From: a virus
DNA length: 42,300 nucleotides
Virus record (IMG/VR): IMGVR_UViG_3300037247_001547
Span: 1 to 42,300 of that record
Reading direction: 5' to 3' (one strand)
Under the pieces are notes generated by a model. The model was not told where the DNA came from. It made no database searches and was given only the letters and a program-made list of their open reading frames with translations. Positions 1-42,300 of this stretch are shown here, piece by piece (positions within the stretch are counted from its first letter, which is position 1; every line of letters begins with the position of its first letter). The position numbers and the translations under genes are program-made.

Positions 1-127
1 CTGTATCCCTGTTGCTTTTGATGGGGAGGCGTGGCCGGCGACCGCGCGCGGAGCGCGCTCCGCTGTTGTTGCTTCATCCCCGACTGTCTGGCTCATGCTC
101 CATCATTCGTTCTTCATCACACTCCGA
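1..127. repeat. Terminal direct repeat, left copy (circular-assembly overlap)
   Basis: Identical to 42174-42300. A 127-bp exact end overlap is what k-mer assemblers leave on circular or circularly permuted molecules, so the real genome is probably 42,173 bp and bases 1 and 42,174 are the same position. It contains a 16-bp perfect palindrome at 48-63 (GCGGAGCGCGCTCCGC). A true short terminal repeat is possible but less likely. Confidence 0.9.
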
Positions 128-304
128 TTGTGGTGGTTCTGGGTCCCTCTCTCGCGTGCGCGTGTGATTAATGATGCGATGGTGTGCGATTGTGCTTGAC
201 TCGGGCATGTAAGACGCTGTATCATGTGCTTACAGTTGGTGACGATGGTGTTCCTTGGCGACCTGACGAGGCTTTCCTCCGTTCGCTATTGTTTGCCATC
301 ATAG

Positions 305-345
305 CCCGCCACAAGGTTCATGGCCTTGTGGCGGGTGTTTATTTT
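305..345 (+). terminator. Strong intrinsic-terminator-like hairpin
   Basis: CCCGCCACAAGG (305-316) pairs perfectly with CCTTGTGGCGGG (324-335) around a 7-nt loop, followed by the T-rich run TGTTTATTTTG. There is no gene immediately upstream on the plus strand, so it may end a noncoding transcript entering from 42.1 kb through the circle junction. Confidence 0.65.
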
Positions 346-1064
346 GTCCTTGATTCGGGCGCGGGGGTTATGGTTTAATCGTGCTATGAGTTACGTATTC
401 ACCGAGGCCATCGTACTTCATTGTCGGTGGCATAGCAGCAGTGGTGATGCCCCTTCCTCATACGAGTCGGGTGGTGCTGCACACCACGTCGGCGTCTGCG
501 CGGGCACTTCTGACCATACCGTTGAAGCGCTTCGATACTCATGGCATTGGTTCAGTTCTGCTCGCGTTTAATTCTTCATTCATGCTTGACGGACGCAGGG
601 CAGGGGTCATGGCCCCGCGATCAGATGGTTGGCTTCGGCCCATACCGGACGACACCGTGCGTTCGTCTTGTTCAATCTACAGTACGGTGTGGCTGAGTGG
701 TGGCTTTGCTACACCCAGACAGCAGCACGATGGCGCAGGGTCTCCACCCTGGACCCGAGCAGCGTGCTGCTGTTGCCTTGCACCCCTCAATGCGCTTCCC
801 TCACGCCTAATTGCACCATCACCCGCCCTCTGACACCACCACACTCTCTCGCGCGTCTCAGATCAAGCGCATCACCCCTTCCTTGACGCATGAGTAGGCC
901 CGCAACACCATCAGCTTAGCTACTCCATCCACTCTCACCCCTTACAGCACTCCCCTCGGTACTGTTTCAGCTACTCCATACTCCATACCACTACCAGCAC
1001 CATAGCTAGAGTGTTTTATGATGCCTACCCCCCCCCTACCTATCTCCCGCGTTCTGATGTAGCC

Positions 1065-1129
1065 ACCCATCCACGTTTCTCGTGGATGGGTATTCCGTCT
1101 TTGGGTCCCGCCCCGTTTCCTGCGGGGAG
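1065..1129 (+). terminator. Tandem hairpins upstream of the first rightward operon
   Basis: ACCCATCCACG (1065-1075) pairs perfectly with CGTGGATGGGT (1081-1091) over a TTTCT loop, followed by ATTCCGTCTTT. A second hairpin, CCCCG/CGGGG, lies at about 1113-1129. They could insulate the promoter at 1164 from upstream transcription. Confidence 0.45.
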
Positions 1130-1163
1130 CAATTTCACTTTCTGCGTTGATGGTCGATTCCGC

Positions 1164-1194
1164 TTGACCTGGCGGGGGGGGGTTAAGGCATAAT
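1164..1194 (+). promoter_or_regulatory. Promoter of the first rightward operon
   Basis: TTGACC (1164-1169), 19-bp spacer containing a run of G, then CATAAT (1189-1194). The downstream ATGGGATTATCTTC and the following Shine-Dalgarno nearly match the minus-strand promoter at 26596-26625, which supports both. The spacer is long by sigma-70 standards. Confidence 0.55.
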
Positions 1195-1225
1195 GGGATT
1201 ATCTTCGGTTGGGGAGGCAATTGAA

Positions 1226-1498
1226 ATGAAAACCCGCGCTGAATTACAGCGAATGTCGAAGAGTCGGTTGGTCGGGCTTTTGTTTGACACCCTCCGTGAT
1301 GCCAAAAAGAACGCCGATAAGGATCGGTGGGCAATTGCTCGACTGGAGGGTGAGTTGTGGACCGGGCAAGATCGCTTGCTCGTGGCGCTGGGCGAGAAGC
1401 GCGAATTAGTGGAGGTTCGAAAGATGGACCGCGTTTGTGGCGCCGGTTTCAAGGATGGCATCCGATTTCTGATTGATTGCCGGAAGGGAGGCGCGTGA
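1226..1498 (+). CDS. Hypothetical protein, 90 aa
   Basis: First gene after the promoter at 1164. The ATG at 1226 is chosen because GGGGAGG lies 8 nt upstream; an earlier in-frame ATG at 1193 has no such site. The product is charged and helical (Lys, Arg, Glu and Leu rich), consistent with a short coiled-coil or DNA-associated early protein. It ends in a TGATG overlap with the next gene. Not recognised. Confidence 0.7.
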   Translation: MKTRAELQRMSKSRLVGLLFDTLRDAKKNADKDRWAIARLEGELWTGQDRLLVALGEKRELVEVRKMDRVCGAGFKDGIRFLIDCRKGGA

Positions 1499-1944
1499 TG
1501 GTGCGATTGAAAGCGGGATTCTGGATTTGCGCGGCGGTGTTCGTTGTGGCGAGTGTGGTTGTAGACTGGGTTTTCGTTTATCACCTGAAGCATGGGTCGC
1601 ATGAGTCGGCGAAGGAGTTCGGTTCGCCTTCGCCCAATTTTGCTCTCGATGTTTCGGATGATGCTGCCGCGTGGAACGATCTTGGCGAAAATATTGGCGA
1701 GGTCACTTTCGTTGATGTCGTGCGTGATAATTCATCCGACTACGACCGGGGGTTCAACGACGCGCTTGAGAACCTCGCCCTGTGGCTCCCGGCAATTGAG
1801 AATGCAGAGAACGGTGTCTACGCGATACTTTGGGCGCCTGGAATGCCTCCCGTGACCCATCAGGAGTGGTGGGGGATGGACACTGAGACAAGGTTCGACG
1901 TGCTGCGGCGAATGTATGGGGTCGAGAAGACGGAGGATGACTGA
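1498..1944 (+). CDS. Membrane-anchored hypothetical protein, 148 aa
   Basis: Starts in a TGATG overlap behind GGGAGG. Residues ~7-28 form one hydrophobic segment after Arg/Lys, giving an N-terminal anchor or uncleaved signal. The remainder is soluble and acidic with a Trp-rich patch (HQEWWGMD) near the C-terminus. Coupling to both neighbours suggests it is made in step with them. Function not recognised. Confidence 0.65.
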   Translation: MVRLKAGFWICAAVFVVASVVVDWVFVYHLKHGSHESAKEFGSPSPNFALDVSDDAAAWNDLGENIGEVTFVDVVRDNSSDYDRGFNDALENLALWLPAIENAENGVYAILWAPGMPPVTHQEWWGMDTETRFDVLRRMYGVEKTEDD

Positions 1945-2264
1945 TGGCGCCGCGTAAATGGACTGTGATTGCACAGCTGGGACCGGAGCATCAGGAGACG
2001 TGGGAGATCGACCTGGTCAAAGACTTTTTTTACAAGGAAAAGTATGTTGCCCAGTTGTCCGATGATGTTGCCAGGCAGAGAGTTGAGAAACGTGGCTTGG
2101 AGAAAGCTGCCGCCCTGATCGATGTCTGGGCGCGGCCGGCTGATGAGCCGGAGAAGCATTGCGCGGCGCCGGAGTTATCCAAGGATGAGTTTGAGGCGAA
2201 ATATCGCCAAGGATACTATGATCATGCCGGTCCACCGCCCGAGGAGATTCGTGATGAGAGGTAG
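1944..2264 (+). CDS. Hypothetical protein, 106 aa
   Basis: Starts in a TGATG overlap (1942-1946) with the preceding stop. Soluble, Glu/Lys/Arg-rich, with an acidic proline-containing tail. It ends with TAG, showing that amber is an ordinary stop here, which matters for the interrupted ORF at 2411. It overlaps the next start by 11 bp. Not recognised. Confidence 0.6.
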   Translation: MAPRKWTVIAQLGPEHQETWEIDLVKDFFYKEKYVAQLSDDVARQRVEKRGLEKAAALIDVWARPADEPEKHCAAPELSKDEFEAKYRQGYYDHAGPPPEEIRDER

Positions 2265-2409
2265 CTGGCGAAGTGAGCGCGAGCCCGGTGATTCCACTCT
2301 CTGGCCTGAGTTCTGGGCGCAGTGCGTGGCCGGTGGGGAGTCGGTGTTTGTGCGGTGGCTGGAGGCGCGGGTGAGGTGGGTGGAAGAGCAATTGCGAAGG
2401 GAGATGTGA
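2254..2409 (+). CDS. Small Trp/Arg-rich hypothetical protein, 51 aa
   Basis: ATG at 2254 follows GAGGAG by 7 nt. The short product has four Trp and many Arg/Glu, ending in an amphipathic helix (RWLEARVRWVEEQL). The start lies inside the previous gene's end and the stop is 1 nt before the next start. Similar tiny proteins are common in phage early operons; function unknown. Confidence 0.5.
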   Translation: MRGSWRSEREPGDSTLWPEFWAQCVAGGESVFVRWLEARVRWVEEQLRREM

Positions 2410-2410
2410 C

Positions 2411-2695
2411 ATGGGTTCTGAACGCGAGCGTTTGATGTCTACCACCAAGAAGAAGTTGGTGGAAATGATTTATCAAGAGAGAGATGATGGCGCCAAGCGC
2501 GTTTTAAAAATTACCGCCCTGGAGCGCACGGTTGTGGAGTGTGAGGTTAAAGTTCAGGGTGAGCGGGATCGCGTGCTTGAATTGTTGTAGCAAAACGTCG
2601 GTCTGCACCGCAAGATCGAAGGCTACAAGAAGGGTTTTCTGAACTTCAAGAGTGGCGTTGAATTTGCCCTCAAGCACTTTGGAGGCCAATCGTGA
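2411..2695 (+). pseudogene. Small coiled-coil gene interrupted by an in-frame amber codon
   Basis: ATG at 2411 follows GGGAG. The frame gives 59 residues, then TAG at 2588-2590, then 34 further codons to a TGA (2693-2695) that overlaps the next gene's GTG start in the GTGA style used throughout this genome. That coupling and the continuing amphipathic sequence (QNVGLHRKIEGYKKG) suggest the intact gene was ~94 aa. A single C-to-T change (CAG to TAG) explains the break. Suppression is possible but nothing indicates general TAG recoding. Confidence 0.6.
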
Positions 2696-2988
2696 CGAAC
2701 GTGCAAAAAAAAGATCGGCTGCGGCAGCGGGTGCGGGACATGCTGGCGGGGGCGATGGGTTGTGATACCGTCAGAGATGATGATTGTCCGATTTGTCAGC
2801 TTTCGTGCCTGGCCGATATTCAGCGCTGGATTACCGCGATTGATATCGAGTTCTTTCACAAGGATGGTAAGATTCCGCCGAATGACAAGCCGAGTTTTTG
2901 TCTGTTTTACCTGGAGGACTTCGAGACCGTGAACTCCGCGACGGACTGGCTCTGGGAGCGGCGGAAGGACTGGGTGAAGAAGGGATGA
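2692..2988 (+). CDS. Hypothetical protein, 98 aa
   Basis: GTG start overlaps the preceding TGA (GTGA), with GGAGG 6 nt upstream. It carries a CPICQLSC Cys cluster near residues 32-39 that could bind a metal, and a Trp-rich C-terminal half. Soluble. Not recognised. Confidence 0.6.
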   Translation: MTNVQKKDRLRQRVRDMLAGAMGCDTVRDDDCPICQLSCLADIQRWITAIDIEFFHKDGKIPPNDKPSFCLFYLEDFETVNSATDWLWERRKDWVKKG

Positions 2989-2995
2989 TCGAGCG

Positions 2996-3202
2996 ATGCG
3001 TTTTGGAACCGAATTTATGCTCTCCCGTGGCAGTAATGCCCTTGCAATGAATCTTCGCGAGGTTCGCGTTCGTTATATTGGCGCGCGTGGAAATCAGATT
3101 TTGATTGTCCTGATTGAAGACGATCCCCTGGCGAAGGTTGGTCCTTTCCTGGCCGGGGAAACCGGGTGGTATGGCAGGCCGAAAGAATGGAGCGATCGAT
3201 GA
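2996..3202 (+). CDS. Hypothetical protein, 68 aa
   Basis: ATG at 2996 follows GGGATGATCGAGCG. Beta-rich by eye (VRVRYIGARGNQILIVLIEDD), resembling a small SH3-like or Tudor-like barrel, but this is only an impression. It ends in an ATGA overlap with the next gene. Confidence 0.55.
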   Translation: MRFGTEFMLSRGSNALAMNLREVRVRYIGARGNQILIVLIEDDPLAKVGPFLAGETGWYGRPKEWSDR

Positions 3203-3873
3203 CCAAGGAAGAAACGGCGCGACAGTTGAACGGCTGGAAGTTGGGGAATGAGATGCCAGGGGTAATGCGTAAGCTGCTGGCCGGGAATGGGTTAGTGGCG
3301 GTGTACGTGGACGGCGCCGACATGATGCGTCTCGAGGGCGCCTTGGAGTGGGCCAGCAGTCCGTGCGCCTTTGTAGTCGATTCGTTTGGTTCCATTAGGC
3401 TGACGAAGTGCTCCAGTCCGACGTGCCAGAACCTTGGGTCTGATTCCGAGCGCGTCATCTACGTGGAGCACGAGGCCGTAGAGGCCACCTGGGTTATTTC
3501 CTCCAGGATTCCTTCGTCTGAGTTTTGTATTGCATATGACGTTAAGGGTGAATCTATATTTTGCCGTGGCATCGTCCTCGACCTTGCCGACATGTTCGCT
3601 GGCCCCAAGGTCAAGGAGATGATTTTTACTCGCAAGACATTTACCTTGACTCCGTACAGCGCGCCGCCCAGGCGCAAAACCAATCGGTATCAAAGGGGGG
3701 TGGGATACGAAACCGATCCTTGGTGTGATTTGCTCTACTTGGCTGGCGTCAAGCCCCAGGATTGGCATGATGTGCGAGAAGTGATAGTGACAATGGGCGA
3801 GATGAAGGTGACGATGAAGAAGCTGAAAAAAGCGCCGGCGGACATGATCGGGGAGATTGAAAATGGAGCTTGA
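3199..3873 (+). CDS. Hypothetical protein, 224 aa
   Basis: ATG at 3199 (ATGA overlap; GGAG 6 nt upstream) is preferred over the alternative start at 3166. This is the largest protein of the first rightward operon, soluble, with alternating beta-like and charged segments and a Lys-rich C-terminus. No motif was recognised. Its stop codon lies inside the -35 box of the late promoter at 3870, so the two operons abut. Confidence 0.65.
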   Translation: MTKEETARQLNGWKLGNEMPGVMRKLLAGNGLVAVYVDGADMMRLEGALEWASSPCAFVVDSFGSIRLTKCSSPTCQNLGSDSERVIYVEHEAVEATWVISSRIPSSEFCIAYDVKGESIFCRGIVLDLADMFAGPKVKEMIFTRKTFTLTPYSAPPRRKTNRYQRGVGYETDPWCDLLYLAGVKPQDWHDVREVIVTMGEMKVTMKKLKKAPADMIGEIENGA

Positions 3874-3899
3874 CTTCGTGATGTGGATTACGGCATAAT
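3870..3899 (+). promoter_or_regulatory. Late-operon promoter
   Basis: TTGACT (3870-3875), 18-bp spacer, CATAAT (3894-3899). It shares the GGCATAAT -10 region with the promoter at 1164. The next gene starts at 4448, so any transcript would carry an unusually long ~540-nt leader. Confidence 0.6.
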
Positions 3900-4233
3900 C
3901 GTGATCAGATGGTTTGGCAAGTGAGGCCGATAGTTTTATCTTCCGCCTGATAGTTGCTCAACCATCCGCTGGCGGTTGTCGGAGTTCGCGCCGGGCCGCC
4001 AGTTCATTCGCCCTGATCGTCTCGATCTAAGATACCGGCCTTCGAGAGGCCCGGAGACGCGGGTAACCAATCCCGCAATATTGGGCGCCAAGTTTTAATC
4101 GAAAGGAATGCCCAAGCGTTGTAGCAATAAAGAGAATCGCCCATAACGATGTAGGGCCACTACCTCTTGAGCGAACGCTGGCTATGGGGAGGGATCGTTG
4201 GGTTCGTCACCCGTGGCAATTCCTCCCATGTAA

Positions 4234-4356
4234 TTTGAGTGCGGGTAATCGGAATTGGTCCGGTCGCCTTGCTGACGCCAGGTTAAATAATATAAGGCTG
4301 AGGTTCGTGGAGCCCACGCGAAAGAGCCGGACGAAGCGAGCCGGCCCGCACTCAAA
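4234..4356 (+). ncRNA. Structured RNA element, copy 1
   Basis: A 12-bp perfect closing stem (TTTGAGTGCGGG 4234-4245 with CCCGCACTCAAA 4345-4356) encloses an AATAA-containing arm bounded by GCC/GGC (4277-4298), a CGTGG/CCACG hairpin (4306-4318) and a GCCGG/CCGGC hairpin (4326-4345). The 3-prime part, GAGCCGG-N10-CCGGCCCGCACTCAA, recurs on the minus strand at 30421-30450 with an 8-nt loop. It lies 92 nt upstream of the HTH gene. Confidence 0.6.
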
Positions 4357-4360
4357 ACGA

Positions 4361-4421
4361 CTGGGGGGTCAGGGAAGATTGAGGAGAGCGCTCTCCGAAG
4401 GTCTTGTGGTCCCGCCCCCAG
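4361..4421 (+). promoter_or_regulatory. Multi-helix hairpin just upstream of the first late gene
   Basis: CTGGGGG (4361-4367) pairs with CCCCCAG (4415-4421). Inside are GGGA/TCCC, AAGA/TCTT and a 14-nt palindrome GGAGAGCGCTCTCC (4383-4396). The Shine-Dalgarno AGGAGA follows at about 4435, so this stack could gate translation or transcription of the HTH gene. Confidence 0.5.
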
Positions 4422-4447
4422 CACAATTAATTGAAGGAGAACGTACA

Positions 4448-4741
4448 GTGAGCAGACCGGCAAAATTAGCGTTCAGCGTCAGGGGCATGGAGCGGTGGAG
4501 CGGAGCCAGGATCGACAGGGAGATGAAGGCTTTGGGGTTGAATCATAATCAGCTTTGCGCCTTGACTCACGCGTCCGGGTCTCCGTGTAAGGTTGCTCAG
4601 TCCACGCTCTCCCGGTTCGTGGCCGGGACGGATAAGGCATATCAGGCGTCGCTGACCCTGGCGTTGAAGAATGAGATTGCGCGACGGAAGAAAGCGGATG
4701 CGGCGAGATGGAAAGTGACTCCACGGAAGAAGCGAAAATGA
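4448..4741 (+). CDS. Helix-turn-helix protein, 97 aa
   Basis: GTG at 4448 with AGGAGA 7 nt upstream. The centre reads as an XRE-like HTH (LGLNHNQLCALTHASG... then STLSRFVAG, residues ~36-63), followed by a strongly basic tail (RKKADAARWKVTPRKKRK). Probably a DNA-binding regulator; its position before the terminase genes also permits a packaging role. Ends in an ATGA overlap with the next small ORF. It sits behind a long structured leader, so its synthesis may be RNA-controlled. Confidence 0.65.
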   Translation: MSRPAKLAFSVRGMERWSGARIDREMKALGLNHNQLCALTHASGSPCKVAQSTLSRFVAGTDKAYQASLTLALKNEIARRKKADAARWKVTPRKKRK

Positions 4742-4878
4742 TAACTGAAATCGAATGGTTGGCCGGTCATTGGCCTCGACGAAGATTTGAAGATTGCACG
4801 TCGCATCTCGCGGAGGCAGGGGCATCTTGGCCCCGGTTTGTTCGTAAGCCTTGGTGGATTCGTCCGGGAAGATGCTGA
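4738..4878 (+). CDS. Small Trp/Arg-rich ORF, 46 aa
   Basis: Starts in ATGA overlap with the HTH gene and ends in TGATG overlap with the terminase small subunit start at 4878. This double coupling is the main evidence that it is translated. Rich in Trp and Arg (LAGHWPRRRF; RKPWWIRPGR). Function unknown; it may mainly couple translation. Confidence 0.45.
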   Translation: MITEIEWLAGHWPRRRFEDCTSHLAEAGASWPRFVRKPWWIRPGRC

Positions 4879-5390
4879 TGGTGCCTGACGAACAAGACGA
4901 TGGCATGCCGAAGCCCTTTGGCGGCTATATTCTCACCGACGTTGACCGGGCCAAGGGGTTGGAGAAGATGCGCGCGGCCAACAGCGGTCCGCGGTTCAAC
5001 GGGCGCCTGAACAAGTTTCTCCAGCGCAAGGCCAACGTCAATGTCGCCCGTGAGATGTTCACCAGTAAAGAGCAAGCCCTGTTTGATGCCATAACCGGCT
5101 GGGAGCAGCGTGAAGCCGATCCCGAAACTGGCGAGGGATCCGCGCTGACCAATCTTGATGTCGTCGTTGTCGGTGCGATAATTCGGGCGCATACGAGTGA
5201 CAAGGCGTTTGGGACAGTCGCCGACCGGATGGACGGGAAGGCGGTCCAGGAGGTGCGGACGCAGGGGCGGGTGGTGTTGGACTTTCAGATTCCGCCCGAG
5301 ATGCGGGAGTTGATGGAGGTCGCTGAGAAGAAGGCGGTGGGTGGCGGGGATGGACTGGTGGTAGAAGCGGATTTTGAGGTGGAGGAGTGA
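4878..5390 (+). CDS. Probable terminase small subunit, 170 aa
   Basis: ATG at 4878 is preferred over the in-frame GTG at 4851 because it forms a TGATG junction with the preceding ORF. Residues ~75-140 hold a helical region ending TSDKAFGTVADRMDGKAVQEV, resembling small terminases and Terminase_2-like proteins that bind packaging sites. Acidic C-terminus. Location directly before terL supports the call. It would recognise genomic DNA and load the large subunit. Confidence 0.6.
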   Translation: MVPDEQDDGMPKPFGGYILTDVDRAKGLEKMRAANSGPRFNGRLNKFLQRKANVNVAREMFTSKEQALFDAITGWEQREADPETGEGSALTNLDVVVVGAIIRAHTSDKAFGTVADRMDGKAVQEVRTQGRVVLDFQIPPEMRELMEVAEKKAVGGGDGLVVEADFEVEE

Positions 5391-5392
5391 GC

Positions 5393-5530
5393 GTGCAGAT
5401 TATTGCGATATTTTTAGGTGCATTTTTAGGTGCGTTCCTGGGGATTTTGCTGGTGAATCTATGTCCGCGATTCTGGCGCTGGTTTATGTGCCTTGGGGAT
5501 TATGATCTTTCTGATAATCCGGATGCCTGA
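5393..5530 (+). CDS. Small membrane protein, 45 aa
   Basis: GTG at 5393 directly follows GGAGGAGTGAGC. One membrane segment with the tandem repeat FLGAFLGAFLG (encoded by repeated TTTTTAGGTGC), then a Trp/Arg-rich amphipathic patch and an acidic tail. Its TGA overlaps the terL ATG (TGATG). Unknown function. Confidence 0.5.
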   Translation: MQIIAIFLGAFLGAFLGILLVNLCPRFWRWFMCLGDYDLSDNPDA

Positions 5531-6864
5531 TGTCTGAAACCGTAGTTAATTTTAAGAATTTTCTTTCCCTTGTCTCCCATGCCTATCACCCCTACCTCTT
5601 CGAGCGCGCCTTCTGGTTGATCTTTTGGGGCGGCGCCGGCTCCGGTAAATCCTACACCGCCGCGCAGAAACTCCTCCTTCGCGTTATGCTCGAAAAGGAT
5701 CATCGTTTTTTTGCTCTTCGCAAGGTGGACGTCACTTGCCGTAATTCTATCTATCAGCTTCTCCTCGACTGTATCAATGACTATGGGTTAAGCGATCAAT
5801 TCCTTTGCACGGTGAAGCCGCTCAAGATTACCTTTCTCCCCAACGGTAATACCATTCAGTGCCAGGGCTTGGATGACGAGCAGAAATTGAAGTCTATTCA
5901 AAAGCCCACTGGATTCTGGCTTGAGGAGGCAACCGAATTCACCCCGAAGGATGTTCAGCAAATCGATCTTCGGCTTCGCGGTCATCTTCCCAACTATCAG
6001 CAAATCATGCTCTCGTTCAATCCGATCAGTCAACGGCATCACTTGCGCAAGCGCTTTTTTACTTCCACTCAGTCCGCGGAAGAGCGCGCCGCCGGTGAAT
6101 TGGTTGTTTTTCAAACCACTTACAGGGACTGTGATTTTATTGATAAAAAGTACGGGGAGCGGTTGGAACGGATCGCCGACAAGGCCGCCCACATGGTCTA
6201 CGCTCTCGGCGAATGGGGCATTTTGGAGAACGTGATCTACGGCCCGGTCATCCTCATCGACGAAGAACCGCCCGGCCTGAAAGACAAAATCTACGGTCTC
6301 GATTTCGGCTACGCCAATCCTTCCGCTTGCATGGAGTATCAATTTTCTGGCTCCACCTCGCCCCCCTTTTCTGATCTCAAAGTCTACGAGCGTGAAATAT
6401 TTTACGAAAAGAGCTTGACAACCGAAGCGCTTATCGCGAAAATGCAATTAGAGAACGTGGATAAGGGATATCCGATTTATTGTGATTCGGCTGATCCTTC
6501 ATCTATTGAGGCGATTTTTCAGGCCGGGTTTAACGCCAAGGCGTGCCACAAGGGGCAGGGCTCGGTTGAGGCGGGGATTAAGTTCGTCAAGGGCTTGGAA
6601 ATTTATGGCTACCCGACGAACGTGAATGCCAATCAGGAAGCGGAGACCTATCGGCGCCAGCAGGATCGTGATGGCAATGTCCTGGAGAGGCCGCTCGACC
6701 GGGACAATCACGCAATGGATGCCCGGCGTTACGCCCTGATGACGCACCTGAATTATTTTGGTCAGTGCGAAGCTTTTGATGCCGGTCAACTTCTGGGAAG
6801 CGGACAACAAAGTGCCACGTCAAGATCAATCTCAAGCCGACGCTCAGGAATCTCCTCTATTTAA
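5530..6864 (+). CDS. terL: Terminase large subunit
   Basis: 444 aa, usual length. It powers DNA packaging into proheads and cuts concatemers. N-terminal ATPase: Walker A GGAGSGKS (34-41) and Walker B with catalytic Glu in WLEEATE (130-136). C-terminal RNase H-like nuclease with acidic residues in GLDFGYANP (D258), YCDSADP (D318) and NHAMDARRYA (D396). Resembles the PBSX/Terminase_3 type. Starts in TGATG overlap with the small membrane gene and overlaps the portal gene start. Confidence 0.95.
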   Translation: MSETVVNFKNFLSLVSHAYHPYLFERAFWLIFWGGAGSGKSYTAAQKLLLRVMLEKDHRFFALRKVDVTCRNSIYQLLLDCINDYGLSDQFLCTVKPLKITFLPNGNTIQCQGLDDEQKLKSIQKPTGFWLEEATEFTPKDVQQIDLRLRGHLPNYQQIMLSFNPISQRHHLRKRFFTSTQSAEERAAGELVVFQTTYRDCDFIDKKYGERLERIADKAAHMVYALGEWGILENVIYGPVILIDEEPPGLKDKIYGLDFGYANPSACMEYQFSGSTSPPFSDLKVYEREIFYEKSLTTEALIAKMQLENVDKGYPIYCDSADPSSIEAIFQAGFNAKACHKGQGSVEAGIKFVKGLEIYGYPTNVNANQEAETYRRQQDRDGNVLERPLDRDNHAMDARRYALMTHLNYFGQCEAFDAGQLLGSGQQSATSRSISSRRSGISSI

Positions 6865-8416
6865 CATCCCTTTTCTCATCTCCGAGCAGATTGGTCGAAT
6901 TTGGGATGCTCAGAAAGACACCCGCAATACTCAGACCCGTAATGAGAAATATTATCGTGGCGACCAGAAAATCCTCAAGTCCCACATTGGCCAAACTCGC
7001 GAAAATGGCCTTCTCTACAATGAGCTTGTCGTCAATTTCACCGAAGACATAATCAATCGGCATCGAGGCTTTGTTTTCGGCAATCCCATGTCCGTCACGC
7101 TTGAGGATCAAAAAGCCGACCGCTCTGCTCTGAATGCTTACGAGCGAATTCGCAAGGACAATCTTCTCGACGCCCAGGATGCCGAAAATTATCAGGATTC
7201 TCTCTTGAAGGGTTTTTCCGTCGAGGTCCACTCTTTTGACTCTGAGACCAAGCAAATCCACATTGACCGTTTTGATCCCCGTGAGTGGGCCTTTGTGTTC
7301 GATTCTCTCGGGGCAATCGTGTTCGCTATTCGCCGTGCCGTCATTCGCCGTGGCACCTGGGTCAAGAAAATTCTCACCGATGTCGATTTTTTTCAGTGGT
7401 GGATTTATGATGCTGAGAAAATCACTGTTTTTGACGATCGCCGGAGTATTATTGCTCGTCCCGTAGGCAGTACTGGCACTCAGCAGCCTGCCGTTCCCCA
7501 GTTTGATGAGAAGACTCAGTCCTTCGATCTCAGTGCCATGCCGTCCGCCGTGGACGATCCCCGCGTCACTCTTCATCAATATGGTCAGGTGCCGGTTATT
7601 GTCTGGACTTCCGAGAAGGATAGTCTGCCGTTTATTTCTGATGCCTTTATTTCGCTTCAGGATGCCATGAATACCGCCGCTAGTTCTCACATGGATGATT
7701 TTACCGGAGACATTGGCGCCCTTTTAATTGCCACCGGGTTTCAAATGGGCGAGTTCGGCAAAATGGTCCTTGATGAAGATGGCAATTCCACCGGCAAGAC
7801 CAAATATCAGCAAATGCAGGAGATGGGCGCGCTTTCGATCCCCTCGGATTCAAACGCATTCTTTATCACCCGTCAGCTTCCGTTCGAGAAGGCCAAATTC
7901 ACTTTTGCCGAGCTTCGCGGCTTCATCTTTATGCTTGGCATGGCTCCCGATCTCGCGCGAGCTATTGGCGTTACCGGCCAGACGACCGGTGTTGCCTTGA
8001 AGCTTCAATTTCAGGCCCAAGACGAGAAGTCATCCATCTCGATCAAGTACATCGAGGGCGCCGTCCGCCAACGCATTGCCTTGATCAATCGCATTTGGGG
8101 TATTTTGGGCCTGCCGTTGCTCGAAGACTATAAGATCACTTTCACGTTTTCCATCCCAGTCAACGAAATCGAACGCTGGCAGAATATTGGGTTTCTGGCT
8201 GATTTTCTTTCCGTTCCCGATCTCCTGAGACTCGTGGGCTCTATCAATGATCCCGAGGCGGCCTGGCAGCGTAATTTGGACGAACTTGTTGATCCGAAAG
8301 TGCGAAAGGCCATGATTTTTCAGGCCACCATAAACGGTAAATTTAAGGCTGAAGGAGATGTAAAAAATGGCGGACGAACAGACGAATCAGGCGGCGGAAG
8401 CGCAGGCAGTGAGTGA
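6812..8416 (+). CDS. Portal protein
   Basis: About 534 aa from the GTG at 6812 (GGAAG upstream); an ATG at 6779 would add 11 residues. SPP1/DUF1073-like portal character: N-terminal region with NFTEDIINRHRGFVFG, central stem region with TGQTTGVALKLQFQAQDEKSS, C-terminal LGLPLLEDYKITF. It forms the dodecameric DNA channel at one capsid vertex. Overlaps terL upstream and the scaffold gene downstream by 50 bp. Confidence 0.88.
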   Translation: MPRQDQSQADAQESPLFNIPFLISEQIGRIWDAQKDTRNTQTRNEKYYRGDQKILKSHIGQTRENGLLYNELVVNFTEDIINRHRGFVFGNPMSVTLEDQKADRSALNAYERIRKDNLLDAQDAENYQDSLLKGFSVEVHSFDSETKQIHIDRFDPREWAFVFDSLGAIVFAIRRAVIRRGTWVKKILTDVDFFQWWIYDAEKITVFDDRRSIIARPVGSTGTQQPAVPQFDEKTQSFDLSAMPSAVDDPRVTLHQYGQVPVIVWTSEKDSLPFISDAFISLQDAMNTAASSHMDDFTGDIGALLIATGFQMGEFGKMVLDEDGNSTGKTKYQQMQEMGALSIPSDSNAFFITRQLPFEKAKFTFAELRGFIFMLGMAPDLARAIGVTGQTTGVALKLQFQAQDEKSSISIKYIEGAVRQRIALINRIWGILGLPLLEDYKITFTFSIPVNEIERWQNIGFLADFLSVPDLLRLVGSINDPEAAWQRNLDELVDPKVRKAMIFQATINGKFKAEGDVKNGGRTDESGGGSAGSE

Positions 8417-9002
8417 TGTTGCCGTGAGTCCGGGTGCTGGGGCGGATGAATCGGCCAACAAGCAGGATGCGTTTGAGATGAAGCGGGATGCTCAGGGTCG
8501 CGTTATAATCGATGACAAAGCGAACTATACTGCCGAGCAAATCCGCTTGATGCTGGATTCTGAGGGCAGTCGCCGCGCCGATTATGCATCAAAAACTGCC
8601 GAGGCTCGTGTTCTGAAGGATCAGCAGGCGCAGTTGGAGAAGGAAAAGAACGCGCGGGCCGAGGAGCGGTTGCGTGAAAAGGGCGATTATGAAGAGATCA
8701 GCAAGCAACAGCAGAAGCGCATTGATGAGTTGGAGGCGGATGGTAAGAAGCAAGTCCTCGACCTCGCAACGTCCGCGATGCTCAATGAGTTGGAAGTTCC
8801 GGCTCTTGCCCCGCTCTACGCTCTCGATTTCGACACCATTGAAGGACGGAGACAGGCGGCGCAGTTTTATGTAAAGGCTGTTGCCGATGGAGTCGAGACT
8901 ACCATTGCCAGACGGCTCCAGACCCCACCCCCGCCCAAGAGTAACGGCGCATCGGCGCCGGAGAAGCAGAAGGGTCTTGTGTACTCGACCATGAAGCAGT
9001 GA
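8367..9002 (+). CDS. Scaffold protein, 211 aa
   Basis: ATG preceded by AAGGAGATGTAAAAA. Highly charged with a long coiled coil (residues ~65-130, rich in Lys, Glu, Arg and Gln), low aromatic content and no enzymatic motif. Lying between portal and major capsid genes, this is the classical scaffold position and composition. It would line the prohead interior and be lost on packaging. Confidence 0.82.
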   Translation: MADEQTNQAAEAQAVSDVAVSPGAGADESANKQDAFEMKRDAQGRVIIDDKANYTAEQIRLMLDSEGSRRADYASKTAEARVLKDQQAQLEKEKNARAEERLREKGDYEEISKQQQKRIDELEADGKKQVLDLATSAMLNELEVPALAPLYALDFDTIEGRRQAAQFYVKAVADGVETTIARRLQTPPPPKSNGASAPEKQKGLVYSTMKQ

Positions 9003-9046
9003 TACTGAGTCGAGCCTAGGCCGCAAAATAACGAAAGGTGCAAATC

Positions 9047-10018
9047 ATGGCAACACTCGGAGCAGACGAACTTACGCTCTTGGAGCTCGCCAATCGGACC
9101 GATGACGGAAATATCGCTTTGATTGCCGAAGTGCTCTTGGAGCAAAACGAATATTTGCAAGATGCGATTTTTCTGCCGGCGAACAAGATGACCGGGCATC
9201 AGTGGACGGAGCGACTTGCTTTGCCCACAACTGGCACTCGCCGGATCAATGATGGCGTCGCGAAGCAGGCGAGCAAGACCCGGCAAAATATTGAAGATCT
9301 CAATCTCTACGAAACGCATTCCCAGGTGGATCGGGAGCTCGTCACAACCTCTCCCAATCCTTCTGCTACGCGCGCCCAGGAAGACTCCGCGTTCGTGCAG
9401 TCGATGGCCAATCAAGTGGCCTCCGACTTCATTTATGGCAATCGTGCGAACGATCCCACGAAGCTCCACGGGCTGGCTGCCCGTATGTCCGCTCTCGATG
9501 CGCCGCGGATCATTGGCGCTGGTGGGTCTGGTGGCGACACAACCAGTATTTTCGTGGTTCAGTGGGGCGCGGATGCCGCCTACTTCTTCTTCAATCCCAA
9601 CTTTCCGGCGGGTTTGGAGATGAACGACAAGGGCGAACATCTGGTTGATGGCGAAACTGCCGGCACCAGGTACTTTGCGTTGATCACACAGTTTGTTCAG
9701 CGTCTTGGTCTGGCTGTTATCGACCCGGCGCGGAATATTGCCCGCGTCGCCAATATCGAATCGACCGGCTCCAGCAACATCTTTGACGAAGACCTTCTGA
9801 TCAAGTCCACCAACGAGTTGCGCATTCCCGGCAACGCCTCGATTCTGGTCAATCGCACTGTTCGGGCGCAGATGCAGATTCGCTCGAAGGACAAGACCAA
9901 CGTGAATTACACCTCCGGCGACATCAACAAACTGTCCGGCCAGCCGCAGTTGTTCTTCAACGGCATTCCGATCCGCTTGATGGATGCCATCGTGGACACG
10001 GAGACTGCGGTCGCCTAA
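9047..10018 (+). CDS. Major capsid protein, BPP-1/Bbp17-like
   Basis: 323 aa; ATG at 9047 follows AAAGGTGC. Matches remembered features of the podoviral capsid family: TLLELANRT near the N-terminus, IAEVLLEQNEYLQDAIF, AN-MTGHQWTERLALP, NQVASDFIYGN, DTTSIFVVQWG, then a C-terminal strand region with FFNGIPIRLMDAIV. Presumed HK97-like fold. A separate small capsid-associated gene follows, as in BPP-1-type phages. Confidence 0.85.
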   Translation: MATLGADELTLLELANRTDDGNIALIAEVLLEQNEYLQDAIFLPANKMTGHQWTERLALPTTGTRRINDGVAKQASKTRQNIEDLNLYETHSQVDRELVTTSPNPSATRAQEDSAFVQSMANQVASDFIYGNRANDPTKLHGLAARMSALDAPRIIGAGGSGGDTTSIFVVQWGADAAYFFFNPNFPAGLEMNDKGEHLVDGETAGTRYFALITQFVQRLGLAVIDPARNIARVANIESTGSSNIFDEDLLIKSTNELRIPGNASILVNRTVRAQMQIRSKDKTNVNYTSGDINKLSGQPQLFFNGIPIRLMDAIVDTETAVA

Positions 10019-10072
10019 ACAGGGCGGGAGAAGTCTTTTCGCTTAACACTCGATTCAAGGAAGGAAAAGATC

Positions 10073-10468
10073 ATGATTCAAGACTTTCAACTCGTTTTCA
10101 GCGATGCCCAGGATATCACTGGTGATGCCGTATCCGATAATGTCGTCGATACCGGGGTTGCGGATGCCAACATGGGCGCTGGCACCCCGAAGATGCTCGA
10201 CGTGCGCGTGGATGCCAACGATTTTGACGGTGGCACGTCGCTCATCGTCAATTTGCAGGATTCCGCCGACGACAGTTCGTTCGCCACAATCTTGAGTAGT
10301 GGCTCGCACCTGCAGGCCGCTCTCGTGGCCGGGTTTATCATCTGGCAGGTTCCGATCCCGTCAACGCATCGTCGCTACCTGCTGCTGCAATACGACGATA
10401 CCGGCGCGTTCACTACTGGCGCCATCAACGCTCACATTGTGCTCCAGGCGCCCAGCCCGAACGTGTAA
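10073..10468 (+). CDS. Bbp16-like capsid-associated protein, 131 aa
   Basis: ATG preceded by GAAGGAAAAGATC. Pattern QLVFSDAQDITGDAVSDNVVDTG, central strand SLIVNLQDSADDSSF, and RRYLLLQYDDTG resembles the Bbp16 family of capsid stabilisation or decoration proteins found next to Bbp17-like capsids. Probably a beta-sandwich on the capsid surface. Confidence 0.7.
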   Translation: MIQDFQLVFSDAQDITGDAVSDNVVDTGVADANMGAGTPKMLDVRVDANDFDGGTSLIVNLQDSADDSSFATILSSGSHLQAALVAGFIIWQVPIPSTHRRYLLLQYDDTGAFTTGAINAHIVLQAPSPNV

Positions 10469-10550
10469 AACCAGGTCGTCGTTTGAACCCAACGCGAAGG
10501 CGTGTGACGTGGCCGTGCATGCCTTCGCCAATTTTGTAAAGGAGAAGATT

Positions 10551-11081
10551 GTGAAAAATAGAATCGTATTCACTCTGGTGGCTGGCGTGTTTTCCGCCGT
10601 CTGCCTGTTGTTGCTTTCCGGTAGCATTCGCTTCGAAGACAAAGCGGATGGGTATCACTGGAAGAGTGGCTCCAACAACGTGTTTTTCATCAATCCCAGC
10701 GGCGTGCAGGTCACTGGGACGAGTACTGTCTCTGGCGCGTCCACCTTGACCGGCATCGTGACTCTCGGGGCGGCGCTCAATGGCGACGTGGAGGCCGTGA
10801 CGGGCGCTGAGACGATCGACGCCTGGGGAGCCTCGGAACTCGATGGAACATCCGCTGGTGGGGCTGGGGCGGCCCTCACGCTGGGTTCGGCGACTGTCAC
10901 TGGCACGATCAAGACGATTTCGATGCAAGAGGCGACCACCTCGTTCACCTTGACCGTCACGAACCACAATACCACCGATCCCGAGGAGTTCTTGTTTGAT
11001 GCCGTCGATGAGGCATTGACGCTGAACTGGACTGGCACCGAGTGGATCACTCTCAACGCGACTGGCGTGAGTACTCCGTAG
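10551..11081 (+). CDS. Virion-associated protein with N-terminal signal/anchor, 176 aa
   Basis: GTG at 10551 follows AAAGGAGAAGATT. Residues ~5-24 are hydrophobic after Lys/Arg, a clear signal or anchor. The rest is Thr/Ser/Gly-rich and repetitive (VTGTSTVSGASTLTGIVTLG), like beta-structured fibre shafts. One of four late-operon genes with such an N-terminus. Ends with TAG. Exact role unknown. Confidence 0.6.
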   Translation: MKNRIVFTLVAGVFSAVCLLLLSGSIRFEDKADGYHWKSGSNNVFFINPSGVQVTGTSTVSGASTLTGIVTLGAALNGDVEAVTGAETIDAWGASELDGTSAGGAGAALTLGSATVTGTIKTISMQEATTSFTLTVTNHNTTDPEEFLFDAVDEALTLNWTGTEWITLNATGVSTP

Positions 11082-11110
11082 GATCGTCAAACTTAAAGAA
11101 GGAGGGCGTT

Positions 11111-11458
11111 ATGCCCAAGTATCGATGTACGGAAAAGTGCCACCATCTTAACCGGCTGTACGAGCCGCATCTCGATCCCATTGTGACCTTTGACGATCCG
11201 GCCGGCGAGAGCGAACGAAAGCCGCCGCTGAATCATAAGGGTGAGGTTGTTCATTTCGAGGAAATTGCGGAAGGCGACCTTCGTGTTCGGGAGAATGAGG
11301 TTCTCGATTCCGAGTATGCTGCCGAACTGAAAAAAGAGGAGGCGGTTGTCAAGAAAAAAGTGACCATCGATCTGCTCGAAAAGAAATCGGATGTAAAGTC
11401 CGGCGACATGAAACCCAACACCGAGTCCAAGTCGCCGGCGCCGGGCGCCAAAAAGTAG
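11111..11458 (+). CDS. Hypothetical virion-region protein, 115 aa
   Basis: ATG preceded by GGAGGGCGTT. N-terminal MPKYRCTEKCHHLNRLYEPHL may bind metal (Cys6, Cys10, His11, His12). The C-terminal half is a Lys/Glu-rich, Pro-terminated low-complexity tail. Soluble. A head or head-tail accessory role is plausible from position only. A 15-bp inverted repeat begins immediately after its stop. Confidence 0.55.
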   Translation: MPKYRCTEKCHHLNRLYEPHLDPIVTFDDPAGESERKPPLNHKGEVVHFEEIAEGDLRVRENEVLDSEYAAELKKEEAVVKKKVTIDLLEKKSDVKSGDMKPNTESKSPAPGAKK

Positions 11459-11459
11459 G

Positions 11460-11535
11460 TTTCCCGCGTCCGGGTGAAAATCAAATCGCGGCCTTGCGCG
11501 GTCGCTCTTTTCACTCGGCGCCCGGACGCGGGAAA
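11460..11535. repeat. 15-bp perfect inverted repeat between late genes
   Basis: TTTCCCGCGTCCGGG (11460-11474) and CCCGGACGCGGGAAA (11521-11535) pair perfectly; TGAAAA/TTTTCA extends the stem inside. The loop contains GCGGCCTTGCGC. In RNA this would be a very stable cruciform-like hairpin inside the late transcript. No U-run follows on the plus strand, so RNA processing, attenuation or mRNA stabilisation is more likely than termination. Confidence 0.6.
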
Positions 11536-11559
11536 ACTCTTTACGAAAGGAATCGATCC

Positions 11560-11982
11560 ATGAGAAAATTAATGGTGCTTGGCGTTGTCGGATTTGTTGC
11601 CCTCGCCTTGCTGGCTTACGGGGTGCTTACCGACACCAATCTCCCGGAGAACCGTCCGGGCAAGGTCATCATCTCGCGGTCGACCGCTGTCACTGGCGCC
11701 GTGAGCGAATCCTTGGCCCCCGACGGCGCGTTTAAGCTCCACTGGGTAATGATCCACTACACTGCGTCTGTTTCCACTGGCGCATTCACTGTCACGCTCG
11801 ACAGTGGGGTCGACAGCGCTTATGACGTGTTGTTGCATTCGACGACTCTTAGTTCCACCACGGATATCATCTTTCAGCCCACGCGGCCATATTATTTTCA
11901 AGATGGCGATGAGATCGACGTGGCCGCCCCCGATAAAACCACCACTTACGGTTTGACAATCTGTTTGGAGCGAATGAATTAA
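11560..11982 (+). CDS. Signal/anchor-bearing virion-region protein, 140 aa
   Basis: ATG at 11560 after AAAGGAATCGATCC. Residues ~4-22 hydrophobic (LMVLGVVGFVALALLAYGV). The remainder is beta-rich with SVSTGAFTVTLDSGVDSAYDVLL, resembling a small jelly-roll or fibre-associated domain. Likely virion component by position; the secretory N-terminus is unusual for such proteins. Confidence 0.58.
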   Translation: MRKLMVLGVVGFVALALLAYGVLTDTNLPENRPGKVIISRSTAVTGAVSESLAPDGAFKLHWVMIHYTASVSTGAFTVTLDSGVDSAYDVLLHSTTLSSTTDIIFQPTRPYYFQDGDEIDVAAPDKTTTYGLTICLERMN

Positions 11983-12010
11983 TGGGTGTGCTGGAAAGTA
12001 GGTGAGGAGT

Positions 12011-12877
12011 ATGCGAAAACGAACTTTGATTGTGTTGGCTTTTGTTTTCATTTCGCTTGCCGCCTGGTCGGCCGTCACGCTTAATGGAAAGGTTTTTGTC
12101 GAGGCTGTTGATTTCTTTCTCCAAGTTGCCCAGGGAAATATTAGTGGCAAATCGGGGATCAATAAATTCGGCCGCGCCTCCAATGTCGATAACGGTGTCG
12201 CGACTGATATTTGGGATGGCGCCAACGCTACCACCGATCAGGATATTTGGATCGCCCCCACTCAGGCGCGCATTCATCAAATCACTTCCGGTTCCGCCAG
12301 CGATGATGGCGATCCGGTTGGCGTTGGCGCGCGTACCATCCGCATCTCTGGCCTTACTTCTTGGTCTGCCTTGGAGGTAAGCGAGGACATCATTCTCAAC
12401 GGTGCTTCGGACGTGGCCACCGCCAATGTTTATGTCATTATCCATCGCATGCAAGTGATCACCAAGGGCGCAACGAATATCAATGTCGGGATCATTACCG
12501 CCACTGCCGACACCGATGGCACGATCACCGCGCAGATCAATGCCGGTCAAGGTCAGACACAGATGGCTATTTACGGCGTCCCCAGCATCCAAATTGCTTA
12601 TATGACCAAGTATTACTCCTCGTTTAATAAGTCTGGCGGCCAAACCGGCGCAATTGACCTTTCGTTGCTAGTCAATCCCGGGCCTGATGTCGAGATTATT
12701 AATTTCCTCACCAAGCACACTCAGGGTTTGTTTAGCGTCGGCACCAGTCTCCAGTATCATAGATTTGAACCCCATTTTGCAATTTCTGGTCCGGCTATTA
12801 TTAAGTTGCAGGCCATTGGAAGCGCCGATAATCTTGACTTGAGCGGCGGGTTTGATTTGATTCTCGTGGACAATTAG
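12011..12877 (+). CDS. Virion structural protein with signal peptide, 288 aa
   Basis: ATG at 12011 after GTGAGGAGT. N-terminal MRKRTLIVLAFVFISLAAWS looks like a cleavable signal. The mature part has NGVATDIWDGA, WIAPTQARIHQITSGSASDDGDPVG, GARTIRISGL and a beta-rich C-terminus, matching in outline a virion-protein type seen in many environmental phages and often annotated as head fibre. It would sit on the capsid or tail surface. Confidence 0.65.
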   Translation: MRKRTLIVLAFVFISLAAWSAVTLNGKVFVEAVDFFLQVAQGNISGKSGINKFGRASNVDNGVATDIWDGANATTDQDIWIAPTQARIHQITSGSASDDGDPVGVGARTIRISGLTSWSALEVSEDIILNGASDVATANVYVIIHRMQVITKGATNINVGIITATADTDGTITAQINAGQGQTQMAIYGVPSIQIAYMTKYYSSFNKSGGQTGAIDLSLLVNPGPDVEIINFLTKHTQGLFSVGTSLQYHRFEPHFAISGPAIIKLQAIGSADNLDLSGGFDLILVDN

Positions 12878-12888
12878 GAGAGGGTGAC

Positions 12889-13203
12889 ATGGCGACCTAC
12901 GAAGAGCTTTTTAATTTGCGTAACGAGAGCGCGCTGAAGAATCGCGTGACCGTGGCGTGCGTTGTTACTGCGGAGAAAATCAGGGCCGGCACAGCACCGT
13001 TTGAAGTCGGACATGCCAAGCGGTCGGCGCATGAGACATGGGCGCAACAGGCGCTTGCCAATCCTGCATCTGTGGCTGATTCCGTCTTTTGGGCCGTGCT
13101 AGGGGCCAATGCCAGCGCGACCGTCGAGCAAATTACTGGTGCGAGTGACGCGGCCATCCAGACGAACACGGATGCAGTTGTCGAAGACCTGCTGGCGATC
13201 TAA
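12889..13203 (+). CDS. Small conserved-type structural protein, 104 aa
   Basis: ATG after GGAGAGGGTGAC. Alpha-helical, Ala-rich, with HETWAQQALANPASVADSVFWAVL and Asn/Asp at the C-terminus. Similar small proteins lie beside head-fibre-type genes in many phages, but no defined role is known to me. Confidence 0.6.
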   Translation: MATYEELFNLRNESALKNRVTVACVVTAEKIRAGTAPFEVGHAKRSAHETWAQQALANPASVADSVFWAVLGANASATVEQITGASDAAIQTNTDAVVEDLLAI

Positions 13204-13214
13204 GGAGCAGTGGA

Positions 13215-13772
13215 ATGGCAACTGAAATTCTCATAAAAAACGGCACGCCGATCGTGTGGGCGGATACGACTGATTACAATCCGGCGGCGGGTGTGATTTG
13301 GGCTCGCACACATCAACTCGACCTCACTTCTCTGGCAACTACAGCCGCTCAACAGGGAGCAAAAGCTGATTTAGGAGCCACGCGTGCTGCTGCGTTTACT
13401 GTGCGTTTGTGTCCTGAATTTGATGTTGCTCCAGCCAGCGGACTTCAAATCGCCGTCTATTTCAGTCTTAGTAAGTCGGCGACCGCCGGACTTGACAATC
13501 CTGGATTTCTTACTGGTGCGGATGCGGCATATACCGGAACCACTGGTGATTCGATCGCGGATTCAGTGAAGTTGATGAATGGGCCTTATGTATATAACAC
13601 CACGTCAGATGTTGCACCAATAAGTCTTCCGGCGAACATCGGGATTCTCTATGCAACTGAACGTTATGTTTCCCCGGTAGTTTTTAACATTGCAACAGGA
13701 CAGGCTTTTGAGGGTGATGCTGTGGAGATGTTTTTGGCTCTCGATCCAATTCCAGACGAGTTGCAAAACTAA
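13215..13772 (+). CDS. Probable virion surface protein, 185 aa
   Basis: ATG after AAGGAGCAGTGGA. Beta-rich without membrane segments; phrases such as LQIAVYFSLSKSATAG and YATERYVSPVVFNIATG suggest a jelly-roll. It ends in a TAATG overlap with the following LamG-like gene, so the two are probably made in fixed ratio. Confidence 0.55.
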   Translation: MATEILIKNGTPIVWADTTDYNPAAGVIWARTHQLDLTSLATTAAQQGAKADLGATRAAAFTVRLCPEFDVAPASGLQIAVYFSLSKSATAGLDNPGFLTGADAAYTGTTGDSIADSVKLMNGPYVYNTTSDVAPISLPANIGILYATERYVSPVVFNIATGQAFEGDAVEMFLALDPIPDELQN

Positions 13773-14575
13773 TGCTTAGACGCTCACTTATAACGCCGTC
13801 CTACGTTCAAGGGTTCGCTCGCTCGCAAGGTGAGGCGCAGCATCCTGGATTATGGCCTGATGGCGGTGCATGGATTCCGTCGCTGGGGCCGAGTGGGGCA
13901 ACGCTATATGATGTGAGCGGGTACGGCGTCAATGGCACCCTGGTCAACAGGGACCCGGGGACCGACTGGGTAATTGGCGAGAATGGATACGCGTTGAATT
14001 TCGACGGCATAGATGGCTATGCGGATCTGACGCGCCCCTCTCTAATAAACCTCGGGACTATTTGGTCGGTTGTGATTTCCACCGATTGGGATAGTGCCGT
14101 TGGAGTCGGAAACAAACACGCTTTTGATGGGCGCGGCGCGGGAAGCGAGGTCCTGGCTTTTAGGTATGCCGCAAACGATGTGTTTATCAGAGATTCCGGA
14201 GGGACATTTACAACACTGTCGATAACGTTTGCTGAAGGGCCTCATCAATACGCGGTTGTTTCTGACGGGATTGATTCTATTACATATAATGATGGCGTAG
14301 AGTCGGATCGCGCTAACACGGTTATTGATTTGGTCTCAATGCAAAATATCAGCATTGGCGCACAATTTGCACAATCCGAGTGGGGCGGGCTTATAGATTT
14401 CATCTATATATATAATCGCGCCCTCTCTCCCGCTGAAATAACCCAACTCTATGCCGACTCGCTCGCCCCCTTTCGCCTGCGCGACCGGCGGGCGTTTGTT
14501 GCTGTTCCGGCGGTGGGTTTTATCCCTTATCCGCACCCGATACTTCCTGAAATGCAGGGAGGGCTTGTTGCATGA
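13772..14575 (+). CDS. LamG/concanavalin-like domain protein, 267 aa
   Basis: Starts in TAATG overlap. Residues ~45-225 show the LamG_3 signature: LYDVSGYGVNGTLVN near the start, YALNFDGIDGYADL, HQYAVVSDG, FIYIYNRALSPAEITQLYADS at the end. Such domains on phages usually bind glycans or decorate virions. Ends in an ATGA overlap with the next gene. Confidence 0.75.
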   Translation: MLRRSLITPSYVQGFARSQGEAQHPGLWPDGGAWIPSLGPSGATLYDVSGYGVNGTLVNRDPGTDWVIGENGYALNFDGIDGYADLTRPSLINLGTIWSVVISTDWDSAVGVGNKHAFDGRGAGSEVLAFRYAANDVFIRDSGGTFTTLSITFAEGPHQYAVVSDGIDSITYNDGVESDRANTVIDLVSMQNISIGAQFAQSEWGGLIDFIYIYNRALSPAEITQLYADSLAPFRLRDRRAFVAVPAVGFIPYPHPILPEMQGGLVA

Positions 14576-16065
14576 TAGTTCAAGCAGGTTCGGTAAATGT
14601 CACGACCTATTTCAAACTCCGCAATACCTCGAATGGCCAAGCGACTACCGGGGCAACGATTACCGATATTGATTTGCAGTATGTTCGCAGCGGCGTAGTC
14701 CCAGTGGCGAAGGTGGACGCAACGGCGCTGGCGGCGACGGACAGCGCGCACGCGGACAACAAGGCGATTGAGGTCGATGGTATTGATCAGCCCGGACTCT
14801 ATCGCGTGGACTGGCCGGCGGCCGCTTTTGCGTCGGGCGTGCGCGAGGTGATTCTGACTGCAAAATTGGCGAGTTCGTTCGTGGAGGACATTCGCGTCGA
14901 ACTCTCGCCGGCGGTCAATGTCGTGGCGGTGGATGATGACGAAACAGCTGCCACCAACCTTAAAACCCTGTATGATGGAGTTGAAGGGTTTGGTCCAGCT
15001 TATTCCGGTTCCCGTGGTCCAGGCGTCTATCTCAACGATGCCGCCGCAAATACGAATACAGTTAATGGTGAAGACGGTACTTGGAATAAGCCAGTTTCAA
15101 CCATTGCCGCCGCAAAGATCATCGCGGACAGCCTCGGCATTGATCGTATTTATTTGGTGAACAACTCGTCCATCACCTTGGTTGCCACGATGGAAGATTA
15201 TGAGTTTGTTGGAATCGGGGAGATGAGTGTAAATATAGTCAATTTTGGCTCACAGGATGTAGATAGATCGGTCTTTTACAATCTACTTCTTACCGGTGCT
15301 CAAGGTGGCACGGAAAGATGTCAGGCCAAAGGTGCCTGCCTTTTGGCCATCACGGGAATGGAGATAACCGCGTTGGCGTGTTTAATTGCTGATGGCACTA
15401 GTCTGGTGTTGCGCGATGATTGCGCTTTTGATTCGTGTTTCAGCGCGGTGGCTGGTGGAAGCGCTCCCACGCTGGACATCAATTCGGTGTCTAACGTTAA
15501 TGTTTATGTCCGGCACTACTCAGGTGGCTTTAACGTGGCTAATGCCGTTGCCACAACCGTTATGTCCTACGAGGCCATTGGTCAATTAACTATCGACGCA
15601 ACTTGTACGAGCCTTACGATAGCGGCCCGAGGCATTCTGACTTATACTGATAATGGAACGACAACAAACCTGATAGGCGATGCGGTGGTCAACCGTACTA
15701 ATATTAATACAGAAGCCGACTTAGCTCTTACGGATTACGATCCGCCGACTCGCACTGAAGCAACCTCGGACAAGGATGCAATTATCACGCGGGGAGATGC
15801 CGCTTGGGTAACTGGAGCTGGCGCCGGGGCCGGTGCAATTTCATTTCCCTATACTCTGACCAATTCCACGACTCTTCTCCCCATTGCCGACGCCGATGTC
15901 TGGGTCACTCTCGATCCGAATGATTCTCAGACCGGCGTTATTGCTTCAGGCAAAACCGATCAAGATGGTGTGGTGACGTTTCTTTTGGATGCTGGTACGG
16001 TTTACTTCTGGCGTCAAAAGACCGGTATTGATTTTGACAATCCTGATACTGAGGTGGTCTCATAA
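14572..16065 (+). CDS. Large beta-structured tail/baseplate-region protein, 497 aa
   Basis: Starts in ATGA and ends in TAATG overlap. N-terminal ~120 residues look like a phage Ig-like or adaptor domain (VTTYFKLRNTSNGQATTGATITDIDLQYVR; LYRVDWPAAAFASGVREVIL). The middle resembles a right-handed beta-helix (LVNNSSITLVATMEDYEFVG). The C-terminal domain, SFPYTLTNSTTLLPIADADVWVTL, resembles carboxypeptidase-regulatory-like folds. Possibly a spike or adaptor; enzymatic activity not evident. Confidence 0.55.
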   Translation: MIVQAGSVNVTTYFKLRNTSNGQATTGATITDIDLQYVRSGVVPVAKVDATALAATDSAHADNKAIEVDGIDQPGLYRVDWPAAAFASGVREVILTAKLASSFVEDIRVELSPAVNVVAVDDDETAATNLKTLYDGVEGFGPAYSGSRGPGVYLNDAAANTNTVNGEDGTWNKPVSTIAAAKIIADSLGIDRIYLVNNSSITLVATMEDYEFVGIGEMSVNIVNFGSQDVDRSVFYNLLLTGAQGGTERCQAKGACLLAITGMEITALACLIADGTSLVLRDDCAFDSCFSAVAGGSAPTLDINSVSNVNVYVRHYSGGFNVANAVATTVMSYEAIGQLTIDATCTSLTIAARGILTYTDNGTTTNLIGDAVVNRTNINTEADLALTDYDPPTRTEATSDKDAIITRGDAAWVTGAGAGAGAISFPYTLTNSTTLLPIADADVWVTLDPNDSQTGVIASGKTDQDGVVTFLLDAGTVYFWRQKTGIDFDNPDTEVVS

Positions 16066-16820
16066 TGGCTGGAAGTGGCACGGGTTCACCTTCAAGTTCC
16101 CCCGCAGTCGATCCGGCGACGACGGCGATCAAGACGCGCGTGACGGATCTGATCGATATTAAGTTGTCGGACAGTGAAGTGGATGCGACGATCGACCGCT
16201 ATGTTGACAATGCCATTCAGTACATCAAGGCTCAGATTGTCCAGGATCGCTTTCCTTGGGTGCGCCAAGGTTTTAGTCAGAGCGTTGCGTCTCCCATCGA
16301 AGACCTGACTAGTCTTGCAAATAATGAGTTTCTGGTATCTATTGATGGGTCTGGTGCGCAAGAGATTGAGCTCACTTTGGCAAACTGTGGCAGCGGCGCG
16401 CTTACCGCCGCCGAGATGCAGACGCAGATCCGTGCTGAGTTTAGTGCTGGCCAGTCTAATTTTTGGTCGTTCAATAATACTATCGTCGTCTTCAGTGGCG
16501 GGCTTTACATTGTCACCAGTCCAACTTACAGCTCGCGATCTGTTGTCAAATTTTTTAGTGCTTCCGACGAGCGAGAGGTCATTGGCGCGATGGGTCTTTC
16601 TCCTCTCCACGGTGGCATCGAGCAACCTGGCCAGGAGCGCGATGAGATGCTTGAGGAAGCCGCCGCTCGAGTTGTCGTCAACATGTACCGTGAGACTCGG
16701 TTGCGCCCTGAGTTACTGGAACGCGGCGTGACCATTTCCGGTCTGCGCGCTGGTGGCTTTCAAGCGGTTGACGAGTTTGCGCAAAGCATCATTCAGAACC
16801 GCCGGCCACTCATCGTCTAA
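16065..16820 (+). CDS. Possible head-tail adaptor or tail protein, 251 aa
   Basis: TAATG start with GAGGTGG upstream. N-terminal helical section (TTAIKTRVTDLIDIKLSDSEVDATIDRYVDNAIQYIKAQI), a beta-rich middle, then a helical C-terminus (EEAAARVVVNMYRETRLRPELLERGV). Similar helix-strand-helix layouts occur in connector-complex proteins, but I see no decisive motif. Confidence 0.45.
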   Translation: MAGSGTGSPSSSPAVDPATTAIKTRVTDLIDIKLSDSEVDATIDRYVDNAIQYIKAQIVQDRFPWVRQGFSQSVASPIEDLTSLANNEFLVSIDGSGAQEIELTLANCGSGALTAAEMQTQIRAEFSAGQSNFWSFNNTIVVFSGGLYIVTSPTYSSRSVVKFFSASDEREVIGAMGLSPLHGGIEQPGQERDEMLEEAAARVVVNMYRETRLRPELLERGVTISGLRAGGFQAVDEFAQSIIQNRRPLIV

Positions 16821-16831
16821 AGGATCGGTCA

Positions 16832-17557
16832 ATGAGTGAATCCCAGTCTCGTTATTTCGCTCCCATTTTTGCTTTTGGCAAGACCGGCGAGAAGCTGACC
16901 ACGTCCAGTGGTATTGCCGCCGGCGCGTTGTCGATTGAACTGGATAATACCGACGATGCTTTTGTTCTTGGCGATAATCTCTTTCTCTCGGAGAACGATA
17001 ACAGCGAGCCTCAGTTCCTCGGCGCCATTGAGTCGATTACGCCCGCCAAGACCGCAATCACCATCAATATCCCCGTCAATCTCTCCAAGGGGGCCAACGC
17101 GCGCGTCTGGAAGCCCACCACGGCCTTTCAGTTCGAGATAGGTCCTGGACGAGGGGTTGGCCATCGAGCGCTCACGGGTGTTGCCACACGCATTTCCCGG
17201 GGTGGCGTGCCGTTTGGAACACGCACTTCTGATAATGTCGATATCATCCAGTTCCAGTTCAATCGAGAGAATTGGGGGCGTGCCTTTGATTGGCGGGGCG
17301 TGATTGATTATGTCCGCACGAATCGCCGTGGCACCCTCGATTCCTTCTCTCTTGCCTATTGGGATCCTTACGAGTCCGTTGGCGGCGTCCCCAAGTGCGA
17401 TGAGGTGCGCCTGTTCGACAAGCTTGCCGGCTCAACGGATGACGCCGGTTTCGAGTCCATGCTTTTTGATGCTGACGATGCCGTGGCCAATCGCTCGAAG
17501 GCCGAGCATCTGCTGCGCTTTATCATCCTCAACGAGGCGACTTACAAGACCTCCTAG
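16832..17557 (+). CDS. Virion/tail structural protein, 241 aa
   Basis: ATG after AAAGGATCGG. Beta-rich and soluble, with SGIAAGALSIELDNTDDAFVLGDNLFL and AYWDPYESVGGVP. Lies directly before the 808-aa tail protein, so a tail tube, nozzle or hub component is likely. Not recognised more precisely. Confidence 0.5.
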   Translation: MSESQSRYFAPIFAFGKTGEKLTTSSGIAAGALSIELDNTDDAFVLGDNLFLSENDNSEPQFLGAIESITPAKTAITINIPVNLSKGANARVWKPTTAFQFEIGPGRGVGHRALTGVATRISRGGVPFGTRTSDNVDIIQFQFNRENWGRAFDWRGVIDYVRTNRRGTLDSFSLAYWDPYESVGGVPKCDEVRLFDKLAGSTDDAGFESMLFDADDAVANRSKAEHLLRFIILNEATYKTS

Positions 17558-17568
17558 GAGTCGCCGTC

Positions 17569-19995
17569 GTGACTAAATCCCTTTCCGTGTCCCAAGCCGC
17601 TGAAATCCTCAAGACCAATCTCGATCTCCAACCCATTCTCAAGGTCGAGTGGCCGCAGCCGTTTGGGACGATCCACTACACTCTTCGCAAGGCCGATGGG
17701 ACGAATGATGTTGGCTTTCGGATCGATCCCGCCTTGTTGTCCAAAGCTCTCCTGCTGGGTTGGCCGCAGATCAAGCGCGAGATCGATATTGCCGTTGACG
17801 CCCGCATTCAATTTTTCCGCAGTGAGATCAGTGTTTTCAACGATCCCGACGATCCCAACCGTATCGAGCAAATCTTTACGCAAATCTCAACCGTCAAGGG
17901 ATCCGCCGCCACGCTCTATTACGTTTTCGATCCCGGCGATGGCTCCGTGACTTCCGCGGACTGGATCAACCTTGGTGATTTCGAAGTTGAGGATTATTTC
18001 ACCACCACGACCAATGCGCGATTAATTCTGGTCGATATTGTTCGCTCTTCTCTGATTCGGCGCCCCGGCATTCTGGTCTCTTCCGACGATTTCCCCGACG
18101 TGCCCATTGGTTCCATCAACAAGCTCATTCCTTACATTTTTGGCGAAGTGACCGATGCCCTTGGGATCCTTACTGAGTTCGGTCGGCGCACGTCCCTTCA
18201 AGCCAATATAAATGACAGTGTTGGCGTGATCCCTGTTTACGATGTCACGGGGTTTCCGGCGTCCGGGACGATTATCATCGGCGCCGAGAAAATTAGCTAC
18301 ACCGCCATCGACAGTGGCGCCGATCCTCCCACCATTGGCACTGCCGGCACTCCTGCAAGTCGCGGTGTCAATTCCACCGTCGCCGTCGCACACAATCAGA
18401 ATCAGCTTGTTCGAGAAAAGCTTGCCCGCTATCGTTACATCGCCAGTTACCATTTCAGCATCTCGAACTTGAACGTACGGATCGACAATGTACCTTTGAC
18501 GCTCACCACCGATTACGTCATTACTGAAACCACGCTCAACGATCATGCCATCACCTATATCGACGTGACGCAAATGCCGACGATTGGCACCGTGGGTGGA
18601 GACTCTGTCGCCGATGAACTGGACGCCACGCTGCTGGTTGACGTGAATGGAATTGAAGATCCTGACAGCGCCGGGAACGTGTTGGAGGATATTGCCGGGG
18701 TGATAAAATTCCTCGTCACTGATTCCGACTTTGCCAATCTCGATGTCTCCCTGCTCGACACTACTCTGCTTGATGTCTCGATTACAGCTATCGGCGCCGG
18801 CTCCTGGAAGCTCGCCCGCCGCGTCTATCGCCCGCCCAACACCACCATCCAGACTATCGAAGAAACCCGCCCGACCAATCTCGACCTGCTCTCCGAAGCC
18901 TGTTGGAACGTGGGTTTGCGATTGTCCTGGAATGGTTTTCAGTTCAAGATATTCGATTCGCTCAAAGCCACGACCGCCGACGCCGTGCGAACGCTTGATG
19001 TTGACGATATGTTCCCTGGCGATGAAAATCAGAATGTCAGGAAGCGTTTCGATCGCGAAGAGACCATCATTAATGATTTAATCTACTGGTACGAACGGGG
19101 GTTTCTTTCCGATGCCGGCTTTAAGTCCTCCACGTCGGTCGCCGATGCAATCTCCCAGGCGCAAAGCTGGGGCGTGCAGACGCGGAACATCTTCAACGAG
19201 TGGGTGCGCGATGTCACGACCGCCTCCGGGGCCGCCGCCAAGATGCTCGCCGACAACGCCTGGCGCAATATTCCCATTGAAACGTTCATGTCTCTGCGCC
19301 AGATTGATTTTGACCAGGGTGATCAGGTCATCTTCAACGATCCCATCAGCGCTCTTGACAACGTTCCTTCGCGCTTGATCGGCACGCGCTTTTCCACTCT
19401 CGATCAGATCGAATTAAAGGGCGTTCTCTCCGATCGCCGGTTTCGGATCTGGGAGCACGACATCGCTCCCGCCGATGCCGTCACTTTCATCGACGCCTAC
19501 GACGGTTTCCTGCGTTGGTTCTTTGTGATCGACAACGTGATCGTGGCGCAGCTTTCTTTCGATGGTTCACTCTTCATCAAAGGTGAGATTATCGAAAATC
19601 CGTTCACCGGGGAGACCGTCGAGGCCGCCGTCGATGGCGGAGGGGTAATCGAGTATGACGGGACCGGAACGAACATGATCGTGTTCGCCGTTGAGAATGA
19701 AGCGGCCACTGATTTCATTCGGGTGATGACGTTGGACGTGAACGGAAATCTGGACCTTTACGAATTGGAGGAAGGCGACTATCCGTTGACTTCCGCGGCC
19801 TCGCCCGCCTTTGGTTCTTTTCCGCAGGCCGCGCCCGTTGGTCTCAATGCGTATTATCTCTGGGATAGCGCTAGTTCCTCCACCCATTTCACCCTCGATC
19901 TGTCCCGGACCTTTCTGCAATTGGCGCGGGTGATTGTAGCTACGAAAACAAATGCGAGACTCAAGATAAAGGAGATTATCGAAAATGCTTTCTAA
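17569..19995 (+). CDS. Large tail hub-like protein, 808 aa
   Basis: GTG at 17569 after AGGAGTCGCCGTC. Multi-domain: an N-terminal hub-like region, a domain with GTIIIGAEKISYTAID (residues ~230-245, an Ig-like or beta insertion common in phage hub proteins), RLSWNGFQFKIFDS in the middle, and a beta-rich C-terminus. Size and position suggest the central tail hub or nozzle that contacts the fibre encoded next. Overlaps the fibre gene by 11 bp. Confidence 0.6.
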   Translation: MTKSLSVSQAAEILKTNLDLQPILKVEWPQPFGTIHYTLRKADGTNDVGFRIDPALLSKALLLGWPQIKREIDIAVDARIQFFRSEISVFNDPDDPNRIEQIFTQISTVKGSAATLYYVFDPGDGSVTSADWINLGDFEVEDYFTTTTNARLILVDIVRSSLIRRPGILVSSDDFPDVPIGSINKLIPYIFGEVTDALGILTEFGRRTSLQANINDSVGVIPVYDVTGFPASGTIIIGAEKISYTAIDSGADPPTIGTAGTPASRGVNSTVAVAHNQNQLVREKLARYRYIASYHFSISNLNVRIDNVPLTLTTDYVITETTLNDHAITYIDVTQMPTIGTVGGDSVADELDATLLVDVNGIEDPDSAGNVLEDIAGVIKFLVTDSDFANLDVSLLDTTLLDVSITAIGAGSWKLARRVYRPPNTTIQTIEETRPTNLDLLSEACWNVGLRLSWNGFQFKIFDSLKATTADAVRTLDVDDMFPGDENQNVRKRFDREETIINDLIYWYERGFLSDAGFKSSTSVADAISQAQSWGVQTRNIFNEWVRDVTTASGAAAKMLADNAWRNIPIETFMSLRQIDFDQGDQVIFNDPISALDNVPSRLIGTRFSTLDQIELKGVLSDRRFRIWEHDIAPADAVTFIDAYDGFLRWFFVIDNVIVAQLSFDGSLFIKGEIIENPFTGETVEAAVDGGGVIEYDGTGTNMIVFAVENEAATDFIRVMTLDVNGNLDLYELEEGDYPLTSAASPAFGSFPQAAPVGLNAYYLWDSASSSTHFTLDLSRTFLQLARVIVATKTNARLKIKEIIENAF

Positions 19996-22255
19996 CCGAA
20001 TGCAAACTATCGTCAACGTGGTGGCCGCTTTGATTTTCTTGGTCGTAATGATCTTTCTGCTTTGCACGAATGGTTTTAGCGCAAAAGTAACCGACGTGAA
20101 TATCGGCACGACCGCCACGCCCGCCGTCTATGACTCCACCGTGGTGATCGACCGCGACGTCTCTGACAACATGACTTTCAAGGATGCCTTCAATGCAGCC
20201 GTCACCCTCTCGCAGCTCTTGACGAGTGAAACCGGGGAGCTTACCACAACCTCCGCCGATCTGCGCTACGTCAATATCGTGGGCGACACCATGACGGGTT
20301 TGCTTACTGGCACCGCGCTGACGATGACGGGTAATATTCTGCTCAATGGCGGAACGTTTATCTACAACGAGGCCGGCGCTGATCTTGACGCGCGCTGGGA
20401 GGGTCTGTCAAATATCAACCTCTGGTTTCTGGACGCTGGGAATGATCGCATTGGGATTGGGACTGGCGCCCCGAGCGTGCTTCTCGACGTGAACGGGGCG
20501 CTGAGCGCTTCCGGGAATATCGACTTCGACGGTGGGTCGTTCACGTTCAATGAGTCGAGCTCCGATCACGACTTCAGGGTGGAGAGCAATAATAATATCG
20601 GCATGTGGTTTATGGATGCCGGCAACGATAGAATTGGTGTAGGGACGATTTCTCCCACCGCGACATTCGAGGTCGATGGCGCTACTTCTTTTGGCTCTGG
20701 GTTGTTCATTTTCAATGATGACGGTGGTGATTTTGACGCTCGTTTCGAGGGGCTCAGTGAGCAAAATCTTTGGTACTTGGATGCCGGCAACAACCGGATT
20801 GGAATTGGGACTAATGCTCCGATAGACGAGTTGCATTTGTTTATTTCTGATACTGGTGGCGCCCCAAGTGCGCCCAGTCAATTCACTATCGAGGACGTCA
20901 GTGCGCCAGGTATAACTTTGCTTGCCGGTAATACCGGCATTAGCTCTCTCTTCTTTGGCGATGTCGACGATCCTGATGTTGGAATAATTTTCTATGCTCA
21001 CGATTCCGATCTTTTGACATTTCAGGTCGGCACTGTCGAGGCGGTTAATCTTTCAGCTAGTGAGACAGTATTCAATGAAGCTAGCGTTGATTTAGATTTT
21101 CGCATCGAATCTAACTCAAATGCCAATCTCTTTTTCATTGATGGCAGTGATAATTCTATTAGCATGGATGGTCCGGTTACCATCAATGAATCTGGCGCGA
21201 GTATAGATTTCCGTGTTGAGACCAACACCGAGCAGTGGGCCTTGATGGTTGACGGCAGCGCGAACCAGGTCGGTATAATGATCAGCGATCCCCAGGCCGC
21301 CCTGCATGTCGCCGGGAGCTTCAAGACCACTGGCACCGTTGATCTGGACAACGCCGTCACGATCAATGAGTCCAGCGCCAATCGAGACATGCGCGTCGAG
21401 AGCAATGGGAACGAGAATATGTTGTTCGTGGACGGCGGGACGAATCGTGTTGGCGTGGGCACGGGGACTCCGGGCGTGACGTTTGACGTGGTTGGGACTA
21501 TTCGTTCAAATAGTCTCCTCAAGAGCTTGGGTGATCTCGAGGTTTCGTCCACCGCTGATATTGGTGGCCCTTTAAATTATAATGTAGCTTCCGGGGATAA
21601 CGACGCACGCTTTCATACAACCGGCACGTCTGACACTCTGAGAATCAATGCCGGGACGGATCGGGTGGGCATTAATATTGGATCTCCCACCCAAAAACTC
21701 GACGTTGTTGAAGACCGGGCCAACGCCTACGCGGCGCGTTTTTTTAACGATGGCAATGATTCCAGTCGCTGGGGGCTTCTGATCCAGACTGGCACTGATG
21801 CAGGTAGCGATGGGGATATTCTCGTGGATTTCGAGGATGGTGACGGGACAAATATCGACTCAATCGTTATTTCAGGTGGCGTGGCAAATTTTGCCAGCGC
21901 GTCGGACGAGCGCATGAAAGATAAAGTTAGGCGAGCGGCGCTTTACGATGACGGAACTCTCGACTCGTTATTCGGCGAAGGTGATGTTCAGGTGATAGAT
22001 TTTTCGTGGAAAGAACGTCCGCATCTTGGAACCTGCACGAATTTCTCGGCGCAGAAAATCCAGGCGGCTTTTCCCGGCGCCGTGATCGAGATTCATGGTG
22101 AGTTGCGATTGATGCTCAGCAAGCTTATTGCACCGATGTTTGCCGAGTTACAGAATCAGCGCAAGGAGCAGAATCTCCAGCGCCGGCAAATCGACTGGTT
22201 TCGCGCCGAAGCCGAGAAGCGTGGCTGGGATATGAGCACGTTTCCCTTGGAATAG
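19985..22255 (+). CDS. Tail fibre with S74 intramolecular chaperone, 756 aa
   Basis: ATG after AAAGGAGATTATCG. N-terminal hydrophobic segment (residues ~10-32). Residues ~118-580 hold about seven ~35-60-residue repeats of the form FNESxxDxDxRxExxxxNLxFxDAGxxRxGIGT. The C-terminal ~118 residues begin ASDERMKDKV, the Ser/Lys signature of Peptidase_S74 self-cleaving chaperones that fold trimeric fibres, and end in a coiled coil. Receptor-binding fibre or spike; the membrane-type N-terminus is unusual. Confidence 0.85.
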   Translation: MLSNRMQTIVNVVAALIFLVVMIFLLCTNGFSAKVTDVNIGTTATPAVYDSTVVIDRDVSDNMTFKDAFNAAVTLSQLLTSETGELTTTSADLRYVNIVGDTMTGLLTGTALTMTGNILLNGGTFIYNEAGADLDARWEGLSNINLWFLDAGNDRIGIGTGAPSVLLDVNGALSASGNIDFDGGSFTFNESSSDHDFRVESNNNIGMWFMDAGNDRIGVGTISPTATFEVDGATSFGSGLFIFNDDGGDFDARFEGLSEQNLWYLDAGNNRIGIGTNAPIDELHLFISDTGGAPSAPSQFTIEDVSAPGITLLAGNTGISSLFFGDVDDPDVGIIFYAHDSDLLTFQVGTVEAVNLSASETVFNEASVDLDFRIESNSNANLFFIDGSDNSISMDGPVTINESGASIDFRVETNTEQWALMVDGSANQVGIMISDPQAALHVAGSFKTTGTVDLDNAVTINESSANRDMRVESNGNENMLFVDGGTNRVGVGTGTPGVTFDVVGTIRSNSLLKSLGDLEVSSTADIGGPLNYNVASGDNDARFHTTGTSDTLRINAGTDRVGINIGSPTQKLDVVEDRANAYAARFFNDGNDSSRWGLLIQTGTDAGSDGDILVDFEDGDGTNIDSIVISGGVANFASASDERMKDKVRRAALYDDGTLDSLFGEGDVQVIDFSWKERPHLGTCTNFSAQKIQAAFPGAVIEIHGELRLMLSKLIAPMFAELQNQRKEQNLQRRQIDWFRAEAEKRGWDMSTFPLE

Positions 22256-22315
22256 AGACCGCCTCGGCTGTTGTTGGCTGGGCGGTCTATGAATAATCAG
22301 GAGAAAGAGAAAACC

Positions 22316-22582
22316 ATGAACGAAAACGAAGCGGCTGCACGCCTTCGCCGGGCAACCGATCCGAAGGGGCCGCCGGTATCCGGCCCAGGCTGGATGCCCG
22401 TCGGAACGGGGCGCTTAATCTTGGCGCTGTCCGTCGTTTGGTCGGCAATCATTTTGACCGGCGTTGCCATGATTATGAAAATGCCAGCGGAGACGTTCGC
22501 TTTACTCTCGCCGATTTATCTTTGGGCGGGACAGGCCTTCGAGAAATATTTTGCAACTCGGAACGGAAAACCATCAGGATAG
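22316..22582 (+). CDS. Holin-like membrane protein, 88 aa
   Basis: ATG at 22316 (AGGAGA upstream); an ATG at 22289 is a possible alternative. One clear membrane segment (LILALSVVWSAIILTGVAMIM) and a second weaker one (FALLSPIYLWAGQAF), basic C-terminus. Position after the tail fibre fits lysis. The last codons (GKPSG) are encoded by the 16-bp repeat that recurs at 23964. Confidence 0.5.
   Translation: MNENEAAARLRRATDPKGPPVSGPGWMPVGTGRLILALSVVWSAIILTGVAMIMKMPAETFALLSPIYLWAGQAFEKYFATRNGKPSG
22564..22579 (+). repeat. 16-bp direct repeat, left copy
   Basis: CGGAAAACCATCAGGA, identical to 23964-23979 and exactly 1,400 bp away. Both copies encode the C-terminal GKPSG of the gene they end, in the same frame. 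They bracket the decarboxylase-like and DUF3326-like genes. Confidence 0.85.
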
Positions 22583-22594
22583 GGGTATCGCGAT

Positions 22595-22963
22595 ATGCCA
22601 TACGGAAAAGAATTGATTTTGGATCTGCATAAGTGCAACCCGAAGAAATTCACCAGGCGGGCGCTTAAACGGTTTTTAAAAGTTCTCTGTAAGAAAATCG
22701 CAATGGAGAGATGCCAATTACATTTTTGGGATTACAAGGATTGCCCCGAGGAGCATGCGGCCGCTCCAGACCACTTGAAGGGCGTTTCGTGCGTTCAGTT
22801 CATCAGCACTAGCAACATCACGATCCATGCTTTGGACGTGCTGCAAAAGGTCTTCTTGAATATTTTTTCGTGCAAAGATTTTGATGCTGAAATCGTTTCC
22901 GCTTTTGCGGCGGAGTATTTCGAGGGCGAAGTTATTACTAAGAAAACTGTGGAAAGGGTTTAG
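22595..22963 (+). CDS. AdoMet-decarboxylase-like (SpeD family) pyruvoyl protein, 122 aa
   Basis: SpeD enzymes self-cleave before a Ser that becomes the pyruvoyl cofactor and decarboxylate S-adenosylmethionine for polyamine synthesis. Here GKELILDLHKCN opens like the family; GVSCVQFISTSNITIH carries the candidate cleavage Ser73 and His78, and FSCKD supplies Cys93. The 5- and 20-residue spacings match my recollection of T. maritima SpeD (Ser63, His68, Cys83). The Glu before the Ser is Thr, the following His is Asn, and the usual substrate-site Trp/Glu stretch is replaced, so another substrate such as an amino acid is plausible. The DUF3326-like gene begins 2 nt downstream. Confidence 0.7.
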   Translation: MPYGKELILDLHKCNPKKFTRRALKRFLKVLCKKIAMERCQLHFWDYKDCPEEHAAAPDHLKGVSCVQFISTSNITIHALDVLQKVFLNIFSCKDFDAEIVSAFAAEYFEGEVITKKTVERV

Positions 22964-22965
22964 CG

Positions 22966-23985
22966 ATGATTGGTGTACTGATAATTCCTACAGGGATCGA
23001 ATGCTTAATTGGCGGACATGCCGGAGATGCGAGTCCAGTGGCAAAGCTACTTGGCGCGTGCTGCGACAGATTAATTTTGCATCCGAACGTGGTGAATGCT
23101 TCGGACATTAACGAGATGCCGGACAACGCGCTGTACGTTGAGGGGTCGATGCTGGATCGTTTTCTTGAGGGCGACATTGAACTGAAAGAGCGGAGAAGAA
23201 ACAACGTTCTGGTAGTGGCGAATTCACCATTGACGGGGGCTACGGTGAATGCAGTTTCAGCGGCTCGTGCGACAATCGGACTGGAGGCGCGAGTGCTCGA
23301 GCTCGAGACGCCTTTAATGATGATTGCTCGAATAGAGAACGGTCAAGCGGCCGGAGATGTGCGGGGTTGTGATGGTCTTGTCAAGCAAGTCTCCGAGTAC
23401 GAGTTTGATGCTTTGGCGATCCACACGTCGATAGCGGTGGGGCGGGAAGTCGTTTTGAACTACTATCACAACGGCGGGGTGAATCCGTGGGGTGGGGTGG
23501 AAGCTTTAGCCTCTAAGATGGTGTCTGAGCGCTTGGACAAACCCGTGGCGCACGCCCCTCTTGATACGACTCCAGCCGCCGATCGGGAGCTAGATCGGAT
23601 ATACAATGAGATACTTAAGCCTGAAATCGCGGCTGAGTCGTTATCCACATCATACTTACACTGCGTGTTGAAAGGATTGCACAAGGCTCCAGTCATCGGA
23701 AACGGAATTAGCGTCGGGGACGTAGATTTTCTCGTCTCTCCTTTTGGATGTTTTGGTCGGCCACATCGCGCGTGCCTGAAGCGCGGGATTCCCATTATTA
23801 TTGTCAGGGAGAACAGCACCGTTTTAAGCGATGCAATTCCGTCTTCGGATGTGGTTATCATAGTAGGGAATTATTGGGAAGCAATTGGCGTTATCATGTC
23901 GATGAAGGCGGGAATACACCGTGGATCGGTGAGGAGACCATTTCAGTATACCGAATTGATAACCGGAAAACCATCAGGAGGGTAG
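22966..23985 (+). CDS. DUF3326 family protein, 339 aa
   Basis: Full-length by family standard. Residues 7-29 (IIPTGIECLIGGHAGD...) and 39-60 (HPNVVNASDINEMPDN, LYVEGS), then GGVNPWGGVEALASKMV, CAHAP-like VAHAPLD, DVDFLVSPFGCFGRP and NYWEAIGVIMSMKAGI, match my memory of DUF3326 proteins of cyanobacteria, plants and other bacteria; no function is established to my knowledge. Starts 2 nt after the SpeD-like stop, suggesting one pathway. Auxiliary metabolic gene candidate. C-terminal GKPSGG comes from the 16-bp repeat. Confidence 0.75.
   Translation: MIGVLIIPTGIECLIGGHAGDASPVAKLLGACCDRLILHPNVVNASDINEMPDNALYVEGSMLDRFLEGDIELKERRRNNVLVVANSPLTGATVNAVSAARATIGLEARVLELETPLMMIARIENGQAAGDVRGCDGLVKQVSEYEFDALAIHTSIAVGREVVLNYYHNGGVNPWGGVEALASKMVSERLDKPVAHAPLDTTPAADRELDRIYNEILKPEIAAESLSTSYLHCVLKGLHKAPVIGNGISVGDVDFLVSPFGCFGRPHRACLKRGIPIIIVRENSTVLSDAIPSSDVVIIVGNYWEAIGVIMSMKAGIHRGSVRRPFQYTELITGKPSGG
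23964..23979 (+). repeat. 16-bp direct repeat, right copy
   Basis: Second copy of CGGAAAACCATCAGGA. Here the trailing AGGAGGG also serves as the Shine-Dalgarno of the next gene. Confidence 0.85.
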
Positions 23986-23989
23986 CAGC

Positions 23990-24226
23990 ATGGCGGTGCT
24001 AACGAAAAAAGATATTGCCGAAGTGGTCGAGGCGTCTCAGGCCAACATGAAACAGCAGGTCGCGCAAATCCACAAGGCATATTTCGGCAATGGCAATCCT
24101 GGCATCAAGACTGAAGTCGCCGTGCTCAAGACGCGCGTGGTGCTGCTTTATGGGATGCTTGGCGTTGTTGGGATGGCCGTGTTGGCGATTATCGGGAAGC
24201 TTATTGCGAGCCATTTGGGAGGATGA
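23990..24226 (+). CDS. Small membrane protein, holin-like, 78 aa
   Basis: ATG after AGGAGGGTAGCAGC. N-terminal helical soluble part (~45 residues), then one C-terminal membrane segment (LLYGMLGVVGMAVLAIIGKLI). This layout resembles XhlA-type holin/anchor proteins. Together with 22316 it may form the lysis module; no endolysin is seen nearby. Confidence 0.5.
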   Translation: MAVLTKKDIAEVVEASQANMKQQVAQIHKAYFGNGNPGIKTEVAVLKTRVVLLYGMLGVVGMAVLAIIGKLIASHLGG

Positions 24227-25364
24227 CATGGAAGAAGCAATGGTGCTGGCGAGGGTCAGAAGGCTGAAAGCCCAGATGGTCACCGGGAAAGCTCTTGAGT
24301 AGGGCAAATCCATGCTGTAAGGCGTCCAGGATCGACGATCTCACTGCTGGCGGCCCCCCCCGTGGGGAGGTTCTGGGTCTCTGGGGCCGTGGTGGGGTCG
24401 GTGTGGGGTCGGACGTACTGTCTGGCGCGGGGTGGTCGGCGAGGATGGATAGTGCATGTTTTGCCATGCTGCGCGTAGCACCACATTGACACTCCGACAA
24501 TGCAAGCATTTCATATTTCATTTTATTCACAAGCTCGGCGTGGGCCTGCTCGGCGGCGTATAAGAGTTCTACTCCGACATCAACCGTTTTCCCTGCCAGG
24601 ATGGCGCGCTTCTCCGTTTCCAGCAGTTCCTTGATCCGCGCCGCTGGCTTGTCGTCTCCCAGGTCCGCGCAGGCACTGAAGGCAGCAATCATTTTTTCTA
24701 TTGGCGGAAATTCTTGCTCGCATAAAGTGAAAACTGTTCGCATTCCATGTTGAAACGCTTCACGCATGTCGTCTCTGTGCCCACCGCCATAGGTCATCAG
24801 GCACCCCTGTCGATAATCGTCCCATGTTTTCATTTTCGGCGCCCCAACCTCTTGAGCCTGCGAGAACTCCGGCGTCCGCTCCTTGGCGAGTTTGTCCCGC
24901 AGGTGCGTGGTATTCGCGTCCATCCGTTCTGCGTTATACGTTAACCGCTCAACATCCTTCAACGCTTGCGTGAATTCGGCCTCGGCCTTCTCGGCGCGCT
25001 CGCATAACTGTCCTAGAGCATATATGACCCCCATGTATGCCGTTCCATCTGCAACAAGGCCGTGCGATGAGATTTCCGGTATCCCCCTAATCATCACAAC
25101 TTGATCGCGCCAAGACTTGGAGACTTTCCCCCGCTCCTCGTTTTCCCCTTCCAGCCGCTCGATCTCCGCGTCCTTCTCGGCGATGGTAATGGCGCGGCGG
25201 TCGAGTTCGGCCGTGTGCCCGCTGAGCGTATTCCTGATAGTACCGGCCTGTCTGTCGATTAGCTCAAGTAAAAATGCAATGTCCGCCACATTCTCAGATG
25301 GGAAGCCAGTCTTGTAGTCTTGTTTTATTCTTTCGAGATTATCGTCACTCCAATTCCAACTCAT
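24201..25364 (-). CDS. Coiled-coil hypothetical protein, up to 387 aa
   Basis: ATG at 25364 with GGGAGGCATGAG upstream. Residues ~45-170 are a long coiled coil (RAITIAEKDAEIERLEGENEERG); the middle has DDYRQGCLMTYGGGHRDDMREAFQHGMR. From ~residue 315 the sequence becomes Pro-rich low complexity (PTPTPPRPQRP), crosses an 8-C homopolymer near 24354 and overlaps the convergent late genes. The last ~70 residues may be an out-of-frame extension. Last gene of the leftward operon; not recognised. Confidence 0.6.
   Translation of the reverse strand: MSWNWSDDNLERIKQDYKTGFPSENVADIAFLLELIDRQAGTIRNTLSGHTAELDRRAITIAEKDAEIERLEGENEERGKVSKSWRDQVVMIRGIPEISSHGLVADGTAYMGVIYALGQLCERAEKAEAEFTQALKDVERLTYNAERMDANTTHLRDKLAKERTPEFSQAQEVGAPKMKTWDDYRQGCLMTYGGGHRDDMREAFQHGMRTVFTLCEQEFPPIEKMIAAFSACADLGDDKPAARIKELLETEKRAILAGKTVDVGVELLYAAEQAHAELVNKMKYEMLALSECQCGATRSMAKHALSILADHPAPDSTSDPTPTPPRPQRPRTSPRGGPPAVRSSILDALQHGFALLKSFPGDHLGFQPSDPRQHHCFFHVILPNGSQ
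24228..24302 (+). CDS. Tiny ORF at late-operon end, 24 aa
   Basis: ATG after GGGAGGATGAC, stop TAG. Charged helical peptide. Included because of its ideal ribosome-binding site and 1-nt spacing; it overlaps the convergent gene end on the minus strand. Confidence 0.3.
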   Translation: MEEAMVLARVRRLKAQMVTGKALE

Positions 25365-25431
25365 CTCATGCCTCCCAGTCGATCAGTTTACGTCATGCCT
25401 CGGCGGCGACGTCACAATTATCCCTAGTTTA

Positions 25432-25554
25432 TTATAAGACGTTCATTCCTTGCAGTACCTTTACTGCGCCCCACAATAATCCCGCCGCCATTGCAACGAA
25501 TAGAAACATGCTAAGCAACGAGAGAAGTAATAATTCCCAGAGTTTTAATCTCAT
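25432..25554 (-). CDS. Small membrane protein, 40 aa
   Basis: ATG at 25554 after AAAGGAGAGAAGTGAG, 1 nt from the previous stop. Nearly all hydrophobic: LWELLLLSLLSMFLFVAMAA. Unknown function. Confidence 0.55.
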   Translation of the reverse strand: MRLKLWELLLLSLLSMFLFVAMAAGLLWGAVKVLQGMNVL

Positions 25555-25555
25555 C

Positions 25556-25969
25556 TCACTTCTCTCCTTTCGCCGCGAGCCAAGCCTTGCGCCATGCGGC
25601 GGATTGGGATTCGGCATCGTTTATCGCTTCTTCTATTGCTATCCTGCATGGCTCATGTTTACATCTACCATCTTTATCGCAATCCAAAAAGGGCATCCGC
25701 CCACCGTATAAGTCTTGACAGGGCCATCCATTTAGATCAAAGAATCCTTTCAGCCGCTCAACCTCGCTTTGCCAGGCGAGGATGCCTTTAGGCAGAACGA
25801 TTGATTGATAAGCAATCCATGCCACCCACGTTTTACCGTCGTCGAAAGATATTTCGATTAATGGATTCCCTCTGAAGGCGTTAAATGCCAACCTAAAGCG
25901 AGCTACGTCTTTCCACTCGCTTTCTGGTGGCAACTTCAACACCCGGCGTTCTGGCGTCGATTTTTTCAC
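25556..25969 (-). CDS. Hypothetical protein, 137 aa
   Basis: GTG at 25969 in GTGA overlap, AGAGGA upstream. N-terminal beta-like domain (LIEISFDDGKTWVAWIAYQ), then DCDKDGRCKHEPC resembling a metal-binding loop (Cys/His), then a helical C-terminus. Soluble. Not recognised. Confidence 0.6.
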   Translation of the reverse strand: MKKSTPERRVLKLPPESEWKDVARFRLAFNAFRGNPLIEISFDDGKTWVAWIAYQSIVLPKGILAWQSEVERLKGFFDLNGWPCQDLYGGRMPFLDCDKDGRCKHEPCRIAIEEAINDAESQSAAWRKAWLAAKGEK

Positions 25970-26142
25970 GGCATATCCTCTTTGCCGTCCGGCCAGGGTA
26001 GATCGTAGCTATCCGGTGCATCCTCCCAGTCCAAGTCAGCATTGCATTCCGGGCAACCGTCCATCAGACCACAGGGGCATTCTAGCGAGTCTGGGGGTTC
26101 TTTGGGCCCACGGGCAAGGATTGAAAATTCATCGTACGACAT
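25966..26142 (-). CDS. Small Cys-rich acidic protein, 58 aa
   Basis: ATG at 26142 chosen for AAGGA 8 nt upstream; an upstream start at 26181 lacks one. LECPCGLMDGCPEC is a four-Cys cluster typical of zinc ribbons, followed by an acidic, Trp/Asp-rich tail. Possible zinc-binding protein-interaction factor. Confidence 0.55.
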   Translation of the reverse strand: MSYDEFSILARGPKEPPDSLECPCGLMDGCPECNADLDWEDAPDSYDLPWPDGKEDMP

Positions 26143-26566
26143 GAGAGTTTTCCTTGCGCCGCAGTTTTGAGAATCGTCCATTTATATCTCTCGGCATTTC
26201 CCTTGCGGCCTCTCTCTGCATTTCCCTGTCGTTGTCCGACCAGGGAAATGGTTGGAGCTGTAGCAAGGGGAGCGGGACGCCGGCCCCGCATCTCGATAGA
26301 TCTTTTTGGTGGACAAGTTTCGGTTTATTCAGCATTCCGAAACGAACCAGCCAAAAGAAGTGACTTTTCTCCACTGCCAAAAAACGTTCGCCATTCTCTT
26401 GAGGGTCAATGAAATCAATCTTGCCGGTAAAAACACGCTTGGCTCCGCAGACTTGTCCTATTGCTGGCGGCCGCAGTTCCAGGCGAATAATGCGACGTAT
26501 CCCATATCCGCTTTTCGGCCAAGATTCCGCGGCCACCGACACCCAATCACCAATCGCAAAGTCCAT
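26129..26566 (-). CDS. Hypothetical protein, 145 aa
   Basis: ATG at 26566 has GGAGGA 8 nt upstream and lies directly downstream of a promoter at 26596-26625, making it the first gene of an internal leftward unit. N-terminal FAIGDWVSVAAESWPKSGYG resembles an SH3-like fold; the basic C-terminus suggests nucleic-acid contact. Not recognised. Confidence 0.6.
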   Translation of the reverse strand: MDFAIGDWVSVAAESWPKSGYGIRRIIRLELRPPAIGQVCGAKRVFTGKIDFIDPQENGERFLAVEKSHFFWLVRFGMLNKPKLVHQKDLSRCGAGVPLPLLQLQPFPWSDNDREMQREAAREMPRDINGRFSKLRRKENSHVVR

Positions 26567-26595
26567 TTCAGAGTCCTCCAAAAGAAGATAATCCC

Positions 26596-26625
26596 ATCAT
26601 AACACCCTTGCTCTCCGCGTGTCAA
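26596..26625 (-). promoter_or_regulatory. Internal leftward promoter
   Basis: TTGACA (26625-26620), 18-bp spacer, TATGAT (26601-26596), followed by GGGATTATCTTC and a GGAGGA Shine-Dalgarno. The initiation region nearly duplicates that at 1189-1215 on the opposite strand. Overlaps the end of the helicase gene. Confidence 0.65.
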
Positions 26626-28252
26626 GAACATTATGCCTTAATTCCTCCAGGTTGCTATTCGTATGCCAGTCCCCATGTTGGATTGCATCTTGAAACCACG
26701 ACGGGACCATGTGCCAGGTTTGTGGTGATTTGGCGGGGTTCAGGAGGTCGGTGATCTGCTTGTCCAGCAGGTAGCACACACACCAGTCATCCACGCTTCG
26801 CATTGTCCGTCCGCAACCCTGCACGACCGTTTGCAGCATTGAACTCTGATACCAAAAATTTCCTATTACGCCTGAGTATGCCCGTGCCTTGACCACTTTG
26901 TCGCCTAGGTTCAGCCACGGTGCCTTGGCCCAAATCACGAAGCGTCCCAGATCGTCCCGCAGGTCAATCCCGCGTTCACACGACGGAGACAGGAGCACGA
27001 GTGGCTTGTCGGATTCCATGAATCCCGCGATGGCACTCTCTTTGCCACGTCTGCTTTCGTGGTAGACGAGTCGTGGCGACTTCAAGTGTTCCCGAATAAA
27101 TTTGCAGAGCTTGTAGCTAACCCCATGAATTACGCCTTTATCGTTTTGGTGATGCTTCAAGATCGCGGCGATTTCCCGGCAAAGTTTTGGAGCTTCCGTA
27201 TTGAACGTTTTAAAGGTCATGTTCGCGACCGGCGTCCTAAAAACTTTTCTGCGCGCCGGATCGAACGAGGACGGAATATCCCAGCGTTCGATGTTTTTGG
27301 CTGGCAATCCGAAAAGTGTCGGCAATATTGCTTGTGGCGGAAGCGTTGCCGAGGCCAGAATAAAACGATGAGCGTGTCGCCAAAAAACCGAGTGGGCCAG
27401 TTGTTCCGTGATCCAGATCGGTTTGAACAGCCAGCTATTGCCGAATCCCGAGTAGCTTTTTTCTTCCGTGAAAAGCCAAGTGGAGTCCACATTCAGAATG
27501 AAAGAGTCCAGGCGCGCCAGAAGGGATTTGTAGGCATCGACGCGCCGGCTCTTGTTCAGGAGGTCCCGGCCTCCGTATTTTCCCAGGCGTAATTCGAGGG
27601 CCAGTTTGTTTTTGGCGCGCACAACCGTCCCTTTCACCGCGCGTCCCCAAAACTTCCAGCGAGCGACACCTTTTTCATTCGAGGCCGATGCAAATTCAGG
27701 TCTTGGTAGAGACAGGTCCTTGATGATCGGGCCACTGATTCCTGGCGAGCAGAATTCGATCAGCATATTTTTCAGGACGTCAGCTTCATCGCACGCGATT
27801 AATCCGGCGCCTGAAAAGGTGTTCGCGAAGTTGGCGGCCAGAAAGAAGTATTGGTAGTTAAGGATTGCGATGTTGGCCACTTCTGCTTCTTGCCTGGCGA
27901 TTTTGTAAGGGCAGAGAGCGTATTGACAGCCAAGCACTCGGCCCTGAGAGCAGTCGTCGCCCAGGCATTCAGGACAGGAGTAGTTTGAGCGGCCAAAGAG
28001 AACGGCCGCTTCTGGGAAATCCGCGTGGAGTTGCCGCTGGAGGTTCAGGGAGTGGCAGAGATAGATGCCCCCTCCGGCCATTCTAAGCGCCACCATGAGT
28101 TCCAGGCTCTTGCCGCACCCGGTAGGGCCGTCCTGGGCCACCACGGGCGCCACGGAGCGATTGACGGCGAAGTCAGCGGCCTCTGCTTGGTACGGACGGA
28201 AGGGTAAGCTGGCGAATTTGGCGAAATGGGTCTTTGCGGCATCAGGATTCAT
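26597..28252 (-). CDS. XPD/DinG-like superfamily 2 helicase with Fe-S cluster
   Basis: 551 aa from ATG 28252. Walker A GPTGCGKS (42-49); cysteines C93, C96, C101, C109, C114 in SCPECLGDDC...GCQYALCPY match an XPD-type Fe-S domain; DEAD-box-like ACDEAD (153-158); motif V-like SCERGIDLRDD; motif VI QGCGRTMRS. Predicted 5-to-3 DNA helicase acting in phage replication or recombination. Overlaps the Lar-like gene upstream by 11 bp. No primase or DnaB-type helicase is visible, so this may be the genome's main helicase. Confidence 0.85.
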   Translation of the reverse strand: MNPDAAKTHFAKFASLPFRPYQAEAADFAVNRSVAPVVAQDGPTGCGKSLELMVALRMAGGGIYLCHSLNLQRQLHADFPEAAVLFGRSNYSCPECLGDDCSQGRVLGCQYALCPYKIARQEAEVANIAILNYQYFFLAANFANTFSGAGLIACDEADVLKNMLIEFCSPGISGPIIKDLSLPRPEFASASNEKGVARWKFWGRAVKGTVVRAKNKLALELRLGKYGGRDLLNKSRRVDAYKSLLARLDSFILNVDSTWLFTEEKSYSGFGNSWLFKPIWITEQLAHSVFWRHAHRFILASATLPPQAILPTLFGLPAKNIERWDIPSSFDPARRKVFRTPVANMTFKTFNTEAPKLCREIAAILKHHQNDKGVIHGVSYKLCKFIREHLKSPRLVYHESRRGKESAIAGFMESDKPLVLLSPSCERGIDLRDDLGRFVIWAKAPWLNLGDKVVKARAYSGVIGNFWYQSSMLQTVVQGCGRTMRSVDDWCVCYLLDKQITDLLNPAKSPQTWHMVPSWFQDAIQHGDWHTNSNLEELRHNVLDTRRARVL

Positions 28253-28436
28253 CTTCAACCCTTGACAGCGCCAGTTCCATTAGGTCCTCTCGGCCACGGA
28301 TATTCCAGAGGTCGATTGATTCCTCGTCATCCATAGAATGTGGTCCACTAGCAAGACACTCAAGGCACTCCACGTCTCCGGCAGTATTAACCCCGGCTTC
28401 CTCGCCACAGAAAGGGCACGGCAACAAATCATCCAT
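28242..28436 (-). CDS. Lar-like zinc-ribbon protein, 64 aa
   Basis: ATG after AGGAGGATTGACCG. LLPCPFCGEEAGV then VECLECLASGPH is the two-CxxC pattern of Lar-type restriction-alleviation and related phage zinc proteins; the acidic second half is typical too. Lar proteins modulate host type I restriction, but many relatives are untested. Overlaps the helicase. Confidence 0.7.
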   Translation of the reverse strand: MDDLLPCPFCGEEAGVNTAGDVECLECLASGPHSMDDEESIDLWNIRGREDLMELALSRVEDES

Positions 28437-28499
28437 CGGTCAATCCTCCTGTAGTAGCTTTATGGCGCCCGCGCGCGCGGTGTACCGCGCAGTTTGACC

Positions 28500-28527
28500 G
28501 TACACGGTAAACGGTATACAGTAAACA
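28500..28527 (+). repeat. Four tandem heptamers, consensus GTAnACR
   Basis: Four consecutive 7-bp units (GTACACG, then GTAAACG, then GTATACA, then GTAAACA) in the 122-bp gap upstream of the Lar-like gene. One helical face per ~1.5 units suggests an operator array or iteron. A GCGCGG/CCGCGC hairpin lies next to it. The same GTAAAC core occurs at 38356, 38585, 40799 and 40816. Confidence 0.55.
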
Positions 28528-28558
28528 GAACTACACACGCTAAGAGAACCACTTAGTT

Positions 28559-29026
28559 TTAATCACTTAATAGTTTTTCAAGCGCCGCATGTGATTGAAT
28601 CAGATTCGCAACGAGGACATTCCGGTTTGGATGTTTGCTTCGAATAAGCCTATCTGCTGCTTTCTCGGCTTGTTTTTGCAGGTCGTTGATCCTGCCTTCT
28701 CGTGCAACCAAGTTCATATTTGCCACTGCGGCTTTGATTCCAGCTAGTTTTTTCTGGTCCGCCACGCTCAATTTTACCTTCGGATCAGCCTCAAGAACCG
28801 CGATAAAAGATGCTAGGCCCGTCAACACAATGGCCCTTTTCAAGGAGGCCGCATCGTCTCCATGCCAACCCTTCGGCAACAGTTCGCGGATTTTGTCTAT
28901 CGAGTCATCAACCTCGGGCTGTAACCAGACGCTGAACATCTTGCGCTGGCCTCCCACGTTCTTCATGTTTGCCCCATTAAGAATGAGGCCTAGCAGATGA
29001 TCCCTAAAAGCGTTCCAATTCATCAT
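28559..29026 (-). CDS. Helical hypothetical protein, 155 aa
   Basis: ATG at 29026 in ATGA overlap with the nuclease gene. Predominantly helical with a Lys/Ala-rich C-terminal coiled coil (NDLQKQAEKAADRLIR). Coupled to recombination genes; may be an accessory factor. Not recognised. Confidence 0.6.
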   Translation of the reverse strand: MMNWNAFRDHLLGLILNGANMKNVGGQRKMFSVWLQPEVDDSIDKIRELLPKGWHGDDAASLKRAIVLTGLASFIAVLEADPKVKLSVADQKKLAGIKAAVANMNLVAREGRINDLQKQAEKAADRLIRSKHPNRNVLVANLIQSHAALEKLLSD

Positions 29027-29538
29027 GCACCACCCATGCTCCGAAAGTGATTGTAGCACTCGATCAACCGGTCGAAGATCCAGCGGCGCACCATATCCTC
29101 GCTCGGGTTGCAGTAAAAATGGACTCCGTAGCGCACATTCAGCACCTTTAGGAAGCCGCGAACGTGTTCCGGTCCCAGCGACGTGAAGGCGTGGACCGGG
29201 GAAAAGAGCGTGCTCTCTGATTCGACGACACAGAGAGCACGAAAGAAAAAGCCATCCAGGCGGGAAAGCTTCGGGATTGTTTTGGTTTGGCGCTCTGATC
29301 CGATGTAGCTCATAAAATCGGAAAGGCGTTTCAGCTCAATGAAAATGCGATCCTCGAAACCTTGGAGCGAGTAATCCCCATTTTCAAGCTTTTTCCGACA
29401 GACAAACGGCAGCGATTCATCAAACAGGGGCTGTTGCTCCCTAGTGTCCTCAACGATCACGAATGCGCCGTCTGCTGGAATGGGTGTCTCGTTCCACGAT
29501 GAGTATGGACCCTGCCTGGATGTGGGTAGTTCAAGCAT
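29023..29538 (-). CDS. ERCC4/XPF-type nuclease, 171 aa
   Basis: ATG 29538 fixed by a TGATG overlap with the SSB-like stop. Signature VEDTREQQPLF (D31), ENGDYSL (D55), FIELKRLSDFMSYIG (E68, K70) is the ERCC4 nuclease core GDxnERKx3D with Lys-Arg variation. Predicted structure-specific endonuclease for flaps or branched DNA, possibly a Holliday-junction resolvase substitute. Lies between the SSB-like protein and the helicase-side genes. Confidence 0.8.
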   Translation of the reverse strand: MLELPTSRQGPYSSWNETPIPADGAFVIVEDTREQQPLFDESLPFVCRKKLENGDYSLQGFEDRIFIELKRLSDFMSYIGSERQTKTIPKLSRLDGFFFRALCVVESESTLFSPVHAFTSLGPEHVRGFLKVLNVRYGVHFYCNPSEDMVRRWIFDRLIECYNHFRSMGGA

Positions 29539-30152
29539 CAGAAAGGAAGATCTTCCCCTTCTTGCCTTACTTCTGGTTCTTGCCCGGCTTCTTCGGCGGT
29601 CGCCGGCGGAGGCATGGCAGCTTGTGGTGGACCCGCAGCCGTCGTGGGCGCGGCAGTCGGTGCGGAAGCGGGAGCTGGAGCTGACGTCTGAGGACCTGTT
29701 TGCCCCACGGCGGAAGGCATGGCCGGATTTCCAGCGCCGCAAGCTTCGACTTGCGTCCAATTAAGGAAATCCCCATTCTTTTTGTCCGTGACCATTATCG
29801 TGCAGTTGACCAGATGTGCCGCCATCCAGGCAACTGGACCTTCGTCTATGATCGACACGTCTTTTCCTGGAAACGCGATGCAGAGTGCGTCAAATTTGCC
29901 GCATGCCTGAACTATGTTGGCCAGCATCCCGCCGTGTTGTTCTTTGAAGCTGCCTGTTTTCTGGAAGAACTGTGGCTTCTCCTTTCCGATGTTTTCCGGT
30001 GTTGACTGAAGGACTTTTGTCACCACCAGGACCGATTCGTTTCCCGTGTCGGTCGATGTGTGCTCCTTGATTGCCGTGATTTGTACTTGGTGTCGGCCGG
30101 CCGTGGTTGGCTCGCTTTTCGGCATTGTGCCGTCTTTCGTCGGCTGGTCCAC
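29538..30152 (-). CDS. SSB-like single-stranded DNA-binding protein, 204 aa
   Basis: GTG 30152 after AGGAAGAG. N-terminal ~120 residues are beta-rich, consistent with an OB fold (HQVQITAIKEH, ESVLVVTKVLQ); then a Pro/Ala-rich linker and the acidic C-terminal tip EGEDLPF, the hallmark of SSB partner-binding tails. It would coat ssDNA and recruit the coupled ERCC4 nuclease and other proteins. Confidence 0.72.
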   Translation of the reverse strand: MDQPTKDGTMPKSEPTTAGRHQVQITAIKEHTSTDTGNESVLVVTKVLQSTPENIGKEKPQFFQKTGSFKEQHGGMLANIVQACGKFDALCIAFPGKDVSIIDEGPVAWMAAHLVNCTIMVTDKKNGDFLNWTQVEACGAGNPAMPSAVGQTGPQTSAPAPASAPTAAPTTAAGPPQAAMPPPATAEEAGQEPEVRQEGEDLPF

Positions 30153-30153
30153 G

Positions 30154-30393
30154 TTACTCTTCCTCCTCTATCCGCGCAATGCGTGTGTCTGCCACGTTGA
30201 CCTGGATCCCGAAACGCCTCAGCACCGTGCCTGAATTGCGTGCCGCAGCTTCAGAATCAATCGCATTGATCTCATTGAACACGTTCCGCAAGCGCTTAGC
30301 TGCTGTATTCATCAAGCCAAGCGCCCAAGTTTCGGGATCGCTCTCCTTGAGAGATTTCTGTTTCGGCTTTTCAGCCGTTTCGTCTGTTGGCAT
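30154..30393 (-). CDS. Small hypothetical protein, 79 aa
   Basis: ATG 30393 with AAAGGAG 9 nt upstream; ends 1 nt before the SSB-like start. Charged, helical, acidic C-terminus (IARIEEEE). First gene downstream of the structured element at 30421-30545, which could control it and the following SSB/nuclease genes. Confidence 0.62.
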   Translation of the reverse strand: MPTDETAEKPKQKSLKESDPETWALGLMNTAAKRLRNVFNEINAIDSEAAARNSGTVLRRFGIQVNVADTRIARIEEEE

Positions 30394-30420
30394 GAAAAAT
30401 AGCTCCTTTGATTGGATTGG

Positions 30421-30545
30421 TTGAGTGCGGGCCGGGCGCCACTCCGGCTCCCGCTTGACGCTACTGCTCGGTCCGGGTATCCCCAGCGGCGGGCCTAAGA
30501 GCTTATTCAGGCGTGTCTGCGACTTTCCACGCTGCCGCACTCCTT
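30421..30545 (-). ncRNA. Structured RNA element, copy 2
   Basis: On the minus strand it closes with GAGTGCGG (30542-30535) and CCGCACTC (30430-30423) and ends GAGCCGG-N8-CCGGCCCGCACTCAA, almost identical to the end of the element at 4234-4356. Shared internal order: GTCGC, GAC-CGCC, AATAA, AGGC (30512-30493), a hairpin (CCGCT/AGCGG), then GCCGG/CCGGC. Overall span ~120 nt versus ~117. Sits 28 nt upstream of the gene at 30393. Confidence 0.6.
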
Positions 30546-30598
30546 GAACAAAATGGTGAAAACGTAGATCGAACAACTACCGGCGCCGCAATGAACCG

Positions 30599-30784
30599 TC
30601 AAAACGAGAGCCGCAGATAGCCGCCGGAGATCACGTTCCCCTGGATGGGCGATTGATCTTCGGCAGCTCCCGCGATGCGGCAGCGGGTTGTACGTTTGCT
30701 TGAAATATTCGAACAGCTGTCATTGTCCCGTTCGCGGGGACGTGATGCGTCCCTCCTTTGCAGAGTGATCGAGGACTTCAGCAA
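30599..30784 (-). other. Untranslated or marginally coding stretch with alternative hairpins
   Basis: A 61-codon frame is open from a TTG at 30784 but lacks a ribosome-binding site. The stretch contains mutually exclusive hairpins sharing one strand: GTCCC/GGGAC (30725-30741) or GGGACG/CGTCCC (30737-30753), plus CCGC/GCGG near 30671. With the element at 30421 this makes ~400 nt of structured intergenic RNA. Confidence 0.4.
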
Positions 30785-30790
30785 CGAGAG

Positions 30791-31003
30791 TTAGCTCGCC
30801 GGTTCCTCAAATTGCCCTTTAACCTTAGCCTTAAAACCAGGGCAATCGCTTTTGCTGACACAGTGTTGATGTCGGATTTTTACGCATTTTGGCTTTTTTC
30901 CAGTCACCTCGTCCCGGTACGACAAGAACAATGCCGAGTCACACTCCCAATCTTTTTGGTTGTCTGCCGCGCGAGATTCCTGGCATTCATTACACGACTT
31001 CAT
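30791..31003 (-). CDS. Cys-rich hypothetical protein, 70 aa
   Basis: ATG 31003 after GAGGAGGTCACTG, overlapping the end of the ATPase gene. Six Cys (CNEC, ECDS, KCVKIRHQHCVSKSDC) and His residues suggest one or two zinc sites. Basic C-terminal half. Possibly nucleic-acid binding. Confidence 0.58.
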   Translation of the reverse strand: MKSCNECQESRAADNQKDWECDSALFLSYRDEVTGKKPKCVKIRHQHCVSKSDCPGFKAKVKGQFEEPAS

Positions 31004-31826
31004 CAGTGACCTCCTCGGGACAGAATATCTTCTCAAAATCCAACGGCTGATTCGGCCCGCCGGGCAAGTCTCCCGTGCATTTACAGAGATAGTTGCATGT
31101 TCCGTCCAGCGCCATCGAGATCATCGGAGGGTAGACCACCACGCCATTGCCGTCAAAGCGCGGCCGGACAAAGCCAATGAAATCCACTGCCCCGGGGAAG
31201 CTCTCGCCAAACATCTTGCCGGTGTAGCTGGGCGCAAAGTCGTACTCGGGAGCATAAGACGGACAGCGGGCCGGCAGCGCGATCACCACGACTAGTACGC
31301 CACGCTCTGAAATTTTCCCCAAGGTCTTGAAGAGCCGATTCATTTCCGCGCCAATAATCCCGTAAGTTTCCTTGGAGCCCTTCGCATGAACCATCAGGGA
31401 TTTAGTCAACCCCTCCGCCCCTCCCTTTGATTCAAAATGCTGATCCTGAGCTTCCGAGAAGAGATCGACGTTCATGAAGTGCGACGATCCATCGAAGAAT
31501 AAAGACTTGTAGATCGGGTTTCCGCCGGCATCGAAAAGGTTGGCTTCCTCGCAGATATAATCGTGGGCCTCGAAGAAATTGGCCGGGTTGACAATGCGAG
31601 TGGCAAGATCGGGCTTCGGGGCCGGTTTAACGTTCGGCGAGTGCATGGCAAATTCCAACCAGCGTTTCGGGTCGCGCGATTCACCCGAGATAAACAGGGA
31701 GGGCTGCGGCGCCGACAGAAGCGCCGCAGTGGTTTTTCCGTCGCCAGTTCCTCCGTACGCGACAACAAAAGCACCCTTTTTATTTCGCTCCCCCGCGACA
31801 ATTTCCGATGCATCAAAGATCTGCAT
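30990..31826 (-). CDS. Sak4/RecA-like ATPase, 278 aa
   Basis: ATG 31826 chosen for GGAGG 6 nt upstream. Walker A GGTGDGKTT (25-33); Walker B-like KSLFFDGSSH (D112); single-domain RecA-type core typical of AAA_24/Sak4 proteins, phage recombinases acting with SSB in strand annealing or pairing. Overlaps the Cas4/RecB-like exonuclease by 14 bp, the classic exonuclease-annealase pairing, with SSB and a resolvase-like nuclease downstream. Confidence 0.78.
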   Translation of the reverse strand: MQIFDASEIVAGERNKKGAFVVAYGGTGDGKTTAALLSAPQPSLFISGESRDPKRWLEFAMHSPNVKPAPKPDLATRIVNPANFFEAHDYICEEANLFDAGGNPIYKSLFFDGSSHFMNVDLFSEAQDQHFESKGGAEGLTKSLMVHAKGSKETYGIIGAEMNRLFKTLGKISERGVLVVVIALPARCPSYAPEYDFAPSYTGKMFGESFPGAVDFIGFVRPRFDGNGVVVYPPMISMALDGTCNYLCKCTGDLPGGPNQPLDFEKIFCPEEVTDEVV

Positions 31827-32727
31827 TCTCGCCCTCCATTTCATAAAGTAACGGACTCAAAAACCCGCTTTCACACGCTTCAAAATACATGCATTTCGAG
31901 TACCCCGTGAAGCAGCTTTTCTTTCGCTGGTAAAACGCTGCTTCCTGGTCCGGCCAAGTTAGTGCATCCTTGATCTCTTTCAGCATGAACAGAATTCGGC
32001 GCTCGAGCGCCGGAATGTCATAATCCGCGTTCCGCCAAACGTTCAGGCCGTACGTTCCAACCGATTTATCGTAGTTGTTGAAATAGAACCTGGGCCGCCT
32101 GAGGATGTCTTTGTAGCAGCGTTCCCCGAAGCTATCCGCGCTTTCTGTATTCTTTGGCTTCAGTTGCGGCGCCGTGGCAATCTCCAAGGTGGCGGATTTA
32201 AAATCTGGGTCCAGCAGGAAGTATGTCGCCATTTGATCGGAGGTTGTAATAATGCGCCCATACAGGTCCGGCTTGCTGGTGAACTTGCTTTCGGCGAAGC
32301 TGGTCTCTGACTTGCGGCGGTCCAGGTGCCCGTGAAGGACAATGCGGGCGCTCTCCGGGCCGATCTCGCGCTTTAGGACCACCTGGCAGGGGTTGGGGCT
32401 GAAGCGGCCTAGAACGTCTGGATCGAACAGCTTGCCGAACGCCTTGAACATTGCCCGCACTTTCGCATGGGCAAATTCATCGAACCCAGGCGGAATTTCC
32501 ACGAAATCTTGCGACAGGGTCGATGCGCCAAAAAATGACTCTTGCACGTCATCCCAGAGCCGGCCCATTTTCATTGCGTCCGATAGTTTTTCCGGTCTGC
32601 GCTTCGCTCGCTTTACGAAATTCAGCCACCACGCGCGCCGGCAACCAATCCAGAGGTCCAGGCCCGAGCAGCTGGGAAACGGGCGCTCGCAGCCCGGGGG
32701 ATTCAGGAAGTCGAAGATAGAGGACAT
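31813..32727 (-). CDS. Cas4/RecB-like PD-(D/E)XK exonuclease, 304 aa
   Basis: ATG after AAGGAGCCCGACCT. C29 in CRRAWW plus C272, C279 and C285 form the Fe-S Cys set of Cas4/AddB-like nucleases. Core: HGHLD (D136) and ESK (E146, K148). Predicted to resect DNA ends for the Sak4-like partner encoded next. No CRISPR array is present, so a recombination role is favoured. Confidence 0.78.
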   Translation of the reverse strand: MSSIFDFLNPPGCERPFPSCSGLDLWIGCRRAWWLNFVKRAKRRPEKLSDAMKMGRLWDDVQESFFGASTLSQDFVEIPPGFDEFAHAKVRAMFKAFGKLFDPDVLGRFSPNPCQVVLKREIGPESARIVLHGHLDRRKSETSFAESKFTSKPDLYGRIITTSDQMATYFLLDPDFKSATLEIATAPQLKPKNTESADSFGERCYKDILRRPRFYFNNYDKSVGTYGLNVWRNADYDIPALERRILFMLKEIKDALTWPDQEAAFYQRKKSCFTGYSKCMYFEACESGFLSPLLYEMEGENADL

Positions 32728-32766
32728 AGGTCGGGCTCCTTAAAGATATTTACGCCACAACCATTA

Positions 32767-32985
32767 CTATATTCCCGGTGATGCGAGCATTCGTGACAAC
32801 GCCGAGATCAGATACAGCGTTGCGTTTTTATCAAGAATACATTTACCAGAAACAGCGCAATCAATCCGTAGATCCACAACCCCAAGGCCAGAAATACGTT
32901 CCAGTAATATCCTTCCTTGAAACGCACCGCCCTGCCTTTTTCCGCCAATGGCAATAAGATCTGGACCCCACGGTTCATCAGCCAT
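32767..32985 (-). CDS. Hypothetical protein, 72 aa
   Basis: ATG 32985 in TAATG overlap with the previous stop. Beta-like (LLERISGLGVVDLRIDC). Function not recognised. Confidence 0.5.
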   Translation of the reverse strand: MADEPWGPDLIAIGGKRQGGAFQGRILLERISGLGVVDLRIDCAVSGKCILDKNATLYLISALSRMLASPGI

Positions 32986-33194
32986 TACGATAACCCCACC
33001 GCATGAATGTCGCACAGCCACACTTCCCTCGTCCGATCAAAGCAACGTGACCGGTCATCCCAGGCCACTACTGTTTCGCCCCCGCTTACTCGCAGAAAAT
33101 GATCGTCATCTCGCGCGTTCACAACGACCGTCCCGAGTGCGCCGCCAGAGAATCTCCTGACTCTCATGCCTACTTTCGGACGACGACTTAGCAT
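32985..33194 (-). CDS. Small basic hypothetical protein, 69 aa
   Basis: ATG 33194, overlapping the HTH gene end by 7 bp. Beta-rich small barrel-like sequence (VGMRVRRFSGGALGTVVVNARDDD; ETVVAWDD), similar in feel to KOW or SH3 regulators. Likely translated because of coupling on both sides. Confidence 0.52.
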   Translation of the reverse strand: MLSRRPKVGMRVRRFSGGALGTVVVNARDDDHFLRVSGGETVVAWDDRSRCFDRTREVWLCDIHAVGLS

Positions 33195-33412
33195 AATCCC
33201 ACCGCCTTCCGCATCGCTTCCAGCCGCTTGGCTCCCGGCTGCTTGATCTTCCCGGCTAGCACCTTGGACACGTAGTCAACCGAAACTGTTTGACGGCTGC
33301 CGTTAGCTTTGAGGTGGGAGCTAGCTAATTGAGCTAGCTCGGTCAGGTTGATCTGATTGCTCCACCGCGCCGTTTTGATTTGCTCGACTGACTGTTCCGT
33401 TTCGATGCTCAT
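33188..33412 (-). CDS. HTH-like regulatory protein, 74 aa
   Basis: ATG 33412 in ATGA overlap, AAGAGG upstream. Residues ~22-70 (NLTELAQLASSHL...SVDYVSKVLAGKIKQP...RLEAMRKAVGL) read as an XRE-type five-helix HTH. Probable transcription regulator; the GTAAAC-type and CGTCA palindromes are candidate sites, unproven. Confidence 0.62.
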   Translation of the reverse strand: MSIETEQSVEQIKTARWSNQINLTELAQLASSHLKANGSRQTVSVDYVSKVLAGKIKQPGAKRLEAMRKAVGLC

Positions 33413-33609
33413 GAGCTAACCTCTTGGCCGGCACAGACGCTTTCGATGGCTTCCAGGCAGGAAAGGGCCGACGAAATGTGCGAAAGAAGCCACGCTCTAT
33501 CCTGCCTGGAAAGAGATTCGCCGATCTCGCCTGGTCCGCCAGATTGTGAAAGCATCCCAATGGCGGCGTTCAATTCCGACTTGGCTTCCGCGATGCTTAC
33601 GCTCATCAT
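33409..33609 (-). CDS. Hypothetical protein, 66 aa
   Basis: ATG 33609 (alternative 33606) in ATGA overlap. Helical and amphipathic (AEAKSELNAAIGMLSQ; AWLLSHISSALSCLEAIE). Unknown. Confidence 0.52.
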   Translation of the reverse strand: MMSVSIAEAKSELNAAIGMLSQSGGPGEIGESLSRQDRAWLLSHISSALSCLEAIESVCAGQEVSS

Positions 33610-33710
33610 AGCACTCCGCCAACTTGGAGAAGCCACAACACCAAAAAAACAGCAAGCAATGCGCAAAACCAGGACATGATTCTTTCCGTATCGGTAATCT
33701 TAGAACGCAT
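33606..33710 (-). CDS. Small membrane protein, 34 aa
   Basis: ATG 33710 after CGGAGAGAAAA, first gene after the promoter at 33736-33764. One membrane segment (WFCALLAVFLVLWLL). Unknown. Confidence 0.55.
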   Translation of the reverse strand: MRSKITDTERIMSWFCALLAVFLVLWLLQVGGVL

Positions 33711-33735
33711 TTTTCTCTCCGAAGTGATAGTTAAA

Positions 33736-33764
33736 GCATAATAAAAAATAGCGTGGCGTGTCAA
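33736..33764 (-). promoter_or_regulatory. Internal leftward promoter
   Basis: TTGACA (33764-33759), 17-bp spacer, TTATGC (33741-33736); TATTAT with a 15-bp spacer is an alternative. Shares CCACGCTAT and a TTAT core with the main leftward promoter at 39093-39122. Confidence 0.55.
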
Positions 33765-33802
33765 GGAATATCTCAAAAAAGAATCGTGCCAAAATTCAGC
33801 AC

Positions 33803-34090
33803 TCAAGGACAATATTTCTCGCAGTCAGCATCAGCCGCACCTCGTAGAATCGCCCCACAGTCAAGGCAAGTCACACACAGCACCGTTTGTTCACTCCCAT
33901 CATTCCCGTTTGCCCACCAGGCGTAAAGTCGTTTGGCTGGATGCTTACAGAAAGGCGGTTCCCGTGGCTCCTCGGTCTCTTCTTCTTCCGCCGGCGCCGG
34001 CTTCGCGCGCGCAGCTATAGCTAGCTCGAACTTCTCCGCGCCGAGCTTGCTGAATTCTTTGGTAATGCGAGCTTGATCCAGGTCTGACAT
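33803..34090 (-). CDS. Zinc-ribbon-like hypothetical protein, 95 aa
   Basis: ATG 34090 with AAAGG upstream. Acidic linker (EEEETEEP), FCKHP then CVTCLDCG and terminal CEKYC: several CxxC pairs suggest a zinc ribbon. Located just upstream of the promoter at 33764. Confidence 0.6.
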   Translation of the reverse strand: MSDLDQARITKEFSKLGAEKFELAIAARAKPAPAEEEETEEPREPPFCKHPAKRLYAWWANGNDGSEQTVLCVTCLDCGAILRGAADADCEKYCP

Positions 34091-34093
34091 GGT

Positions 34094-34567
34094 TCAGCCT
34101 TTCATCCGGGGATCGCGGCGGGCTTGGGCGTTGCAGGCGTTGGCCTCGGCGAGGTCGTCGGGCGTCTTGCAAGCGGCAAGTGCGGCGCGGGCTTCTTTGT
34201 TTTTGCGATAAGCCGCATTGCGCTCGTCTGTTGGTAGACTGAGATCACTTGCCATAAATCCCCAAAGCGAGACCGCGCTTTCAGCAACGGCGAGCAACCT
34301 CGGCGCGGCTTTGAGCAGCTCGTCCCGCTCGGCCAGGAGGCGCTTGATCTCATCGTCTTTTTTCACGAAATCAAGCTTCAGCTCCGGCGCGGCTTCGATC
34401 GCCGCTCGGTTGTCTTGAAGCCAAGCCATCGTCTCGGCGAATTGCTTGTGACCGGCTACAAATTCACTCTGCACGGAATCTAGCCAGTCAGGGAAGCATC
34501 CTGCGCATAGTCGATCCGTCTCCCGCGTCGCCCAGAACATCGCGTTCATCATGTCTGAAAAGTTCAT
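34094..34567 (-). CDS. Coiled-coil hypothetical protein, 157 aa
   Basis: ATG 34567 after GAGGGAGTAGATT. Helical throughout, with VKKDDEIKRLLAERDELLKAAPRLLAV in the middle; repeated Ala/Asp/Arg C-terminus. Not recognised. Confidence 0.6.
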   Translation of the reverse strand: MNFSDMMNAMFWATRETDRLCAGCFPDWLDSVQSEFVAGHKQFAETMAWLQDNRAAIEAAPELKLDFVKKDDEIKRLLAERDELLKAAPRLLAVAESAVSLWGFMASDLSLPTDERNAAYRKNKEARAALAACKTPDDLAEANACNAQARRDPRMKG

Positions 34568-34583
34568 AATCTACTCCCTCGAA

Positions 34584-35030
34584 TTATTTATCCTCGCAAA
34601 CCGAACACTGTTTTTTGCCTTTAGTCCTTCCAACTGGCACGGCCTTCTTTCCGTCGAAATACCGACAACCTTCTCGATGGACCATTCCCGTGTTGGAGAC
34701 AGACTCGCGCGTGGCTTTCCTGGGCGTCGCGTCGATAGCTGCTTGCCGCGCCTCACGCGCCTCTCTCGCCCGCTTCGCATAATCCCACATAATGGGCGCC
34801 TGCATCGCGGGCAGCCAGACACCGGCGACCGGGGCGCCGTCCAGGGTCAGGACCGCGAAGCCCCGGGTGACGTCGCAGAACGGCTGGAGCAGTGCGAATG
34901 GGCGGCCGCTGGCGTCCAGGAGGGTGATGGTCTGGGTAGTGCCGGCCCGAAGTGAAAGGGTGGCGGATGTAGCTGAGCTAGCTGGAGATGTGAGAAGTAA
35001 AAAAAGTAAGCAGGTCAGTAATCTTTTCAT
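34584..35030 (-). CDS. Exported protein with Cys/His motif, 148 aa
   Basis: ATG 35030 after GGAGAAAAGCA, ATGA overlap. MKRLLTCLLFLLLTSPASSA is a good cleavable signal. C-terminal motif GMVHREGCRYFDGKK...KKQCSVC resembles the small domain (H-x-x-x-C...C-x-x-C) seen in many exported or Ada-like metal-binding proteins. An early-made exported phage protein could alter the envelope or exclude other phages. Confidence 0.68.
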   Translation of the reverse strand: MKRLLTCLLFLLLTSPASSATSATLSLRAGTTQTITLLDASGRPFALLQPFCDVTRGFAVLTLDGAPVAGVWLPAMQAPIMWDYAKRAREAREARQAAIDATPRKATRESVSNTGMVHREGCRYFDGKKAVPVGRTKGKKQCSVCEDK

Positions 35031-35260
35031 TGCTTTTCTCCTTTACAATATGGGCACTTAATCCCAGGCTGTTCCGCGAGGAAGATTTCATAGATTCCTG
35101 GGCAAACCTTTCGGAATGCGAGGGTCAGCAGGTTACCTTTGACAATGATTTTCCCGTCGCGTTCCAAGAACAGATTTTGCAGCTGTTTTATAGTGATAGT
35201 TTGACGCGGATCCGGCAGGCGCCAAAACTGATCGCCAAGAATCTCTCTTCCATCTTTCAT
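35027..35260 (-). CDS. Hypothetical protein, 77 aa
   Basis: ATG 35260 after AAAAGGAAAAAAGC. Beta/alpha-like, with a C-terminal CPYC pair. ATGA-coupled to both neighbours. Unknown. Confidence 0.55.
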   Translation of the reverse strand: MKDGREILGDQFWRLPDPRQTITIKQLQNLFLERDGKIIVKGNLLTLAFRKVCPGIYEIFLAEQPGIKCPYCKGEKQ

Positions 35261-35679
35261 TTGCTTTTTTCCTTTTGACGCGCAGCATCCGGAACAGGTT
35301 CAAAGGCAAGCACGATCGTCGGGAACCTATAAACGGAAAATGGGATGCCTTTAGCTTGAGCTAGCTGGATCGAGTGAGCCGTGCCGCGACTGCGACCATC
35401 CCAGAATGCGATGAGGTAGTTGGCCCTGGCAACAAGTTGAACGTTCCGTTTGAAGCCCGCTGATCTACCAAGGCGTTTCCAGTCCGGCCGCAGGATGTTG
35501 ACTTGCAACCCATGGGCGAGCGCCCACCGCTCGCCCATCTTATCCGCGCCACGGGCGTCTCCGTGGATCACTCGCTCAACGTCCGCTGGATCCCACTTGA
35601 CCAGGCAGGCATCGACGTGGGCGCAGAGGGCGGGGTAATCATCGAAGGTGCGGGAGCCGCAGATGTAGAGGGTTTTCAT
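35257..35679 (-). CDS. SLOG-family (YspA/DUF2493-like) nucleotide-binding protein, 140 aa
   Basis: ATG 35679 in ATGA overlap. Motifs CGSRTF (7-12), HGDARGAD (39-46), DW (66-67), AGFKRN (74-79) and IAFWDGRSRGT (90-100) match the cpYpsA-related SLOG family, Rossmann-like proteins thought to bind or process nucleotide ligands and found in phages and defence loci. Possible sensing or degradation of a signalling nucleotide; unproven. Confidence 0.82.
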   Translation of the reverse strand: MKTLYICGSRTFDDYPALCAHVDACLVKWDPADVERVIHGDARGADKMGERWALAHGLQVNILRPDWKRLGRSAGFKRNVQLVARANYLIAFWDGRSRGTAHSIQLAQAKGIPFSVYRFPTIVLAFEPVPDAARQKEKSK

Positions 35680-35909
35680 AAGTGCATACCCCTCTCGCAA
35701 TACGGAATGGCCTGATTGATCCTGTCCATCAGACCGGCGCGAAACTGTTCCATGACTTCCGCTCCAGTGCACGGCCACCAGCAGGTAAGTCCATGTTTGT
35801 ACGTGACTGTCGGGTTAGCTTTAGCTATCTTGATTGCCGCAATGTAGCTGGACAGGGTAACGTAGCGATCGAGAGCTGGAAGATGGATCATGCGGACCAG
35901 GGTTTTCAT
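35676..35909 (-). CDS. Hypothetical protein, 77 aa
   Basis: ATG 35909, coupled on both sides. Contains YKHGLTCWWPCTGAEVMEQFRAGLMDRINQAI, a pattern seen in short phage early proteins. Function unknown. Confidence 0.55.
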   Translation of the reverse strand: MKTLVRMIHLPALDRYVTLSSYIAAIKIAKANPTVTYKHGLTCWWPCTGAEVMEQFRAGLMDRINQAIPYCERGMHL

Positions 35910-36229
35910 GGTCTGGCCCCTTTGGTGTTCTTCAACACCGTAGCCATTTCGTCAAACGCAGAGACAAAATCATCGAACCCGTCGACGATGATTTGGAGTT
36001 TGTCAGACGCCGATTCGAGTTCAGAAATTTCATCAAGGTGCTCGCTTGCCAATTTGTTTATGGCATCGTCAATTAGAGAATCCTGATTTTCAAACATTGG
36101 CCTAATGATTCGCGTGAGTATTGCGTCTTCTAGGTTTTTAGCTGTACCATTCGCCTCGACTTGTTCGCCCGTGAAGTCTTCCGCGATGACTCGGATCATT
36201 TTTTCCTGGTCTCTGGTTAATTCAAACAT
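35906..36229 (-). CDS. Helical hypothetical protein, 107 aa
   Basis: ATG 36229 after AGAGGAATGCC. Acidic and helical (FELTRDQEKMIRVIAEDFTGEQVEANG; SLIDDAINKLASEHLDEISELE). Unknown. Confidence 0.58.
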   Translation of the reverse strand: MFELTRDQEKMIRVIAEDFTGEQVEANGTAKNLEDAILTRIIRPMFENQDSLIDDAINKLASEHLDEISELESASDKLQIIVDGFDDFVSAFDEMATVLKNTKGARP

Positions 36230-36422
36230 GGCATTCCTCTTCAATGATTTCAGTTGTTCCGTCCGGCCAGGCTTTTGCCAGCGCCAGGAGGTCATTGGCT
36301 TTGGTGAGTGCTTCAACCGCAAATTGCCTGCGCGGACAGTAGGCGACAATTTGTGGGCAGTTCTGGCGCCGGGCAATGACGTGGGCGCTACAGATGGCGC
36401 GTTGGAGATTGATTGTGCTCAC
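36222..36422 (-). CDS. Hypothetical protein, 66 aa
   Basis: GTG 36422 in GTGA overlap with the upstream frame's stop. Contains ARRQNCPQIVAYCPRRQFAVEALTKANDLLALAKAW. Overlaps the next start by 8 bp. Unknown. Confidence 0.52.
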   Translation of the reverse strand: MSTINLQRAICSAHVIARRQNCPQIVAYCPRRQFAVEALTKANDLLALAKAWPDGTTEIIEEECHV

Positions 36423-36669
36423 GATTCACTCTCCTTGCACATGGCGATCGCGGCGCGGGCGATGTAGCCGGGGCAATTGTCTGAGCATTCTGTCGCGTCT
36501 TTCGGGCAGTCGACATCCGCTGCCAAATAGTGCCGGCCACAGTGGCGGTACTCCAAATCCGGTCGGAAATAGGCGAAATTCTTTGGTCAACCCTAAATAC
36601 TAGCTTTCCATTTATTTCGCTTCTGTTGTACTCCCACGGCCCCGGCGCGTGTCCTTCGGTTTTGTTCAT
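36419..36669 (-). pseudogene. PGPW-type phage protein, apparently frameshifted
   Basis: ATG 36669 after AGAGGG starts MNKTEGHAPGPWEYN, the start of a common small phage protein type. In that frame the C-terminal half is implausible, while the -1 frame continues DLEYRHCGRHYLAADVDCPKDATECSDNCPGYIARAAIAM and stops at 36419 exactly in GTGA coupling with the next gene. The switch lies around 36550-36590. Indel, assembly error or programmed shift all fit. Confidence 0.5.
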
Positions 36670-36698
36670 GATGCCCTCTTTTTCTGGTTTTTCTTGGG

Positions 36699-36986
36699 TT
36701 ACAGATCTTTCCGACGTTGAACGTCCACGCATTCATCTACGAACCTGATCTTGTGGGCGCAGCAGTACCGCCAGAGTGACGTGTGGGCGTCGATCCCCTT
36801 CAGGTAGCCTTTGTTGATAAGAATTTCCTTTGCGCTCTCGCGGTATTGTCCATCGTAGCCGTGCGCGCAGTTTGTCTGCCCCGCCAGGCCGTCATCAGTC
36901 CAGACAGTCACACTGTAGTAGCTGTGACCCTTTGCGCGGTTGAACCACCGCCGTCCGCTGATGTGAATCACTTTTGGTTTCCGCAT
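36699..36986 (-). CDS. Hypothetical protein, 95 aa
   Basis: ATG 36986 after CGGAGACAAGAAC. Basic N-terminus (IHISGRRWFNRAKGHSYYSVTVW) typical of phage proteins of unknown role; RYCCAHKIRFVDECVD near the end. Not recognised. Confidence 0.58.
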   Translation of the reverse strand: MRKPKVIHISGRRWFNRAKGHSYYSVTVWTDDGLAGQTNCAHGYDGQYRESAKEILINKGYLKGIDAHTSLWRYCCAHKIRFVDECVDVQRRKDL

Positions 36987-37024
36987 GTTCTTGTCTCCGT
37001 TATTAAAATGGTTTGGTTTTCCAA

Positions 37025-37135
37025 TTAAAGCCAGCCGAGAATTAGCCAGGAGGCGACGGCAGTTGACGCGGCGCCTGCCAGGAAGGAGAGTAGGCAACAG
37101 GCGCCAAGGTGTTTGGTGTCGTACTTGTCGCTCAT
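37025..37135 (-). CDS. Small membrane protein, 36 aa
   Basis: ATGA overlap with the previous gene (37132). One membrane segment (CCLLSFLAGAASTAVASWLILGWL). Several tiny membrane proteins like this occur in the leftward operon. Confidence 0.5.
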   Translation of the reverse strand: MSDKYDTKHLGACCLLSFLAGAASTAVASWLILGWL

Positions 37136-37443
37136 CGGCGCATTTCCGCTCGCTCGACGATGGCGCAATAAGTGATATTAGGTGATCCGTCGGGATTGTC
37201 GTCCTCGTGCCCAATAGCGTAAATGTCCCCTTCCTGGTTGTGTATTGCGCCGCGAATATCCTTGACGTAATCCGGTAAGTCGGGATCGTCAAGGCTCCAA
37301 AGCAATCCGCCGCCGATACCGTCAAGCATTGCGCGCTCTAAATCGTTTCGGTCTGCCCACCAATCCTCAAAATCACAGTGGTTCTGCTCGTACTCGCCAA
37401 AACCGGTGGCGCAAGGCGTTATTAGTTGCTCGGTGTATTCCAT
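37132..37443 (-). CDS. Acidic hypothetical protein, 103 aa
   Basis: ATG 37443 after AAAGGGGAATAACGCC. Strongly acidic with Trp (FEDWWADRNDLERAML; LLWSLDDPDLPDYVKDI). Such acidic Trp-bearing early proteins can be inhibitors or DNA mimics, but that is speculation. Confidence 0.55.
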   Translation of the reverse strand: MEYTEQLITPCATGFGEYEQNHCDFEDWWADRNDLERAMLDGIGGGLLWSLDDPDLPDYVKDIRGAIHNQEGDIYAIGHEDDNPDGSPNITYCAIVERAEMRR

Positions 37444-37447
37444 GGCG

Positions 37448-37885
37448 TTATTCCCCTTTGGCTTTGGCCTTGGCGATCGCTGCGTGGGTGGTGTCAAGGT
37501 ATGATTTTTTGTCGTATTCTTCAGGCCAGGCGAAACAGCGGGTCGCGTCAAGTAGATTTTCCAGTGACCAGAGCAGGTCCGGCGCGGCATCGATCAACGG
37601 TGGCACGACTTCTTTCCGGTTCAGCTTTGCCACGATCCCTCGGCAGGCCATCATTGCGAGTTCGAATGCGTCTTCCTCATCGCTGACTGTTTTAGCCCGG
37701 TCGAGGAGTTCCAGGGCTTTGAGCGCGGGCTTGACGCAGGTGTCCTTGATGTCGATCTTGGCCCAAGCACAGGCCGGCTGTTTCTCTGCTTTGGCATATG
37801 CGGCCATTAATTTTGCCGTAGGTATTTGCTTAATTTCCGCAAGCAAACCGTCTATGCCGGCTGTCCTGTTTGATGATTGCCCCAT
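37448..37885 (-). CDS. Helical hypothetical protein, 145 aa
   Basis: ATG 37885 after GAAGGAGCAAAGCG. The C-terminal half LIDAAPDLLWSLENLLDATRCF...HAAIAKAKAKG matches the AAPDLLxALExL tail common in small phage proteins. Unknown role. Confidence 0.6.
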   Translation of the reverse strand: MGQSSNRTAGIDGLLAEIKQIPTAKLMAAYAKAEKQPACAWAKIDIKDTCVKPALKALELLDRAKTVSDEEDAFELAMMACRGIVAKLNRKEVVPPLIDAAPDLLWSLENLLDATRCFAWPEEYDKKSYLDTTHAAIAKAKAKGE

Positions 37886-37906
37886 CGCTTTGCTCCTTCT
37901 TCTTTG

Positions 37907-38080
37907 TTAGTTATTATTCTTAATCAGTAGTTGCACTATTAGCCAGGTGGAGATAAAAACAGCAGCTGCGGCTAAAATTCGCACGAGGGTGAAATCGGAC
38001 CAAAGCAACAGCCCTGCAATCATCGACAAGACGACGACGATCGGAAGCCAGATTAAACGAGCAAGGGTTCGAGGACGCAT
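37907..38080 (-). CDS. Two-span membrane protein, 57 aa
   Basis: ATG 38080 after GAGAGGAAACACTAA. Two hydrophobic spans (LIWLPIVVVLSMIAGLLLW and ILAAAAVFISTWLIVQLL). Unknown; an inner-membrane early protein. Confidence 0.55.
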   Translation of the reverse strand: MRPRTLARLIWLPIVVVLSMIAGLLLWSDFTLVRILAAAAVFISTWLIVQLLIKNNN

Positions 38081-38137
38081 TTAGTGTTTCCTCTCTGTAA
38101 CAGTGTATTGTTTGGGTAATCCCATGCGGTAGTCGAG

Positions 38138-38329
38138 TTAAACAAACACCCTGACTTTGGCAAAGTGACGGCCTTGTTTCTCCCAGGCCTTTACCGTTTC
38201 TTTGGTTTGCCGTGAGGTTCGCAGGTATTCGGCCTTTAACTGACAGACATGTTCCAAGATTTCAATCAGTTCGCCTATTCTGAAGTTGCTGATAATTGCT
38301 TCGATCCCTCTTGTTGCTTGGTTGTCCAT
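38138..38329 (-). CDS. Hypothetical protein, 63 aa
   Basis: ATG 38329 after AAGGGGTTACACA. Helical and basic at the C-terminus. Preceded by an operator-like palindrome at 38356. Confidence 0.52.
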   Translation of the reverse strand: MDNQATRGIEAIISNFRIGELIEILEHVCQLKAEYLRTSRQTKETVKAWEKQGRHFAKVRVFV

Positions 38330-38355
38330 TGTGTAACCCCTTACCCATCGAATGT

Positions 38356-38372
38356 GTAAACATTTACCCAAT
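38356..38372. promoter_or_regulatory. Operator-like palindrome GTAAACATTTAC
   Basis: Imperfect palindrome followed by CCCAAT; the same TTTACCCAAT tail follows the palindrome at 38578. Lies ~27 bp upstream of the gene at 38329. Confidence 0.45.
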
Positions 38373-38564
38373 ATATTCTTCAGCCTTAAAAATACGATCC
38401 ATCGCTTTCGACGGGAGCGCTTGAAGCATGTCAAAAATGCGGCAGAATTTGAAACGTAAGTCAATCTTCCTCAAGTCTTTAAGCCATTTCAGACCATCAG
38501 GAGAGAAGTCAATCTCAGCAACCCACCCCGACTGTTTATTCTGCATCCTGTAGCGGCGAACCAT
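38364..38564 (-). CDS. Hypothetical protein, 66 aa
   Basis: ATG 38564 after GTGGAGAAACATC. Basic, mixed alpha/beta (GWVAEIDFSPDGLKWLKDLRKIDLRFKF). Its leader carries the 16-bp palindrome at 38578. Unknown. Confidence 0.54.
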   Translation of the reverse strand: MVRRYRMQNKQSGWVAEIDFSPDGLKWLKDLRKIDLRFKFCRIFDMLQALPSKAMDRIFKAEEYIG

Positions 38565-38577
38565 GATGTTTCTCCAC

Positions 38578-38593
38578 GGGTAAATGTTTACCC
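38578..38593. promoter_or_regulatory. Operator-like palindrome GGGTAAATGTTTACCC
   Basis: Near-perfect 16-bp palindrome immediately upstream of the Shine-Dalgarno of the gene at 38564, followed by AATTAG. Pairs in type with 38356-38372, suggesting one binding protein controlling consecutive genes, or mRNA hairpins. Confidence 0.5.
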
Positions 38594-38621
38594 AATTAGT
38601 CTCTAGGTTATTTGGTTATCT

Positions 38622-38843
38622 TTAAGTTGTTTGTGTTCCTTTTGGTACACCGTCAGATTTTTGACGCTGCTGACGGTGCGGAAGTAGAGCATTTTCAATC
38701 ATTGACAAGACTGTGTTGAGATTTCGGAGTTTGGCTTCCTGTATTTTCTGGTTGTAACCGTCAATATTTTGACGCACCTTTTGGTTGTCGACAAGGCAGG
38801 CGGCAATTTCTTTGAGCAAGTGAGTCGGAATTAAGAAAGGCAT
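38622..38843 (-). CDS. Hypothetical protein, 73 aa
   Basis: ATG 38843 after AAAGGACTAACC. Helical (LIPTHLLKEIAACLVDNQKVRQ). Its coding sequence contains two CGTCA-N6-TGACG palindromes, encoding RQNIDG and RQKSDG. Unknown. Confidence 0.54.
   Translation of the reverse strand: MPFLIPTHLLKEIAACLVDNQKVRQNIDGYNQKIQEAKLRNLNTVLSMIENALLPHRQQRQKSDGVPKGTQTT
38651..38774. repeat. Two CGTCA-N6-TGACG palindromes within a gene
   Basis: 38651-38666 and 38759-38774 have identical arms and 6-bp AT-rich centres, 108 bp apart. A related CGTCAATAGTTAACG lies at about 39244-39258 beyond the promoter. Confidence 0.5.
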
Positions 38844-38876
38844 TGGTTAGTCCTTTTTTGTGATGATTTAAGTTTC

Positions 38877-39044
38877 TCATTCATAATCAGCCCAATCAAA
38901 AGGCTCGGTTTGATCAGCCACGTTGCCTCCAAGTTCAAATACGGAGGCTGCCAGGTCGTTGTTTTCGGCGGACAATTGGTCGATTTGGTGACGTAATTCA
39001 TCATATCTCAGCATTTGACGCTCAGTGAGATTAATTTTAGTCAT
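38877..39044 (-). CDS. First gene of the leftward operon, 55 aa
   Basis: ATG 39044; weak GGA ribosome site. Helical N-terminus (LTERQMLRYDELRHQIDQL) and acidic C-terminus (PFDWADYE). A 4-codon ATG-TAA frame sits just before it. Placed ~50 bp downstream of the promoter at 39093. Confidence 0.5.
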   Translation of the reverse strand: MTKINLTERQMLRYDELRHQIDQLSAENNDLAASVFELGGNVADQTEPFDWADYE

Positions 39045-39092
39045 CAGCCATTATCCGTCTCTTCGTCTGTTCACACATCTCGTTCTCATACT

Positions 39093-39122
39093 ATAATATA
39101 TAGCGTGGATCGTGCCAGTCAA
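39093..39122 (-). promoter_or_regulatory. Main leftward promoter
   Basis: TTGACT (39122-39117), then TATATT (39100-39095, spacer 16) or TATTAT (39098-39093, spacer 18). A perfect 10-bp inverted repeat, CGTAAGTCTA (39131-39140) with TAGACTTACG (39227-39236), lies upstream and may be an operator. It would drive the ~15-kb leftward operon. Confidence 0.62.
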
Positions 39123-39244
39123 GCAGAAATCGTAAGTCTAATCAAATCAGTGTTCTATGTATTCTGCAACCCATCCAGGTGCACCAATATCGTCACTTTA
39201 TGTCGATTATAAACCATTGAAAACACTAGACTTACGTTATTCAT

Positions 39245-40411
39245 CGTCAATAGTTAACGACTTGTATTGGTTGTGAGAAATCATGCCAAGTTGGCTAATC
39301 TTCCGATCTCGCCATCCCGAAGGGCATGTCCGCAACAAGTCCATCCAATCCAACTGGATAAGTTGGCAAGGTTGCGATCCTGGCACGATCTTTGCGTGAC
39401 AATTAATCGTCGAAGTTGGCGCGATTCTTGCGATCCCCCACCCCCATCACCAGAATCGGTTGCTTGATCCCTTCTGCTTTTGATGGTTGCCGTCCGCTGC
39501 CTTCGGTATCCCCGAACTTGCAATACGCAGTGAGTCCGTCGAGGTTGCTGTATCCCCAACTTGCGATACGCCAGTGATTCCGTCGCTTTGGCAGTTGCTG
39601 CATCCCTGCTGCCTGGCTCTATTGGCGTAGCCCGACCGCTTCCAATCACCCCGCGCCAAGCTTTATCGGTGCGGCTTCCACTTATTATGCATCTTAGATG
39701 CATCCATTTATCGGTGCCTCTTTAATTTTACGAGCGCAGCGAGTTCCTTATCTTGGTTGCCGTGAGCTTTGGCCGTGAGCTGGTTGCCTCCTTTTTCCTT
39801 CTGCTTCACCTTCCTCTGCTTTGGATGTGAGCTGGGGTGGGCCGAGAGCTCCCGATCGACGTGTTCGGATTTCGAAAACGGGCGTGAAAGGAATTTGAAA
39901 ACAGGTATGGTCACTTTTTGGAAATGGGCATGGTCGTTTGGCGGAAACCGAGCTTGGCCGATGGTTCGCGATTCGGGTGGATTTTTTCACGGTCGGAAGT
40001 ATTTCGTGTTGGATGGTTGACGTGTTTCGAAAATTGTTTTTGAAAAAAGAAAATCCTGCCTAATTCCATGATGCATGCAAAAACGAAAAGAGAAATTTTG
40101 CATATATGCTGTTTTGAGAAAAGAATGCTGGTTTCTGGCGCAAAAGAACGCAAACTTTTGTAGCAGTAGGAAAAGCCTTATTCCCAAAGGCACGGTTTTT
40201 TCTGTTAGATTTTTTGGTTCATTGTTGTGGTTGGTTTAAATCTTCTAGGACCATATACATTATTGGTTTGTTGGGCCAGGAACCCTCCAACACCATGACC
40301 ACGGAACATGAATTGCCGAACCAATACTCAAACACCAATAAAACAAAAATCGTTTCCCCCGTTTCCAAAAGAAAAGGAATGATACAGACACGATTCTGTG
40401 CGTTAGCAATC
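39245..40411. other. Gene-poor region with tandem and iteron-like repeats
   Basis: No ORF with ribosome site and protein-like composition is visible. Contents: ~44-bp imperfect tandem repeats beginning GTATCCC (39506, 39550; degraded at 39600), recurrent GGTTGC-ATCCC words (39371-39600), TTTATCGGTGC direct repeats (near 39662 and 39707) flanking an ATGCATCT-T-AGATGCAT palindrome (39687-39703), four degenerate 21-25-bp units with a GAAAACGGGCATGGTC-like core (39867-39960), then AT-rich sequence to ~40400. Origin or packaging-site candidates. Confidence 0.5.
39867..39960. repeat. Iteron-like degenerate repeats
   Basis: Four consecutive units sharing GGAAA or GAAAAC followed by GGG/GGT and CATGG/TATGG/GCTTGG words, with ~24-bp spacing (two helical turns plus), as in replication-initiator binding arrays. 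Degenerate, so chance similarity is possible. Confidence 0.4.
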
Positions 40412-40431
40412 GCAGTAGCCCGACCGTGAGG
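40412..40431 (+). repeat. 20-bp dispersed repeat, copy 1
   Basis: GCAGTAGCCCGACCGTGAGG; one mismatch to 41841-41860, with a shorter relative near 39627. Part of a hairpin CGACCGT (40421-40427)/ACGGTCG (40450-40456) that contains the palindrome CTCCGCGGAG. Confidence 0.6.
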
Positions 40432-40475
40432 GAGGGCCTCCGCGGAGTGACGGTCGACGAGGAAGTGGTGTAATA

Positions 40476-40859
40476 TCACCACCACCAAATCATATCCTTT
40501 ATCATTTCCCATAACCACCAACCACCAAACCCCCAAAACAACCCAAACATAATTCCCCCAATCACAATACATTCCTTAACTTTACTTCTATTCCTATACA
40601 ATCTTCCCATTTCAAAATAATAATCATTTACACTCTCCTCCCAACACCTATCATCCTTCTTCACACAACACACAAAATTACCCTTTTTCATTATTCCACA
40701 CACATCACATACATACCATAATTCCATAAACCATCCACACCCACACCTTACCCTATCCTTTTCAATATCCAAATCTAATTTCCACCTCAAATCCCATCCG
40801 TTTACCCTAATTCCCCGTTTACATCCAATCCTTACACAAAATCCCCTTCTCAACACCAT
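40476..40859 (-). CDS. Cytosine-depleted ORF, 127 aa, Cys/Trp-rich
   Basis: Between 40471 and 40884 the plus strand has only two G, so the minus (sense) strand is almost C-free. In such a strand stops should be common, yet 127 codons stay open from ATG 40859, with AGGAGG 9 nt upstream and a TTGACT -35 at 40914. The product cannot use Pro, Thr, Ala, His or Gln; it is rich in Trp, Gly, Arg and Cys, with RCGCGW and VCDVCG zinc-ribbon-like pairs and a hydrophobic C-terminal span. No recognised homologue. May instead be a base-composition island with chance openness. Confidence 0.4.
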   Translation of the reverse strand: MVLRRGFCVRIGCKRGIRVNGWDLRWKLDLDIEKDRVRCGCGWFMELWYVCDVCGIMKKGNFVCCVKKDDRCWEESVNDYYFEMGRLYRNRSKVKECIVIGGIMFGLFWGFGGWWLWEMIKDMIWWW

Positions 40860-40862
40860 AAT

Positions 40863-40917
40863 CCCCATCCTCCTTTTTCTATTTGTCACAGCATGGCGTC
40901 GGAGGCATAGTCAAGGC
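40863..40917 (-). repeat. Inverted promoter-leader repeat, left arm
   Basis: Minus-strand reading matches 41054-41107 over ~55 nt with about 11 mismatches and one gap; the last 14 nt (AAAGGAGGATGGGG) are identical. Contains -35, -10 and leader of a leftward promoter. Confidence 0.65.
40885..40914 (-). promoter_or_regulatory. Divergent leftward promoter, weak -10
   Basis: TTGACT (40914-40909), 18-bp spacer, TGTGAC (40890-40885). The -10 is poor but aligns with TATGAT of the mirror promoter at 41080. Confidence 0.4.
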
Positions 40918-40926
40918 TTGGAATGC

Positions 40927-40979
40927 AATAAATCTGGCAGTGCGGCCTGTCGTTTGGCCGCACTGTGGCTTGATTTATT
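40927..40979. terminator. Bidirectional terminator-like hairpin between divergent promoters
   Basis: AATAAATC (40927-40934) pairs with GATTTATT (40972-40979) and CAGTGCGGCC (40938-40947) with GGCCGCACTG (40956-40965). GC core with A/T flanks on both sides suits termination in either direction, or a DNA cruciform. A second inverted repeat, AATATTCGA/TCGAATATT, is at 41003-41046. Confidence 0.55.
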
Positions 40980-41053
40980 TCATGGAACCCGAAGGGCAAA
41001 AGAATATTCGACTACTTCTGCTTTATTTCATTGCCAATCGAATATTGTTTTGG

Positions 41054-41107
41054 GCCTTTACTTTGCCGGAGCGCCATGATATGATGAATAGACAAAGGAG
41101 GATGGGG
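41054..41107 (+). repeat. Inverted promoter-leader repeat, right arm
   Basis: Mirror of 40863-40917; see that entry. The two arms bracket a ~135-bp segment with two hairpins. Confidence 0.65.
41057..41085 (+). promoter_or_regulatory. Divergent rightward promoter
   Basis: TTTACT (41057-41062), 17-bp spacer, TATGAT (41080-41085), the same -10 as the promoter at 26596. Followed by AAAGGAGGATGGGG at 41094. Confidence 0.55.
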
Positions 41108-42173
41108 CCCAACGATCAACGAACTGTGATTGCAGTACTACCGCCGCCCGTCATCGCCCTCCGATTGCGTTCGGTTGCCCCATTGTCCAACTTAATCTTC
41201 CGCGAAAGGCATGACATCGGCTTTTTGATGGCATGATCTTTCGCCTTCCGCCACACTAGCTCGCACTCCGATTGCGGCTTGATCCACGTTGATTTTGATG
41301 GAGACGCCAGAATCGTGACGCCGGTGGATTGGCGGCGCGATTCTGGCTTCGACTTCCGAATGGTCGGTTGCGGGTGGGACGGGGGGAGGGGCCGACGCCC
41401 GCACTTGACCGAAGGTATTCGGGACGGCTGTTTGGCCCGAATATGCTGGGACGGCGGCCCGTGGGTGGGGCGGGGCTGGAATCTGGCTGATTTTGATGGC
41501 TGTACTTCCGAATTGGGGGCCGCCGGTGGGTTGGCGGCCGGGTGGGTGGGATTCACTGTTTTAGATGAAGACGCAATGGGCATGACGCGGCTTTATGCGG
41601 CGGGACCATTGCTTCGACCTCCGCTGTGGTTGGTGGTGCGGGTGGCGGGTGGGAGGGCAGTGGCCGAGGGGGACGACGAGTAAACGGCCGTCGCGCGCCT
41701 CTGCCTGGCCGGCGCTCGACCGAGGTTCCGCCGACTCTTCGGTGCGGCCGGTTCGCGAGGTTCTGCAAGTTACGGCCGGGCGAGGATAACTCCCTTGAAT
41801 CAGGAGACAAAGAGCTGTTCCCGTTTCAGCCAAAACAAAAGCAGTAGTCCGACCGTGAGGACAACCTTGCCGAGTTAAAAAACAAGGGCCCACCTACTGT
41901 TTTTATAGTGTTGTATTGCTTGCACCTACAAGTCAAAATGTGGTCGGGGCTCAACTTTAAGCAGTAGTAGCCGGGGGTGACTGAGCGGTGGTTTTTCTGC
42001 TGTTGCCGCGATAGCGGCACCATTGTCCATCATCGTCCTCTCATTGCGTGTTGGTTGAGGGCGGGTCGGGTGGCGCGGCGGCAGGAGGCGGGCGTCTGGC
42101 AAAGATTCGGCGGTATGCTTTATCGCCGCCGAACGCCCCGACCGGATGCCGCCGCCAAGGGTGGGCGGGTGGG
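41092..42173 (+). ncRNA. Candidate large structured noncoding transcript (continues through base 1 to ~345)
   Basis: Between the promoter at 41057 and the intrinsic terminator at 305-345 (across the circle junction, ~1.4 kb) no convincing gene exists, but perfect stems are frequent: GCCAGAATCG/CGATTCTGGC (41304-41345), TATTCGGG/CCCGAATA (41417-41442), GGCCGCC/GGCGGCC (~41518-41540), TGCCGC/GCGGCA (~42004-42019), and three nested stems at 42075-42155 (GCGGCGGCA/TGCCGCCGC, GGGCG/CGCCC, TTCGGCGG/CCGCCGAA). A G-quadruplex-like G3-T-G3-AC-G6-A-G4 lies at 41372-41391. A 44-codon ORF at 41102 is possible but has its start abutting the SD. Confidence 0.4.
41841..41860 (+). repeat. 20-bp dispersed repeat, copy 2
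   Basis: GCAGTAGTCCGACCGTGAGG, 19 of 20 identical to 40412-40431. A weaker relative is at ~41963 (GCAGTAGTAGCCGGG). Confidence 0.6.
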
Positions 42174-42300
42174 CTGTATCCCTGTTGCTTTTGATGGGGA
42201 GGCGTGGCCGGCGACCGCGCGCGGAGCGCGCTCCGCTGTTGTTGCTTCATCCCCGACTGTCTGGCTCATGCTCCATCATTCGTTCTTCATCACACTCCGA
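42174..42300. repeat. Terminal direct repeat, right copy
   Basis: Exact copy of bases 1-127. Joining here makes the gene-poor islands at both contig ends one continuous region. Confidence 0.9.

Follow-up and report, generated by a model that had tools for sequence, protein, structure and literature searches.

A SpeD-like decarboxylase gene coupled to DUF3326 in a tailed phage: a candidate mobile module for amine production

The DNA studied here, referred to below as the window, is a 42,300-bp IMG/VR record whose terminase, portal and major head proteins identify it as a tailed phage. Downstream of a tail-fibre-like gene and a small open reading frame it carries two genes, separated by only 2 nt between the stop of the first and the start of the second, which are found together with the following features:

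22564..22579 (+): left copy of a 16-nt direct repeat, within the 3' end of the gene preceding the pair
22595..22963 (+): predicted SpeD-like pyruvoyl-type decarboxylase of 122 aa, ATG start (PF02675, phrog_3125; AdoMetDC class 1b fold by comparison with 1tmi)
22727..22780 (+): clade-specific stretch, residues 45-62, from the alignment; boundaries approximate
22811..22813 (+): codon of Ser73, the predicted autocleavage and pyruvoyl residue (S63 in T. maritima), from the alignment; Ser in 80/80 sequences
22826..22828 (+): codon of His78 (H68 in T. maritima); His in 80/80
22871..22873 (+): codon of Cys93 (C83 in T. maritima); Cys in 79/80, with Phe in L086
22966..23985 (+): DUF3326 protein of 339 aa, ATG start, short form lacking the N-terminal domain (PF11805)
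23080..23115 (+): conserved DUF3326 motif HPNVVNASDINE, residues 39-50
23964..23979 (+): right copy of the 16-nt direct repeat, within the 3' end of the DUF3326 gene

Residue counts refer to an alignment of 80 sequences, comprising the window protein and 79 of its 84 listed relatives. The two repeat copies are exact, lie 1400 nt apart and bracket the pair, where 0.01 such repeats would be expected, and we read them as a local trace of gene gain. An exact flanking repeat of at least 16 nt is present in only 4 of 79 pair loci, which rules out flanking repeats as a general mechanism of mobility.

The original prediction saw here an AdoMet-decarboxylase-like enzyme followed by a full-length DUF3326 protein, and profile searches place both proteins in these families. 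The first scores 54.4 bits against Pfam AdoMet_dc (PF02675; cut-off 25) and matches the PHROGs family phrog_3125, 'S-adenosylmethionine decarboxylase'; the second reaches 241.6 bits against DUF3326 (PF11805), covering profile positions 3-336 of 337. The AF2 model of the SpeD-like protein (pLDDT 96.5) matches the AdoMet decarboxylase (AdoMetDC) of T. maritima, 1tmi, with a Foldseek E of 1.5e-7, a Z of 15.8 and an rmsd of 1.7 over 110 residues, so that the protein, as modelled, has the class 1b AdoMetDC fold; a search of solved-structure sequences with the window protein alone returned nothing credible. With the bona fide class 1b enzyme (1tmi/1tlu) it further shares the processing residues, as Ser73, His78 and Cys93 reproduce the spacing (+5, +15) of the catalytic S63, H68 and C83 described for T. 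maritima (PMC10407285). It differs from this enzyme in overall sequence, with an identity of about 17% in the structural alignment, and in the loss of the ESHxxxHTWPE-type motif, ESHLTIHTWPE of T. maritima reading TSNITIHALDV in the window protein. Retention of the Ser/His/Cys spacing and alteration of the AdoMet-site residues around it had both been anticipated from the sequence.

Because the AdoMet-type motif is absent and the score against TIGR03330, the NCBIfam equivalog for bona fide AdoMet decarboxylases, stays at 25.1 bits, below the cut-off of 75.65, AdoMet is not favoured as the substrate; very probably the enzyme acts on an amino acid other than AdoMet. That it is nevertheless a bona fide AdoMetDC for spermidine synthesis strikes us as very improbable. 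Family and fold would agree with such a role, as would the precedent of a Sinorhizobium phage enzyme that is placed in the published ornithine decarboxylase (ODC) clade and is still an AdoMetDC (PMC9992855), Sinorhizobium phage phiN3 being among the closest annotated phage matches of the window protein (27.5% identity). Against it stand the lost motif, the missed cut-off and the separate, higher-scoring SpeD (84-140 bits) that 7 of the 25 searched genomes with a SpeD pair also carry. In two phages the SpeD-like domain forms the C-terminal part of proteins of 617 and 1236 aa (L047:5467-7317 and L051:4267-7974), in which no second Pfam family exceeds its cut-off. Such fusions would suit a non-catalytic or virion-associated part; however, the catalytic Ser and His are invariant in all 80 sequences, fusions included, and the protein is a standalone one in nearly all loci, making this reading extremely improbable.

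What, then, would the enzyme decarboxylate? SpeDC proteins, found in phages and bacteria, have been described as pyruvoyl ornithine decarboxylases derived from AdoMetDC (PMC9992855, PMC10407285), and phage SpeD homologues of 117-122 aa have been reported with ornithine or arginine decarboxylase (ADC) activity (PMC9992855). The window protein agrees with SpeDC in size, in belonging to the AdoMetDC family, in its Ser/His/Cys residues and in part of a signature that, as published, includes a diagnostic Gln, Thr, Phe and Tyr (PMC10407285). The positions of these residues were inferred from two SpeDC-like sequences found by gene context, one beside spermidine synthase and canonical SpeD genes (L199) and one beside carboxyspermidine-type decarboxylase and dehydrogenase genes (L200), both context labels being read from translations. 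At the positions so inferred, the Gln (Q68; 73/80 relatives) and the Thr (T72; 72/80) are present, the Phe, taken to be at the position that follows the catalytic His, is absent (A79; Phe in 0/80), and the Tyr is replaced by F87 (Tyr in 54/80 relatives, Phe in 23/80). The window protein is further set apart from SpeDC by its DUF3326 partner and by the stretch of residues 45-62, with a Trp45 that is invariant (80/80) and an insertion of about 12 residues relative to canonical SpeD and of 6 relative to SpeDC-like proteins. In a FastTree phylogeny of 105 sequences, canonical SpeD stands apart from a group made up of 86 pair-type proteins and the two SpeDC-like sequences, the node that joins pair type and SpeDC-like being weakly supported (0.435); by tree and motif together, SpeDC-like genes are the nearest cellular relatives. 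Judged by sequence, the pair-type proteins are a SpeDC-like but distinct group. The enzyme probably decarboxylates an ornithine-like amino acid. With Ala79 and Phe87, and hence only two of the four diagnostic residues, ornithine as the substrate cannot be read off the sequence, and we give ornithine itself slightly less than an even chance.

The DUF3326 partner is modelled as an alpha/beta protein (AF2, pLDDT 91.1). Foldseek returned no match under an E of 0.001, its list being rich in transcarbamylases and HAD-like phosphatases with TM-scores mostly of 0.15-0.3 and rmsd values of 12-23; a VIA search gave a best Z of 9.1, for lumazine synthase at partial coverage, and a solved-structure sequence search with the DUF3326 profile gave chance matches only. 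We draw no function from any of these matches. PHROGs has no family for the window protein. The phage-type proteins are mostly of the short form; the long cellular proteins are extended at the N-terminus by a further domain of about 86 aa, for which a profile was built from 57/57 of them. Among viral loci of the first search this domain is confined to L054, L057, L058 and L059/L082 (one contig), and it recurs in some viral loci found later; a 77-aa open reading frame beside DUF3326 in L216, considered as a split-off version, was not matched by the profile. The family is found in cyanobacteria, plants, scattered bacteria and archaea, and many uncultivated viruses. Its occurrence is sporadic: Synechococcus elongatus gave the only match among 14 control genomes, and four phylum samples held 5/199, 2/395, 3/384 and 3/395 genomes with DUF3326, two of the samples overlapping and the centre genomes, chosen for having DUF3326, being counted in. 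PMC4284462 and PMC13294368, in the parts that deal with DUF3326, name the family and give no function. The cyanobacterial relative belongs to the same family, PF11805, but its setting differs: the Synechocystis gene sits with fed3 and DUF650, the relevant part of the source naming no decarboxylase (PMC4284462), whereas the window gene sits with one.

That the pairing of the SpeD-like gene with DUF3326 is real, and more than chance, is evident from its recurrence. Loci were gathered in viral scans with DUF3326 and SpeD queries and in a genome scan, of which the best 80 of 158 confirmed loci were used, so that the cellular counts are those of loci with the greatest similarity to the phage type; the scans used conserved peptides and favour the NASDINE subfamily. 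For counting, loci were joined into clusters at 95% identity, leaving out L001 and L166-L214 (short-flank copies, reference loci and others outside the survey). A SpeD-like gene lies within 2.3 kb of DUF3326 in 54 of 67 viral clusters and near it in 30 of the 81 cellular clusters; the co-occurrence elsewhere on which the original prediction depended is therefore found in viruses and cells alike. In an earlier set of 51 viral clusters the SpeD-like gene is upstream in 47 and downstream in 1, with a gap of 7 to 30 nt in most; in L004 an additional 179-aa open reading frame, read as HNH-type, separates the two genes. Substantiating a lasting association, the distances among SpeD-like proteins correlate with those among their DUF3326 partners, in cells with r 0.66 (0/999 permutations) and in viruses with r 0.27 (9/999). 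As no DUF3326 match to the window protein or to a long-form protein was found in 50,697 annotated phage records, the linkage rests on IMG/VR and genome contigs, which are mostly metagenome-assembled and may contain binning errors; plasmids likewise gave no DUF3326 match with the long-form protein.

Where the SpeD-like gene is missing, another decarboxylase often takes its place. The remaining 13 viral clusters comprise seven with a phosphatidylserine-decarboxylase (PSD)-like gene, two with an ornithine-cyclodeaminase (OCD)-like gene and four with none of these. In the cellular set, 29 clusters carry a CANSDC-like PLP decarboxylase, one an Orn/Lys/Arg decarboxylase and 21 none; 13 of these 21 form one short-form group (L090-L106) with mostly Planctomycetes and Verrucomicrobia titles, and L141 is counted as 'none', yet by eye shows the C-terminus of a PLP enzyme at its contig edge. 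Pfam confirmed the PSD-like genes (L058 with 92.8 bits; L229, L230, L231, L233, L235 and L237 with 39.9 to 68.8 bits), the OCD genes in L224 and L278, OKR_DC_1 in L218 (170.8 bits) and the PLP enzyme in L162. Two cellular PLP members match carboxynorspermidine decarboxylase (NspC; PDB 9eaf) with E 5.8e-73 and 9e-77, although at 270 bits the enzyme stays under the NCBIfam nspC cut-off of 409; this substitute in the same operon slot resembles NspC, but is a predicted decarboxylase only and differs from the SpeD-like protein in fold and cofactor. Six further loci came from the phylum samples: two with PLP enzymes, on contigs already in the survey, one with an OKR enzyme and three with no nearby decarboxylase, two of which have, by eye, a different DUF3326 motif, HPNVVNGVxLN. 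A quick DUF3326 tree was built from 130 rows, after removal of 22 duplicate or overlapping loci and of short or weak matches; on it the switch between SpeD and PLP took place at least 8 times in cells, and there are 10 changes over all rows when the PSD and OKR cases are included.

Altogether, decarboxylases of four families (AdoMetDC; PSD; PLP of the Orn/DAP/Arg type; PLP of the Orn/Lys/Arg type) replace one another next to DUF3326; this speaks for DUF3326 acting on the small-molecule route that the decarboxylase serves, which we regard as very likely. On the simplest view, DUF3326 requires a partner able to decarboxylate amino acids, whatever fold supplies it. Orn/Lys/Arg decarboxylases have an established activity on basic amino acids, and their activity would overlap with that of SpeDC on ornithine-type substrates. 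The OCD cases are consistent with a route centred on ornithine or a similar amino acid, and would also agree with a DUF3326 step that precedes decarboxylation.

Some neighbouring genes deserve mention in their own right. In large phages, a second AdoMet_dc-family gene lies near one PSD-like/DUF3326 set (L229:1069-1479, minus strand) and an arginase-family gene beside another (L237:5420-6367, minus strand), and a SET-domain gene (L218:5889-6635, minus strand) adjoins the pair of DUF3326 and Orn/Lys/Arg decarboxylase. The annotation of Microcystis phage MaAM05 (L198; MW495066.1) lists consecutive genes for two SpeD homologues, SpeE and an agmatinase, which together make up a near-complete spermidine route.

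A plainer reading would make the phage gene an auxiliary ODC that boosts phage putrescine, with DUF3326 as a common neighbour that has an unrelated job. It can draw on the published phage homologues with ODC or ADC activity, which are 117-122 aa long, and on viral contigs that have a SpeD-like gene and no DUF3326 (L069, L071-L073, L076-L078, L085). The linkage, however, is regular and spans several decarboxylase families, and the two members co-vary in distance in cells and viruses, so that we consider this reading rather improbable. Of the contigs just listed, the three read in translation (L069, L072 and L077) carry clamp-loader-like genes, L077 also a DNA-polymerase-like gene, which is suggestive of archaeal viruses.

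Is the module then part of a defence system? Context labels were assigned for 76 of the 80 cellular loci, and in 12 of the 80 a PtuA-PtuB (Septu) pair lies directly upstream, 11 with PtuA and 12 with PtuB (the L135 contig begins inside PtuB), followed by a SpeD-like gene in seven and a PLP enzyme in five. PADLOC matched the representatives L086 and L129 strongly (PtuA E 2.7e-56, PtuB E 2e-59), remaining members being assigned by BLAST cluster; CxYC is kept in 12/12 PtuB and Walker A in 8/11 PtuA, with two of the rest truncated where the contig ends. The titles of these loci span an archaeon (Thermoplasmatota) and several bacterial phyla (among them Neomarinimicrobiota, Planctomycetota, Zixiibacteriota, Bacteroidetes and proteobacterial groups). 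The ATPase-HNH pair is shared with Septu and its retron variant, Septu type II, but the added module is here decarboxylase plus DUF3326 and not the reverse transcriptase given as the added Septu gene in the PADLOC paper (PMC8565338). In such a setting the pair could make, sense or remove a small molecule that controls the Septu nuclease in cells, and phages, having only the pair, could use it to escape this control or turn it to their own ends. Agreeing with this are the Septu operons themselves, with their strong matches and wide range, and the sporadic occurrence of DUF3326. Yet Septu is missing from most cellular loci, its proteins do not reach the NCBIfam PtuA/PtuB cut-offs, and cellular PtuA/PtuB profiles found no match among the window's open reading frames and none in viral loci save a weak 28-bit PtuB in L037. 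The Septu context therefore bears on the module and not directly on the window, and we judge a defence or counter-defence role unlikely; for the signalling function that the original prediction offered beside a metabolic one, these cellular operons are a hint only.

Other cellular contexts point towards amine chemistry. A glutathionylspermidine-synthase-like (GSP_synth) gene precedes the pair in seven cellular loci (one SpeD, six PLP; match of 464.6 bits), and a glutamine-synthetase-like gene (290.5 bits) is found in four; such amidoligase neighbours fit an amine product. Operons with PspA, a GSP-synthetase-like ligase and polyamine genes are among those described in PMC11237479, and the cellular loci likewise have PspA, DUF2170 and GSP_synth beside polyamine-type enzymes, but add, relative to the operons described there, a PLP or SpeD-like enzyme and DUF3326. 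Seven loci (L111, L123, L124, L134, L149, L150, L163; five SpeD, two PLP) have a membrane protein of about 400 aa directly upstream of the pair; of three members scanned, two had no Pfam family and one a borderline VIT1 match (28.0 of 28.1 bits). The decarboxylase exchange is thus seen within each of three gene settings: Septu, GSP_synth and this membrane-protein family. The polyamine link suggested from the start gains indirect support from the relatedness to SpeDC, from the exchange with CANSDC-like and Orn/Lys/Arg decarboxylases and from the GSP_synth, glutamine-synthetase-like and arginase neighbours.

Less frequent neighbours include cyclase-like proteins next to DUF3326 loci (L115:1270-2658, L136:3873-5339, L165:9091-9498, L164:5057-7699), with a Guanylate_cyc match that exceeds the cut-off in L164 and narrowly misses it in L115, and with TPRs in both; L136 and L165 were assigned to the group of L115 from BLAST alone. 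A related protein of about 275 aa lies beside two Septu-decarboxylase-DUF3326 operons (L129:7942-8760, L145:3445-4272), with no Pfam match in L129, the member checked. A 4-HFC-P synthase of the methanofuran pathway (MfnB-like) lies near three pair loci (L129:3270-4040, minus strand; L120:3892-4449; L160:8645-8983, minus strand; Pfam for L129 only).

On balance, we lean, if only somewhat, towards the decarboxylase and DUF3326 forming a mobile two-enzyme module that makes an amine, whose activity, substrate, order of steps and benefit to the phage we infer as follows. Autocleavage of the SpeD-like protein at Ser73 is predicted to yield the pyruvoyl group, and the enzyme would then decarboxylate not AdoMet but an alpha-amino acid of the ornithine or arginine type, or a compound closely derived from one. 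DUF3326 would be an enzyme on the same short route, making the amino acid to be decarboxylated or converting the resulting amine. The phage would have acquired the pair as a cassette, the most likely benefit being a higher level of a polyamine-like amine during infection. Counting against an amine-making module are the partnerless DUF3326 clusters, the three of six phylum-sample loci with no nearby decarboxylase, the SpeD-like genes without DUF3326, the incomplete SpeDC signature, the weakly supported node that joins the pair type to SpeDC, the DUF3326 fold with its lack of a clear functional match, and OCD, which is not a decarboxylase. A more far-reaching version, which we hold to be improbable, would have DUF3326 and its exchangeable decarboxylase make a new amine metabolite that in cells switches the Septu nuclease or is attached by the amidoligases, and whose signal phages flood, mimic or defuse.

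A polyamine-independent role of SpeD was reportedly described in a paper of 2019. SpeD-derived phage decarboxylases have already been published (PMC9992855, PMC10407285), but in the literature covered (open-access articles, few subscription papers, no preprints) neither the partnership with DUF3326 nor the exchange of decarboxylases nor the link to Septu was found to be described, and the term DUF3326 is absent from the JBC paper on SpeDC. The pair widens the known set of phage decarboxylases and leads us to propose a decarboxylase-linked form of Septu. For the DUF3326 family, to which the sources cited above assign no function, its travelling with several unrelated families of amino-acid decarboxylases would point to a place on a defined small-molecule route, as a step that can be put to the test.

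Follow-up and report, generated by a model that had tools for sequence, protein, structure and literature searches.

In MazF endoribonuclease toxin systems, messages that lack ACA are spared. C-less and G-less transcription cassettes have been engineered (PMC8969151, PMC9303389). Among the nucleotide-directed defences, prokaryotic viperins produce the chain terminators ddhCTP, ddhGTP and ddhUTP, of which ddhCTP stops RNA chains (reviewed in PMC12926258), and AvcID removes dCTP and dCMP (PMC10511110). As far as we found in one open-access library, there is no description of natural genes that avoid one base altogether, with spacers and untranslated ends included. We describe here a phage locus at which a gene almost devoid of cytosine on its coding strand very probably exists, and compare it with C-free stretches in other viruses.

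Results

Genome context of the tract

The window, i.e., the whole stretch of DNA analysed, is the entire virus record IMGVR_UViG_3300037247_001547 (42,300 bases). Positions 1-127 are identical to 42174-42300, and these identical 127-bp ends therefore close the phage genome, which is probably complete, into a circle of 42,173 bases. The genome encodes a large terminase of the Terminase_3 family, an SPP1-type portal and a capsid protein with counterparts in many phages (30-47%). Genes are read rightward from about 1.2 to 24 kb and leftward from 38.8 down to 24.2 kb, and the two sets are separated by a divergent region of about 4-5 kb that has little coding capacity, spans the closed ends and contains the tract. 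The leftward genes, which lie downstream of the tract, are presumed to be early.

This mostly non-coding region (39400-42300 and 1-1190) holds blocks with a strong strand bias (G 41-46% at 41301-41700; C 42% and G 14% at 827-976), as well as repeats that have diverged, TTTTGATGG and CTCCGATTGCG among them. A second strongly folding stretch was observed at 41201-41440 (z about -4.7 on both strands), which includes an inverted repeat at 41292-41361. In addition, a direct repeat, GCAGTAGYCCGACCGTGAGG, is present at 40412-40431 and 41841-41860 and encloses a 1.4-kb segment with the C-poor gene and the large inverted repeat (Table 1); our search of viral contigs found no further contig that carries it.

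Base composition of the tract

The preliminary description had reported a stretch without G on the plus strand, and base counting confirmed it: G is absent from 40471 to 40799, the longest G-free run of that strand (329 nt), and occurs only at 40800 and 40817 within 40471-40884 (C153, A137, T122, G2). On the minus strand, which is the coding (non-template) strand, the unit therefore has 2 C in 414 bases with 37% G and 33% T, and its flanks are ordinary. The next-longest G-free run is 35 nt, an adjoining 67-nt piece being set aside. With a G content of 27% in the window, the chance of 329 G-free bases is about 10^-45, and the composition-segment score of the tract was 119 compared to 10.7 for the next best segment of the window. 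We found no tandem-repeat array in the tract beyond a 25-nt stretch. The edges of the tract lie 8 bases 5' of a Shine-Dalgarno sequence and 5 bases past a stop codon, delimiting a single minus-strand gene unit in which the C-poor stretch spans the ribosome-binding site, the coding region and the stop.

Table 1. Features at and beside the C-poor gene (positions in the window)
Feature	Position	Strand	Basis
Tract with two plus-strand G (two C on the minus, coding strand)	40471-40884		base count
C-poor gene; ATG at 40857-40859, stop at 40476-40478; 127 codons (127 aa) plus stop; Cys/Trp-rich, basic N-terminus, C-terminal membrane-like helix	40476-40859	-	ORF list, composition, structure prediction
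Two retained C, both inside the 8-mer GTAAACGG	40800-40817	-	base count, repeat check
Inverted repeat; 36-nt arms, 86% complementary, two inner hairpins	40863-41107		folding and repeat search
Shine-Dalgarno AAAGGAGG, 9 nt ahead of the ATG	40869-40876	-	sequence read and pattern check
Promoter-like TTGACT-18-TGTGAC, weak second hexamer	40885-40914	-	read from sequence, aligned with the right-hand copy; missed by consensus scan
Divergent promoter-RBS copy TTTACT-17-TATGAT, facing right, with AAAGGAGG at 41094-41101	41029-41107	+	consensus scan and alignment
Putative 44-aa ORF behind the right-hand copy, ordinary composition	41102-41236	+	ORF list

The open frame and its protein

The gene frame has no internal stop, and the two other minus-strand frames have 15 and 14. 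An in-frame GTG at 40889 is a possible alternative start, yet it lies upstream of the Shine-Dalgarno sequence. The earlier estimate that about 9 percent of random codons of this composition would be stops was about right (10-11%), and so was the claim that 127 open codons behind a Shine-Dalgarno sequence are unlikely by chance: the observed open length is 135 codons, and the longest among 5,000 composition shuffles was 115. In 5,000 second-order Markov sequences of the tract, the 99th percentile of the open length was 90 codons and the largest was 137.

The predicted protein lacks Pro, Thr, Ala, His and Gln downstream of the ATG, as the preliminary description had stated, and the membrane-like end it had proposed corresponds to an uncharged C-terminal stretch of 21 residues (shuffle p = 0.003), which speaks for a real protein. 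The CxxC pairs that had also been proposed were reduced to a single true CxxC (CDVC). Single-sequence structure prediction was poor (pLDDT 45), except for the C-terminal helix. We sought relatives of the locus by protein and DNA homology searches and found none in viral contigs, genome contigs, phages, Pfam or PDB; the sole PHROG match was weak (E 0.005) and lay over the membrane-like end. The nearest contig (L003) is 100% identical over part of the genome and stops short of the tract.

Given the phage's own codon usage, the synonymous avoidance of C in the gene has a log10 P of -36.9, and the avoidance at the amino-acid level (the five missing residues) one of -17.4. The amino-acid make-up is almost random for a C-free sequence. 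The codon periodicity of the gene is likewise random-like (chi2/df 0.96 vs a median of 6.2 in 54 pieces of the phage's other genes), but a C-free winged-helix gene of another virus (see below), which is backed by real paralogues, is equally low (1.18), so periodicity is a weak test for C-free genes and a low value does not count against the reality of one. Two C remain in the unit, which makes the exclusion incomplete here. With an orphan protein and two C left in 414 bases, the window unit alone is the weakest of the three cases presented here, and the other two carry much of the argument.

An inverted repeat beside the gene

As RNA, the inverted repeat next to the gene has a predicted minimum free energy (MFE) of -118.5 kcal/mol (z -9.8). 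It was the sole one recovered by a genome-wide scan (30-nt arms, at least 25 pairs), and similar inverted repeats occur at two loci in 2.0 Mb of related phages. Alignment of the two halves showed them to be divergent copies of a single promoter-RBS-like sequence, the left copy serving the C-poor gene and the right copy the 44-aa ORF. The last base of the left promoter-like sequence is the final C ahead of the C-free stretch; we infer the promoter, and the transcript ends of the C-free units, from the Shine-Dalgarno, stop, promoter-like and terminator-like sequences. The Shine-Dalgarno sequence of the gene sits within an arm of the repeat, and its predicted accessibility is 0-0.2 for a transcript starting upstream of 41107 and 0.75-0.95 for one starting inside the repeat. 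The folding model thus predicts that the Shine-Dalgarno sequence is hidden in read-through transcripts and free in those initiated within the repeat. We considered a retron or another known structured-RNA element and rejected it; the structure had no match in Rfam, and the gene beside the hairpin encodes 127 aa and has no Pfam match.

Search for other C-free units

Phages related by terminase or capsid protein (about 1.8-2.0 Mb) had no segment comparable to the tract, the strongest C- or G-poor segment scoring 21.7 vs 119 here, and the lowest C fraction among their 3,978 ORFs of 100 or more codons was 8.1% vs 0.7% here. Because of this, extreme C-poverty is not a trait of the window's phage group. 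We then scanned 2.9 million viral contigs with a pattern, validated on the window, that describes a C-less gene behind AAAGGAGG and ATG. Four loci were recovered (L158-L161). One of them (L159:1996-2206) was set aside as a C-less simple repeat; it holds a repetitive open frame of 84 codons behind a good Shine-Dalgarno sequence.

The 58-kb contig that carries the first of the remaining loci, L158, has genes for a T4-type DNA polymerase, primase and clamp-loader-like proteins. The coding strand of the locus has no C in 1,121 consecutive nt, although C makes up 22% of the contig. The C-free stretch contains ORFs of 79, 113 and 94 aa and one of 21 aa, and it terminates at the start of a terminator-like hairpin. 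The three larger ORFs show strong codon periodicity (p 1e-4 to 1e-7), and GGT is the commonest Gly codon of the unit (16/22). These three ORFs (L158:427-1448) are strongly acidic, with 21, 34 and 23 D+E compared to 5, 11 and 9 K+R. DNA-mimic anti-defence proteins are often strongly acidic. Also on the T4-like contig (L162, L164) are genes for GTP cyclohydrolase I, a dCTP deaminase-like protein, ThyX and a radical-SAM protein, an enzyme set that might hint at modified DNA.

L160 and L161 are located on two contigs of about 67 kb that represent related viruses in separate assemblies. Their C-free tract comes from two metagenomes and is identical in both. The identity extends over a block of 1,892 nt around the unit, which might reflect recent transfer; these viruses also share further identical blocks, up to 1,787 nt long, and we draw no conclusion from it. 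In the contig of the L160 virus (L165), C is absent from 1,024 nt that hold three genes, compared to 20% C in the contig. The first of these genes encodes a winged-helix protein. The same genome holds three paralogues of it that do contain C (32-38% identity), and the positions of Ala, Thr and Pro in the paralogues are mostly taken by Ser, Lys, Glu, Ile and other residues that need no C. A C-free gene with ordinary paralogues indicates that real proteins are encoded. The protein of the last gene is small and has two CxxC motifs. In base composition the unit is A-rich (46% A, 29% G). The flanks at L165:7900-8080 and 9080-9300 are AT-rich, and their C is largely found in recurring words such as GACTTAAG, CGTAAG and TTACGG.

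In both of these lineages the C-free stretch also covers the spacers between the genes and the untranslated ends, and the next-longest C- or G-free runs of the contigs are 55 (L158) and 51 (L165) bases. The units are found where a gene cluster starts, or close by. Across the three lineages, C could be used as a synonymous third base in 72 + 171 + 115 = 358 codons, and was used in only one of them. The single synonymous C in 358 codons, together with the C-less spacers and untranslated ends, indicates that the constraint acts on nucleotides and not on proteins or tRNAs. For the window itself, we consider it very probable that the gene is real and that C is excluded from it at the nucleotide level. 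The preliminary idea of a gene kept free of C therefore gained support from codon and amino-acid avoidance here and, independently, from two further virus lineages with C-free units of several genes. With the multi-gene units and the near-complete synonymous avoidance, C-free coding units of about 0.4-1.1 kb appear to be real and recurrent in unrelated viruses. Three lineages are a lower bound and give no estimate of frequency, because the scan pattern was fixed to one particular ribosome-binding site.

Discussion

We propose that the tract would be a short protein-coding transcription unit in a divergent control region, from which cytosine is excluded at the nucleotide level. Since the template strand is C-rich, neither a shortage of dCTP nor an attack on C in double-stranded DNA is the reason for the exclusion, and any protection would extend to the RNA or the non-template strand only. 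The purpose might be to have the mRNA made and kept intact while C in RNA is a liability, either through a low or poisoned CTP pool (e.g., by ddhCTP from prokaryotic viperins) or through a C-specific RNA-cleaving or RNA-modifying activity of host or phage. Of the ideas offered in the preliminary description, CTP depletion or an attack directed at C would thus be the best candidate. The encoded protein could then be an early counter-defence or take-over factor. An attack on CTP or on C in RNA in these hosts is a hypothetical pressure, which we infer, and the ddhGTP and ddhUTP that viperins also make would not be countered by C-free RNA, which is a point against the proposal. The whole chain, from a C-free unit and a recurrent class to escape from something acting at C in RNA and an early counter-defence role, is put forward tentatively, as a reading that we would not yet call probable. 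Somewhat more doubtful still, though possible, is the general statement that unrelated bacterial or archaeal viruses hold dedicated three-letter, C-free early operons that can still be transcribed and translated while C in RNA is lacking, poisoned or under attack.

A cost attached to every C is better matched by an action at C in RNA, or by a one-way loss of C from an exposed non-template strand, than by graded effects of Rho or of structure. It is unlikely that C was lost for the sake of an unstructured mRNA, in which no G-C pairs form and ribosomes load and run freely, with a 245-nt leader that could silence read-through transcripts. The sense RNA is nearly unstructured (MFE of -0.05 to -0.09 kcal/mol per nt, with the antisense RNA near 0). 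Replacing one U by C brings the MFE of a 150-nt stretch down by an average of 0.6-1.2 kcal/mol, and the predicted switch in Shine-Dalgarno accessibility would fit such a leader. However, the window RNA is no less structured than its own shuffles beyond what composition gives (z +1.0), and graded selection should tolerate many C, but two lineages have none over more than 1 kb, spacers included. We regard as decidedly unlikely a strand-specific loss of C over evolution, by a cytosine deaminase acting on the non-template strand exposed by transcription while selection keeps the proteins working. Such a one-way process would give exactly zero C, as seen in two lineages, would be limited to the coding strand and the apparent transcribed body, as the exclusion is, and would be compatible with the shared 8-mer context of the two C retained in the window. 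The preliminary description had offered strand-specific cytosine deamination; in the form of a recent C-to-T conversion of the window gene it is contradicted by the codons, which show no excess of T at fourfold-degenerate sites (GTT accounts for 1/12 of those for Val and GGT for 3/16 of those for Gly). GGA dominates in the unit of the 67-kb viruses (G043), the T4-like unit (G042) with its many GGT codons is more ambiguous, and the neighbouring genes are untouched; the mutation spectrum cannot be read from the 67-kb viruses (G043/G044), whose two copies are identical.

The preliminary description had also raised a structure-free single strand for replication, which the tract might provide. A role in replication through RNA, with a G-rich, C-free transcript that stays on the template as an R-loop and primes replication, the open frame being secondary, is in our opinion very unlikely. 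It would suit the position of the tract in a long, mostly non-coding divergent control region beside the only large inverted repeat of the genome, and the high G content of the non-template strand; it leaves the open frame unexplained, and it does not account for the A-rich unit of the 67-kb viruses or for the several ordinary-looking genes of the T4-like unit. Rho enters in two ways. The preliminary description had suggested a Rho-loading site on the plus-strand RNA, and an excess of C over G with spaced UC and CC would be a feature of that antisense RNA only, should it be transcribed. The suggestion seems a poor explanation, as the tracts elsewhere span several genes on the opposite, sense strand and isolated C would be immaterial. 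Conversely, Rho sites need C in excess of G, with UC or CC every 8-12 nt (PMC6797219), and a C-free message would present none, so that the host could not silence an incoming early operon; we strongly doubt this evasion as well, because C below G would suffice, isolated C would be harmless, total absence would not be expected and translation already shields ordinary early genes. Protection from restriction, with one strand lacking C and hence no palindromic site containing G and C in a leading segment, follows from base pairing and agrees with the location of the units in their gene clusters. Yet a single C substitution would generate even a 4-bp palindrome in only 25-30% of cases. Avoidance of such sites thus accounts for at most about 30% of the possible C, not for its total absence. 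The remainder of each genome is of ordinary composition, and we regard this explanation as highly improbable. We judge it equally remote that the tract arose by faulty assembly, from converted DNA, or as low-complexity DNA in which a frame happens to be open. The orphan protein, its random-like periodicity and the failure of the one near-identical contig to reach the tract are in keeping with such an origin; against it, the record closes on itself through its terminal repeat, tracts of this kind also occur in three further contigs, of which two were assembled separately from related viruses, no repeat array was found beyond the short stretch mentioned above, and ordinary DNA should be about 50% T after conversion, compared to the T content observed.

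If the proposed escape from something acting at C in RNA is true, it would be a counter-defence of a general kind that is built into base composition instead of a protein. C-free units would be a sign of selection under which each single C carries a cost, and early counter-defence genes could be located by this simple signature in phages that lack any homology.

Among known systems, the purine-loaded genes of some related phages (e.g., L062:4601-4833) share a C-poor coding strand with the tract, but none of the 3,978 related-phage ORFs falls below 8% C, and there is no total exclusion confined to a single unit. Prokaryotic viperins and the nucleotide-directed phage defences AvcID and RADAR would supply a pressure; a loss of dCTP of the AvcID type, however, cannot explain an exclusion from one strand when the opposite strand is C-rich. 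The ACA-less mRNAs of MazF systems resemble the phage unit in that a message is spared for want of the attacked sequence, and differ in that a trinucleotide is missing there whereas the base itself is missing here. The engineered C-less and G-less cassettes used in vitro are likewise transcribed stretches without one base, through which the polymerase runs without that nucleotide until the first missing base. They are man-made and need not code, whereas the phage unit is natural, protein-coding and recurs in different viruses.
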